Assembly (NCBI GenBank): GCA_022592445.1
Contig: JABYQR010000188.1
Coordinates: 24,335-88,334, forward strand
Source of the DNA: Cytidiella melzeri
Lineage: Eukaryota; Basidiomycota; Agaricomycetes; Polyporales; Irpicaceae
DNA length: 64,000 nucleotides
Reading direction: 5' to 3'
Below are positions 1 to 64,000 of this stretch, piece by piece; positions within the stretch are counted from its first letter, which is position 1; every line of letters begins with the position of its first letter. The translations under genes and the position numbers were made by a program. Below the pieces are notes generated by a model, which saw only the letters and a program-made list of their open reading frames with translations, was not told the DNA's origin and ran no database searches.

Positions 1-888
1 TGCCTGTCTCTCCTCCTCATCAATCTGGCGGTCGTACTCCTCCGCCTCCTTTCTCGCCTTCGCATGAGCCCTCTTTGCCCCACGCTTCGTGGTTGGCTCA
101 TCGTTGTATTCGCTCCAATTCTCCTCCCACTCGTCCCGCCCTTCTCCGTAGTGGTCGCGAGCGATCTCGAAGTGGTGGATCTGCTTCTTGAGATCCTCCG
201 TCGGGACCGTTGCACAACAGTTCGACGCCGCTTCCCTAGATTGTGCGCATCCACGCTGCGCAAGCTCCCTCCGTAAATCCTCACTCTTGAACTCCTGGTA
301 CTTGAGTTCGGATTCCGAACGGCCCAGAGCGTCCTCGGTCCCGCTGAGGCGTTCCTCGCAACGTCGCAGCTCCTCTAGATAGTAGTCGCGGTCGTGCCGT
401 AAGCGGTCTACGTCGTCGCGTAGCCGATCGTTCTCCTGACGGAGGCGATCGAGCTCGCGCGAGTTGGCTCGTGGTGCTGTGACGGTGTCCCGTCGATTTT
501 GCCGTGTAGGCAGAGATTGTAGTCGCTGTTCCGCCACAAGGGCGTTGTTGAATGAGGCAGACTGGGCATGGCTGGCCCTGTGCGTCATCCAGTCAGAGCA
601 AATGGGACAGCCGATGGGGTGTACAACTCTTACACCTGGGATGTGGGCCCAAGGTGTTTCGTCGTCGCCAGACGGCAGTGAGGAGCTCCTCCTACGCTTC
701 CGTGAGGAGCGGGAGGACTCTCCTCTGGACTGCTGTGAGTCCCGTGAGCCGCTTGCGCGGCGATCCTCGCGTGAGCGACGAGGGGGTGTTGCACGGTCTG
801 TGCAATTTTGAGGGCGGCGAGGCGAGCGGTCTTGCGACCGTCCTCGTCCTTGTCCGTCCCGAGATCCTTGGCTTCTGTTTGCTGACAT
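1..888 (-). CDS. SR-rich coiled-coil protein, 3' end outside window
   Basis: An open minus-strand frame of 296 codons runs from an ATG at 886-888 to the window edge with no stop, so its 3' end is missing. The first ~70 residues are rich in Arg, Ser, Gly and Asp. Then comes a compact segment with CPIC and a following His (around PIGCPICSDWM), then a long charged heptad-like region (ELDRLRQENDRLRDDVDRLR and similar) typical of a coiled coil, and a Lys/Glu-rich tail. I do not recognise the family with certainty; proteins of this build are common next to gypsy elements in mushroom genomes (recollection, not checked). It lies 251 bp beyond the end of the gypsy pol in the same orientation, so it could be a third frame of that element or an independent gene. 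Function unknown. Confidence 0.55.
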   Translation of the reverse strand, partial: MSANRSQGSRDGQGRGRSQDRSPRRPQNCTDRATPPRRSREDRRASGSRDSQQSRGESSRSSRKRRRSSSLPSGDDETPWAHIPGVRVVHPIGCPICSDWMTHRASHAQSASFNNALVAEQRLQSLPTRQNRRDTVTAPRANSRELDRLRQENDRLRDDVDRLRHDRDYYLEELRRCEERLSGTEDALGRSESELKYQEFKSEDLRRELAQRGCAQSREAASNCCATVPTEDLKKQIHHFEIARDHYGEGRDEWEENWSEYNDEPTTKRGAKRAHAKARKEAEEYDRQIDEEERQA

Positions 889-1016
889 GTTGTTGTAGTG
901 ATTTGTAGAGCTTCTTAAAGAGGGGTGTGGGGAGGCGTGAGCCTGAGTGAATTGGTTGGGAGGTGGTGGTCGTTGGAAAGAGAGGTGGCCGCTTGCAGCA
1001 TGTAGTAAACGGCAAT

Positions 1017-1059
1017 CAGGGGCGTCTGCGCATATCCCAATGTGGGATTTGCGCCCCTG
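1017..1059. repeat. strong inverted repeat (hairpin)
   Basis: Arms CAGGGGCG (1017-1024) and CGCCCCTG (1052-1059) are perfectly complementary, and inside them TCCCA and TGGGA pair again. The hairpin sits between the pol stop and the start of the coiled-coil frame. Role unknown: it may be a 3' element of the retrotransposon RNA or part of the 5' leader of the next gene. Confidence 0.6.
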
Positions 1060-1139
1060 AGCGCCCAAATTTTCCGCCAAGTGAATGAAATTGACGGGAC
1101 CTCGGAGATCCGAGATGTTTCGGTGGTGTCCCGTCGATC

Positions 1140-4100
1140 TTATCTTATCCGGGATAATTCTTGCACCGAATTCACCCCTTGGGTGTTGAGGTAGTTGTCG
1201 AGTGCTGAGCACTCGTCTACATTGGCGAGTGGCTCCCAAGTCTCGTCTCCTAGATTCCATTTGACGTGGAACTTCAAGGACCTGTCGGTCCATTTGTGGT
1301 CATCGATCTCTTCGACCAGCCACTCCCCTTCTTCGAGGTTCCCCATGTCGTAGAATACCCGCGTTTCCCGGTGAGGGAATAATACATCGTCGTTCCTCTC
1401 GTGGCGTCTGAGTCGACTGATGTGAAACGTGGGATGGATCCGTCGCCGGACTAGGTCCTCCGGCAGTTTCAGAGTGTAGTTAGAGGTGGTTGGGTGGGCC
1501 ACTTCGATCTCGTAAGGGCCAATAAATTTTGGTAACAACTTTTTAGCCCGGCCTTTCGGCAGGTTTAGATTCTCGGTGGAGAGATAAACGTATTCCCCTT
1601 CTTTCAGGGGTTTGGGTTTCCCCTCGGAGAGACTTTTGTCTCGACGCCTGTTATTGGCATGATAGGTCTGGTGGACCCGACTATCGATTATCGCGTCGTG
1701 CGCGAGCATGAGGTTATCGAGTGCCTTTTGGGCAAACGACTGAACGCCGGGCAGCTTACTGTCCGGTATAGCCCTGCTCATGCGGGGTATGTGTCCCCCA
1801 GTAAGTTCGAACGGTGCGAACCCGGTCGAACTACTGGCGGCTGCATTCAGGGCGAACTCGGTCATGGGAAGTTGGTCTACCCAGTCGCTCTGGTCAGGTT
1901 TAATCAGGGTGCGAAGCACCTGAGTAATGGAGCGGGTAGCCCGCTCAGTAGCCCCATCCGTCTGAGGATGAAAGGCTGTCAACATTAATAGTCGAGTCCC
2001 TAATAGCCTTTGTACCTCCTTCCAGAAAGCTGAAGTAAACTTCGAGTCCCTATCGCTAACAATGGACTCGGCGACACCATGTAGTTGGACTATGTCCTTC
2101 ATATAGAGCCATGCGAGTTCGCTTGCCTTGATCTTCGTAGTGACTGGAATTAAGTGTACATTAGACGTGAGTCTGCAAAGTACTACCCAAAGGTAGTCCA
2201 GCCCTTGACACTTAGGGAACGGCCCCAAGAAGTCCATCGCTATGGACTGCCAAGGGTACGCCGGTATGGGCAACGAGTGAAGTAGCCCTGCCGGTAGCGT
2301 GTTACTGGTCTTCGTCGTTTGGCAGAGTCCGCAGCTGAGGCAGAACTTAATCACGTCCTTCCCTAGCGTAGGCCACCAGTACAGTTTCCTGATGTACTCT
2401 GCCGTCTTTCGATGGCCATAGTGCCCCAGTGTAAGGTGGGCGTTGTCAATGATGATGTTGACGAGCATTCTCCGCCCAACTTTGATCCTGGGGATACAAA
2501 GTACTTCGTTGCCGAAGCGGTTCTTGGTAAAGAGGAATCCATTGCGCTCTGTGAACGCACGGTATTCCGTTGGTGCCTTTTCGACCTTCGAGAGTGTGGG
2601 GTCGGACTTGTATCCTGAACGGATAATGCCCTCGAAATTATCGAGCAATTTCATCCTTTCGGATAGTGGTGCGATGTCCTCGCTGGGCTCTATGGCAGCT
2701 GGGTCTTTGCGATGCTCTGCAAGTTCGTCGGCCTCCGCGTTGCGTTCTTCGAGTTCCTCGCGAGAACGATACTTAGTCGAGGGTTTCCCCACTTGTGCAG
2801 ATCGGAGTTCTGCTCTCCTTTCCTTGGGTAGTTCATGACCCTCTGGGTCAAAGCGGATGTCGGCGTTGACATAGTCGTCGAACGGGTGGGTTTCCCCAGG
2901 GTTGTCGTTCGCGTAATAGCGAGATAGGCAGTCGGCCACCTTATTTAGTTCACCTTTCACGTAGATTATCTTGTAATCGAAACGTTCGAGGTACTCCATC
3001 CAGCGAGTCTGCCGTGGAGAAAAGTTAGGCTGTGTCTTAAAAAATTCTAATGCCTTGTGGTCTGTGACTATGCTGATGGGGTGACCCATGAGTTTGTCCT
3101 CCCATTTCAGTAGGGCTTTGAGTATGGCTATGGTTTCCATCTCGAATACGCGGTAAGCGTGTTGTGCCACGGTGAATTTCTTCGACATAAATCCGGCTGG
3201 TCTACACGAATGCCATTCGGGACCTTGCCCGTATACGGCTCCAACGCCATAGATGGATGCGTCGCATATGACCCATATGGGTTCCTTGAGTCTGGGGTCT
3301 ATCGGCCTGAGTATAGGCACCCTGCACGCGAGCTCCTTGATGGACTGAAAGCACTTCTCGTGCAGGGCCTTCCAATGGAAGACGTGGCCGTTCCGCGAAA
3401 TTTCGGCGAGTGGTCCAGTATATGAAGATACGTCGGGCATGAACTGTGCTAGGTATTGCACCAGTCCGAGGAACCTCTGGATATCACCGTAGTCCCTGGG
3501 TGTGCGCCACTCGCGCACCTTGGCCATTTTATCAGCACTTGCGTGCAGGCCTCGATTGTCTACGATATGACCCAGACAGTCCATCCTTTCGGAGTAAAGG
3601 TCGCATTTGGACGCCTTGAGATATAATTCGGCGGACCTGAGGTGTTCAAATATAAGTTTGAGGTGTCCCTCGTGCTCGACAATACTGTCTGAGAAGACAA
3701 ATATGTCGTCGAGGTATACATGGACGAAGCGTCCTATGTAGTCTCGGAAGATGTGCGTCATGAGACGCTGGAAGGTGGATGGTGCGTTGCAATCTCCTTG
3801 TTGCATAACAAGGCTGAGCATTGTGCCATACACTGTAGCGAATGCGGTCTTGTGGACGTCCTCTGGGACTATACGCACTTGTTTGTACGTGTCGGAGAGG
3901 TCGATCTTTGACCTGTATTTAGCCCTTGCTACGTCCATGCGGATTTGTTCCTGGTCAGGGAACGGGGACACATCGTGTACGGTATTGTCGTTTGTTGACG
4001 GCAATCGAATACGGTTCTTAACGAACCATCCTTCTTGGGAAGGCAGAGCATTGGCGCGGCTTGGGGGACGTTTTGGAATGTCCACCATCCTGCTCGTTCG

Positions 4101-4432
4101 TATCTTTCGATTTTTTCTAGCAGCTTGGGCTTGAGTGCATCTGGGCACCTCGGGTGGTGGTACCGGTATTTATGACTTTCGTCAATGATGGGAATCGTGT
4201 GGTTTATTTCACGTATAGGAGGTAGTTTCTCCGGTACCCCGGACATGATGTCCGCATAGTCTGAAGCCCAGTGGGCTCTCAAGTGGGGTAGGTCCTTTTC
4301 GGACAATTCGGGAGGGCCTTTCGGCCTGTGTAAGGTGATATTATGGAAACGTTCACGAGTTGAGCTCGCTGCTTGTACCGCTATAGAGTCCAGCTCTGAT
4401 GCGGTTGGTGGGGGGCTTGCGCCCTTCGATAG
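1140..4432 (-). pseudogene. pol: gypsy pol: RT, RNase H, integrase, chromodomain
   Basis: After the TGA at 4433 the frame stays open down to about 3995, where a one-base frame change separates LPKKDGSLRTVFDCRQ from NDNTVHDVSPFPDQ. Below that, one 1,002-codon frame holds the rest. Visible motifs are RT VHVYLDDIFVF; RNase H DASIYGVGAVYG, the Glu of FEMETIAIL, TDHKALEFF and ADCLSR; integrase H-x-H and CLSCGLCQ zinc site; DDE residues in IAMDFLGPFP, VSDRDSKFTS and GATERATRS; and a C-terminal chromodomain (EWLVEEIDDHKW...FHVKWNLGDETWEP). The chromodomain suggests targeting to marked chromatin (family knowledge). All catalytic residues look present, so only the frame change and upstream stops disable it. 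Confidence 0.92.
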
Positions 4433-4987
4433 TCAATCCGTTTTTGAAGGTTTGGGTGTGAGCTTTCGCTCCCGCGTGGATTTACGCGTTATTTTCTCGT
4501 CCGTCCCTTCCCCTTCAAGAGTAGGCACGGGGTCTGTGCCGAATCGTATTGTATTTCGCGTGAAGTCCATCACCACGTTGTGCTCTCGCATGAACGGCAT
4601 GCCGAGTACCATGTCGTAGTGGTCGATATTAACCACGTCGAAGTAGAGGTCGAAGGTGGAACTTCCCACCTTCAACTTCTCCTGTACTCCGAAGTTGATC
4701 TTTGAACGGCTGCCTACGCAGCCCAACTGGAGCCCAACAGGTTTTTCTAGTGGGAAGGCCGTGATTTTAGCCACGCAGGCGTATGACGGGCTTATCGCAT
4801 TTATCGAGGACCCTGTGTCCAGCAAGATGTTGGCCGTGAGGCCGTGTATCGTGCCATGTATGGTTACACAGCGTGACTTCAACTTCGGGCGAGGTCTAGC
4901 TTCGCTCGTAGTTCTCATTGCTGCACGTTGTCCGTGCTCGTCTGCAAGGCGAAAAAGGGTTTCCCCCGTGGTGGGTATCACTCGCAT
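4433..4987 (-). pseudogene. gypsy aspartic protease
   Basis: The frame contains the retropepsin active-site motif LLDTGSSINAIS, a following hydrophobic strand region, and YDMVLGMPFMREHNVVMD, which matches the conserved ILGMPWL-type motif after the active site. It would cleave the Gag-Pol precursor. The frame ends with TGA at 4433-4435 and then continues open in the same frame into the region before the reverse transcriptase, so this TGA is an internal nonsense codon rather than a natural end; CGA would restore the frame. Confidence 0.85.
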
Positions 4988-6048
4988 TCCAAATGCCGTT
5001 TCCGGGTCGGGATAGTTATCCCCTTCGTCGTACCAGTCGTCGTAGTCCCCCCGTTAGCGGTGTCCTCCTGGAGGGTATATTGGACAATGTCGTCGGCATA
5101 TTCCGAGACCATCGACACCCTGTCGTCGAAGGATTCATTTACTGACATTGGTATCAGGTCAGGTAGTTGTTCTTCATCAATTCGTTGGCGAGTATTACTC
5201 GTCAGGTCGTGAAGATTGCTGGCGGCCTGTACGGCCATTTCACCCGGGGAGGGTCGAACTCTTTCGAGCATACCGTCCCATTGTTCGCGGCGGGTACGCT
5301 CTCGAGCTAGTACCGACGCTATTGAGGTTTCCCTCTGAAGTTCTGTCACAGGCGACGCCGGGTTTATTGCCCGGCTGATAATGGCCATGTCTGTTCGCAT
5401 AGCGTGGTTTTCTTCGAGTAGTTGCCTGTATATCCTGAGTAGTCGTTCCATTCGCGCGTGGTCTTCTCGCGACGTGGGCCGTGGTCGGCCTGGAAGTATT
5501 CTTCGCCAGAGGTAGTCTATTGACTCTCGGTCTTCATTCGTCACTAAATCGTCTGATGACCGCACCACTGTAAGCCCAGTGATGAGGTGCTCTATCGTTG
5601 ATCGTAACGAATGTAAGTTGAGGCTAGCTGCACTGCTGGCTGTCAGGGAGGCTTGCGCCTGTGCCGCTGTCGCAGCTGGTATGGGAAGTGGTTGAGAAAG
5701 GTCACTTTGTCCTGGTTCGAGACCCTGCTCTTTGTCCGGTTCGTCTTGCTGAGAATACAATCTCATGCCTGCGAATCGTCCGTCGTCCGAGTCAGAGCCG
5801 TAATCGTCGTTGAGGAGGTCGTGTTCTTCTCCAGCTGCCTCCTCGTTGGAGTCATATTGTTCTCTGTTGGGGTTGTCCCCCAGTTTGTCTGTGTTCAAGT
5901 CCGTTTGGCCCTGCGACTCAATTTCGTCCTTCAGTTCCTCTGTTTCTTCTCCTACGGCGTCCATAGCGCGAAATCCGGGTTTGTTGTGATTGCTCGCATA
6001 GTGACCGTATTTGTTGCATCTGTAGCACTGAACCTTGGACAGATCCAT
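4978..6048 (-). pseudogene. gypsy nucleocapsid zinc knuckle and acidic linker
   Basis: The frame begins with MDLSKVQCYRCNKYGHYASN, a zinc knuckle spaced C-x2-C-x4-H-x4, but the last ligand is His rather than Cys. About 330 residues of acidic and polar linker follow, with no recognised fold, and the frame stops at 4978 just where the protease frame starts. It is offset from the gag core frame near 6060 and from the protease frame near 4990, each by one frame. Such a linker between nucleocapsid and protease is usual in these elements. The protein is read as part of a decayed Gag-Pol. Confidence 0.75.
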
Positions 6049-8366
6049 TGGAGGTTTCTTTTCACCTCCGTGGCTCGGCCGTGCTGCAGCGCCTGTGGTG
6101 TGGTTCGGGTCGGTCCCGTGCTAGCAGATGTTCCGACTCCTGCGCCCTGGATGGGGCGTCGAGTGGGTCGGTTACCCGACCGATTCGTGTGCTCTGCACG
6201 ACGCGGTGGGGGTCCTTGCGGACGTCTGGGTGGATGTCTCTGACCGAATGAGGCGGGCTGCCCTTTCTCTTTGGTCCGATGGTCATTGGGGTTTCCCCCG
6301 CTTGACCTCGAGGGGTGCTCACTTGGTTTCTGTTGGGTGCGAGCACTCTTCTGCCTCTGGAATAAACGGGCAGTCTTGTCTGCGTTTTCGATGGATAGGG
6401 CCTCCGCTAGGAGTTCCTCTATGATTGTCCCTTCGGCGGTCATCTTGCTATTTCGCATTATGGCGGTGGAGATATCTTCTGGTAGTTCCCTAAGGAACTT
6501 GCGTCGGAACTCGTAGTCACTAGGATGTTCCACCATCTGTTTGGCGCACTTGAGCATGCCTGAGTACAGCCCTGAAACGCCGTTTCCGGCTCGGTACTGT
6601 ACTCGTTCGTACCTTTCGGTCGCGAGTTGTATTGTTGCTTGATGTACGAAGCGTGTGTGAAGTTCCATAATCACTTCTGTGAACGTCCAGTCGTCTCGAT
6701 TACTGAACGGGTCCATAATCTCTGAGTTGTACCAGGTGAGAGCGTTCCCCTTGAGGGACTCTCCTAGTACCATAACTCTCGCGTAGTCATTGGATAGACC
6801 TACGAGCCTGGTGATCCAGAAGTATCTCACCAGGTTCTTCAGCCATTGATGGAAGATCTCAACGTCGTCCTCCCCGCCATACGCAGCTGGGGCTGTTGCC
6901 TTAAACTGCTTGCTTAACTGAGGCAGATCTTCCGGCTCGACCTCCATTATTTGTTTGAGTTGTCGGAGGATATACTCCGTGCTGTTGTTGTTCAGCTTCG
7001 CTGTCGCGGTAGGTGCCGCTCTGTACGCGGATACAGAGTGTGCCGTTACCGGCTGTGGTCTGTGTCGCGCTGCTGGGGCAGACACGAAGTATCGAGGGTT
7101 GACCCCTCTAGTAGGTATGTTGGGAGGGAGGGTCCTCGCCCTTCTCCTTCATGACGTGGGGTCTGGGGGAGGACCCCTTGGGATCCCTGCGCGCGGGTGC
7201 GAGTCGGAGCTTTCGCTACTACCGTCATCTCCATCTCTTGGGAAATTGGATGTACTGATTCGCTGCTGACTTCTCGTCGAGCGCGTGTAACGTTGGATGG
7301 TATATGTGTGGGGCGACCTTTCCTTTGGTGTTGGGCCATCTGCCGCGGTCGCGTTTCCGCTCGCTGCTAGACCAGCCTCTCTAAGTCGAGTGGCTTGGTC
7401 TTTTCCTGCACGAGCAGGCATTGCCCTATCTTCAGTCATCGTTCAACGAGCGTGTTCGTCGGAATTGGTGTACCATGCCTCTTCGTCGCTCGTAGCGATT
7501 ACTTCGGCACCCGTCATCTCTGGGTTTTCGTCTAATTTTGGGGTAGGGCCCTTTGAGGGTACCTCTACTGGTGTTGGTTGCCCAACGTGTTCTTTGGCCG
7601 CCTTGCGGCGGCTTACTTCGTCGTTGAGCGCGTCCATATCGAACGCTTCGAAGACGTTGTGTAGACCGCGTATGAGCTCGTGGTTCCAGTCTTCAACCCG
7701 CTGGAACCTTTCCTCCTGAGCTCTTCGCTCGTGTCTCAACTCTCTGTATGTGGTCCTGCTTTTCTTCAGACCTTCGTAAGTTTGCAGCATCGCATTAGCG
7801 AGTTCTGGGTCTAACAGGCCTTTAGCCCTTCGTTCTTCTCGAACTGATTCAATTTGGCTTTTCGCCGATACTTGTGGGTCACCTTTCGGTGTTACAAGGT
7901 CCCTACGTCTGTCTACGGTGCTACTGAAGGGGCTCTTCAGCGGGGGGCAAGTTGCCCCGTCCCCACTGAGAGGTTCTTGCGCTTGCGCGCGTGGGGCCTT
8001 CAGCTGTTGCTGTGCCTCCATTGCGTCCGTGAGGACTCCGGTGACTGCTGAGGGTTTCCCCTCGTATGCAGCCACCTTCGTGGTGGTGGTCTTGTTCGAA
8101 GAAGATTGGGTGGGCACTTTCTCGCTTCGCCGCCCATCTCGGACTTCGGTGATCGTCCGACCCACCGACTTGGGCTCGTCAGGGTCGCCCTTTCGGGCCT
8201 GCGATGGATCTTCTTCGGCCTCGTGCTCGCTCTTGAGCATGATGGCCACGTTTTTGGCGTCGGCCTCACTGGTCATGTGACTGACAGCTGATATGGACTG
8301 GCCGTGAGCCGTTTGCCGCAAATTGGAGGTTTTGCACGATTTTGGGTTCTTCTTCGCGTCCGACAT
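5952..8366 (-). pseudogene. gag: gypsy gag, interrupted by two TGA codons
   Basis: One frame runs from an ATG at 8366 (MSDAKKNPKS...) through a charged N-terminal region to TGA at 7443-7445, continues in the same frame to TGA at 7149-7151, and then through the capsid-like core to 5952. The core holds the retrotransposon gag pattern (QWLKNLVRYFW, GNALTWY, LHTRFVHQA, ELPEDI). In the related copy at 44.2 kb the first stop position reads CAA instead of TGA. After about 6060 the frame must shift to reach the zinc knuckle. The N-terminal extension is Ser/Thr/Pro-rich and has no recognised domain. Confidence 0.85.
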
Positions 8367-8412
8367 CCGGGGTCTTCAGGGTATGTCCGGTGTGTCGGGA
8401 TCTGGTATTTTA

Positions 8413-8790
8413 TGGGCGCGTAGATAGCTTTGTGTTGTAGGGAATTGTGGAGTAGAGTGTGATTGGAGTAGAATGTATGTAGGTAGAATTCGGGTACTTA
8501 AAAAAGTGTAAGGGGTGTCTTCTTGGATGCACACAAGGTAAGTATGACCGATATGTATTCGGAACCTACGTGTGTACAAGATAAAAAGATGTCCTCTAAA
8601 TCTACCAGATCTCAGTCCTAAATACTGAGATCTGCTACTGCGTAGTACTACTATATGCAGTATGCTATTTTCTCACGATGGGCGCTGGCCCACTATCTAA
8701 TCAGTACGAGTAAAAGGCCAGATCCACTGATCTGGCCACAGGATGCTTGCGCATCAGGTAGTGCTTGCGCACATGTATCAAACCCTAACA
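8413..8790 (-). repeat. 5' LTR of the gypsy element
   Basis: About 378 bp are shared with 45229-45591, starting on the minus strand with TGTTAGGGTTTG and ending near ACGCGCCCA. The outer edge at 8790 is sharp because copia gag resumes at 8791. The inner edge is inferred from a TG..CA rule and is less certain. The second copy lacks 16 bp near 8746-8761. No TGG-type tRNA primer site is obvious after the LTR. Confidence 0.75.
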
Positions 8791-9167
8791 AAGGCGGAGA
8801 GAGTGGTAGTGGCAGAGTAGTTGGCATGCAAGGTGGCGTAGATCTCGGCAGCGGTTTTGGTCTCGGTATCGACGAGGTGGTGGAGTGTGGGGTCAACGGT
8901 GTTCAACAGGACGAGAGAAACGTTTGTGTCAGCAATCTCCCATTTTTCGTAGTCGGCGTCCTTAGCATCTGGCTTAGTGAGGGTGCCGTCGATGAGGGAC
9001 AGGGACTTGGTGACGCGAAGGTACTGCTTGATGACAGCGTTCCATGTCTTCCAGTTGGAAGCACCAGTCAACTTGGCGATCGATTCAATCTTGATAAGAG
9101 GAGGTGCCGTGGTAGAGGCAAAAGAGGAGTTGGCCGCAGAGGGACCTGCAGAGGCGGAGGTGGACAT
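8791..9167 (-). pseudogene. gag: Ty1/copia gag N-terminus, truncated
   Basis: The frame starts at an ATG (9165-9167) and reads MSTSASAGPSAANSSF..., then IAKLTGASNWKTWNAVIKQYL, the classic opening of copia-type Gag, then ADTNVSLVLLNTVDPTLHHL and YATLHANYSATTTLSAF. It is cut at 8790/8791 exactly where the gypsy LTR begins, so the gypsy element landed inside it. The rest of this copia element would lie beyond the left edge of the window. Confidence 0.8.
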
Positions 9168-9995
9168 GATCAGGGATATGGATATGGACCTGGATATGCG
9201 TGTGTGGACGTATAGGAGCGAATGTGCTAGATGAGCACGGAGCAGGTGAACAGTGTGTGGAGATTAGAGCTAGGCGGGGCTCATAACCTAATGACGAGTT
9301 GAGAGAACTAGTCACTTAGGCAAGGGTGGATGCGCTGTCGTAAACCCACTGCAGACTGTAGGGACCTAGTACACACGGAGACGAGTTAATCCAGGTGCGA
9401 AGATGAGAGCACAATGATGAATATAGAATGTACCTAGTACACACGGAGACGAGTTAACTAGGTAACAGGCATATGAGCATACAACATAACGCAAGAGCAA
9501 TGGGGGGAATACTCACTCCAGGTGCGAAGATGAGAGCACAATGGAGGAGTAGAGAACCAGGGTGAAAGGGTTATATACTACAAGGAAGCTGGCAACGAGG
9601 CAGTGTCCGCGTGATGAAACAAAAGATGTGATCATACTACAAAGGAGTCATGAGACAGGAGACAAAAGAGTGTCTGATAGGGGCGAAGTCCATGAGTAGC
9701 GCCGCAAAAGTCCATTACCCCCGCCCAGCCTCAGCCTTCCACCTCGATGGATGGCATTGGCAGTGCATGATCAAATATATATCGATAAATTGTCCATGTA
9801 AAGGGGGATACTATACGATTCGTAGGTGTGTGGTATGTCGAGATTAAAAGCTAGTGCTCGGTGGTGTGATCGTACCTAAGCTAAATACAATAGTATACCT
9901 TTCGGGACAGCACACCATGTTGTTACGACGAATAGTCAAGGCTTAGTTAGGAAAAAGCGAATAAAGCTGCACCTCAAAGTTCTCTGTCCTGCATA
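9168..9995. other. non-coding leader/LTR-like region with direct repeats
   Basis: No gene is seen. TAGTACACACGGAGACGAGT occurs twice (about 9368 and 9433), and CCAGGTGCGAAGATGAGAGC also occurs twice (about 9391 and 9516), each time followed by ACAATG. This is compatible with the 5' leader or LTR of the copia element to its left. The last ~150 bp are the 3' flank of the RAD4 gene. Confidence 0.4.
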
Positions 9996-12900
9996 CTACG
10001 CCGCTGCTTTTGGCTTGCGAGTACGCAGGACACGGTCTGATACGGGCACAGCAGGTGGAGGGGGTGTCCGCTGCTGCTTCGACGTCCGGCGAGAGCGCTT
10101 CGTCGTATTTGTCTCTTCTCTGTCTTGGTCACGCCCCTCGTAGTATTCACCGTCGTCATCGCCACCACAATCGCCATCGTCGGGTTCAGATCCGACCTCT
10201 TCGTAATTGCGTTTGCGACCACGCCGTGGCGTCGAATTGACGGAACTTGCGATGGCGACGATGCTAGACTTGCCGTTGTTGTTGGCTTTCCTACGAGTCG
10301 CATTTGACCGTGATCCGTCACGTTTGGTCGCAGTTGCTGGTGTCGTAGATTCGAGTGGCAGAGCACTAGAAGACGTCGCGATCTCCTCTGCATTTGCGAC
10401 GTCAGATTCCTGCTGCTCGTGTGCGGCAACAGCTTCCGCAAGTTCCCTCATGGTCTTTGGTCTATCACCCAAAGCTGCAGTCGTAGCTTGAGTCAGGTCA
10501 GCTTCTAGTTCCCGGTTGTCCTCGACGTCGAACGTTTCGACCTGCGATGGCATGATAGACACTGTGGCTCCAGACAAGTCTTGTTCTTCTGCTTGCTTTG
10601 ACGAGCCTGCATAAGCCTCTTCGACGTGTGAACCAGTCAGCAGTTGTGGCGGGTCGAGGACGACGTGGACGTTCCGCGGCAACGTGTACGGCTGGACTAC
10701 AACGTCTGCCGTGTTTAGAAATCCGCCAGCTTCTTGTAGATCCTGTTCCGGCTGGATCTTAGTTGACATCGGCATTCCGTGACGAAGATACTGACCTGTT
10801 TGACTTCGACTATGAGAGGCTGTGATGCGTCCCTCCCCGCATACTGTTCCTGGAGGCGCTGTCGTATTCGCAAACCTTGGACGAGGCGCTGCCACCGCTT
10901 GATGACCTGCTCTTGTCGTTTATTCCGCCGTTTCTCTTCCGCCTCGTGTTCGGCCGCCCAATATGCCTGTTTGTGTAGACCGAAGCAGTTAGCACATTAG
11001 CCACACCAACAAGCTTGCAACGACGAGAGGAACAAATCGCGGTCACTTGACTTGGCGCACCTCAAGAAGCACCTCCTCATTTTCCGCAGCAACAACGACG
11101 CCCGTAATCAGAGGAAACGCACGTCGTTTCTTGAACTCAAAGCCAGTCTGACGCAATCACGAGACTCGTCAGTACATAAAATTAGGTGGGCAGGTGAATA
11201 CTGACGACTGCATCTCCGACATCGATTCCTATTTGACGCGCAATCTTCGCCACCCCCTTGACTGCATGCAGTATCGATGTGACATGTCAGTTTCAACACT
11301 AGATAGGCCAAATAGAACACTTGTACGTACATGGTACGTATGCGCCGCCAGCTGGCAGCATCGACGGCACGTATAGGTCAATGTTTCCAAAGTCGTTCTT
11401 CGGCACTTTGCCCTGTGCAGGATGGGTGAGGGATAAAACATCTCTGAACAAATATGATACGCACATCGAGTATAGGGTCTGGCCTGTACAGTTCTGTCTG
11501 ATTCTCTGCGTACATGGCCTGCATCACATCTTTCTCGCTAGAGAACCCCGGTCCTTGGTCCTCGCCCGCCACAGCAAGCCCATCTCCGTTGCGGTCTGCC
11601 ATAGCCATCTCGATAGCGCGTTTCTTGTTTACTGTGACGGCATGTTGCTTCACCCATTTCATGGGCTGACATCCTTCGCGGACTTTGCGACCTTGTCGCA
11701 TCCAGGTTTCGGCAGTCTTCAGGGTTACGACCGATGACCGTGGATAGACTGGTTCGCCGCGGAATTTTCCTAGCTCGACGAGCGGATAAATTACCTCGTC
11801 TCGTTTCAAATGTCGCTCAAGCACATATCTAGGGGAAATGCGTTGGAACAACGGCAACCACGACCTAGAAAAAGGCAGCTCACAGCGGATGATTCTTGAA
11901 TCCAGCCATCGACGTGGGCATCTGCTCCGTCATCTGCTTCACATGCAGCTCGTCGTCCTCGAGGTCATCTCGGTTCTAACAAATAAAATCTAGCTGAGTC
12001 CTGTCTCACACTCCTATCATCTCAGCTTATTACGCACCAAGCGATAAGGACGTCGTACAATAGCCATCACGCGCTCCCACCAGTCTTGCTTGCCCTTACC
12101 ACCTTGCTGCATCTTCGCCGTCTTTGCACCGAATTCCAGCGCATACCGCGGAGTCACATCTCGCGCATAGCCGTCCTCTTCAAATGCCACCACATATACC
12201 ATGCGATTCTCTACTCTTGCGCCAGTAGACGTGTTGAAGGCCGAACTGGGATCAAAGATCAGGCGTTTGTTGATTATGAACCGTACAGGGTCAACAGGTA
12301 ACCATCTGGCATCTGCGCGTGAGAAAACCTCCGTCCAGAAAACCGGTGCTGAACTAGTCGGATCGGGAGTATTCTCGCCTATGGAATAATGTAAGACACG
12401 GAAACACTGACACATGCTGGCAACACAACTAACGAGGTGGCTTGGCGGGGAGAGGAGCAGAGCCTAATTTGCGTCCCCGGCTCTTCCGGAGATTGATGAC
12501 AGGTGCAGCTTTCTGTTTGCCCTTGCCGTTGGACATTGGCGTGCTGCTCCCGCCGATAGTTTGTCCATTACCAGGAAATGCGGATCTGGTGACCGTTTCA
12601 GAGGAAATCTCGACTTCTTCCATCTCCGACTCGTCGTCTGCGGCTTTCTGCTTTCCCTTGTCATTCGACTTCTTCGGTTTCTTCTTGACCGCAGCCTTGG
12701 GCTTGCCAACGTTCGCTTGCCAAGGAACACTCTGTAAACTCACCACAAGCCGCGCAGGTATCCCCAGTGCGCGACAAAGTGCAGTGAATAGCTGCGCACT
12801 GACATCCCTTGATCCTCTACGCATTAGCGCGTGTTTCATCAGGCTCTTCTCACTACGAATGAGTTCTCCAGCGTCTTCATCGTCACTTTCGTCTTCAGAG

Positions 12901-13610
12901 TCTCTAGCGCGACCTTTGCCTTTACGATCTGAAACTTTAGCGGCCTTGGCTTTGAGTTCCTTCTCAACATCTTCGTACGTGCGGTTGCGTATGTGCCCAG
13001 TCGGAAGCACCATGAAGGTCTTGTACCACCATTCTACCAGACGTGTCATAGCCGATTCAAACATACGCCCTCGTCTGGTTGCCTCCGGGACCCGAGACTT
13101 GTGTATCATGGCAAACGCATTTTGGAGATCCATGGGCGCCAGTGACAGAAGTCTGGCCTAATGTAACGGCCAGGGCTGTCACAAGACACTCTCAGGTTCA
13201 CTGACAATGGGGCACTTACCTTGAGCAAGTCGTCGTTCAACCACTTGTTCCGCACACTTGCGTTTCCCAGTAACAGTATGGTGTGCATCTTATGGCAAGC
13301 GAGACGAGCAACCCGTGCCGCATGCACTGCTGCAGCTCGTTTCCTGCTCACAAGCTTAGTTACGCCTTGTATCACGCTAAGAGCACGATGCTTACTTGGC
13401 TGAGTCGTCAACCTTTGGACGAGCGTGTAGGGTGATCTCTATGTTTGGTTTCACTGCGGTTGAAGGCCCCTCTCCTACACCTTCCTCAGGCTCCTCCGCC
13501 ACCGCCGCCGCAATGGTTGGATCGGCGACCGGGACGGCGACTTCCTCCCAGTCGAAATCCTCGTCACTTTCGTCGGCCAAGTCAAAACTGTTATCATTCC
13601 TGGTAGACAT
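9996..13610 (-). CDS. RAD4: DNA repair protein RAD4 / XPC homologue
   Basis: Recognises helix-distorting DNA damage and starts nucleotide excision repair, in complex with a RAD23-type partner. Eleven exons give a consistent frame of 1,004 residues: 13610-13396, 13346-13220, 13157-12434, 12378-12038, 11975-11884, 11828-11465, 11412-11331, 11261-11206, 11147-11061, 10966-10796 and 10751-9996. The last acceptor could lie 6 bp earlier. The transglutaminase-like fold covers roughly residues 85-480 (LACHKMHTILLLGNASVRNKW; FWTEVFSRADARWLPVDP) with a disordered Lys/Glu-rich insert near 290-350. Beta-hairpin domains follow (HPLYVLERHLKRDEVIYP; GKVPKNDFGNIDLYVPSML; TGFEFKKRRAFPLITGVVVA). The last ~250 residues are acidic and disordered, ending in a basic stretch. 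It is divergently arranged with the H15-like gene. Confidence 0.93.
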
Positions 13611-14724
13611 AGTCGTTGAGGTTGATGTCGCACGACGTGACGGTTAACGCGTCTGGTCTGGAAGCAGAGTCAGATCGGACGCGTCGAATGCGCAACCACT
13701 GAGCGCATCACAAACGATCAAACCGGCAACATCCGAATTAGCGCTACTCATGACGATGTACTGCGACTGAAGAAAGCATCCAAGAAATTCATGTGTCGAA
13801 GCTTTTCTTGAAGCACGGAGCCCAGTGGCAGCGTACGGAAGATTGCACGGTACAGATTATTGGTAGGGCTATACTAACACCACAATCGTCCTCATTCACG
13901 GCATTCAAGTAGGGAGCAAAAGTTGCAGCCGAACGAGAGGAGCGTCTCGCTATGAGACGCAGTGCGAATATCCGTCGGTGTGGTCCAAGTCCACCAAGTA
14001 CAGTTGCAGTTCGATATAAGACGGGAGGTCGGGGAGGGAAAGGTAGTCGAGCCAGCCGTCGACCCCCCTGGCTTTCGTACGCTAGGCAGTTTGCAAAGTA
14101 CCGCTGTCCAACACGCATACATAGGCACGCATGACAAAGTCATGGTCAAACAGCAACATGAAGGCCGGCACGTCCCTGTCACAGATATACAATGCATGCG
14201 CCTCAACGACGGCATATTGACGACTGGCAATGTTTGCTCTTGCTCTATAAACGCCTATGCTGGCCCCGTCCTCTAAGATGAGATCTTCAAGTAGTGGATC
14301 ACAGTGAGACAATGAGGCTGACCTGCTAAACTCGTGGCTGCTACAGCTCGCCAGCACAATAAGGCTCTGCGTCAACTGGCGCAAGGATGCCTCATCAGCA
14401 CTGATGCTTCGCAGGCCAGGCCAGGCAAAATTGCCATTATTGTGCAGCGAGCTTCAGTGCGCGCTGGCCAAGACTGGTCAAAGCTGCTATTCATGTTGAC
14501 TCACGAAGGAAATGAACCTACCGCTAAGCAGTGTTTCAAAGTTTCCCACACACGCACACGATACGAATGCGTTTCCGACAACCTGGAGTATTCTGAAGGC
14601 GGCGAGGGACAAGTAAGCTTATGAGGGCGGAGCGGCGGGTCACAAGTCACTCGTGTCACATTGTCGGGCGGGGTGGCTGAAAATCCTGTCTGGTAAAACT
14701 GTGCAGTCACTGTATAGCCCACTC
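13611..14724. other. intergenic region between divergent genes
   Basis: About 1.1 kb between the RAD4 start and the next plus-strand gene. Short minus-strand frames at 13790-14390 look weakly coding-like (for example a run with YIELQLYLVDLDHTD), but no chain of frames gives a family I recognise and no clear start and stop can be joined. Promoters of both flanking genes must lie here. Confidence 0.4.
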
Positions 14725-17170
14725 ATGCCGACCCCCGGGCCCGCTTCTGAACCACATCTTCTACCACAACTATTACAAAAGGAGGCTGACAACACAACAG
14801 TTGGTGACAACGGTATTAGCCAACCAGGTCTGCCCATGAAGGGATTGCGTTGCAGCAGTACGCTCACACCGCTTTTTTCGTTGTAGAGAATGTTCAGCAC
14901 CAGAAGAGGACCTACTTGAGTCTGCTTCCGCCTGACCAGATCATCGAGCTGTGTTTGACTTTTGAGCAACATGTTCCTCTACCCATTAGAGCGAGCTTAT
15001 GGCCTCTCGACCTCGAGGCTGAGATATCTGAACTTCACAACAACACGAACAACGTGCTGCCTGCATATGTGCTACCTCCAACTACACCTTCGTCAGATCA
15101 TATAGCTCAGCCCACAAAGCTTGCATTGCCAAGTACACCGTCGCAGCTTGTTCACCCTCCTGGAATTCGATCGCCAACTGAATTGCCTGTGCAGCCTTTG
15201 GACGCGTCGTTTCCCACGTCGTCTGGGGACACACCTGCTGAAAATGCTACTGAAGCTACTGAAGCTGGGTCAACAGCGAAAGATGCGCCAATCGCTGTAG
15301 ATGCTTCGTCTGGCCAAACTGAAAGCTCCTCTGCGGAACAGTTTGGCAGCGGACCCTCCGCTGGCGAAAATCCGCGGTCGCTCAGTCAAATGTTTTTGGG
15401 GACGAAGAAAAAGGATGTATCGAATTTGTCTGCTTCGAGCAAAGAGGACATTGGAACATCGTTGTCAAAAGTCCTCCTCCCTCCATCTACGTCCTCTGGT
15501 ACTTCTCAAGGCACTGCGGTTCATCCTGGACCTTATCCTTATGCACCTTACGGTTATCCATTACCGCCAGGGTATCCTCCGCCTTCGGCGCAAGCTGCGT
15601 ATCCACATACTCCTTACTACCCTCCTCCTGCCGCTGTCCCGGGATATCCGTCTCACTACCCTGGATATCCGCACTATCCACCACCACCTGGATATCCGAC
15701 TCATCAGCCTCCACCCCCGCCACCGCCGCCTGTATCAAGCGAAGATTTGCCAAGCTATGAGGACATGATTGTGGAGGCATTGATGGCTATTAGAGAACCT
15801 GAGGGGGCGGCGCCGAAGGATTTGTTCTCGTGGATGGGTGCGAGGTGGCCTCTACAAACGAACTTCAGGCCAAGTGCAAGCCAGGCGTTGCAGAAGGCCT
15901 TCAGGCGAGGAAGGTTAGAAAAGATGTCTGGAGGACGGTATAGGCTGAACCCTAATTGGGAGGGTGGGGCGGTCAGTGCTTGTTCTCTCTTTGTCGTGTG
16001 CTACGTTCATATTCGTGGATGTGTCGTCACTACTAGACTTCCAAAAGGACGACACGTCGACCTCAGACCCTTGCTCAAACAAATTATGCGATGCAACAGT
16101 CAACATCATCGCAAACAGCACCTTCTTCATCACCGTTCACGCACTCACCCCTTCCACACCGATCTCGTACATCCACTCCCCCGCAACACACAGCTCAGCA
16201 ACAACCATATGGTGCTTACGCTTATGCCTACGGCAGCTTTCCGGGATTCCCGGGCTACACGTCGTTCAGCGCCCGTCCCGCAGCAAAATCTACGCAGGCT
16301 GGTTCTGCTACCTCGACGACCGTCAAATTTACTCTTCCGATCGCAGTAAATACGGTCACAAAGAAGTCGACATCGTCAACTGGCAAGGAGAAAGATGCCT
16401 CTGGTGCCGATGCGGGGAGCGATGCTTGGTTGGCAGCTCAGCATATTCTGAAAGCCATCAACTTCGGCTCGTTGCAAGATGGCTCCACGGACGCTTCTAC
16501 TGCTCCATCGAGTTCTCTCAGAGCTGGTACGAGTAGTACTGCACATCTGCCTCCGATCATGGCTAGCCTTAATATAGATGTTCACGCTGCCGTAGAGGAC
16601 GACGGCTTAGGCAGGACAACACTAACAGGCGAAGAGCGGGCAGCACTGCAAGCCCAACTCGCCTTGCTGGCTGCTCAGCTGAGCGAGATTGCTGCTGAGG
16701 AGGTCGAGAAGGGCGAAAACGAGGATTCGACTCAGGCTATGGTGGAAGAGCGACCATCACAGCCGGATTTGTTCCCACAGGTGTCGCAGATTGTGGTGAC
16801 TACGCCGAGAGAGTTTCAAGTTCCTAGTTCGAGCATGATCATGGATGTCAATCAGTTTTCAGATGATGATTCGGGATTCACTCTCCTCGCTCCGGCTGCA
16901 GGGCTTCCTGGCAAGCTGCCCATCGCACACTTCTGCGCAACGCACAATCAACATACGTCTACACCTGTTACTACGGAAAATATACCAGATGCTCCACAAC
17001 ACCCGGCAGGCCCTGTCGCAAAATCGTCAACTCACGCTCAGGGCGCCCCACCTGCAGAAACCGCGTCTCCGTCGCCTGACATGGCGCTCGAGGAGGAGTC
17101 GGACGAGGATGAGGACATGGAGATGGTTGACGTGGATAGTTATATGCAATCCGAAGGCATGCGGGCATAA
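14725..17170 (+). CDS. H15-like (linker-histone fold) proline-rich protein
   Basis: The main exon (open from about 14820 to 15971) has a conserved N-terminal helix region (RTYLSLLPPDQIIELCLTFE), a Ser/Thr/Pro linker, a Tyr-Pro-rich run (PYGYPLPPGYPPP and similar), then residues SYEDMIVEALMAIREPEGA...RRGRLEKMSGGRYRLNPNW, which look like the winged-helix H15 domain of linker histones. An intron at 15972-16035 joins to a Gln/Ser/Pro-rich exon ending in a very acidic tail (ALEEESDEDEDMEMVDVDSY) at 17170. The first ATG is placed at 14725 (MPTPGPASEP), but the join to the main exon is unresolved, so the 5' end is uncertain. It probably acts in the nucleus on DNA or chromatin (inference from the fold). 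No precise function can be given. Confidence 0.7.
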
Positions 17171-18127
17171 GGTCTTTGCGGGTCTGTCTTTGAAATGCTA
17201 TCGTGACCTTTTGCTGTATGTTTTCGCGACTATCCCATTATCATCCTGTCCAGGCTGCACTCTGCACCTCACTGAATACAACTAGCGCATGGAGTATTGG
17301 TCATTTTTTATCGTCACGCTCGCTGGCTGCATACTAAAGACGTCACTGGCGCGATTGTTAAGATATACAGTGGACAGCAGCAGAAGGCTTTTCTTTCAGC
17401 GCACTACCGTTGCAGCTTTTCATGGGTCACCCTCGTCCAGTTACCCTATGAACGTCGCTGACATTTTTTGTCATGAAATGCGACCTGACCTCCCTCGCGA
17501 TCCTTTTCAGGAATGGCCTCATCTAGCGTTTCCTGTTTTGATGCAGTCATCAGCCCGAAAAGAAGGACAATAGCGAACACACGCAGGCATGAGTGCGCGC
17601 ACTGTCGGTTGGTGATGTGTTACGGCATCGCTCTGGAGGTGTTTGAGTAAGTTAATCTGACGGCACCCATAGTGTCTGACTGGAGCGGTGGTTTTGTAAT
17701 TCGCTCGAAGCTTGGAAGTCGCATAATTGAAAATTTTGGAGATAAATACTCTGCGGCTTTGCTCACTTGCCTTTTGAGACAATCTCTTCGACTTGCTAGT
17801 GAGTACTGGAGTTTAAATAGCCTATATAGGCAAGCACAGCCGTGGTGGCGCATGCGTGTTACTTATGGGCGCTCTTTCCAGGAAACAGACACAGTACCGC
17901 AAGCTACTGTGCTGTATTTTTATATCGAGATTCAGTCTGCTGTTCTAGTAACTCTCAGCTTAAGCTTGAAGCTGCGCAAGATTATTGCTCTCGAAATCTG
18001 GAGAAACTTCTACGATATCACGTGCCATCAGGAAGTAGCGTGCGTCATCCTGGCGTACGCGTACAACTTTATTAGACTTTCAAAGGTACAACTGAGCTTT
18101 CCTTCTTCAACTCCCATCTCTCAGCAG
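17171..18127. other. intergenic region
   Basis: About 950 bp between two plus-strand genes. A plus-strand frame is open from about 17672 into the start of the next gene, but its residues before MSKVQLYVYD show no family pattern and are read as 5' flank. Nothing else is seen. Confidence 0.5.
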
Positions 18128-20557
18128 ATGAGTAAAGTACAACTCTATGTCTACGATCTCAGCAACGGCCTCGCGAGACAGCTCTCGAGACAGTTGACAG
18201 GCAGGCAAATCGACGGGGTCTGGTGAGCATACGCTTTCCTAATCATTCGGGGCTTCTGTGTTATTGACATGAAGTACAGGCATACCTCTGTTGTTGTCTA
18301 TGGCAAGGAGATCTTTTACGGACAAGGCATATCAATAACCGCACCAGGCCAATCACATGTACGTGTCATGACCCCTCCGAATGTAACATTCGTATTGATT
18401 TGCATGTCATTTCATAGCATGGCCAGCCGCTTCAAGTGGTGGATATGGGGGAGACAGCGATAGATGAGGCTACGTTCCATGAATTCTTGGACGAGATGAG
18501 AGAGCACTACACCGCCGACAAAGTGTGTATCGTAATCTATCGCTCTGTGTACCATAATTGACCTTAATTGAAACTAAGTACCATCTGCTAGGTGTGTTCA
18601 TCCAATCCAGCGACGTTGAATGGGCCCACTTACCACAATGATAGACTTCAACTGCAACTCGTTCACTAATGATTGCATCGGTCTGCTCACTGGAGGTTCC
18701 ATCCCTGACTGGATTAAGGGTAAGCCTTCTCATCGAACAAAGATGAAGATGATGTATCCAACATGACATGTCACTAGATCTCCCTTCCGATATCTTATCA
18801 ACGCCTTTCGGCGCAGCCTTACGCCCCACTATCGATGCTATGTTCCGTAGGCCGGTACCAGGCGCACAGCCATCTGTTCCAGTCATCCAGCCACAGGCAG
18901 CGTCTGCCGCAGCAGCAGCATCACCCAACCCAGCTCTTGCATCTACACTCCTACAGGCCGTCGCTAATCAAGCTTTTTCCTCGCAAAGTGCCACAGCGGC
19001 GACCAATGCTCTGTCAAATGGGCGATCATCAAACTCTTCGATCGCCACGGTGGCAGCACCGATACACATTTGCACAAACACCGCGTCTTTCCACAATGTC
19101 TTGAGCACACATCGAGCTGTCATTGCGATGTTCACATCGCAGACTTGTCCTCCCTGTCGGATGATAGAACCTGTCTTCGAGAGGCTCGCGCACGAGCGAA
19201 CACAAAATGCTGTGGTCGGTGGTGGTGGTGGCATAGCGTTTGTAAAGGTCGATTTAGGAGCTGGTATGGCGAACACGGTTGCTGGGGAGTATGGTGTTCG
19301 CGTAACGCCGACGTTCCTGTTCTTCAAGGATGGTACCAAGGTAAGTTGTGGAATAGAGACATCACAGTTGCAATTTGATCCTTGTAATGTATAGGCGCAC
19401 GAGATGAAGGGCGCGAATGCTGCAGATCTCCAGTCGCAGATCGACTTTCTTCTATGGGAAACATATCCACGTGAGCATGCTATTATACAGGCCACAAGAA
19501 TGGATGTGCTGACGACTGTGCAGCCCATCCGCATACTCAGAAGTCCATATCTGCCCTCGACTCTGTGTCAACCGATCCAATTCTGTTCACCCAAGTCCCC
19601 GCACTTGACACTGTCTTAGCGAAGCTGACATCTTTTATCGACAAGTCATCTTTACCGCCGACCTCCTCCCAGGCTACCAAGCACACACTAACAAATAAGA
19701 TTGTTCCTTGGCTCAAGGCTCGCTTTCCTGTAATAAAGCCCACGAATGCAGTCAAGACACCACCTGCATCCAGTCAGCTACTCTCACATTGGACTGAAAC
19801 GACTCGTGAGCTCTGTGCAGTACTCCCTCCTACGGAACTGTTCCCGCTAGTAGATATGTGGCGTCTTGCTCTCCTAGACGGATCAGTGGCAAACTACTGC
19901 ACATCTAGTCCGAGGAGCACGACTGACCCAGTTCAACTCCTCCTAGTTCAAGGTGTGGCAAACATGGGTCAAGCCGTTCCAGCACGCAATTACACCTTGA
20001 CATTACTACGGATGCTGTCGAACGTATTTTCTTCTCCTGCGCTAGCTTCGGCTATGGTGAAACGGAGAGCTCTCACGACCATCCTCGTCAACAATTTGCT
20101 ACATGATGACGCGGTGGTCAGGACTGCTGCTGCGAGTTTGGGATTCAACGTCGCCGCTTTCGTGCAGAAGGAGAGGTTGGAGCAAGTGAGGCAGAAATAC
20201 GGGCCGTTTGCGAAGTCGGAAGAAGATGGTGACTGGGAGGTGGAGATTGTTAGCGCTGTGATTGAGGCTATACAGAATGAGAAGGACAGTGAGGAAATAG
20301 GTGAGTGGTTGTGGCACGTGTATATATGTCATACTAGCTGATCGTCGTCTCTTGTAGTCCATCGCTTGGTGGCCTGCCTAGCATTTCTTCTGCGTTTCTC
20401 TCCGGTCCACGACTCGCACGTTGGGTCACTTCTGGAAGTCCTACAGGCGAAGGAGACACTGAAATCGAAGCTGAACAGTTCAGGGTTCTCGCCTAATGGT
20501 GTTAAGGGACCTGCTCTGCAAAAGCTGATCACGCAAGTAGCTGACCAGCTGTGCTGA
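18128..20557 (+). CDS. PPPDE - thioredoxin - PUL domain fusion protein
   Basis: Nine exons join in phase to 660 residues: 18128-18222, 18280-18358, 18418-18522, 18579-18591 (13 bp), 18645-18719, 18778-19340, 19395-19470, 19524-20300 and 20358-20557. Residues 1-125 are a PPPDE (DeSI-type) cysteine isopeptidase-like domain with catalytic His33 (WHTSVVVYG) and Cys101 (DFNCNSFTND). After an Ala/Ser-rich linker comes a thioredoxin domain with CPPC at about 246-249 (FTSQTCPPCRMIEP) and cis-Pro in GVRVTPTFLFFKDG. The C-terminal half is a helical PUL domain (Cdc48/p97-binding repeat). Family knowledge suggests a role in ubiquitin or SUMO removal linked to Cdc48; the substrate is unknown. All key residues are present, so the gene looks functional. 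Confidence 0.9.
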
Positions 20558-21174
20558 GAGCGGCGATATGATTCGTTCATATTGATGCTGTAGTCGGCCG
20601 GCTGGCAGGCAGTAAATCACACCTCAGCAGTCGTGCAGCGTTATATACTTTCCTTCGCGTAACCGTATGAATGTACTCTATAAACTTTATATTCAGACAT
20701 TCAAAACTTTGTACATCATAGCCCATCCGCGCACGGCGTCGGCGCGTTCAACCACGATCTACTTGAGTGCATCATTCCTGCCAATGTCCATGCACCGAAG
20801 ACGGCGTAGTACAGATTTCTGGTAGGTCTGTTCTTGTTTTCCAGGTATCTTCGTGGACTACAATACCGGTATAGGTAGTGAGAATCGCTGCCAGGTCTTG
20901 GTGGCAGTGTCCCATTGGCACCAGGAGGGGTAGCGTGGGTACCGGTCTTCTCGCCTCTAAGAACTGAATCAGACGGTTGTTGTCATGCATTTTTGAAGTG
21001 TTCAGCTGCAGTTCGGCAAGCGACGGGAATAGTTGGACGTTGAGAGAGAGGAGGGCTAGCTAGGCGTCGATACCCTTGAAGAGGAGTTTCCATACACTCA
21101 GTGCCTCAAACATAGTAACTTGACCTTGTCATTCCCAATCATAATCATAGTGTACAGATACTTTGTGCCTGGAG
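20558..21174. other. 3' flank and intergenic region
   Basis: No gene is seen. It lies between the PUL-protein stop and the left end of the Plavaka-type transposon. Confidence 0.5.
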
Positions 21175-21203
21175 CGCATCAGGGAACAAGTCCGCCGCTA
21201 CGG
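21175..21203 (+). repeat. left inverted repeat of the Plavaka-type element
   Basis: CGCATCAGGGAACAAGTCCG followed by CCGCTACGG. The reverse complement of 27374-27420 carries CGCATCAGGAAACA, a gap, then AAGTCCG and CTACGG. GTAGC-rich sequence follows inside. Confidence 0.5.
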
Positions 21204-21511
21204 GAAGCTACGTAGCAGTTGCAACAGTCGTAGTTATCGTAGACAAGTACCCTATCCTGGAGCGCTACGGATCACACCCCCAACTCCGTAGCACTCCGTA
21301 CCATGTACTGTGTAGCACCGTAGCATTATTCCGTAGCATTGTGATTAAGTTGTCGCTGCTCCGTAGTACTGGTAATGTAGCTCCTGTAGCTCTCGTAATG
21401 CATGTTTCTGGCAGACAATTGGTATTCCATCGCGAACAAATCAATAACATTAGCTAAACTATGAAGTTATGGTACCCGACTGGTACCGGTTACTGGGGTA
21501 TCCGTCAAAAT

Positions 21512-23833
21512 TTAGTTGCTGTCGTCCTCATCCACCCAATTGTCCAAGTCCTGCAGCGCGTTCTCCTTTGCAACGTCCGAAAGTCCCAGAGGCTTGTCTT
21601 GTTTGCGCTCGATGCCCCCGAGGCGGCTGAAAGGTATTGTGAGTTGTGAGACATGCATGTGTTGCAAACGACGATAAGCGGAACTCACAGGATTTTCTTG
21701 AACAGGCTATGGCGAATCTTTGTGGTGATGACGGGGCGTAGCTTGGCCCAGTCTCCGAGCTGGCCAAGGTGCTCTTTGACCACCTGACCGTAGGTGGTCT
21801 CACGGAACTCGGAGCCTTTTTGCTCCAGTCGCCCCGTTGCCCAGCGCATCAAACCAAAACGGACCTGTGTGTCTTATGTTATCAGCGACAACAGAAGGTT
21901 TGAATGATTCTTACATACCATGGCGAGCAACAGCGCGATTGTTGGAAGTGGGAGTGGATCAAATAACGCGCTGAATTCGGCGCCAGGAGATGTGTCTCCG
22001 CGAAAGACCAGTTCTTGCAATGCGTGTCGAATGATCGATACCTGTGCCAGCCCTCGAGGGGGATCGAGTGTGAATTCCTGAATGTGATGAGCTTATGTAC
22101 AAAACCTCGTAGCATTGAACGTACCTCGTAACAATACTGATTAGCGTCCTGAGCCTGTCCGATTGGCTGCAGTAGCCACGCCACCCGCTCTGCATTGGCT
22201 TTGGCGGTAGCGTCCTTTGATGTGTCAGTTTTGAGTCCGTATGTCTCCACTATCTTGCCGCAAATCTTGTCCCTGAGATGACCGCGAAAGCTTGAAGCAC
22301 GACCGATAATCTGTTGGGGATCAGCAAGAGCTAACGAGAACTCATGAATACATACCACCAAATAGATACCCCTGACTGCCTCGTCGTCAGGGGAACAGCT
22401 GCGCTCGACCTCTTCGCAGCTAATCTGGAACACACTTCTTGCCCAAGTGTGCTGCGTGTCGTGATCTGGAAATGCAGATTCAGTCAATACTTTCAGCTGG
22501 TAACATACGATAGCCCGCGATATGATTGTCGCGGTGATGCCGGTGTAATTGCTCTCTTTTGGTCTACCGTTGGTCGGCGCGGAGCCACCTTTGTACTCGA
22601 CAGAGCTGTAGGCTTGGGGCGCTACATCAGACGCAGTACGTGGCTGCTTACGCTGCCTTCCTGCGTGTTCGTTTGGAGAAGGCCTCACGTGGTGACGGCC
22701 ACTGGCACCTGTTGACACCGAAGGCTGCGCTTGTGGTCGTCTTCTCACCTCCTGGGCAGCAACAACCACAGCGCTGTCCACTCGATCCAAAGGTGACCCT
22801 GACCGGACTGAAGATGGAGCTCTTGAGGTAAGTGGAGATGATGCTGGTAAGGACACTTGACCGGAAGACTCGGAGTAGTGTGAGCGACGACGAGAGGGCA
22901 ACTGAGAATGGCCATGAGAACTTGAGCGCAGCGGCGAGCGACCACGCGAGCCTGAGTGCAGCAGCAAGTGACTGCGAGAGCGCGACAATGAGCGCTGACG
23001 AGAGGGTGGTGCACAAGAGCGCAACAGTGAGCGCTGACAAGAGGATGGTGCACGAGAGCGTGACAGTGAGCGGTGTCGAGAGGATGGTGCACAAGAGCGC
23101 GACTGTGAGCGCTGAAGAGAGGGTGGTGCATGACAGCGCGACTGTGAGCGCTGACGAGAGGGTGGTGGCGAGAGCGACTCTGAGCGATTGTGGAGAAACA
23201 AAGGTGGTGTTGGTTTGGGATTGTTGACACGATGTTTCAGCTGCTTGAGTGGTTGGACCACGCTAATAACGCCTTTCCACTGGAACTAGAGATCATGTAG
23301 TGAGTACTGTATCAACGGTGGTGGTGTCGCATCTGTACCTGGGACTCGTAGCCAATAATGTCGTTGTCTTCGTCTTCAGGTGGCCAGTCATCATCGCCAC
23401 TGCCACAATTGAGCCCGTTGCTGTTCTCGCCATCTTCGTCGTTGCCTGCAGCGTTATCTGGCTGCTTGGTTGTTGATGTCGCTGCTCGTTGTTGCTTTCC
23501 TGCAGGTGAATCAACGAGAGGTAAGGATATTGTAGGTAATTATGATGTTCTCACCTCGCGTTTGTGCTCGCTGCAATGTCTTGTTCTCATTCTCGAGCTT
23601 CTTGAGTCGCTTGAGGAGCTCGCTGTGGTCTGCAAGTGTTCATAGTCAGCGAAGAGTTGCCCGTAGTGAGTCAGAGGGTCACCTATGTCAGCCTGCTTCT
23701 TGGATTTCTTGCGCTCTCTTCGAGAAGCAGAGCGCACCGGATTTGCTGGCTGTGGTTGCTGGGGAGTTTGTCCTGTGCCGGAGTCTGAGTCTGAGCCTGC
23801 TTTTTGTGCAGCAGCTTTTCGCTTTGCGGGCAT
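21512..23833 (-). CDS. DUF6532-like protein with Arg/Ser repeats
   Basis: It starts with MPAKRKAAAQKAGSD at 23833. Exon 1 (to 23683) is basic; exon 2 from 23629 adds a coiled coil (ELLKRLKKLENENKTLQ), then an acidic segment (WPPEDEDNDIIGYES). A large exon encodes Arg/Ser-Pro repeats of 13 residues. The C-terminal part matches the pattern of the DUF6532 family of mushroom fungi: VLTESAFPDHDTQHTWARSV, SFRGHLRDKICGKIVETYG, DPLPLPTIALLLAM and MRWATGR, and a last exon ending ...DNWVDEDDSN at 21512. Several introns of ~45-60 bp separate the exons and the pieces join without a stop. Function unknown. It points away from the transposase and shares a ~160-bp start region with it, so it may be cargo of the element. 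Confidence 0.75.
22996..23185 (-). repeat. 39-bp tandem repeat coding for RS-like 13-mers
   Basis: Units of 39 bp starting GAGAGGRTGGTGCAC occur about 4.5 times. Because 39 is a multiple of 3 the frame is kept, and the protein gains copies of a 13-residue Ser/Arg/Pro/Ala unit (such as RSQSRSCAPSSRH). Confidence 0.85.
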
Positions 23834-23994
23834 TGCTAGGAGAAGGACGACACCAGGAAGAGCTTGACGTGGCAGTAGAGAGACACAGAGATGACGCGCA
23901 TGAAGCGAACACGTACCCGGTAAAAAAAGCTTGAATCCCCACGGATCACCCCAAACGACTGTACCGCCAGGTCACAACTCACTTTTTGGTCTTC

Positions 23995-26900
23995 ATGTCT
24001 TCGACCAGCTTCCACAGATGCTCTTATTGCGGGTGTACGAAACCTACCGTTCAAGGAATCCGAGCGCACATGAAGCTCAGTAGCTCATGCCGAGATGCGT
24101 GGGAAGCAAAGCTAAACAGAAAACAATCGCTGTCAGTCTCGACCAACAATGATGAGGACTCTTTGCAACGTACCAGCTGTCGTCGTGAAGACACTGCACC
24201 CCACTCACCCAATGACCCCGACAACTCTAATACAGCGACAGAGCAGGCTTTTGAACCCTGTGCAGAGCAGGACCAAGCCGAGGAGGTTGTGGAGGAGGTA
24301 TATGAGGCGGGGGGAATCCCAGTGAACCCGTTTATAGATGACCTTGACACGAGAAACGCAGGGGCAAAGCTGGGTCGAGGAGATAATCTATTCGCGAAGA
24401 TAAACAAAGAGCAAATGAGTGAGGGGTCAAATGAAAACACACCGTGGGCCCCGTTCATCAATGGGGAAGAATGGGGATTGGTGCAGTGGCTGATGAGTAG
24501 TGGGTTGAGTCAATCCGAGATTGACAAGTATCTGAAGCTCGACATGGTGAGTCCTGCGTAAGACTTTGCTACAAGATTATTGAAAGGGACGTACAGGCAC
24601 AAAATCGACCAGAGCTCTTGTTCAAAGATAAGCAAACGTTCCTGAACAAGATTGATAGCCTCCCTCGCGGTCCTGGATGGCAGTGCGAGATTTTTGAAGC
24701 AACAGGAGACGAATGTGATGAAGAAGGTAAGGAACATGTGGAAGTGTTTGAGCTATGGAAACGGGACCCCGTTGAGTGTATCCGCGAGCTCTTGTCCAAC
24801 CCGTCGTTTGCATGCCATATGAAATACGCACCTGAGCGCCGTTACGAGGACGAGTGGATGAAGAAGCCAATACTGAGTGAGATGTGGAGTGGGACGTGGT
24901 GGGAGAGCGTTCAGGTACGTCGCGGCACAAGTCCAGAATCAGAATACTCACGGTCATATAGAATCTGCTACCGCCAGGGGCAACAGTGGTCCCCGTGATC
25001 CTCGCATCTGATAAGACTCAATTATCAAACTTCAGCGGCGATAAATCCGCGTGGCCGGTGTACCTCACCATTGGGAATATTGAGAAGGCCGTTCGCCGAT
25101 CACCCTCGTATCATGCAACGGTCTTGCTAGGATATCTTCCGGTGTCGAAGATGGAATGTTTCTCGAAAAGCAAACGATTGTTAGCTACGTACCAACTTTT
25201 CCATGATTGCATGCGCTCCCTGTTAGCCCCGCTTATCAAGGCGGGGAAAGACGGTGTTGAGATGGTGTGCGCTGATGGCTTCCTTCGCAAAGTGTACCCG
25301 GTACTGGCGGCGTACATTGCGGACCATCCCGAGCAATGTCTTGTTGCTTGCTGCCAGCAAAACCATTGCCCTCGGTGCCTTGTGAAACCTGAAAGACGAG
25401 GTCAGCCAGTCGAATCACCACTACGGAATCCAGCAGAAACGGCTTCAATGATCCGCGAAACCCTCCGGTCTGGTGGACAAAAACCGCGGGGTTTTGAAGA
25501 AGCCGGCCTGCAGGCGATCGACCCATTCTGGAAAAATCTTCCGTATTGCAATATATTCGCCTGCATGACACCTGATCTCCTGCATCAGCTTCATAAAGGC
25601 ATGTTCAAGGATCATACCGTCAAGTGGGCGACAGCGTGTGTTGATGGGAAGGAAGACGAAGTGGACAGGCGATTCTGCACAATGCCAACCCATCCCGATC
25701 TCCGCCATTTCCATAAGGGCATCTCGTTGGTCTCGCAGTGGACGGGTAATGAATACAAGCATATGGAGAAGGTATTCCTCGGCGTAGTTGCGGGAAGTGC
25801 CGACACAGATGTGGTCAAGGCGGTGCGAGCCGTTTTGGACTTCATCAGTTATGCTCACTTCGAAACACATACCAACGATTTCCTCTCAGGTTTGAACGAC
25901 GCCTGGACACGCTTTCACTCATACAAGCAGGTCTTCGTGCGGCTAGGAGTACGAAAAGACTTCAACGGTATTCCAAAGCTCCATTCCATGACTCACTATC
26001 TTGAGTCCATCCGTCTTCTAGGGACCGCAGATGGATACAACTCCGAAGGGCCTGAACGGCTCCACATTGACTTTGCCAAAGTTGGTTATCGTGCAAGCAA
26101 TCGCAAGCAGTACATCCACCAGATGACTGTATGGCTCGATCGACAGGACGCTGTACGCCGGTTCGAAGCCTATCTCCGCTGGTTGAAACACGGCCGCGTT
26201 TCACAATTTCTTCGGACAGGAGAGGAGGAGGATGGGAATCATGATGAGGACGATGGTGAGAACATTCGCGCTGACCAGCCGGCGTTGGGAGCAGATGCCA
26301 GTGAAGGCATCTATACTATTGCGCGGAAGCCTACATTCCCCAACATAGTCAGGACGATAGTTGCCGAGTTCTGCGCACCGGATTTCGCTCAATGCCTGGA
26401 GGACTTTGTGACCAAGACACAGGGTGTTCCGAGTCATTCCTCGCAAGCACCAACAGTAAGTTCGGCTTCGTCGTTACACGCAGCAAAACACTCACACATC
26501 ACAGACAACCCCACAGTCTCTGTCTTTCCTTTGCTCCATCAACAGCTACACTACATTCGTGGTTTATAAACACTTCAAGAAGGCCTTGCCTCAAATGAGC
26601 CAAGTCTCGAAGAAACTCACCTCGGATTCAATACGCGCGTTTCCCGCTCGACTCGGAGCGACAGCAAGCACACTGCCTCGTCGTCTTTGTGCTCAGGCCG
26701 CACAATTCTCCACGGTGCTAGCCTTCAATGGCGCATATGGCGGTACCCGTCCTGATGATGGTACCAACACCGGTTTGTATAATCCTATCGATGGTGAGTG
26801 GCTTCAATGTGTTCATGAATGTCGGGAACTCTCTAACGTATAGCAGGTCTGACCGTCGCACAAGTCCGAGTCATTTTTTGCCTTCCGGAAACTGTCAGCT

Positions 26901-27226
26901 ATCTCAGCAAACATCCGCTTGCGTACGTCGAGTGGTTCACGCCGTTCCAACCGTACGGCGATATCACCGGCATGTTTTCTGTTGCACCATCACAAAGAAA
27001 TCGTCGTCGTCGCGTGTCGATCATCCCCATCACCGCTATCGTACGTTCTTGTCATCTTATACCTGTGTGGGGTCGTGCTGCCAACATTCACTGGACCTCG
27101 GAGAATGTACTGGAGCGGTGTACTCGTTTCTATGTCAATACTTACCTGCGACACACGGACTTTGTTTTATTTCGATTTCTTGTAGATAGATGGCGAAAAA
27201 CTTGCAACACTTCATCAATTCTCTAA
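23995..27226 (+). CDS. Plavaka transposase, apparently intact
   Basis: Five exons (23995-24546, 24597-24914, 24962-26455, 26505-26793, 26847-27226) join in phase to 1,010 residues with no stop. The N-terminus is a C2H2-type finger (FHRCSYCGCTKPTVQGIRAH...C). Conserved Plavaka segments follow: WSGTWWESVQ, LPPGATVVPVILASDKTQLS, SAWPVYLTIGNIEK, VCADGFLRKVYPVLAAYIAD, PRCLVKP, MTPDLLHQLHKGMFKDH, SEGPERLHIDFAK and a C-terminal LIPVWG...ENVLERCTRFYVN. Asp in ASDKT and CADG and Glu in SEGPE are candidates for the DDE triad. It would cut and move the surrounding element. The final residues after FVLFRFL could instead be removed by a last intron. Plavaka membership rests on recognised motifs, not on a search. 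Confidence 0.88.
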
Positions 27227-27281
27227 TAAATCATTCTTTGCATTTTCATGTTATTTACGCAACTATGGGGCCCTACAGGTA

Positions 27282-27341
27282 GCTACAGAGAACAATGCCA
27301 AGCTACGTAGAGCTACAGAGAACAATGCCAAGCTACGTAGA
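27282..27341 (+). repeat. 30-bp direct repeat near the right end of the transposon
   Basis: Two identical 30-bp units begin GCTACAGAGAACAATGCCAA (27282-27311 and 27312-27341), followed by a third partial GCTAC. Such subterminal repeats are often transposase-binding sites in CACTA-like elements (family knowledge; binding here is inference). Confidence 0.7.
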
Positions 27342-27373
27342 GCTACCGCGCCAGATCAATGTCAACTGGCGCT

Positions 27374-27420
27374 CCGTAGTACCGGACTTACTACGTGGTT
27401 ATTCCCTGTTTCCTGATGCG
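27374..27420 (-). repeat. right inverted repeat of the Plavaka-type element
   Basis: CCGTAGTACCGGACTT (27374-27389) and TCCTGATGCG (27411-27420) are the complements of the two blocks at 21175-21203; the bases between them have no counterpart on the left. Confidence 0.5.
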
Positions 27421-28289
27421 TAGTATCCAGATTTAATGCGTCTGGATTGGGCGGAGGGGGTGATGGCTCTTAGAAACCACCTAAATTGTGCCATGCAACG
27501 TAGCCGAAGTGCTAAAGTGCCGTCGGTTGCAAGAACCTGGGTATCATCGATGTAGACTGTTTCGAGAATGCAAGTAGAAGCCCTTATTGACACTGGCCCC
27601 ATGTGAGACGCTTGTCACAAATATGCGTGACAGCTCTGCGGCCCGGGAGATCCTGCAGCTTTGTGGCGTTCGGCGCCAGGCCAGTTGTGCGCGTCACCCC
27701 CATGAGTCATGCCCATAAAAGTGGACGAGACTTCTATCAAAACACATCGGCGGGTGAGCAGACTAAGTCATGAGTATGTGTGGTTTCAGAGGTACTGCAT
27801 GTACACGCGTACGATGCAAGGGTTCATCACCGTTCATATTCATGCATAGGAACATAGTCTTACGTGCTACGTAGAGAGGAAGAAAGAAGTATTGACACAC
27901 ACAGAAAGACAAAGAAAAGAAATAAAGACAAAGTCAAAAAAATGAAGAGACCGGAAGTACACACGAATCAACGAAACCACTACTTACACTGGCGCATTGC
28001 GAAGAATGCGCGAGGCCAATCGACTAACTGGCAGACAGGACCAAAATAAAGGAGGATGGGACGACCCGTGAAGAAGGTGCGATGGTAATACCAATGAAAT
28101 GGTTCAGTGCTTGATACTTGAGGCTTGCGTCGTTATATATGCTTAATGCTTAGCTGGCACGTTAGCAGGACCTGGCGTGGATCTGTTCTACAGCCTGCCA
28201 AGGCCCGGGGCGAGAGTCAGCGCACATTCCCCTTATACCATAGGTATGAATCGCTTACCTCAGCAAGAGCATAATTACATAAAGACAGT
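27421..28289. other. intergenic region
   Basis: About 870 bp with no gene seen. It holds an A-rich stretch (27870-27960) and the 3' flank of the Ser-rich gene. Confidence 0.5.
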
Positions 28290-31200
28290 CTACTTGTTTA
28301 CCTGCGCGAATATCTCTGTGATCGTCCTGCGACGCTCCTTGCGAGTTGAATTCAAGGTGAGTGATTGCGTGCTTGTTGTAGGCATGTTGGCTCGAGGAGC
28401 GTCAAGGGAGGCACGGCCTCTGGTCCCGTACGTCCTGGGCCTTTCAGTCTCAGAGCCAGACATAACATCCCTCGGGTTGATACCTCCCGACGTAGAGTCC
28501 GTTGAAGCGGTACGAGATAAGTATCCTTGACCAGTAACGTGCTGTTGCAGACCGTTCAGCGCAGAGATGGTCGAAGAGCGGGAAAACGTCACTCCATTCG
28601 TCCCGCCTGAGCTACGTGAGTTCGTTCTGCTCATCGACGGAGGCGATTCAGAAGTGGCAGAGTTGGACACGGTTGCAGTGGTGACAGCGGTTGTAGCGTT
28701 CGGAGGTTTGATCATAGAAGGCAAAGATGAGCCTTCTGCACGGATAGTCAGGTTGGAACTGGTGGACACCTTACGGCGACTGTTGGTCTCCGGAGAAACT
28801 GACTTTCTATTTTCCTTCCTTAACAAAGACTCTGACGGGAGCGTTGGGAGAGATGGAGCTACCGCCAATGGGGGAAGTGCTCGAGCCCGTCCACCAAGGG
28901 AAATGCCTAGTCTAGAGGCAGGGGTGGGTGATGGATCATGAGCGTGGATAGTCTCCTGCGAATCTAAACTTGACATCATAGCTGCGGTACGAGGACTGGT
29001 GTCAGAAACGACCCGCTTCTCTCGTGGAGTATATAAACGGCGAATCGACGCGTTCGGCGCCAAATTCGCAGTTAACCGCGAAGAGGGAGGTGTTTGCTCA
29101 GCGTGTCCACCGCCAGTACTCCTACTCTCGTTACTACCACTCGAGCCACGTGTCAGAGACTGCAGCGCAGAAGAAGGCCGAGTATTGGCAGTCTTACTCC
29201 GTGCAAGATTGGCCAACTTCTCCTTCAGAGCCGAACCAGGCTCGCGAGGGTCCCAACTTCGCCTCGTCTCTCCACTCTGTCTTCCATCGGAGCTCTTCTT
29301 ATCGCTCGAGGTCGATGTGTCTGGAGCAGCATACCGACGCGCAGCTTCCTCGTCCAAACTCATACTACGCAAATGCAGCGCTGCACCGGCGGTTGCGGGG
29401 GCAGAGGTACAATCTCTAAGGACCTTTCCGACGCCAAGCAAGAACTGTGTCGTCGAACGCACAATCTCGTCACTAAGCCGAAGTTTCTCGCGCTCGTCTG
29501 CGCCAATTTGCTGCCACACCTCAGTCAAGCTATCTCGAGTATTGCCAGCGTCTTCAATTTCCGCCTCGATTTGTGCTTCAAGCGCGGCGCCCGCAGAAGA
29601 CCGAATCAGGCTGTTCAGCCTGTCGAGTGCGTGCACAAACTGCTGAGAAGTCTGAAAGACGTCCGGGATCGTGGACGTGGACGTCAGGCCCATGGGAGGT
29701 AGCCTAGACAACTGAGACTCAAACATGCCGAGCGCCTCGAGCATAAGTCGGCGATGTTCAGCATGAGACTCACGGCCGCCCGGCGCTGTGGAGAGTCTGC
29801 CTGAACTAGGCGTCTGAAGGGGGCGTTCAGTGCGAGTGGAGCTAGCCAAATCATCCAGTGTGACGGCAGAAGAACTGGCTTCATGGTCGGATGTAGCCCG
29901 ATAAGCACGAGCTGCCGGCGGTGCAGTTCGAGGGGAACGGGTGTCGTGATGCAAAGCTGCCATAGAAGTCACCGGGCGAGCGCCAGGTGTGAGAAACGCG
30001 TACTGTCGTTCGTTGTATCTCTGCAGCGCGGTAGCGGGCGTGCGTGGATCAGAAGTACGCGGAAGTGTAGACGGTGGCCCACCATGATTGGAGGTTGAAG
30101 CGGAAGAGATAGGTGATTCCCACTCGTCGTCGCCATAAATCGTTGACCGAGCACCGGTAGAGCGAGTACGCCGAATTTGTGCGGAAGGTGCACTGACATC
30201 TGAATGACCATTCACAAACACGTCATTCCTTCCGCCGCCATCGCGCCTTTTGATACCTGCGGCTCGAAGACCTTCATCAACAATGCGCTTGCTGGGACTG
30301 ACATTGTTATCGATGCTTCCGTGCCTACCAAGCTGTCTTCGCCCACTGCCACCGGTATAGTTGGAGCTGCTGGTCTTTGATCGACTAGGAGTCGCAGGCT
30401 CGTCTTCTGCATCTCCATGCGACGCACTCAAATCCTCCGAAAGCCATCGAGTCTGGTGCTTCCTTGTAAGCTCACGCACGGTGGACGTTCGATTGCTCGA
30501 AGGCTCTCGTCGACGCGGGGAGCGCTGCTCATTGAAAACATTTCCTGGAGTATTCGATACGACAATGCGTGTGGATGGCGAAGGCGAACGTCTCAACCTT
30601 GCATGGGCGCGATCTCGGTGGGGCGTCGCTATTACATGCTGCAGAAAGCGTTATCAACCTCGAACCCGCATACAGGCGCTATTCTACGCACCTCAGTATT
30701 GTCAACTTCATCGCCATCACGAAAAGCCGACGGTAGCAGGTTCCTCGACGTCTTCCCTCGACCAGCACTCGCACCGATACTCTCGGCATGTCGGGAAGAC
30801 GCAACCGCCGCCAAAGCAGCTGCCATGATATCCTCTCCCTCCAGTTCTTCATATCTCTGCCGAATTTCCTCTCGCTCGACCTGCGTGACAGCATGCGAAG
30901 AGCGCTTACGAGGCGTCCTAGCTTGCGAGGGGCCGGGAGTCGGTGTAGGAGATACGTCTCGGTCCCGTTGCTGGCGAAAGTCCTGTTCAGGTGAAGTTGG
31001 TGCTGAGAATCGTCTGCTCTTGGTGAACTGGCGATCTGCTGTAGACGAAACTAACAAGAGAGGGTTTACTTCTGAGTATACGGATGTCGGCGTATTGGAC
31101 ATGCTGTCTGATGACGAATGTTGATGCTGAGCATACGAAACGCGCCTGCTCTCACGTTCGGTTTCAGAGCCAGAATAAGTCTGGTTGTTGCCGTGGTAAA

Positions 31201-32103
31201 GGTGACTTGGGGTGTACGATGCAGAAGGTGATTCTCGATACATGGAAGTAGAGGGACGGGAGGAGGAAGTTGAAGAACGGCTGTGTGGTGTGGGTGACGC
31301 GATGTCGGGAGAGGAGTGAAGAGATCGAGTACAGTTGGGTGGGACAGGCGAGCTGAGTCGCTGTATGGACGAAAGCTTGCTCAGGACCTATGAGTTTAAC
31401 GTGAGACCAAACATCGAAGGTCGTTGTTTGTTGATGCAAAGCGAAGCGCGTTCATCGAAATCCAGGATTAACCATAGAGACCGAGGGATTGTAAGTTAAG
31501 ATGTGAATAGAGATGGTCAGCAGAAGGCTAGCCAGAAACGACCACTTCGACTCTCACCATGCGGTTCCGCTCCGTCAGGCTCTTGACTCTCTGCAAGGCA
31601 GAACTGTGCGCATCTGCCAGTTGGGGTGCGGATGGTGTTTGGTATGACCGCCTTCGACTCAGATTGTCAAAGCGGGCCGTCGTATCTTCATCAAAATTGT
31701 TGTCATTCTCGTGTGGGGGGTCGTCTTCGTCGTCGGTCAAGTTTGAATGTGGAGTTTGTTCATTGTTCTTGAAGGTCTTGCTGCTGCGTGAGATATCGGT
31801 CCGCCCATCGTACATGTCTATGGATGAGGCAGAATATGAGTTGCGGTGTGTTGCTGTTGATGTCCGCTTGCGCAGACTCCCGGTGTGCGAGGTGCCAGTG
31901 TCGTCGCCGACGCTTCCTGTGGAGTTCGTCGCGGGCGGTGAAGGGAGCCCTGTTTCGGAGGTGTCTGGTGAACCTCCTGGGCTAGGTGGCTCGGGCAGAC
32001 GAGGCAAGTCGGGCGGTGTCGAGATGGAGGTCGAGGACCCGATGTAGATGGCGGATAAAGGACGTTGCTTGCTCTGAACAGCAAGGGGCGGACGAGTGGT
32101 CAT
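28290..32103 (-). CDS. large Ser-rich, mostly disordered protein
   Basis: Three exons (32103-31558, 31387-30692, 30638-28290) join in phase to 1,196 residues starting MTTRPPLAVQSKQRPLSA. Most of the protein is Ser, Thr, Pro and Arg-rich low complexity with many possible phosphorylation sites. Helical islands are visible: LQRVKSLTERN at the end of exon 1, VEREEIRQRYEELEGEDIMA in exon 2, and a long coiled-coil stretch in exon 3 (FVHALDRLNSLIRSSAGAAL through DEIVRSTTQFLLGVGKVL). The C-terminus ends ERRRTITEIFAQVNK. I do not recognise a named family; the build resembles cytoskeletal or spindle-pole scaffold proteins, but that is a guess. A possible donor (GTAAAC) three codons before the stop means the very end could differ. 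Confidence 0.75.
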
Positions 32104-33566
32104 CGGTGGTCGAAAATTCTACAGCAAGTCATCAAGGAGAGTGAACGTCTTGAGAGACAACGAAGGCGACCGCGCCGCCGTCAACGGCGAGGGCTGGAGA
32201 ACACGCAAAGTATTATGGAAAGGAGGAGGAGGTAGAAAGCAACGCAGGAACAACGCAGCTCCCATCTTCGACAACGCTGTCTGCGCGGATTGGCGCTCGT
32301 CTTTTCTTGTTTACTTTCATCTTCCAACTACCAAGGGCAGCTCAAACCTCTACAAAGCATCCATTGGCAGCACATATTGCCATCGGGAACATGAAGTATA
32401 TGCCGATTTCAGGCGGTTCGAGGTATTCCTTGACTGCTCACATCGACGGCCAAACCGAGCAGTGCGCATAATGCAAGGATAAGAGACAGGTCGCATACGT
32501 TCTTCAACAATGGTCAAAGGTGAGTGCATTGTCATTCAAGCAAGTCGCCTTCGCTTCTGTGCCAGTTAACGTTGATCCTCGTCCTCTGAGACCTGCAAAC
32601 TGCTACATGCGGCTTTCTCGCTTTCTGTGTGTTCGAGAATGCCAACAGCCACTCTCGTACTCCTTTGTGAGGCTGTCCACCCTTGGACGAGCTCAACCTT
32701 GCAACGGGAGTTCGGGTCCGCGCGTAGGACAGACGGCCGAGCCACGGGCTTTGCTCTCGTGGATCACGTCTTCCACGTGTGTCCTCAAGTTTGGATAGAC
32801 TACGGCAAGATGAATGTTATCGTCGAGTGGTTACTTTGTACGACGAAGGCCTCTGTGGGGACTCCTGCCAATGCGAGGCTAGTGCTGGAACTTGGGGTAG
32901 TATATGAAGCCTACATTTCTTTCCGTCGTTATCAGGCCTTGTCATTGGTACGTAGCAATATACCACATAGTTGTGTCTGTTGTGAAATACATTGACCGAT
33001 TACACGAGCAGTGTTCCTCTCTTGCTTACACTCACATGTACTGTAAGTCTGTTATGTCCTCCTGCGATGACTGATCGGAGCGGAGGGGACTGGCTTGCTC
33101 ACCGCGGGCCAACTCCCGCGTTGAGTGGCTCGGACGAACTTCGTCGATGTAATGTTGCAGTCTGGTTCGAGCTCGCTGCAAGGCTGGGCCAGACCGAGAA
33201 TACCCACTGCTTTGCAGCTGGTCTGGGCACGGCACGTCCAAGCGCCGAGCTGAACCACAGATTATCTGCGCCGTGCAATCGCATCTCGCCGCTCCTCTCG
33301 ACGTCCTCAACGCTGCAAAGCTCGGTGTCGAGCAACATGTGTGCGTAAAAGATATGTATAAGTAGCAAATGTCAACCGCCGTTTATACACGAGAACTATA
33401 TCTGCGTCAGCGATGATGATACCGGTCTCATACGACGAGCAGTGTCTGCCTGGACAAGCCGAATACAAATTCTTAAAACAGACACCAGACCTCTGCTCCA
33501 GACCACCACCACCTCTGCTCCAGTCCATCACCACCTCGCCAAGCTCTCTCCGTCCTCACCACCATC
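32104..33566. other. intergenic region between divergent genes
   Basis: About 1.5 kb. Short plus-strand frames exist (for example 32627-32995) but show no family pattern, and no start-to-stop chain could be built. Nothing else is seen. Confidence 0.4.
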
Positions 33567-33572
33567 TATAAA
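33567..33572 (+). promoter_or_regulatory. TATA box of pyruvate decarboxylase
   Basis: TATAAA lies 106 bp upstream of the ATG, in a C/T- and CCACCA-rich stretch as is common before strongly expressed fungal glycolytic genes. Inferred from sequence and position only. Confidence 0.5.
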
Positions 33573-33677
33573 TTCTCCAGCACCAAGACAAGCTCCCTCA
33601 CCACCATCCATCTTCATCCCTAGACACCTCATAGAACAACTAGACGGACATCAACTCCAACTCTACAGCAGACAATC

Positions 33678-35838
33678 ATGTCGTCCCAGACAGTCGCATC
33701 TCTTCAGGCATCCGTCAAGCACCTCAAGCATGAGCTTGCCACAATGCAGGTGTCCGACCAGATCCCTGCAGCAAGCAGCTCGGTCACCGTCGCTGATTAT
33801 CTCCTCGAGCGTCTCCATCAGCTTGACGTAACGGTGCGCAACCATCGACTCACCTCCGCATGTCTACTCAGCCTGATCACACCTTTGTAGACCATGTTTG
33901 GTCTTCCTGGGGACTTCAATCTCGGATTCTTGGATTACGTCGAGGATCACCCAACAATCGAATGGGCAGGAAACTGGTGAGTTGCTTCTGCACCTGATAC
34001 TCGTAGACGCTTATCGTTAAATATAATGGTCTTTCCGTGCAGCAACGAGCTCAACTCGGCATATGCTGCTGACGGATACGCTCGTGTCAAAGAACGCAGC
34101 ATCGGTGTCCTGCTCACGACCTTCGGTGTCGGCGAACTGAGCGCAACAAACGGCATCGCAGGTGCTTTCTCCGAGCATGTTCCCGTCCTCCACATCGTTG
34201 GTGTACCCTCCACCACTCAGCAAAAGAACAAGCCCATGCTGCATCATACCCTTGGCGACGGCCGCTACGACGCGTACCACCAAGCGGCCAAGAACTTTGC
34301 TATCTCCCACGCGTCTCTTACGGACAAGGCGACCGCTGCAGCCGAGATTGACCGTGTCCTTACCGAACTCGTCGTCCAGGCCAGACCTGCCTATCTCATG
34401 CTTCCCACCGATCTCGTTCATGAACACATTTCTAGCAAACGTCTTCTCACGCCTCTGAATACCGAGCCACCCGAGAACGATGCCGAGATCGAGAGCTTCG
34501 TTCTTAACGAGATCTTGAGCCTCGTAGAGAAAGCGGAGAGGGATGTCGTAATTCTGCTCGATGCTTGTGCTATCAGGCACGGTGTCCGAGAGGAGGCAAA
34601 GGCCTTTGCTGAGAAGACCAGACTCCCGGTGTTCGCAGCACCCATGGGCAAGTCCGCAATCTCAGAGCAGTATGAGCGCTACGGCGGTGTAAGTGCATGT
34701 TTGTCGATCAAAGCGAAGCTTGACTGACAATGTCCCGTGTAGATCTACGTCGGAACGATCAGTCGTCCGGAGGTGAAAGCCAAGGTCGAGAGCGCGAAGC
34801 TCATTATTACAATTGGTGGCATCAAGAGCGACTTTAATACCGGTAACTTTACCTACGAAATCCCCACCACCAACATTGTCGAGGTAACCATCGCTGACAT
34901 CGATATACCAGTACCTTTGCTGACATTTTGCCTCCAGCTTCATTCGGATCACACCAAAATACAATATGCCGTGTACCATGGCATCGGCATGAAACGTCTC
35001 CTCCCCAAACTCACAGAACATCTCGAAGCCTTCAAGGAGGAATCGCAAAAACTCACTGTACCTCACTTCACGCTACCCGTCCCGGAGGAAGCCGACGGCG
35101 CGATCACCCACGCATGGCTCTGGCCGCGTGTTGGTCAATTCTTCAAGAGTGGCGATGTCGTCGTCGCGGAGACCGGTACGAGCAGCTTCGGCGTGCTTGA
35201 CGTGCCCCTCCCAGAGGGTGCCATATTCGTCAGCCAGATCTTGTGGGGAAGCATTGGCTGGGCACTCGGATCCACCCTGGGTGCCGCTGTTGCTGCGCGG
35301 GATTTGGGTCTCAACAGGACGATATTGTTCATTGGTGACGGTAGCATGTGAGTCCCTCTTTCGTTCACCCACCCCACTTGCCTGAATGATTAATCATTGC
35401 TCTTCGATAGTCAATTGACGGTGCAAGAACTGTCGGTGATGATGCGGATGGAACTGAAGCCAATAATCTTCTTGTTGAACAACAGTGGGTACACGATTGA
35501 GCGGTACCTACACGGTGAGAAGAGAAAGTACAACGACATTGTCAACTGGTCAGTGGTTTCCTCCCTTCCGCTCTTACCGATAGTTAATCAACTCCAACAG
35601 GAACTGGACAGCACTTCTCAGCACCCTCGGAGGCATTGAGGGCAAGAGCTGTCAATCGTATACGGTCAAGAACAAGACTGAGCTCTCCAGCCTCCTCGAC
35701 AACACCGAGTTCGCAAAGGCAGACAAGATTCAGCTCGTGGAAATGTTGATGCCTCAACACGACGCCCCGCGGGCGCTGAAGGTCCAGGCTGAGCTGAGCG
35801 GGAAGACGAACAAGTACGGGGCGATTGGTGTCAACTAA
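33678..35838 (+). CDS. PDC1: pyruvate decarboxylase
   Basis: Thiamine-diphosphate enzyme that turns pyruvate into acetaldehyde and CO2 in alcoholic fermentation, in the cytosol. Seven exons (33678-33833, 33891-33976, 34043-34688, 34743-34883, 34938-35347, 35411-35548, 35601-35838) join to 604 residues. The cofactor-activating Glu83 lies in NELNSAYAADGYAR, the paired His in LHHTLGDGRYDAYHQ, and the ThDP/Mg motif runs from GDGSIQLTVQEL to FLLNNSGYTIE. The length is slightly above the ~563 of yeast because of an N-terminal extension of about 30 residues (MSSQTVASLQASVKHLKHEL), which looks like a short helix. All catalytic residues are present. It lies divergent to the Ser-rich gene and convergent with the arrestin-like gene. 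Confidence 0.95.
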
Positions 35839-36535
35839 CGAGACAAAAATAATTTGAACATGAAGCTCAAAGCAACAAGTTGTACAACATGACCTTGTGT
35901 AGGAAGCACACTCTGAATTCCCCCGCTCTCCTTTCTCTCGTTTTACTCGTTAGATCGGATGTGACCAGTACCTTTTAGTGTTGTATTCTAGACTGTAATA
36001 TATTAGATATGTTGTCTCTCAACTTCGATGTAATGTTGTATGAGTCCTATGCGCCGGCTAACAATGGGTCTAGCTCCAATCCCCATCTCTGTCCTGATCG
36101 ATGCTGCGTCTGCGAAGCAACAACGGCTTTTCCAAGAGTTTGTTCTACGGGCGATCAAATTTGGAGGTAGCTCTCAGAGTTTTGTTACCGTGTACTGGGA
36201 AGAACGCTGGGGCCAAAACATTCGCGGAATTGAGGAAGAACGTGGGTATGTGGGAGGCACCTGAAGCTTGTTTGTGAACAGCCCTTAGTGAAGCAAAAGC
36301 TACCGCGCAGAAGAGGAGGTACCGGCTAACATGTATGATATCGATATTCGACAGACAAATATCAATGTGATTCATATATCTGCCCGACAATTACTTTACT
36401 CTCAACAAACACCCCGACGGTTTCGCTCTAATCCTCATCGCGGTGCCATTCTGCTACTGTATGATAAGCTCTGCAAATGGCGGTCAATATCAGCTCCGGA
36501 TGACACTTCGGGTCATCAAAAGTGTAATCTGCAAC
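35839..36535. other. intergenic region between convergent genes
   Basis: About 700 bp holding the 3' flanks of pyruvate decarboxylase and the arrestin-like gene. No gene is seen. Confidence 0.5.
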
Positions 36536-37887
36536 TCACGGTGGTGGGCCAAGTTCTGGAGGGGGGCCGTCCCATGCAACAGCTTGCTGTCCAGCCGGAA
36601 GAGGTCCCACGCACGATCCGATCTGGACAGGAAACTTGATCTTGAGGTCATTCCCAATGCCAGGGAAATCTACCGAGAGACACAACATGTACTGTGGCAG
36701 TTGATAGTCAGCCAGGCAGACTCATTGTGTGATGGATGCCATTCCGTGAGACATACAGTTACGGCCATGGTCTGGAAAGTGAAAGTGGGCGGACAAGTGT
36801 ACTGCATAGAGGACTTGAAGATTACTTCCTGCTTCCACTGTCCTTTGCAATGCGTCTTCTTCTGGTCTGACACGGAAGGAAGCCATTCCTTGTCCATCAC
36901 TTCGACCTCCACAGCCTTGTATACTGTTGCAGGGAGAGACGGACCCATACCTCCAACGTAGCAAACGAGATGATCTGAACTAGTGGACTCATGACCATTC
37001 GCGCAGATGTACACTCGTTGTTCTAGACAAAATTCCAAAGCATCCGGGGTTAGAGGAGGTGCAGGAAAGATCGGCTTGTCGGATGGGCTGTCGTCTTTGT
37101 GGTCAGGTTTGGAGAGGGTCACGATATTCAGTGTGAAAGGAATGTTCGTAAGGACGGGTAGAATGGGAATATCTGGCATGACTAGCTGGAAAGATGACAT
37201 ATCTCAGTCCACTGTCTGTACCAAGGAACCACATCGATGGACTTACTGTCATCTTTACATGCGCATAATCTCCCCAAATACCCCTCCGAATTTCCTTCTG
37301 ATCTTCCCTGACTTTCCACGGTCCCTGCCATCCGGCTCGAATAGAGGCTCTCAGCAGCGCACCAGGAGAGCTCGATTGCATAACGGAGATCGGGCAGAGA
37401 ATCCGTTTGTCCAAGTGCAGCGCACCTCTCCTCCCTACCACCTCAATGAAATACGCAACGATACCCTGCTCTGCGAATCCGGTGAATTCACAGGACGGCG
37501 GGAGATTGTGCGGTAAGATGAAGTGGAAGGGGAGCCGGAGGACGTGTGAGTCAGGAGGAGGGTACACAGAGCTAGATTGTTGCCATAGGGATATAGTGTC
37601 GTGAATTAGCCCGAACCGTTGCGTCCTATGGTATTCTGTTTCGCCCTGCCTTCGAGGCAGTTTGCTATATAATCAAGTAGCTCGAATTATTTGCTCAACA
37701 GAACACGATGAGGAAGAAGGACGCACGTATAAACGGATCCACGTAGTTTGATGTGCACCTCCTCCACCTTGCTCTTCGTCAAGACGGGAAAGTTCAGGTG
37801 TACCTCTCCTTCGAGAACCTCTCCTGCAACTCTTAAGTTCTTGGCAAACATAAGAGAAATTGCCGGTGGAACATCTGAGTTGTCCAT
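36536..37887 (-). CDS. arrestin-like protein
   Basis: Exon 1 (37887-37727) reads MDNSDVPPAISLMFAKNLRV and VLEGEVHLNFPVLTKSKVEE, ending in the typical arrestin N-domain strand HIKLRGSVYT. Exon 2 from 37625 gives DTISLWQQ, LRLPFHFILPHNLPPS and GIVAYFIEVVG, the usual core of the N-terminal arrestin sandwich. Exon 3 has PDIPILPVLTNIPFTLNIVT, the second sandwich. The last exon has FPGIGNDLKIKFPVQIGS and ends ELGPPP at 36536. Arrestin-related proteins of fungi act as adaptors that bring ubiquitin ligases to membrane transporters (family knowledge). No PPxY motif was seen, so that role is not assured. The join near 36680-36762 is uncertain. Confidence 0.8.
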
Positions 37888-39156
37888 CGCAGAAATGTTT
37901 CGTGCTAAGAGCGTTACGTGCGTTCTCCTTCGTAGTTATCTACTCACCTCGTGGTGTGTGTTGAGGGAGTCTTGAGCCGGATGCATATATACTCCTTGCT
38001 GAGGCCCTGCGCCTCCTGCGGGCACGTAGGAATTGGCGCTACGACAAGCCACAAGCCACATTGCGCCAGTGTGGCAGGCACAATGTGGCAGTCCGAGCGC
38101 GACAGCCACAGTCACATCGCTGTAACTGTGTACCTCCAGTGCCCCATCAATAGCGTTCGCGTGAACCAAAGTATGGCACAAGGCCGAAGTGGTCAAAAGG
38201 CAACATATACTGCTATGTTTGGTGCTCAGACTGTCTTAGCAATTCATGTCTGCCCTGCAGAGCTTCAAAATTATGTTGTCACGCTGTAACTTGTGTGACA
38301 TAAAGAGCTCCGTGACGTTACTTGCGCCATTGCGCATGGCGCAAGGAAAAGTTAGAAATGGCGCAAGGGTAGAGATGGCAAGAAATATATCAGTAACACC
38401 TATCCTACCCGCAATCACGCTCTCGTTAGAGGCCATCAGGTAGCGGGGCCCTTGTAACCATTAGAGGGAGATGTAGCAATATTGCTCACCCGTAGAGATT
38501 CCCCTTCAATATTGTCCCAGATCTAGCAGATCTCAGTTGCCCAAACAAGTATCCACTCACTTCCAGTCCGAGGATGTACCTGGCACACGTGCCCTGCCCT
38601 CCGCTCACGTGCCCCGCCATCTGCTCACCAGATTTGGAAGCTCCGGTGCCTCTGAAAGCCAATCCTGTGCTCTCCTGCACTTTCCACGTGTTCCCCCCGC
38701 GTGGATGTACCTGGCACACGTGCCCCGCCCTCCGCTCGCGTGTCCCGCCCTCCGCTTGTGATATCACGCCAGATTTGGAAGCTCCCATGCCTCCGAAAGC
38801 CGATCCCGCGCTTCCCCGCGCTCCCCCCGCACTCCCTGCCCTCCCCATGCTCTTCTTGCGCTCTCCACGCCCTCTCTGTATCTAGGTAACCCCTGCTGTG
38901 TCTTGTACAAGCATTGAATTACATTGATTGAACTTTCAGATGCGTGTCAGGGCTCTCCAGCCCATCAGAGTGTGATGGTCACGTGTGCTCGGGCAATCTC
39001 CAGTTTACCAGATGAGCGTGTGAGTTACTGCTTATGGATAATAAAGTTGGCGCTCGCCCGTCGCTGTCCTTTGTATCACCCCCAGTCAACAGCCGTCCTT
39101 GTTATACCTTACAGGTATCGAGGGGATCTCTCTTGAACTTCACAACCACACTTGTC
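37888..39156. other. intergenic region with tandem repeat
   Basis: No gene is seen. It contains several GGCGCAA words (38330-38370) and the 131-bp tandem duplication listed next, and it leads into the KDZ remnant. Confidence 0.5.
38573..38835 (+). repeat. 131-bp imperfect tandem duplication
   Basis: Copy A starts at 38573 and copy B at 38704, both with GATGTACCTGGCACACGTGC and both holding CCAGATTTGGAAGCTCC. The copies differ largely at CG versus TG or CA. Confidence 0.75.
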
Positions 39157-41754
39157 ATGGGCAATGTGCGTGGCAAGCACGGCGGCGCACTTTCATCCAA
39201 GGTCAATATACGTATATTGCATCGATGGGGACCGTCGGTTCTAAAGCAGAGATGCACATTGAATCTAACAGGCGATGCAGAGGCGCGTAAGGATGCAGAG
39301 ATACAGGCAAGACTAGCTGGTAAGTTCTCCACAAGCTTATTAGCTGAGACTTACCACTCTCAATCATGGAGGCTTGAGTACAGAGCAACGCGAGCTGTTG
39401 CATGGGGCGGACTTTGCCAATAACAATCCAATGGAAGTCGCCACATATCAATGATGAACATCCCCGCTGGCGATGAAGCCACGGTCGAGTCAGGCGCAGG
39501 AGGGGAGCTTGAAATCTGCCAGGATATATTGGATGAGCTACAAGTAATGCCGTGAGTGTTGTCTTCTACCAGTGTCAGTTTGTATACTCATCAGTTCAGC
39601 AAACAATATGATCCGCGTACACGTCGAGATCGCGTACATCTTCAGAATGTCGCATGGAACGAGCAAATGGACACTCTCGTCGATGCATATCTGCTATGGC
39701 GATCAAAGTCAGCAGCTCCTGGTCATTCATCCTGCAACGAGGGAAACACAATCGTTGTCAACACGGTTGACTTCTTCTGTAAGGATCATGTCATCAACCT
39801 GTTTACCAGCTCTGATTTTGTTGTAGATCTGTCCACTCTGTCAGTCGCACTCCAACCTGATAACGGCTATCCCACCGTTTTATTCGCTAGGCGGGGCTAC
39901 CTTGCAACTGCTCCACGAAATCCCACCACCGCCATTGCATTTCAAGTTCTTGAGGCTTACCGGCAGTTACACAGGGTATGTCCCAAACTCAGCATCTACG
40001 CACAGGTCCAAGCATTATGCCACCTACACGGAGTAAGGCTTCCATGCTTTCAGAGTGCAATGATAGACTGACAAGCTATCTGACCCCTAGCAAACATTCA
40101 GTTGTCCTTTTGTTGACCAATTCGCGTCGACGTACGATGTCTATCTCGAAATCCTGCACCGTGTTGACACGCGCGTAAACGTTCAATTACAAAGGGACTC
40201 GCCAGAGTGGAGGATCTGTAACGTCTGCCCTCCCTGTATGTACAAAATTGCCAATGAAGAGAACCTTGGGCTCTCTCTACTATGCTCCATGGACGGGAAT
40301 AGCTCCCTGAAGCTTGTTGACTCAAGTGTGCGTTACAGAAGTGTGCATCAGGACGAACAAGTTCATCGGATCAAGGACCTATTTCTACCTCCCGATGCTG
40401 TTGATTGTTTCAAGGATGAGGTCGCATCGTCTGGCTCCGGGAAGGTACATCCATTATAGATTGTATGACATCGAAGTTGAGATGTTTCATAGGCACCAGC
40501 GGTACAAGATGAAGACATGGCTGATACCCAACTTTCCACAGCTGACTGTGTTGAGAAGTGGCGCGCAGCTGCACACAAAGAGCGCAAGCACGCATTTGCT
40601 TTGTTCCACACCACCGGAGTCTTTGCTTCATTTTGTCGGCATGGCCACCCGTTGGTATTCTGCGACATGATCCGAAGCGGCGAACTGTATGTATGTTTAC
40701 CTTCTCTGCAGCTGTCCCTTGCTAACTGTTGGCAATAGACAAAAGTACACACTCGCAGTCATCGACCAACTGATGACTGTATTTGGGGACAACATTGGGC
40801 CAGCGTATGATGTGGGGTGCGACACTTGGAGAACAATCTTGAATTGCTCGCTGCAAAAACGTGCGCTAGATCAGCAGCTGCACTTGATTGTGCTAGCGTT
40901 CCACGGCCATCAGCACAATTGACTTTGCCAACTTGACTGGCACCCCATGTATATCAAGGGTGCGGGAAAGGAAGACTTTGAAGGATGTGAACGAGCATTC
41001 AAAGATTCAAACATGCTTGCCTCTGGTACCCGGCTTGCAACCGCATTCCATCAACACCAGGCAATAGAGCAGCATTGGATGTTTTGCAGCCTTGACAAGC
41101 ACGCGGATTCAGATTAGTTTGCCACCATTCACTGTCACACGATCTCATGATGGTGCCAACGTAGGGAACTTCATCTATCAAAACTACTGACAGGCTCTCG
41201 GCATCATTCGCAACGATAGCGCTGAATTGAAGGTCATATCTGCCAAGTTGGGAACAACACCGGCCGACTACAAGCGCTATCTCACGGAGGAAAAAGACTA
41301 CCTCGAACGCCTCAAGTCTGAGCTGGAAGAAGTTTCTCTTTGGTTAGAATACCTAGACTCGCTTCAAGAACTTGATGAGGCACTGTGAGTACCCTTTTGC
41401 ATGCACTGTATTTGTACTCATTGCGTCTTCAACAGGCACCGCGCAAATACCTCGAGTGTTGAGCATGAGAGACTCAACATCAAAATTGCTGCCAAGCGCA
41501 TCCGTGGAGCTGCAATCACCGCCGTGAAGAATCGCTATCGCAATGCATGGAAGAAACTGGAAGATGCGGAGGCACATATGGTAGCCCTTGAGGAGAGGCT
41601 GGCCATTGAGGAACGCTGGACGCTGGCAGATCCAGCCTACCAAGAAGCAATGTCTGAGATGACAATGCGTAGGTATTGCTTGGCCCTGGATAAGCTTGAA
41701 CGTCTCGTCGTACAGCGCCTCCTGGAGTTTTCCAAGCTGAGCATGGGTGGTTAA
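39157..41754 (+). pseudogene. KDZ-family transposase, broken by TGA codons
   Basis: It starts MGNVRGKHGGALSSK with NIRILHRWGPSV, as KDZ (Kyakuja-Dileera-Zisupton) proteins often do, followed by YDPRTRRDRVHLQNVAWNEQ, WRICNVCPPCMYKI (Cys cluster), MDGNSSLKLVDSS and FLPPDAVDCFKDEV. The catalytic region has CVEKWRAAAHKERKHAFALF, FCRHGHPLVFCDMIRSGEL, FGDNIGPAYDVGC, LAFHGHQHN, then TGA at 40920-40922 where Arg is expected, then LCQLDWHPMYIKGAGKEDFE and TRLATAFHQHQAIEQHW. A second TGA at 41188-41190 again replaces an expected Arg (NY-stop-QALGIIRND). The C-terminus is a coiled coil ending at 41754. Introns are present. Both stops fit CGA to TGA. Without them the gene would look nearly complete. Confidence 0.85.
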
Positions 41755-42721
41755 CATGGATAGTCCAACAGAGACCGGATTTTTCCAACATTGTCACAAG
41801 TCTACAGCCTTAGGCGCCTATCTAGAGTGCTTATTTTCCGGCTGAGAGTGTTACCAGACCTAACCCTAACCCGGGTCACGTGACATCCTGCCTTATTTAT
41901 CAATAGTCCAGACCCAAACCCTAGACTCAATCTGGAGCGGTTCCAGATCAACCTAGGCTATTGTTCTATTGTTCCACTTCCATTGTCAGGGATTCCCCAG
42001 GGATTCCCCCAGTTCTTATTGTCCTATTGTCTTTTGTCTATTGTCTTTTGTCTATTGTTAGGGATTCCCCAGGGATTCCCCAGTTTCTATTGTTCTATTG
42101 TTCCTGTTCTATTGTTCTATTGTTCTATTGTTCTAGCTCTATTGTTCTACGTACCCTGGTCCTTGACAGCTACCCTGGTCCTTGACAGTTACCCTGGTCC
42201 CTTATTGTTCTATTGTTACTCCAGCCCCACAGTTACTCCAGTCCCTAGGGTGGGAACTTGCGCACAGACCACCCAGCCACAGTATATATAGTAGACCTTA
42301 CCCTCCCTAGCTCTGCATCTTGACCTCTCTGTCATTTGCACTGCTAGGTGAGTTACTGCATGTAACTTAGTATCATACTTTATTAACTCTGTCATTTGCA
42401 CTGCTAGTATCCGGCCTCTGTGCCTGCTTGCCTGCTTATCATTGACTTTGACCTCGTTGTCGTCATTGGAGATCCCTTTCCACTTCCACCCACCTCTACT
42501 CCACCCTTGTTTAGGGTTTGTTAGTCTAGCAGCAGTTGCTCCGCAACATTAGGTCAAGATACCACACAGCTACCGGCACGACTGCCCTTAGCTTGGATCA
42601 AGCCCTCCTGTCCCCCCAGTTAAAAAAAAGTTTATTCCCCCCTACGTTTGAGAGTAAGCCATTGCTGTCCGTCTTGACGTGCTTGATTGCTAACTCGTTC
42701 ATCTTCCGTGGTTGATTCTTA
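41755..42721. other. LTR-like region with simple repeats
   Basis: No gene is seen. It contains repeats of ATTGTTCTATTGTTCTATTG (41955-42215), paired GGGATTCCCCAGGGATTCCC blocks at about 41990 and 42061, three copies of CCCTGGTCCTTGACAG-like sequence (42169-42200), and a duplicated CTCTGTCATTTGCACTGCTA (about 42327 and 42388). A TATATATA at 42283 could be an LTR promoter. This is probably the 5' LTR/leader of the plus-strand retroelement that follows, but its ends were not found. Confidence 0.4.
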
Positions 42722-43746
42722 GTGCTGAAAGAATCCCACTCCCATTTTACTGCTCGCCCAGATCGTTTGCATAAGGATCTGAATCAAGTGCGTCGAGAAG
42801 TCCAGATCCATTGCGCCTTACCTCAGGCTGTGTTTGATCAACTTGACGCAAAGCATGCACGTCGCCAGAGTCACAAATACATGGAGAAGGAGCTCAAGGC
42901 TATTGCCTCCTACGTCGGTCGTCGTAAACCCAAGGGTTCCGCCCTCACACACAGATTCCCCACAGCAGAGGAGTTTGAAAAACTCCGCGCCGAGTCCAAA
43001 GAGTTCGCCGCCCGTACCGCACACAAACAAGCCCAGGCTTAGCAAGTCTCCCTAAGAAGCCTTCGTTAGCAGAACACTTCCCAGCCCGGCCAGCTACCAA
43101 CCCTAGCGCGGCTCTCATTGCAGCAAAGCCAATCCTCATCAACTTTCACAAGCACACCCTTGAAGATCTTCAAGGTATCTTTACTCCCAAGCTCACAGCC
43201 ACGCTCAAACTACTGTCAATTCTCACCACCATTGACAAATACCACCAGCTTCACAACAACACAAAGCACCACTTCGAGCAGGAGAAACAGAAGCTAGAGA
43301 AGCTTCTGGAAGAGTTACCAACCCGCGCTCCTGTCATCACTCATTGTGAGTGGCAGCTGCTGGACTGGGGTTTGAAAGCAATAGGAGGAATTAGTTTTAC
43401 CAGCCTAAGGAGAAATTACGAACAGGTGTTTGCAGCTCTGGCGAAGTTTGGCAGGACGAATATTTTATTTCGTTCTAAGGAGAATATAGTGTGGCTTCCC
43501 AAAGTCCCAATAGCAGTATCTGGTCCAGAGATTATCTTCCCTGTGAAAGTTATCTGCACGCCTTCAACCACGAAACAGTCAGAGACGAGTGTTACGATCC
43601 TGAAGAAGGATATTAAATCTGTGAAGTACAGCCTTGTCCAAACCGTTACAACAGAATCACATATCCGGGTTGTTTTGCAAACCAGTACCGGCCTATTCAT
43701 CACTGGCAAGAGGATTGTATCCTTAAATCTCTCCCCCCCTGCCTGA
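42722..43746 (+). pseudogene. unidentified open frames, probably retroelement
   Basis: A first frame (42722-43042) is basic and helical (LPQAVFDQLDAKHARRQSHK, FPTAEEFEKLRAESKEF). Near 43040 coding character moves to another frame, which is open to 43746 (AEHFPARPATNPSAAL..., HFEQEKQKLEKLLEEL, GGISFTSLRRNYEQVFAALA). I do not recognise either part. They lie between an LTR-like region and a gypsy gag fragment on the same strand, so an element origin is likely. The frame change suggests decay. Confidence 0.35.
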
Positions 43747-43777
43747 ACCAGAAGAAGACTTTGATTGAACCTTCACG

Positions 43778-44103
43778 CAGGAACAATATCAGATAGATTC
43801 CACCAACGTCTCTCAGCATGCTTCCAGGGCAGCAACCCTGGCCCCTGTACAAGAATCGTCTCCACCTCCCACAGCAGAACAGCTTCTGCACGCACTACTC
43901 CTCGGTCAGCAACAGCTGACACAAGCTATCACAGCACTGGTTCAGAACCAGCAACCAGTCAATAACAGGTCACGGGAAAGGGTCGTAGAGAAACCCGCCA
44001 GTTTCAAAGGCAATGCAAGTAGTGACGCGCGTCGCTTTCTAGCCGCCTTCTCCATGTACGCACAGTTTAACGAGAAGCTGTCTCCGTACAATGCCCAAGG
44101 TGG
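43778..44103 (+). pseudogene. gag: Ty3/gypsy gag fragment
   Basis: The plus-strand frame reads EQYQIDSTNVSQHASRAATL, then PPPPTAEQLLHALLLGQQQL and KPASFKGNASSDARRFLAAF, which is the standard opening of gypsy Gag capsid in mushroom fungi. It breaks off at about 44103, where sequence related to the minus-strand element begins. It is a different gypsy lineage from the element at 1140-8790. Confidence 0.65.
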
Positions 44104-44104
44104 T

Positions 44105-45591
44105 CAGACCTGGTTAGACCATCTCTGGATTTTGTCGGCCCTGTCATTGGGCCGCCTGACGCGGTTGTGTTCCCGCTTGCTGCTAGGCCAGCCTCTCTAA
44201 GTCGAGTAGCTTGGTCCTTCCCTGCGCGAGCAGGTATTGCCCTCTCCTCAGTCATTGTTTGACAAGCGTGTTCGTCTGGATCGGTGTACCACGCCTCTTC
44301 GTTGCTCGTGGCAATTACTCTGGCACCCATTGTCTCTGGGTTTTCGTCTGTCTTTGTAGTAGGGCCCTTCGAGGGTACCTCTACTAGTGTTGGTTGCCCA
44401 ACATGTTCTTTGGCTGCCTTGCGGTGGCTTACCTCGTCGTCAAGCGCGTTCATGTCGAACGCTTCAAAGATGTTGTGGAGACCGCGTATTAGGTTGTGGT
44501 TCCAGTCCTCAACCCGCTGGAACCTTTCCTCCTGTTCTCTTTGTTTGTGCCTCAACTCTCTGTATGCGGTGCTGCTCTTCTTCAGACCTTTGTAAGTTTG
44601 CAGCATTGTGTTAGCGAGTTCTGGGTCTAACGGGCCTTCAGCCCTTTGTTCTTCTCAAACTGGTTCAATTTGGCTTTTCGCCGATTTTAATGGGTCACCT
44701 TTCAGTGTTACAATGTCCCTACGTCTGTCTACGGTGCTACTGAAAGGGCTCTTCAGTGGAGGGCGAGTTGCCTCGTCCCCACTGGGAGGTTCTTGCGCTT
44801 GCGTGTGTGGGGCTTTCAGCTGTTGCTGTGCCTCCATTGCATCCGTGAGGACTCCGGTGACTGCTGAGGGTTTCCCCTCGTGTGCAGCCACCTTCAAAGT
44901 GATGGTCTTGGTCGAAGAAGATTGGGTGGGCACGTTTTTGCCTCGCCGCCCATCTCGGACTTTGGTGAATGTCCGACCCACCGACTTGGGTTCGTCAGGG
45001 TTGCCCTTTCAGGCCTGCGAGGGATCTTCTTTGGCCTCGTGCTTGCTCTTGAGCATGATGGCCACGTTTTTGGCGTCGGCCTCGCTGGTCATGTGACTGA
45101 CAGCTGATATGGATTGGCCGTGAGCCGTTTGCCGCGAATTGGAGGTTTCTCGTGATTTTGGATGTTTCTTAGCGTCTGACATCCGGGATCTTCTGGATGT
45201 GTCCGGGGTGTCGGGATCTGGGTTTTGTTGGGCGCGTAGATAATTTTTTGGCGTTGTAGGGTGCTGTAGAGTAGAGTGGGATTGGAATAGAATGTAGGTA
45301 GGTAGAATTCGGGTACTTAAAAAAGTGTAAGGATGTTCTTTCTGAATGCACACAAGGTAAGTATGACCAATATGTATTCGGAACCTACGTGTGTACAAGA
45401 TAAAAAGATGCTCTCTAAATCTACCAGATCTCAGTCCTAAATACTGAGATCTGCTACTGCGTAGTACTACTATATACGGTATGCTATTTTCCCACAATGG
45501 GCACTGGCCCACTATCTAATCAATACGAGTAAAAGGCCAGATCTACTGATCTGGCCACAGGATGCTTGCGCACATGTACCAAACCCTAACA
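44105..45591 (-). mobile_element. truncated second copy of the gypsy element
   Basis: LTR (45591-45229) and the first ~1.1 kb of gag match 8790-7340. The gag frame starts near 45183 (MSDAKKHPKSRETS) and is broken by TGA at 45009-45011 and 44655-44657; at both sites the other copy has CGA. It then continues (LQTYKGLKKSSTAYRELRHK) to about 44150, where similarity ends. The rest of gag and all of pol are absent. No full LTR pair is present, so this is a 5' fragment. Confidence 0.85.
45229..45591 (-). repeat. LTR of the truncated gypsy copy
   Basis: Matches 8413-8790 throughout, minus 16 bp, and ends at TGTTAGGGTTTG on the minus strand (45591). Confidence 0.75.
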
Positions 45592-46417
45592 CACGTTTAC
45601 ACCCTTACCAATTGTCGAATACACCACCATGCCCGGAAATTGACCTGACTGGGCCAATGCTACCATTCAGAATAGCACCCAGACGTTTCTCATGGTCTTC
45701 CGTCAACAATTTCCCCTGTCTTTGGCAACCGAGCAGATAAACTAAACTGTGAAGGGCCATGGCTACGGGCAGTACAGAATCGAGAATTTCTCCGTGCTAG
45801 GACTATCCCTACTCCACGTCTTCCACTCGAGTTAGCTGCCACCGAACGAATGGTTCAACAGCTCGTTGCCTCACAGGACCAACGAGTACTGCGGTCTCAC
45901 TTTGATCTCATCTTGTGGGAATGGTTGGCACAGCTGGAGCAACTTTGAAGGGATTGGGATCTTTGTCTTCGCACTACAGTCATATGACATGAAGCAATGT
46001 CTATCAATGCCCAGGCCAACACTCATGACTACCGAGTCCCACGCCCTCCTCTCGCTCGATCCAGGGCAGAAAATGAGCCGCAGGTTGAACGCCCTCGTCA
46101 ACGACGTCGCATGACTCCACCCACTCCCACACCACCTCTGAGACCACCAGCTCCTACTCCTGCCAACGCTCCATTGACCAGACTGAGGACAGTGCCTGCC
46201 CTTGTTGAAGACAATGACACCACACCGGAGTCTCCTCCTTCACCCTTGACCCCACTCAGTGACGACCATGCAATACTCGCAAACAACGAGTCTTAAAGGG
46301 GAGGTAATGTTACGAACGGTCTTCACACCCTATTATTTTTCTTTACTTCTTCAATTATCCTGACAACTAGTTATCCTTTTTACACTTGCCTTGATGATTC
46401 AACTTGTCCTTCCCCCA
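45592..46417 (+). other. 3' tail of a plus-strand retroelement with PPT and LTR start
   Basis: A plus-strand frame rich in Pro/Thr (PTPTPPLRPPAPTPANAPLT) ends LANNES at 46296. It is followed directly by AAAGGGGAGGTAA, which looks like a polypurine tract, and TGTTACGAACGG at 46308, which looks like an LTR start. The upstream part has scattered stops. This may be the 3' end of the element whose gag fragment lies at 43778-44103, with the truncated copy between them. Confidence 0.4.
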
Positions 46418-46669
46418 TCATTCCCTGATCCACACTTCATGTACAACCTTGCGGTGCTCCGTTAGGTTGTTGCTCCAGATCAAGATGGCATCTAGATAGA
46501 CAGCCACCTTGCCCTCGGCAACGAGGTCGGCGAAGATGTTGTCCATCAGAGCTTGGAAGGTAGCGGGTGAGTTCGTGAGACCGAAGAACATGACTTTAGG
46601 TTCGAAAAGTCCCTGGTTGGTAACGAATGCCGCTTTGTACTCATCTCCTTCTTTGATTCGGCTGATGGT
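46418..46669 (-). pseudogene. gypsy reverse transcriptase fragment
   Basis: The minus-strand frame reads ISRIKEGDEYKAAFVTNQGL, FEPKVMFFGLTNSPATFQAL and AVYLDAILIWSNNLTEHRKV, which is the RT palm region. The catalytic YLDD motif is changed to YLDA, so even this fragment could not be active. It stops at 46418 and has no upstream continuation. Confidence 0.85.
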
Positions 46670-47236
46670 TCAGCCACAATATATGACAAATGAGTGGCAG
46701 CTATGTACCATATCTCCCTAATTTGAGTAGTATATAGCGTCGGCTATTGACAATACATGGTACCACATTTGCATGGCTGCTAACTTTGTTCCTGTTTATA
46801 CATTCAGCGAAAAATGAGGCCAAACCAACAATGCTCTTGTATTTAAAGGAGTAGTAGATACACAGGAGCTACACAATTGGTTGTCATTGTTGTGGGTGCA
46901 ACCCACATGGAAGCAATGGGGAATGACCTCATGTGGGCGGACCTACCCCCATGTATAGCAGTGTCATTTGGGTATGTGCTCAGATGTTATGCTACGCCTT
47001 TTACATACTAGCCCATATATATAGCAGAGGGTGTTTAGGATACATAACACGATATCTGCATGTGTACCAATTGCTCCCTATGATATATTCAGTGTGAAAT
47101 GCATTTGAACCAAGGTTCATTTTGCATTCATGGGAGCGCAATATACGCGGGAGCTGCACAATTGGTTGTCATTGTGTTGATAAGATCTATACCGTAGTTG
47201 AAAGAGGAGTTCGGAGTCTATCGGATGGTGATTAGT
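46670..47236. other. AT-rich spacer with a direct repeat
   Basis: No gene is seen. GGAGCTRCACAATTGGTTGT occurs at 46865 and 47150, each followed by CATTGT. It lies just after the 3' end of the CxC2-KDZ gene. Confidence 0.5.
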
Positions 47237-50200
47237 CTACCTTGTTTGAACATGATACAGCTGTATGTAAGAGTCAAATGTTTTGCATCTTTCGTAGAAC
47301 TTGTGCCACATCTCAGTTTGCTTGTATGCATAGCACTCATGCCCTGGTCTCTGTGCAGTTTCAGCTGCTTTGGCCCGATCCTTCCAAAGATTCTCTTGAT
47401 GCTTGAACCAATTCTTTGTCATGAGCATATCTGTAGCACATTGCTGTACCTCTTCACTCCAACGGTCTCGATGCTGTTTGGCACGCAGCCACATGATTCT
47501 ATGAACTTGACAAAGAAAAATCAGACAAAGTGTCAAAAGGTAGCTTTGTTACTTACATTCTTGCAGCCATTTACTGCTATTTTCCTTTCTTCCATCTTTG
47601 ATCAGCCAAAACCAAGGCATCATGTCTCTGCGTTCACCTGTTTGATTCTCCTCTGTGATGTCTTTGTTTACAGTGAGGTGTTTGTCCTTCAATTCCTCAT
47701 ACAGACTGAATTTGTCTGAGGCTAGTTGTACCAGTGCTGTCCGAGCTATGCGGTAAGACAGAACTGCCTTGTTGATCTGAACAAGGAAGTGTCATCTTGG
47801 CTTTTATCCGGGTGTTGCGAATTGATCCCATACCTTGTCCTGCACAAGCTTGATGTTTCCCCACAGACGTGTTCTACCCGTGGAAGAGGTTGCATGAGGC
47901 AACTGAGCCCGATAAATCGATGCCTTGTATGCCAGACCATCCCGGAGTCTTTCGAGAGCATCATTTGCCTGACCTTCTCGAAGAGACAATTCATACTTAG
48001 CCCATTTCTGCATCTGAAGGCCCTTGCAAGCATCAACACCAATCAACGAGGGCAGAAAAAGCCTATCTGCTACAGCAGATAAATCGCCGTCATCATCTAG
48101 CTCATCATCATCATCATCATCATCCTCTAGATCCTCCCAATCTGATGCAAAAACACCACGATGTCCAGTATCTTCGGTCGAACTGCGTTGAGCGGCCTCA
48201 TCTTCAGCATCAGAGGATGCAGAGCTTGATTCTGCGTCACTGAGAAGCTGATTGTCTGCATCTGGAATATCGCCTTCAAAAACATAACACATATTGTGGA
48301 CGGGAAGTTGCAGCATCTCCTGAATCTTTGTCCAGTGCTCTGTTGGTATGACCTGTTGAGCTTCAGCCATACACTTGGCAATGTTGGCTGAGAGCTTGAT
48401 GTCTTCTTTTCTCAGTTTGTCTACCTGAGATTGAATCAAGAAGCCTTTTTCCAGACGCCTCTTTTCCCAGGCATGTATGTGTCTGAAGTGATAATTATTA
48501 AGCAACAGTCAGTTGGATGTCAAATCATGTACATGTACATATGCTTACTGCTTTTGCTGTAGTCGGATGGCGTCATCAAGCCATGCAATGATAGTAGTTT
48601 GCTCAATCCTGTTTGTCTTCTCCATCAGTTGATTCTTCAAATCAGTTTGTGTTGGAGCTAGTCATGGTTAGGAAATCATAGATCAAGTGAAGCAACATAA
48701 GTACCTTTATCCATGGACACCTCAAATATCCTCAAGTGCTCGCCTCTCATGGTCAAAGCATCTCTTTCTTGCTGTTTCCAACTCTCTCGATCCATGTCTG
48801 GGGGTAGTGCTTTGCTTAGATCGTCAAATGCGCTCTCTGCCTGTTGAAGCCCTGTCAATGCGCCCTTCAGCCTTTTGAGCAGCGCTCCAACTGAAGAGTA
48901 GAATTGTAAGTAAGGGAATATCATTGTATCTGATGGAACGTACTGCATGAAACTAGCTTTCGCCAATTATGATCCCGGATCTGATGATCCAGTGCTTCTC
49001 TTCGATGTACAAAAGACATTGACCGCATAGATTGGACAATTCCCTTCAATGGTCCCCAATTGGTCTCCATGAGTTCTCCATCCAACTGGCCAGCACCACG
49101 GATATAGTTCAACGTATGTGTGACATAACACTGCTGAACGTGTGCCGAGAGGTCGAACTTGCCTACTGCGTATTCTATTCCATTTGTGGGAATCGAATCC
49201 AGCAGAGAAAGACCCTTGTTGGCTGCCAGCCTATCTTGAAAGCGTTTTCGCCACTGGCAGCAAACATCATAAATGATGAGAAGCGACTGGAGCTCCTGAC
49301 TGTTGAAACTGCTCCCTTTGCAGATGCTGTAGTCCATATACATCTGCCTGCAAAAATACCTGGTCAGAGCTCATGCAAGGAAGACAAAGTCAAAAAATGT
49401 GTGCTTCGGAGAAAGCAGTGCTTGTATACATATGCTATAGCATGTTGCAGATACTGTATGTTTTTAGCGAAAGCGCAAGACATATAAAAATACATAGGTG
49501 CATACATGCATTGCTTGAACACAAAACACGAGAAAAATAAATTTCAAGGCTGACATGCAAAAACAACATGTATGCATGCCTTGAGCCTCACGAGTGTAGT
49601 GAGCTCATGCAAAGCTGGACACATATATACCATACATAATGGAACTTCACATGTAGATGGCAGTTTGTATGCAAAGCTTGCCATATGAATGAAGTTGCAC
49701 TGATGCATAACCTCTCTGCATTACCAATGTTATGCGCTTTATCTATGACTAGCGTTAGCAAGGCCGGCAAGCGGCAAGTACAATTCCTGAAGATTGAATG
49801 ATGGTATTACTTTTTGAGCCAGATTTGTAAGTAAACTTGGTGCTGGTAGCAGCCTGAGCATATAATTTTGTTAGGAATGGCTTCTTCAATGAGTAATGTA
49901 TAGCAAGTGGGTAGTTTGTCTTCACTGGAGCACACAATCATTCATGAAAGAAGAGGGACTGTGCTGTATTGTTTGAAGTGCAACAATGGGTGTGGGCACA
50001 GAATTAAAACAAGTTTGTGGAGTAGAGCATGGAGATAAAAATTGTTTGACACGCATCTTCTTCTTAATGGTGTTGAATTATATTAAATAATCTAAATCAA
50101 ACTTGGTAAACTGCAGGAACAGGGTTACAAGTGATTATGTTATTGATAGCAAATTGAATAATAAATCATATAGCGTGAAATAGTCAATTGCACCGGTGAC

Positions 50201-50545
50201 TTTGTTACTAAAAAGAACCTCAGTAAACAACTCTGCTCCTGGTAAGGATCTTGCCAAGCCATCTGGTCATGAATATTGACTGTATTATGGGCATTTGCTA
50301 TTGGTGACACCTTTGATAGGCAGCTTGATCTGGGATAAAGTGACTGTACTACAATTGATAAGTTTGGTTGCAGGAAAAGGAGCCATACATTGATGAAGGT
50401 AGTCACCAGTGGTAGCAAAAGGCTTCATCTATCTTGTCATTAATCTTGTGCAGTGTTCACTGCTGCTTCTAGAAAATAACTCTTTTCAAGAATGAAGGGC
50501 TTGAGGGTGTCTTATTGGATCAATTGCTAGAACATGTTACATGTG

Positions 50546-51801
50546 TCCTGTTGATGTCTGCGCTGCCTCACCCCCATCAGAGCTGCCACAGGCTGTGTTC
50601 TGATAGTAACTCCTGCTTATAGAGCAACGAGTGGTTGTGAAACTGTGCGGAAGAGTCAAAGGCAGTGCTCTATGCTGATGCAACCACGTCCTGTTGATGT
50701 CTGAACTGCCTCAGCCCCATTTGGACTGCCACAGGCTATTTTCTGATTGTAACCCCTCCTTAGAGAGCAACTAGTGGTTGTGAAACTGTGTGGAAGAATC
50801 CAAGGCAGTGCTCTATGCTGATGCAACCAGTCTTGTTGATGTCTGAACTGCCTCAGCCCCATTAGTGTCACAGATTTTCAATGTTTCTACAAGACTTGCC
50901 TTACCAGGCAACGGTATTATTGGGAATATTTAAGCGCTTGTCAAGCGCTTATCCAGCACTTATCCGGTGTCTATTTAGGCGCTTATCCAGCGCTTATCTG
51001 GCGCTTATCAGGTGCCTATTCCGGCGCTTATTCTCAGTGCCTATCAATTGATGCGCTGATGTGCTCCTTTCCTTATATGTGTATCACATGATAGAACTCT
51101 CTGAAACCTTGTGGAACTTGCTGGAACTATGATGTCATAGTATAGAACATTCCATTAGATGATGTCATAGTTCATAGAACCTTCTGGAAAAGTCTAGCCT
51201 TGTCTCAGAACAAGCTAGAACAAGTCTAGCCTTGGAGCTGGGTCATGGGATCAGGTCATGGGGACAATTGCTATTGGTTGATTATTGAAGTGGCACCACT
51301 AGGGCATAGGGCATGCTTAGTAAGGTAGATTACTTCGCTTACTCATGTAGGTATTAGGGGTCTTAGGGTAGTACCTGGGGTCCTCCCCTTCATGTATATA
51401 TAGAGGCACTCCTGAGGGCATATCCCCTCAGTCTTATCCACTCTGTTGAACCAGGACTACTCAGTACCCACCAGTACTTCGCTCACCACCACTCTAACTC
51501 TCTATCACACACTATCTCCCCAAGTTTATCAACTTATCTGGTGAGTAGTAACCTTACTGTTACAATTAGGACTGCCACAGGCTATGTTCTGATTGTAACT
51601 GTGGTTGTGAAACTGTGTGGAAGCATCAAAGGCAGTGCTCTATGCTGATGCAACCATGTCCTGCTGATGTCTGAACTGCCTTACCCCCATTGAAACTGCC
51701 ACAGGCTATGTTCTGATTGTAACCCCTCCTTAGAGAGCAAATAACAGTTGCCAAACTTTGTGGAACAATCAGATGCTGTACTTACTCCTGATGCAGCCAC
51801 A
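50546..51801 (+). repeat. ~142-bp tandem repeat array, four copies
   Basis: Units start at 50546, 50689, 50831 and about 51659 with TCYTGYTGATGTCTG and share CTGCCACAGGCTRTGTTCTG and GGCAGTGCTCTATGCTGATG. The third unit is split by the solo LTR at 50866-51564; removing it restores the unit. Confidence 0.85.
50866..51564 (+). mobile_element. solo LTR with 5-bp target-site duplication
   Basis: The 699-bp segment begins TGTCACAG and ends CTGTTACA, and ATTAG flanks it on both sides (50861-50865 and 51565-51569). It carries TATATATAG at about 51392 and repeats of GCGCTTATCC-like words at 50930-51045. No internal retroelement sequence is present, so it fits LTR-LTR recombination. Confidence 0.88.
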
Positions 51802-54086
51802 AATTTACGTTGTCCAACAATGTGGGGGTTGAGAATTTGTAGCTGGCTTCCAAAGTACTGGTAATTATTGCTCAGAGCCAATACTCTTTGTCTTCTAATT
51901 CTATTCCTTGTTCAGAGAGCAAGCAATGTGTCATATGTGCTGCACATTTATATGACCGGAGTGCTGCACATTTATATGACCGGAATGTGACATCATTTGC
52001 CGGCAGGAGTGGAGTTTAAATCTGAGTCTGGATGACTTTTTTCAGTAGACTGGCCATAACTTGCTCAATTCCACTTCAATTGACAGGATATTTGTACCAG
52101 GATGTTGCTACAAGATAGGTCTATCCAATGGTGTATTATATGCACAGATTTGCTCCCATATGCAGTCTGTTAAAATCAAAAACTGCAGTTTGATTGCAAA
52201 AGTGATCTGATACAAAGTAATTAAGGGCTGATAACAAGGCCAGTGTGATGCCATCAGCTGTATTCATTGGTTTGTTATTGAGGCTGTTACTGTCTGTATT
52301 CTGCTATCAAATTCCCACACTTTGGGGGACAAAAAGGTCACATCTGAAAAGGCATCAATGTGCTGGAGCACACTGGAACAATTCTTCTTCATTCTTCAGG
52401 AATTGTAACAAATGGCACAGATAAATCACAGAACTCTTGGTACCCTCCCTTGTAGTTCTGACATTGCACAAAGCAGATAACTCACCGCTCTCCTCCCTTG
52501 ACAAAGTCAACAATCGAGCCTGGCACAATACAGGCGTGTCTTGCACAGCATGCTGCTCCAATACCAGTACAATCTTTATGCTGATTTTTTCCTTTGTCCT
52601 GGGTGTTGTTAACGCTTCGATGCTGATGGCATGTTGATTTCTTAGAGAGAAAAATGAGTAATTGCATGCAACAAATCAGCTTTAACATTGAACACTTGCC
52701 TGAGGGTACTCTGTGGCTGTATTCAAATGCTTCTCGTATGCACTCCGCTCTGTCATATATCCTTCTCCATTGGAGAGCGGAACATCAAGACTGGAAGACT
52801 TTGAAGCTGCTTTAAGGTGGTCGGCTGAAAAGAATCCATCTGCAGCAATTGACCTCCGATACAGCCACCTGCAGCATAGTGAGGTCCTGAGTTTAAAGAG
52901 ATGGTCATTTGGAAATCGTACGAGCGGGAGTCTGTCTTCCACCCAGCTGGCATATTGATACCAGGCTGGGGACAAGCTGCACAAAACAGAGCTAGCTCCC
53001 CCTCCTTAAGACTACTGTTGCTGTAGCTCACTCCAAACCATTTCCGTATTTGAAGATACCGCCAGCATCGCGATACTCTTAAAAACTCTCGGTATCGATC
53101 CTAAGAATACAGCAGTGAGTAAAGCTCAGTCAGAGCACACCAAGTCCTACCGGCACATCAGATGTAAAAGCGTTGTCTGTTCTACGCTGCAGCTTCGACC
53201 AAAATGCATTTCCGCTAGTCTTACATGCAGTTGATTCAAGCATATAGTCGGAGAACCTTGAATGAGAAGACAGTCTTGATTTTCTCATACGACGCTGGGA
53301 AAAGCTTTGCTTCGAGAAGCTGCTGCACTTAGGACGCGGCATTCCTGCAAGTGCAAAAGTGAAACGTGTGCTCTGCAATCCCAGAAGAGTCGACCACAAG
53401 AATCTGAGCATGTGTCTCTTCTGCGACAAATCCTCTATCTCCCTGTTCATCAACTTCCATGAGATTGCTTTCTTCTTCGTCTGCCCAAGCTCCAACTTCC
53501 TCACTGACAGCTTCTATGCAGTGCTCTCCATGATGCCCTAAGTACCGTATATGACCCATTTCAGCAAGCGTAACCTTCCGAAATGTCTTATCTGAGTATT
53601 GTTGCAGTAGGTGGGTGTGAAGACGCTGGTGTGTCCGGAGTAAACACTGCCAACAGGAAAGGTGAAAGTCTTCGCAGTCCAAGCAACGATATTGCCCATT
53701 CAGGCCACAACTACAGACCATGGAGTTTGCGGGCCTTCTAGTTTGTACAATATCTCTAGGAATGTTTCTTTCCAAGGGAGCCAGTCATGAATGAACTCAT
53801 GTTGAGTCTGGGAGACAAGTCTTGTGAACGACAATTTCAATTGTACTCTTTCGGGTGCCCATACCTTTGCCTTCTTGCCTGATGCATTGCCTTCAAGCTG
53901 TTCATCCATTATACAATCATCTTGTAAAGCTGCGTGTTTGATATTCTCGGGAGATCTTGTTGTTTTCTTCTGGCTTGTTTTACGCTTTGATCTGGCTGAG
54001 GAAGCAATAGGTAGTGCACGAATTTTTCTTCTTGCACCTCTTGAAACCTCTGTGATGACGTAGTCCTTGACCTGTCTGAGAGGCAT

Positions 54087-54884
54087 GTCTAGGAATGCAA
54101 AATAAAGAAATCAGAGCAAAAGTGAGGTTGAGGAGTATGTAAGGTCAGGAAGGAAGTGGCTGCGCTCAAAGCCAAGTTAGGATCATGTCCAAAACAAGAC
54201 GGCACGCAATGCCATATATATACACATAAAGCCCACATTACAGCAAGATTGTATAGCAATCCTGCAAATATAGAAAACTCAAAACCTCGTGGGAGCTTTA
54301 CATACATGATACCCATAAACGCACATCAGCAAACCGTTCCCATGAATGGTCATGAGAAATGCATGCTAGCAAGCAGCACCTGTTTATATATATATATGTG
54401 CGTGAGTAGCAAACTTTGCTCATGAATGGTCGCGAGAAATGCATGCTAGCAAACAGCACCCGATTATATATATGTGTATGTGAGTCACATGCTAGCAATT
54501 GAAGAGCTTGGCTATATATACTAGAGCCTTACATGCTAGCAGAAACGCTTGAATGGAGGTGTAAATTACATTAACGCAAGCCCATATATATGTAGCAAAT
54601 ATACATCTCAGCAACCCTATATAGCGGTAACATTATGTACGGCATGAGCCATAGGTCAATGTGTCAATGGGTCATATGTAGACATCTTCCATACCACAAT
54701 AGCAAATGCAAATGGTATGCACACAGCCAATAATCGATACATACAGTGAACTTCACTTTCAAATATGTTAATATTACTTTAGAGACAACAATGTGTCACA
54801 CTTATAGGGCACAACCATTCAAGAGCGAGCAAACAGAATATATTGCAATGACAATTTTACGCAAGTGCACACACAGAAACAACA
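54087..54884. other. spacer with ~78-bp tandem repeats and TA runs
   Basis: No gene is seen. GAGAAATGCATGCTAGCAA occurs in two neighbouring ~78-bp units (about 54352 and 54431), each followed by a (TA)n run. CATGCTAGCA words continue to 54545. Confidence 0.65.
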
Positions 54885-56405
54885 TCAAAGAATGCCTTTC
54901 ATCCACACTTCCTTATGGCCCCTCTGCACGGGACCAAGGTTCATGTCATTGATGACAGTCACGGTGGCCTGACACTGAGCGCCGCTGGGCAATTTGCCTT
55001 TGCACCCAAATAAGATGCTGCCATCCTGGTTCACCTTCCTACGACTCCAGCACCAGAGCGACATGCAGGAAGAGCACTGATAAGACAAGGTATGACCCCA
55101 GGGCCGAACCATATTCTCTGTCCAAGCATAGCGAATGGGATCCTTACCCGGCATGAACCATACAATATTGTTGTGCAAGCCGACGCTGAAGCATTGGTCC
55201 AGCAACTGCTCAAGGTCAGCTTCAGAGTTCCGTCCCTGCCTGACAGCGGCATGGGCATAACCCTGGACAAAAGGAAAGATCTCGTATGCCAACAGCATCT
55301 GAGAAGTGAACGTGAAGCAGTTCTTGATGTTGAACCTGCATGGGGAGTCAATAGACTGAAACGAGTTTAGATGTATGGTGCTTACGTTGAGACTGCCGTT
55401 TTCAAATCATGTGAAGACTCCTCGTGATGCAAAATTGCACCACACGCCAGCAGAAACATGGTAATCTCTTTCTTCTTGAGCGGGTCCAAGAGGTGCTTGA
55501 GAATGTGGGAAAAGAACTACTAAACGTTAGCGAATGACACTACTTTGCAATGTCTCACATACATCATTGACCGTGACAGCACCATTCGGCTTGAAGAACA
55601 GATCTCCACGAGTTTCATCAGAGTGAGTGCAAATGAAGACCATAATAATGTTGTAGCTAGGTGAAGGAGTTAGAACAACATCTATGTGACAGGTAAGCTG
55701 CTGTTGCTTACTCAGCTCCTCGTTGACCAAGCTCCGCCATGTCTGCTACCTCGTTGTCAATGGTGCGGTCCCCTGTAACATCCATGATATGCTCGAGATA
55801 TATCACTCGGCTCTCATCCCGAAACGAGGAGTACCACGGGCGGACCATCTCGGACAGAAGGTGTCCAGGCCCACCTCTTGGCAACAGACCCACCAGGTAG
55901 ATGTTGATAATGCACAAACGTGGGAGACGGCAGTGGATTCTAGGGGGAATGAAGGACTGCGGGGTGATGGCCAGGCCATTTGGGAACATGGCGCAACCAT
56001 CCTCGTTGTAAAGCCCCTGTAACCATGTCAGATAAAAGTTAAGAGTGCTATTGAGGTGTGTTTACGCACCCTGTAGGTCATTGGGACCGTGTTCCTACGC
56101 AGTTCACAAGGGGGGCAGGTAAAACTGCATCGGCCCATCACCTCCGAAGGGACAGAGTCCAGCTGAGGTGCGCAGCGAACACAAACGCCACGGCCGCACT
56201 TGCACTGCACGAGCTGTCCACCATTCATACAGACACAACACCACTGTGAGTTGCACATAGGTTAGTTGGTTCTCCTTGACATGGTGCCGCACTCACCGAG
56301 TCTTCGTTCCCATTCTCATTGTTGGAGTGCCACCGCGCCACCTAACGCCTTACGAGGTGCTTTACCGCCAGTAGTCTTCTTTGGGGTCTGTCGTGTTCTT
56401 GCCAT
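54885..56405 (-). CDS. histone H3 tail-like plus PHD-like zinc finger protein
   Basis: The ATG at 56403-56405 opens a 29-codon frame whose first residues after Met, ARTRQTPKKTTGGKAPRKAL, match 15 of 20 positions of the canonical H3 tail. Exons 2-6 (56243-56070, 56016-55712, 55656-55563, 55516-55386, 55335-54885) join in phase to 384 residues. They start WCCVCMNGGQLVQCKCGRGV with CVRC and FTCPPC (PHD-like zinc site), then an unknown domain (GLYNEDGCAMFPNGLAITPQ, YLVGLLPRGGPGHLLSEMV, VFICTHSDETRGDLFF, FFSHILKHLLDPLKKKEITM) and a C-terminal Cys-containing part ending VWMKGIL. With the strong donor at 56296 exon 1 is 109 bp and out of phase by one base; a weaker donor (GCG/GTGGCA) would keep phase. 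So either an unusual splice or a one-base change lies between tail and finger. Function unknown; a chromatin role is inference. Confidence 0.65.
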
Positions 56406-57360
56406 ATTACCAAGAATGGGAGAAACGAAGTCGAAGTCAAAGCTGTGAGGAAAGATGGCCAAATAGGAAGACAAGAGCAAACACTGAATAAAGGACCAGA
56501 AGCAAAGAAGATTTGATCGACGACGACAGGGTGGCAGAGTAGTGAGGAACGGAGAGAGAGAGAACAGAGCGACACGGAGAGGACGACGTGAGCAAAACGA
56601 GGGAAATGAACAATCGAACCCAATTGCTTCCGATCGAGCGCACGTGCCACTGACACAAACACGCCCAAACACCGGACTTCAACTCTCGTCTTGCATAGTT
56701 CAACGACTTCAACCTCTGCTCTACACTGCTTCGTACCACACGCGCTCGGATTTCCCTTCCCTGTCCAATCAGGTCGTACATTCTCTTATCTCCGTGTCTC
56801 TAGCCTACTAAAACGTTCACAGCGCTGCGCACTGGCATTCACAGCCCATGAGGGCGATGAACAAACAACGCCCGTTCTCCTACCAATTAATGCTCAGCCT
56901 CGTCCCCATTTTTGCTGCTTGAAGCTGCCTCAGTAGGTGAGAAAGATGGGGAGTCTTTCATTGGAGGAAGGGAGGGCAGTGCAAGTGCCCCGGGGAGTTT
57001 GTGACGTGTCAGGTTGGCGGCGAGGGTGCAAGGTGAGCTGTTGGAATATCTGGGGGGGACAATGTCTTAGAGTTACCTGTTGACAACAGCGAGGACGAGC
57101 ATCCGGGCTTTCACACCGGCTTCGACCACCAACGGCAAACCAGCCCCATCCTCCCATAGCCACGACAAACGCGGTGAACCTTTGGCACCAGCTCGACACC
57201 AACGACGAACACCTCCCAGCCATGACCAGTGCCAGTCCATTCCCATTGTCCAACTGCAGTGGGCGTTGGGAATGAATTGGAACAGCTCGGTGGTGCGGGT
57301 GAGTATTTAACTCACTATCATCTGCTTGTGTTAGCTTGGCTGGCTCAGGGGCATTCATGC

Positions 57361-57598
57361 CAGCTTATCGGTTGTAGGGTTGTGTGATGTCTTATGTCGT
57401 ACGCCCTCTGCCCTGGCTTCAGTCCGTACGCCTTGACCTCAGTCGAGCAGCGTGGATTTGTTGGAATGTCGGTTATCGCCAGCTCATCGGTTGCAGGGTC
57501 GTGCAATGTCTTATGTCGTATGCCCTCTGCCCTGGCTTCAGTCTGTATGCCTCAACCTCAATTGATCAGGCCTGCCGGCGTGTATTGGAGGTTAGTCG
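57361..57598 (+). repeat. ~119-bp tandem duplication
   Basis: CAGCTTATCGGTTG (57361) and CAGCTCATCGGTTG (57480) start two copies that share ATGTCTTATGTCGTAYGCCC and CTCTGCCCTGGCTTCAGTC. The copies differ mostly at CG versus TG or CA. Confidence 0.8.
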
Positions 57599-57935
57599 TT
57601 CAATTCTGCACAACCCTACACTCCGTCTATTGCTAACGTATGGCTTGCAGCAACATCCCAATATTATGGATTATCAGGTGCAAACTTCTACTCAAAAGCG
57701 AACCCTGCTGACGCATCTCCTTCTAGAGCCATGCTTTACTGTAGTTTACCATTATTTCTGCTTAGTGTATCTGCAGGTTTGGTAGATGTAACGCGACATG
57801 GCCAGTCGTGTTATTTCTGCCAACTCCGTCTCTGTTGTTGACTGCCCAACATGTAACTTAAAGAATGTCTTGGCTTATCGCCTTTAAAAATGTATTGTAA
57901 AGAACCAGGACATATCCCTTGCCGCAAAAAAAAAA

Positions 57936-57947
57936 GGTCACGTGACC
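57936..57947. promoter_or_regulatory. perfect palindrome GGTCACGTGACC
   Basis: A 12-bp palindrome centred on the E-box core CACGTG lies 112 bp upstream of the ATG at 58059, directly after an A10 run. Such sites are bound by bHLH factors (family knowledge); use here is inference. Confidence 0.35.
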
Positions 57948-58058
57948 GTGTGAAACAAATAAAGCACGAGAACACTTTGCTGGCACTCGCCTCGCAGTTC
58001 CATCCATAGTTGCTCGCCCTTGATTCTCTACCTCTTTCATTACATTTCAGCAGCAATC

Positions 58059-58744
58059 ATGTCCTCAGCACACCATTCTGATTCCGACCTGGAGAGCAAA
58101 AACCGTCGGCATTACAACGACGAGTCTTCAGAAGGCGGCGCTCCGTCCAATGAAGAGGACGTTGAGAGTGTTGTGTGGCCCAGCGTGAAGTGGTGCCGCC
58201 CTGTGTTCCTGGAAACTTTGTCCAACGCGTATCCACGCTACCATGAGGGCAAAGGCAAGAAGAAGACCAGGGTGGTCTCAGAAACCGCCGAGCTGCTTCG
58301 GGAAATTGCAACAAAGCATAAGCTTCATGTGCCTGAGCTGCTTGAGACCGTGAGTGTTCCTCCCACACGATTCCAATACCAGCTTCTCACCTATTTTGTA
58401 TTCCGTCTGTAGAAAGTCCGCAACTGGTTGAATAACGAGAAGGCGAAACGCGCCCGGGCCCAAGGCGTTTTGTCTGTTCCAAGGGTGAAGAACACCAAGC
58501 ACGAGGACGGAGGACGAAAGCTCACTAAGCGTGATGCTGTTGCAAAGGTGTTCAAGGAGCCAATTGCGCAGATCATGCGGGACATGAGGGATGCTGAGAG
58601 GAAGAAGGCCATCAAAGGCAAAGGCAGGGCTATGGAGAAAGGTCCGCTGATACGCCTGGAAATCGCTGGACGTGCAACAGGCCCAAAGGCGAGCACATTC
58701 GCATGGACTAGCAGCAGCCCTTGGTTCTGGCAAGACTGGTATTG
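58059..58744 (+). CDS. N-terminal part of an unknown helical protein
   Basis: Exon 1 (58059-58349) reads MSSAHHSDSDLESKNRRHYN, then WPSVKWCRPVFLETLSNAYP and TAELLREIATKHKLHVPELL. An intron with GTGAGT and TAG leads to exon 2 at 58413: KVRNWLNNEKAKRARAQGVL, with a WLNN-basic helix reminiscent of the recognition helix of homeodomain-like proteins, then KLTKRDAVAKVFKEPIAQIM. The frame then runs into the pentameric satellite at about 58745, where real coding probably ends or is interrupted. The likely continuation is at 60385 (YRQKAITEFMAGMTEEQREQ). I do not recognise a named family; DNA binding is a guess from the helix. Confidence 0.6.
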
Positions 58745-59345
58745 CATCGCCTCGCTTTGCTTTGCTTTCCATTGCATCGCTTCGCCTTGCTTTGCTTGGC
58801 ACCGCTTCATTTCGCCTTGCTTCGCATTGGGTCGCTTTGCTTCCCTTCGCTTCGCGTCCCCTCGCCTTGCATTCCCTTCGCGTTGCCTCGCGTCACGTCG
58901 CATTATCTCGCGTTGCCTCGCCCTGCCTTGCATTGCATTGCATTGCATTCCCTCCGCTTCGCTTCGCCTCGCGCCGCCTTGCCTTGCATGTTGCTTCGCG
59001 TTGCGTCGCGCCGCCTTGCTTCGCCTCGCGTTATCTCGCGCTGCCTCGCGTTGCCTTGCATTGCATTCCCTCCGCTTCGTTTCGCCTCGCGCCGCCTCGC
59101 ATTGCCTCGCCTTGCATGTTGCTTCGCGTCGCGTCGCGCCGCCTTGCTTCGCCTCGCGTTATCTCGCGCTGCCTCGCGATTGCCTCGCTTCTCCTCCACT
59201 TTGCTTGGCCTCGCGTCGCCTTGCATTGCCTCGCTTCGCATTGCCTCGCGTCGCATCGTGCCGCCTTGCTTTGCCTCGCGCCGCCTCGCGTTGCATTCCC
59301 TCTGCTTTGGTTCGCATGGCTTTGCATTGCATGGCTTCACTTGCC
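58745..59345 (+). repeat. pentameric satellite (TYGCN)n
   Basis: About 600 bp built from 5-bp words such as TTGCC, TCGCC, TTGCT, TCGCT, TTGCA and TCGCG in register. Because 5 is not a multiple of 3 and no stop word occurs, all three plus frames and several minus frames stay open, giving false long ORFs rich in Cys, Phe, Ala, Ser and Leu. TCGC and TTGC words differ by one CpG transition. Confidence 0.9.
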
Positions 59346-60384
59346 GCATATTGCATCCTTGTAGTCCCTCGCACTCAAGCTCATAGCTGTTGGAACCCCC
59401 CGGCCCCCTTTTCCACTCCCTCGGATTCCGCAGCCTGTTCTCTTTGCAGAGCGGCTAAAGGCAGTGCCCCATCGCTCCTGTAACATGTTTCGCGTTTGTC
59501 CCTCGTTTCATCGCGCAATGCCCCTTTCCTTGCCTTGCTCTCGCATGGCTTCAATTTGCTATAGCCCCTATTGCCTTTTACTTATATACGCTGTGTCTGT
59601 ACTTTGCTTAGCTCAGAATACGACACCCCCGCGGTTTTCCCCTCAAAGTTGCCCCTGCCACTTTTCCCTTGCTTCTTGAGCAACTCCGCAGTGCGTATCT
59701 CTCACCCTGCGCCACTTTCTCCTTCATTGCGACCCCCTTTTGTGTTCCTACTGCGTTTATTTCACTGCGTTACTTACTGCGCTGCGTTTCTCCTTCACTG
59801 CGACCCCCTTTTACAGCCGCCCCTTCTCTTTCTCAAGGCTACTGCAATTTAGACTGCGTTTATTCTGTGTTCCCATTGCGTTTCCTACTGTGTTTGCCAT
59901 GGTGTTTTGCGTTATCCTCTTGCAATGAGCCAGCGCAGTCCTTTCTCTCGCACTTTACCACACCACTTCCTCTCCCCCCTCTTGTGTATCGCATGCCAAT
60001 TGCTCCCCTTTCTTCACCACTGCGTTGCCCCTAGCTCTATCACTTTTATACCACTTTCTTTTGCAACACTTAAGTTCTATTGCCTCTTTGCATTGCATTG
60101 CCTTGCTTGGTTTTACTTTACATCTTTCTACCCGGAACTTTTCCCAGCTACCCAAACAAACCACAGCGCTTCTGGCCTCGCACTCCGAGCCCTGCAAATG
60201 CATCACCGCTCGCCCGAGTCTAGGTGCAGCCTAGGACTCTTGGACCCACTCGCAACCTACATTCACGCATACCCTCAACCCCTACTTACACATGTAATCG
60301 CCTCTCGCGAGGTCAGGTGTGTTTGTGCCCGGTCCCTTTGTGGCCGGGGGGTATGTTAGTGTCTCACCGCGCGAGGGAGAGAAA
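59346..60384. other. spacer after the satellite
   Basis: About 1 kb, C/T-rich with many CACTGCG- and CCCCTTT-like words that may be decayed satellite. Frames here show no family pattern. It may be part of a very long intron between the two halves of the unknown gene, or true intergenic DNA. Confidence 0.4.
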
Positions 60385-63300
60385 CGCAAGGGAGAGGGCA
60401 AGAATGAGGACGAGAACAAGGATGAGGATGAAGATGGGGACAAGAGCGAGGGCGAAAGCAAGAACAAGGGTGACAGTGAGGGTGAGGGCAAGGGCAAGGG
60501 CGGGTCTGGTACACCTGCCCGCCTGCTACTTGGGTATCGACAAAAGGCCATCACGGAGTTCATGGCCGGAATGACTGAGGAGCAACGGGAACAGGCCCAG
60601 GCTTTTCAAACAAAGGTCAACAGCGAGGGCCGAACTGAACCTCTTACTTCGTACGTCCTGTATTTTTATTGCAAGCCTGTAGGCTCTAGACTGAAGTTGG
60701 AATGTTGTTGCCAGTTCCGAAATTGACACTTTGGCAAAGAAAGTGCGGAATTTCGCATTGGCAACAAAGCGCGTGTATGGAGCCCACGTTGTTGTCATGG
60801 CGGCCTTCCGGACAGAGGACGAAGACATTGGAGCCACTCAGTGAGTACAGCACTATCAGCGTGTCCATCCACTCATCTTGCTCTTCTGTAGGTATGAGGT
60901 GCCTCTACCATTTGGCCAACCTTTCGTTTTGGACCCGTCGTTTCAAAGAGCCTATAGCAAGTTCAAAATCTTTGGGCAATCTTCACTTGGTATGCAGTAT
61001 AGACCGACGTTCAATCTCATTTGCTCACTTGCTACACATTAGCTGTTGATGAAAACCTTTGGCTCGAAAACAACAAGGATAAAATCCATCGTGCGGTTGA
61101 TGCAGATGAGACCGGTTTGAAATGGTACTTCCCCACAAACAAAGCCGGCTGGCCTGCCGTTCCTGACCAGTGGCCTGAGGGAATGTCATTGGTAGATATG
61201 AAGGATGTTGTCCGATGTTTCCTCACAATCCGATATCATAAGTCTCTCATACATGCTGTTCAACAGGTATCTAAATTATATCTGCTGTTTCTTAGGCCTG
61301 GTCTCCGGAAATCCCAATGCGAGGGTGCCGTTTACCGAGATTGTTGCAGATCGGAATGCCTACATTCACCCCAGGTTTCTACCTGCCAAGATCCATTTCT
61401 GCGACCCATCCAAAATGAAAGAAATTGACATCAACCGCATGGTATCTCACTGGAGGAGCAGAGTGGAGCGTAACCGCATGGCTTTTGATTTCCAGACGGT
61501 CCGCGCAAAGGACTTGAGATACAATTCGCTAGGAGATGGGCCCCAGGAAGCAAACGGCTCAGAATTTATCGCTCCTTTTGCAGAGGACCCCGAGGCAGAC
61601 GGTAGCGACAAAGAGTCCAATGACAACTCTCTTGCCATCCCCGCTCCAAAAAAGCAGCAACCAGCTGCTGCTGGTCGGAGAGTGGCAGAAGTAAGCGGTG
61701 TTCTTATGCTTTAAGACAACTACTCACACCCATGATCAGTCCTCCAAGCGTAGTGCCCCGCCTGCCGAGAAACAGAAGGCGTCAAGTTTGGAAGTCGAGC
61801 GGACGCCTCAGGAAAGCATGAGCCACACAAGCAGGCCTGCTGAGAAGCGAAAAACTCAAGCAGACCCCGGTCCTAGCCAGAAGAAACAAAAGGCGGCCAA
61901 GCAGCCTGAAAAAGATGGCACAGCTCGAGCAAAGGAGCAACATACTGCTTCAATAGAGCCCGAAGATGCCATCTTCAAGGCACCTCAGTAAGTTCCCAAT
62001 GCACTACAAACTCTGACAAACCAGCTCACTCGTTTTAGCCCTGACTCTCCTGCCAGTGTGGCAAAAGAGAATTGTTTGGACTGGCTTGGGCGCCTCAGCA
62101 CCGAAGTCGATTGGCAGGTCCTTGTAGACTATGTCAAAAATACTCCGGTCAGTATTTTTAGTTGGTTCAACAGCAGGTTTTCTGATGTTGACCTCAGTCC
62201 GATGCCCCTCATGGCGCCGACTCCGGCGACTATCGGTACAATGGTCCGTCAGTACCTTGGGGCTGGGGCTGGCCTCACCATTGCCTCAGTCCCAAGTTTC
62301 ACACCAAGGATCATATGGAGTACCAGGTGGCTGTGACGTATGCTCAGGGCCAAAAGCTAACACTGCCGGGCACTCGTCGGGAGAAGATGGACATTCTTCT
62401 GAAGGTTGGGTTGCCTCTTCGAGACATTGCTCGGGCTGCATTTGCTGAGCCAAATAGCAATGACCCACTCAAGTTTTCTCACTTCACTCGCGAGCATTTC
62501 GATCATTGGCGCGGAATCATTGCCAAGCACAAGGAAAACGTTGAGCAGAGTCTAGCCGCGTGGAGGGCCAACCCATTCTCGAGGACGTTGCAGAGTTCTG
62601 CCACAATACCAGAGCCTGCTGTGGCGGGATCATCGTCAGTTTCATCCAGTTTCTCAATCACTCCAGTTGCTGACCTTGAAGCAAAAGACAACTTCCCACA
62701 GACAAGCCTGCTCATCGGAGCGCCGCTGAAGGGAGCCGTCAAGATACCACTCCAGCGGCAGAGGCAGGAAAATCTCCAGCTGCGGCAGCTGAAGGTCTTG
62801 AACGCAGATCTGTGGAGAAAGATAGGGACCCCCAGGAGAACAGCAGTACTGCTCACATTGACCCTGCTCTGCTGCAGTAAGTTGTCTGCATTGCGTGACC
62901 TGTCATGCTCCAGCTCATTTGCCTTTGATAGGTTGGATCAATCTAAGCATCTCACACCGCAACCGGTGCTTGCTGATAGTCCTGCCAGCATACCCAAAGA
63001 GAATCGCTTGAACTGGCTCAGAGGGTTCAGCGCCGACTCCGCTTGGCAAAGTCTCGTGAGCTATGTCGAAGATACTCCGGTTAGTGTTGCACATTAATTC
63101 TAATCAACCATGGACCTACTGACCTTGACCTCAGCTTCATGCTCCTCATCCCGCAGACCGCGTCCGCAAACGCTACATTGGTCCGGTGGCACCTTGGGAT
63201 TGGAGATGGCCTAATGGTCGTCTCTCAGACACATTCCACACTCAAGATAGCGAAGTGTATCAAGCGGCTGTGACATACGCCCGAGGCCACAGCTTGACGG

Positions 63301-63959
63301 AGCCAACTGTGCAAGAGAGAAAGATGGAACTCCTGTTGAAGATTGGACTACCCTTTCAAGACGTCTCTCGGGCTGCATTTGCTGAGCCGGGTAACAACGA
63401 CCCCCTCGAATTCTCTGACCTCACAAAGGCTCATTTCAACACTTGGCGCAATATCATTGTTCAGTACAGCGAAGATGTTGCTCAGGCATTGGCCGATCAA
63501 ACCGCTTCCGGAGGCAGATCTGTAGAGAATGGCTCAACCACCCCCTCCGCTGAGCAGCCATCTCTGAAACCACAGGACGGCGGGTCTTCAGCTGCCCCTG
63601 CTGGACAAACGTCTCAGGATCTGGAGAATGCAGAGCCTGAAGCTGGGTCAAGTGCTGCCCTGCCTCAGAAACGAGGTCGACTGCAGGAGGATGACCAGCG
63701 TGATGGAGGTCAAGCAAAGAAGAAGAAGAACTCTGGTCGAGCAGGCAAAATGCGGACGAGGTTTGTCATTTTCCAATTGAGCTCACATGATATACTTACA
63801 ATTTCTGAAGATCTTTGGGCACAAAGGGCGGAATCCAGCTTCGTTCCAGGAGGACCTGATGCTCGTCTTTGTTCCTGTCTCATCTTCGTTGCTATTTGCC
63901 ATTGCTGTGGTCTTTCTGAATACGCTCTGGTCGCTGCGCCCTATGATACGTTTTGTTGA
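60385..63959 (+). CDS. multi-exon protein with a duplicated PWxWxWP domain
   Basis: An acidic, Lys/Glu/Gly-rich start leads to YRQKAITEFMAGMTEEQREQ. Exons 60715-60840 (SEIDTLAKKVRNFALATKRV, VYGAHVVVMAAFRTEDEDIG) and from 60892 (YEVPLPFGQPFVLDPSFQRA) follow. A segment with DADETGLKWYFPTNKAGWPA, and one with PFTEIVADRNAYIHPRFLPA and MVSHWRSRVERNRMAFDFQ, come next, then a basic disordered linker (KRKTQADPGPSQKKQKAA). Two copies of a ~170-residue domain follow (see finding). The join near 61240-61300 could not be resolved in phase, so a decayed exon is possible. The 3' end past 63760 is uncertain. Function unknown. Confidence 0.55.
62041..63500 (+). repeat. internal duplication of a protein domain
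   Basis: Copy 1 begins DSPASVAKENCLDWLGRLS at about 62043 and copy 2 DSPASIPKENRLNWLRGFS at about 62980. Both continue with SYV/DYV..TPV, an intron, RVRK..GP..PWxWxWP, QVAVTYAQG or QAAVTYARG, LLKVGLP or LLKIGLP, and RAAFAEP..NDPL. The copies lie ~0.93 kb apart and differ at about half of the residues, so the duplication is old. Confidence 0.85.
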
Positions 63960-64000
63960 CAATTACGCATATCACTAATGAATTGAATTGCTTGCTTGTG

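Follow-up and report, generated by a model that had tools for sequence, protein, structure and literature searches.

The window analysed here (the whole stretch of 64,000 nucleotides from Cytidiella melzeri) carries a copy of a gene for an undescribed agaricomycete protein family, in which a mimic of the histone H3 tail is joined to a PHD/ADD-type zinc finger, a peptidase-like domain of the caspase/CHAT fold and a zinc ribbon. No published description of such a family was found in a literature search that covered few subscription papers. By the measure of sequence comparison, selection maintains this tail, which, like that of H3, begins right after a Met.

The gene in the window

An ATG at 56405 on the reverse strand opens the H3-like tail MARTRQTPKKTTGGKAPRKAL, which is identical to H3 residues 1-20 at 15 of 20 positions. 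The second-best 20-mer in six frames of the whole 64 kb reaches only 7 matches of 20, which rules out a chance origin. The scan confirms all that the first-pass annotation had read in this tail, i.e. the 15 of 20 match, the presence of K9, K14 and K18, and the replacement of K4 by Arg and of R8 by Lys. A true H3 variant is ruled out, as the window protein is without a histone fold: the histone family PF00125 has no match in 10 family members at E up to 10, the 408-residue window protein gives none with E allowed up to 1, and the precomputed Pfam annotation is empty for the family members from the protein search. Recent capture of a local H3 exon is unsupported by the third codon positions of the tail. 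The window copy shares 9, 8 and 6 of 22 of these with the H3 genes on contigs C117, C50 and C347, respectively, and the copy on contig C217 shares 6, 7 and 5 of 22. Beyond the tail, a 384-residue open body is encoded on the reverse strand by five exons with GT..AG introns between them.

56343..56405, reverse strand: Met and H3-like tail ARTRQTPKKTTGGKAPRKAL, 15 of 20 against H3 1-20, retained in 63 of 65 body homologues
56334..56405, reverse strand: exon 1 in the event of splicing at the weak in-frame donor GCG^GTGGCA
between 56333 and 56332, reverse strand: junction of a 32-bp deletion, from comparison with the C298 copy
56316..56318, reverse strand: TGA that ends the tail frame absent any upstream donor
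56244..56296, reverse strand: intron at the donor and acceptor of the sister-copy models (53 nt there), out of frame in the window copy
56070..56243, reverse strand: exon 2, PHD/ADD-type zinc finger
55712..56016, reverse strand: exon 3, beginning of the caspase-like domain
55563..55656, reverse strand: exon 4, THSDETRGD with the presumed catalytic His (His in 58 of 59 aligned members)
55386..55516, reverse strand: exon 5, LLACG with the presumed catalytic Cys (Cys in 55 of 57 aligned members)
54885..55335, reverse strand: exon 6, remainder of the caspase-like domain, then zinc ribbon and stop codon

From the ATG at 56405 the tail frame of the window copy reads MARTRQTPKKTTGGKAPRKALGG. The first-pass annotation had flagged a frame problem between tail and finger, and the problem is real: compared with the sister copy on contig C298, 32 bp are deleted. 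In that copy the tail-to-finger stretch is GGAVAEPTPPEGEAWHSNDENGNKDS, with a GTGAGT donor on offer (the remaining copies are similar), and TGGC flanks both ends of the stretch that the window copy has lost. Because these 32 bp are missing, the usual donor leaves the tail out of frame with the finger; with the sister-type donor (intron 56296-56244) the tail frame meets the TGA at 56318-56316 first, and only the weak donor after 56334 (GCG^GTGGCA) holds tail and body in one frame. The window copy is probably a damaged family member, and its tail-body fusion is putative and unproven, dependent on that weak donor.

Eight Cys residues with PHD spacing are invariant across nine finger sequences. 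A finger profile compared with solved structures places PHD/ADD fingers closest (CHD4 at 2.6e-6, and also TRIM33, PHF21A, AIRE and ATRX), and in the members scanned single finger sequences fall below the Pfam cut-offs. The finger likely belongs to the H3-reading PHD/ADD class. The earlier view of a non-histone protein that joins an H3-like tail to a PHD-type finger is supported. Several relatives of the finger prefer H3 with unmodified K4.

Behind the finger, an AlphaFold model predicts a caspase/CHAT-like fold (caspase-hemoglobinase) followed by a zinc ribbon. The His/Cys dyad is nearly invariant (58 of 59 and 55 of 57 aligned members) and sits after model strands 223-230 and 269-275, at the ends of two core strands. 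We are highly confident in the caspase-like fold as predicted by the model. The earlier account of the body as a PHD-like finger without a histone fold was right as far as it went and missed the caspase-like domain and the zinc ribbon, as well as the KDZ transposon surroundings of the gene. The Pfam families CHAT and C14 gave no match at E up to 10 in the 10 of 65 members scanned, and both are absent from the 25 Pfam families listed for 40 members. In the AlphaFold model the tail is disordered and is not docked onto the finger; a run without an alignment gave no usable model (pLDDT 31.8).

Selection on the tail across mushroom-forming fungi

Three protein searches starting from Cytidiella were made and 99 proteins were fetched, of which 65 match a body profile that is free of the tail and was trained on 40 of the same 65 proteins. 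By name the homologues comprise 53 from Pisolithus, five from Cytidiella, two from Coprinopsis sp. MPI-PUGE-AT-0042 (P0060 and P0065), one each from Irpex rosettiformis (P0006), Trametopsis cervina (P0007) and Gyrodon lividus (P0009), and two further proteins. A stricter profile, again without the tail, was made from four Polyporales bodies (with rows taken out of joint alignment A3 and a database size of 1e6) and finds 61 of the 99 proteins at E below 1e-3; its values are 1.9e-45 for Pisolithus P0010, 3.9e-12 for Gyrodon P0009, and 5.9e-12 and 0.0024 for Coprinopsis P0060 and P0065.

An H3-like 20-mer with 11-17 matches of 20 is present in 63 of the 65 body homologues, directly after a Met in 61 and at the very N-terminus in 34, in a set of candidates gathered via shared 5-mers that include tail words, such that tail-less relatives may be under-sampled. 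The first-pass annotation had named homologues lacking the tail as evidence that would speak against it; the opposite was seen, and the two exceptions (P0004 and P0055) both look 5'-incomplete. Coprinopsis P0060, Irpex P0006 and Pisolithus P0010 are among the members that seem to be complete. In 27 protein models the tail is preceded by an N-terminal extension of 12-332 residues. These extensions look like translated 5' leader read-through, and in P0003 the 20 residues preceding the Met equal the translation of the 5' DNA. Ten long models gave no Pfam match at E up to 0.01, bar one match below the cut-off in P0059. No relative of the family was found in a scan of viral contigs.

The bodies are often just 22-30% identical, and residues 1-10 form the best-conserved stretch. 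Among 18 representatives with pairwise identity below 70%, taken from alignment A3 (40 of the 65 members), the share of the majority residue is 0.89 for positions 1-10 and 0.81 for positions 1-18, as against 0.51 for the caspase core, 0.42 for the finger and 0.35 for the linker. Counted over all 63 tails, which include many near-duplicates and represent 40 distinct tails, the H3 residue is kept at A1 (60), R2 (60), T3 (61), K4 (59), Q5 (60), T6 (55), A7 (59), R8 (44), K9 (62), A15 (60), R17 (59) and L20 (58), and is mostly lost at S10 (kept in 7), K14 (25), K18 (3) and Q19 (4). The emphasis that the first-pass annotation laid on K14 and K18 thus holds for the window copy and fails for the family. 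Between window-type and C217-type tails (22 codons), pS is 0.75 and pN 0.18, with silent sites saturated; the corresponding values are 0.45 and 0.22 for the finger and 0.67 and 0.24 for exon 6. That the tail is real and under selection is, in our judgement, close to certain. The family thereby serves as a natural experiment on the H3 positions that are important for binders, with A1-Q5, A7, K9 and R17 kept and S10, K14 and K18 released.

Other proteins with H3-like tails were also seen. A second, unrelated set consists of P0088 (an MMETSP transcript), P0091 and P0098, in which MARTKQTARKSTGGKAPR is followed by a von Willebrand A domain; P0088 and P0091 are 36% identical and P0091 and P0098 29%. 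P0066 (245 aa) contains four H3-tail-like stretches, one at its start and three internal. H3-like tail starts without a detected histone fold occur in P0071, which has an FHA domain, in P0074, from the ascomycete Nemania, and in P0092, P0096 and P0097.

Sister copies and the KDZ transposon setting

In the assembly (49.7 Mb, 731 contigs) the pattern MART(K/R)QT occurs at 10 places, compared with one for a reversed control. Three of the 10 (on C50, C117 and C347) open with MARTKQTARKSTGGK and are followed by the H3 core on those contigs; the other seven are copies of the H3-tail family. None of the eight copies followed in the assembly has an intact read-through. Four spliced sisters run into early stops, at 143 (C217), 176 (C298), 203 (C386) and 207 (C289) letters with the stop sign counted, and the C162 copy has a 1.8-kb insertion within exon 3. 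The finger exon of the C171 copy carries an insertion and its tail pattern is absent, only the tail and finger exons remain of the C102 copy, and C71 holds only a 3' piece of the gene. The annotated protein P0001 (421 residues) spans tail and body at 91% identity, with part of the finger absent from the model; it is encoded on a 7.1-kb contig that was not found in the 731-contig assembly.

Downstream of the H3-tail gene, at a distance of 0.8 kb, a KDZ-type transposase gene follows in the same orientation; at the other side, 1.65 kb separate the start of the H3-tail gene from a divergent gene. The features of this surrounding are as follows.

47237..54086 (outer limits approximate), reverse strand: broken KDZ-type transposase gene, downstream of the H3-tail gene
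53329-53775, reverse strand: CxC2-like stretch of the KDZ gene (PF18803, E 0.0014, below the cut-off)
52476-52643 and 48966-49349, reverse strand: KDZ domain pieces (PF18758, E 1.6e-6 and 1.3e-22)
49749..52408, no strand assigned: inserted segment of about 2.66 kb that splits the KDZ gene and is missing in the C289 copy
46662..46720, no strand assigned: sharp left end of the repeated element, with ten other loci at 94-97%, seven of them with the same start base
58059..62417 (approximate), forward strand: divergent gene(s) of the repeated unit, interrupted at 58648-60366

Stretches of this unit recur on C386, C298, C171, C289, C162 and C102 at 88-98% identity, with about 11 kb shared in the case of C386 and C298. 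The divergent gene or genes gave no Pfam match reaching its cut-off. Left end, KDZ piece and H3-tail gene follow in order only on C99 and C162, on a single contig each. For eight of the ten other loci that share the left end, no H3-tail gene was detected on the contig. There must also be KDZ elements that lack the gene or are truncated. The left end on C298 has the wrong orientation relative to the H3-tail copy there, and the KDZ pieces of the window have no match in 9.9 kb around the diverged C217 copy. The right end of the element lies beyond the contig of the window; a seemingly sharp right end on C386 was rejected, as the break is private to C386 and not common to other copies. No target-site duplication of the element was found, nor did the inverted repeats examined yield a convincing terminal pair. 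On balance we consider it likely that the H3-tail gene is the cargo of a KDZ-type element in the Cytidiella genome, and its place beside a transposon suggests mobile DNA imitating chromatin.

Several further features of the window were recorded. Pieces of a second KDZ transposase lie on the other strand at 40274-41081 (forward strand) and correspond to C99:64608-65415. The interruption at 58648-60366 is about 1.7 kb rich in cttcgc-like repeats and is absent from the C386, C298, C171 and C102 copies. Self comparison reveals a direct repeat of about 1.43 kb (7331-8760 and 44147-45578, 89% identical). Near the left end of the element, 46858-47175 shows stepwise overlapping matches to other loci, a pattern suggestive of subterminal tandem repeats that vary in copy number.

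Possible roles of the tail and known systems

Our preferred reading, which we hold tentatively, is that of a selected bait, an H3 tail offered to H3-tail-binding proteins that gates the peptidase-like domain through the protein's own finger. Of its parts, the bait function of the tail is probable. Removal of the Met would free an A1-R2-T3-K4...K9 end and present it to binders and modifiers of the H3 N-terminus, among which the protein's own finger would be the nearest H3-tail-binding partner. The tail may then act as a latch, in that its seat in the finger, within one molecule or across two, would hold the peptidase-like domain off until the latch is opened by nucleosomal H3 or by a chromatin enzyme that captures or modifies the tail; this part is rather doubtful. 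The element carrying the gene, a KDZ-type transposon, would be helped to blunt or sense H3-based silencing, an anti-silencing role that we regard as possible. We also consider it unlikely, though conceivable, that the protein is a chromatin sensor spread by transposons over three orders, in which the own finger would hold the tail, nucleosomal H3 or silencing enzymes would switch the peptidase-like domain, and the replacement of S10 would spare the K9 region a phosphorylation switch.

The proposal of the first-pass annotation that the tail baits or blocks readers, or is read by its own finger, has gained in plausibility because the tail is conserved and the finger is kin to PHD/ADD fingers. 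The latch and bait reading is weakened because AlphaFold does not dock the tail on the finger. We also count against the preferred reading the Arg at K4 in the window type, the tail-body frame of the window copy, broken unless the weak donor is used, the lack of an intact read-through in all eight copies followed, the absence of CHAT, C14 and histone Pfam matches in 10 members (E up to 10), and both the left-end loci without an H3-tail gene and the lack of KDZ pieces near the C217 copy.

Enzymes and readers of H3K4 and H3K9 contact residues A1-K9. The retention of A1-K9 in the family, with S10, K14 and K18 mostly lost, would also suit a decoy that acts in trans without a latch, where the tail sequesters or attracts H3K4/K9 enzymes and readers of the host (H3K9 methyltransferase, HP1, LSD1-type) and so weakens or steers silencing, and the finger and caspase-like domain serve for targeting or clearance. 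The KDZ setting, the multicopy state and the many Pisolithus copies (53 of 65 proteins) are consistent with it; however, it does not account for the PHD/ADD finger and the intact His/Cys pair that accompany the tail, and we judge it somewhat improbable.

It is quite improbable that the protein is a host immune receptor whose H3 tail baits a foreign or mobile-element factor attacking H3 tails and whose CHAT-like domain triggers cell death. The part of PMC10197012 drawn on here places CHAT proteases in fungal cell death and NLR-like receptors, and the Pisolithus expansion is large, but the gene adjoins a transposase gene and decays in the Cytidiella genome, and no NLR or repeat domain was found in the members scanned. 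An H3 tail and a peptidase-like fold on one chain could denote a putative peptidase that would clip H3, with its own tail as pseudo-substrate or propeptide; we hold this to be very doubtful, as the conserved tail pattern tracks the residues used by readers and writers, not a cleavage site. That the tail is a functionless piece of H3 captured by a transposon is scarcely credible, for although the cited part of PMC6710886 documents fungal DNA transposons that captured and amplified H3, and although the copies in the Cytidiella genome are decaying, the tail is conserved over diverged bodies with saturated silent sites and a position-specific pattern, and it is present alone, whereas the hAT cases published there are mostly 71-100-residue pieces of the third H3 exon.

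In the sensor reading, the family would represent natural self-recognition of a histone-tail copy. A family that joins an H3 N-terminus to an H3-reader-type finger and a caspase-like fold, and that occurs beside a transposase gene, would be a new route by which mobile DNA, or a defence directed at it, acts on chromatin.

The histone mimics known so far are mainly short motifs, carried by viral proteins and by a small number of chromatin enzymes (influenza NS1, G9a, SARS-CoV-2 ORF8). The present tails likewise place H3 sequence inside a non-histone protein and differ in that the mimic is about 20 residues long, lies at the extreme N-terminus, is family-wide and comes with a reader-type finger and a caspase-like fold. 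Fungal and bacterial CHAT/caspase peptidases such as SAVED-CHAT (8tl0) differ from the 10 members scanned, in which neither the CHAT nor the C14 profile of Pfam matches at E up to 10, and the partner domains here are an H3 tail, a PHD finger and a zinc ribbon.

The hAT-captured H3 of Dothideomycetes (PMC6710886) is likewise H3-derived sequence in a fungal DNA transposon; there an H3 transcript was captured, the transposon superfamily is a different one, and the part of the paper cited here describes no fusion to a reader or enzyme-like domain. In the cited part of PMC12730594, the TET/JBP-carrying elements of Polyporales are of the Kyakuja type, with CA..TG ends, 7-bp duplications and no TIR. 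The element here is alike in pairing a KDZ-type transposase with a chromatin-related cargo gene in Polyporales, but its cargo is not TET/JBP, and no match was obtained between its ends and the pattern of CA..TG and 7-bp duplication given in that part.

PDB 3a1b is an engineered fusion of an H3 tail with the ADD domain of DNMT3A, and its score was not above that of H3 alone. In the portion of the DNMT3A literature drawn on here, the ADD finger blocks the enzyme domain of the same chain until H3K4me0 binds. An H3-reading finger that gates an enzyme on its own chain is the likeness to the latch suggested here; DNMT3A, in contrast, has no H3 tail of its own, and the enzyme-like part of the present family is caspase-like.
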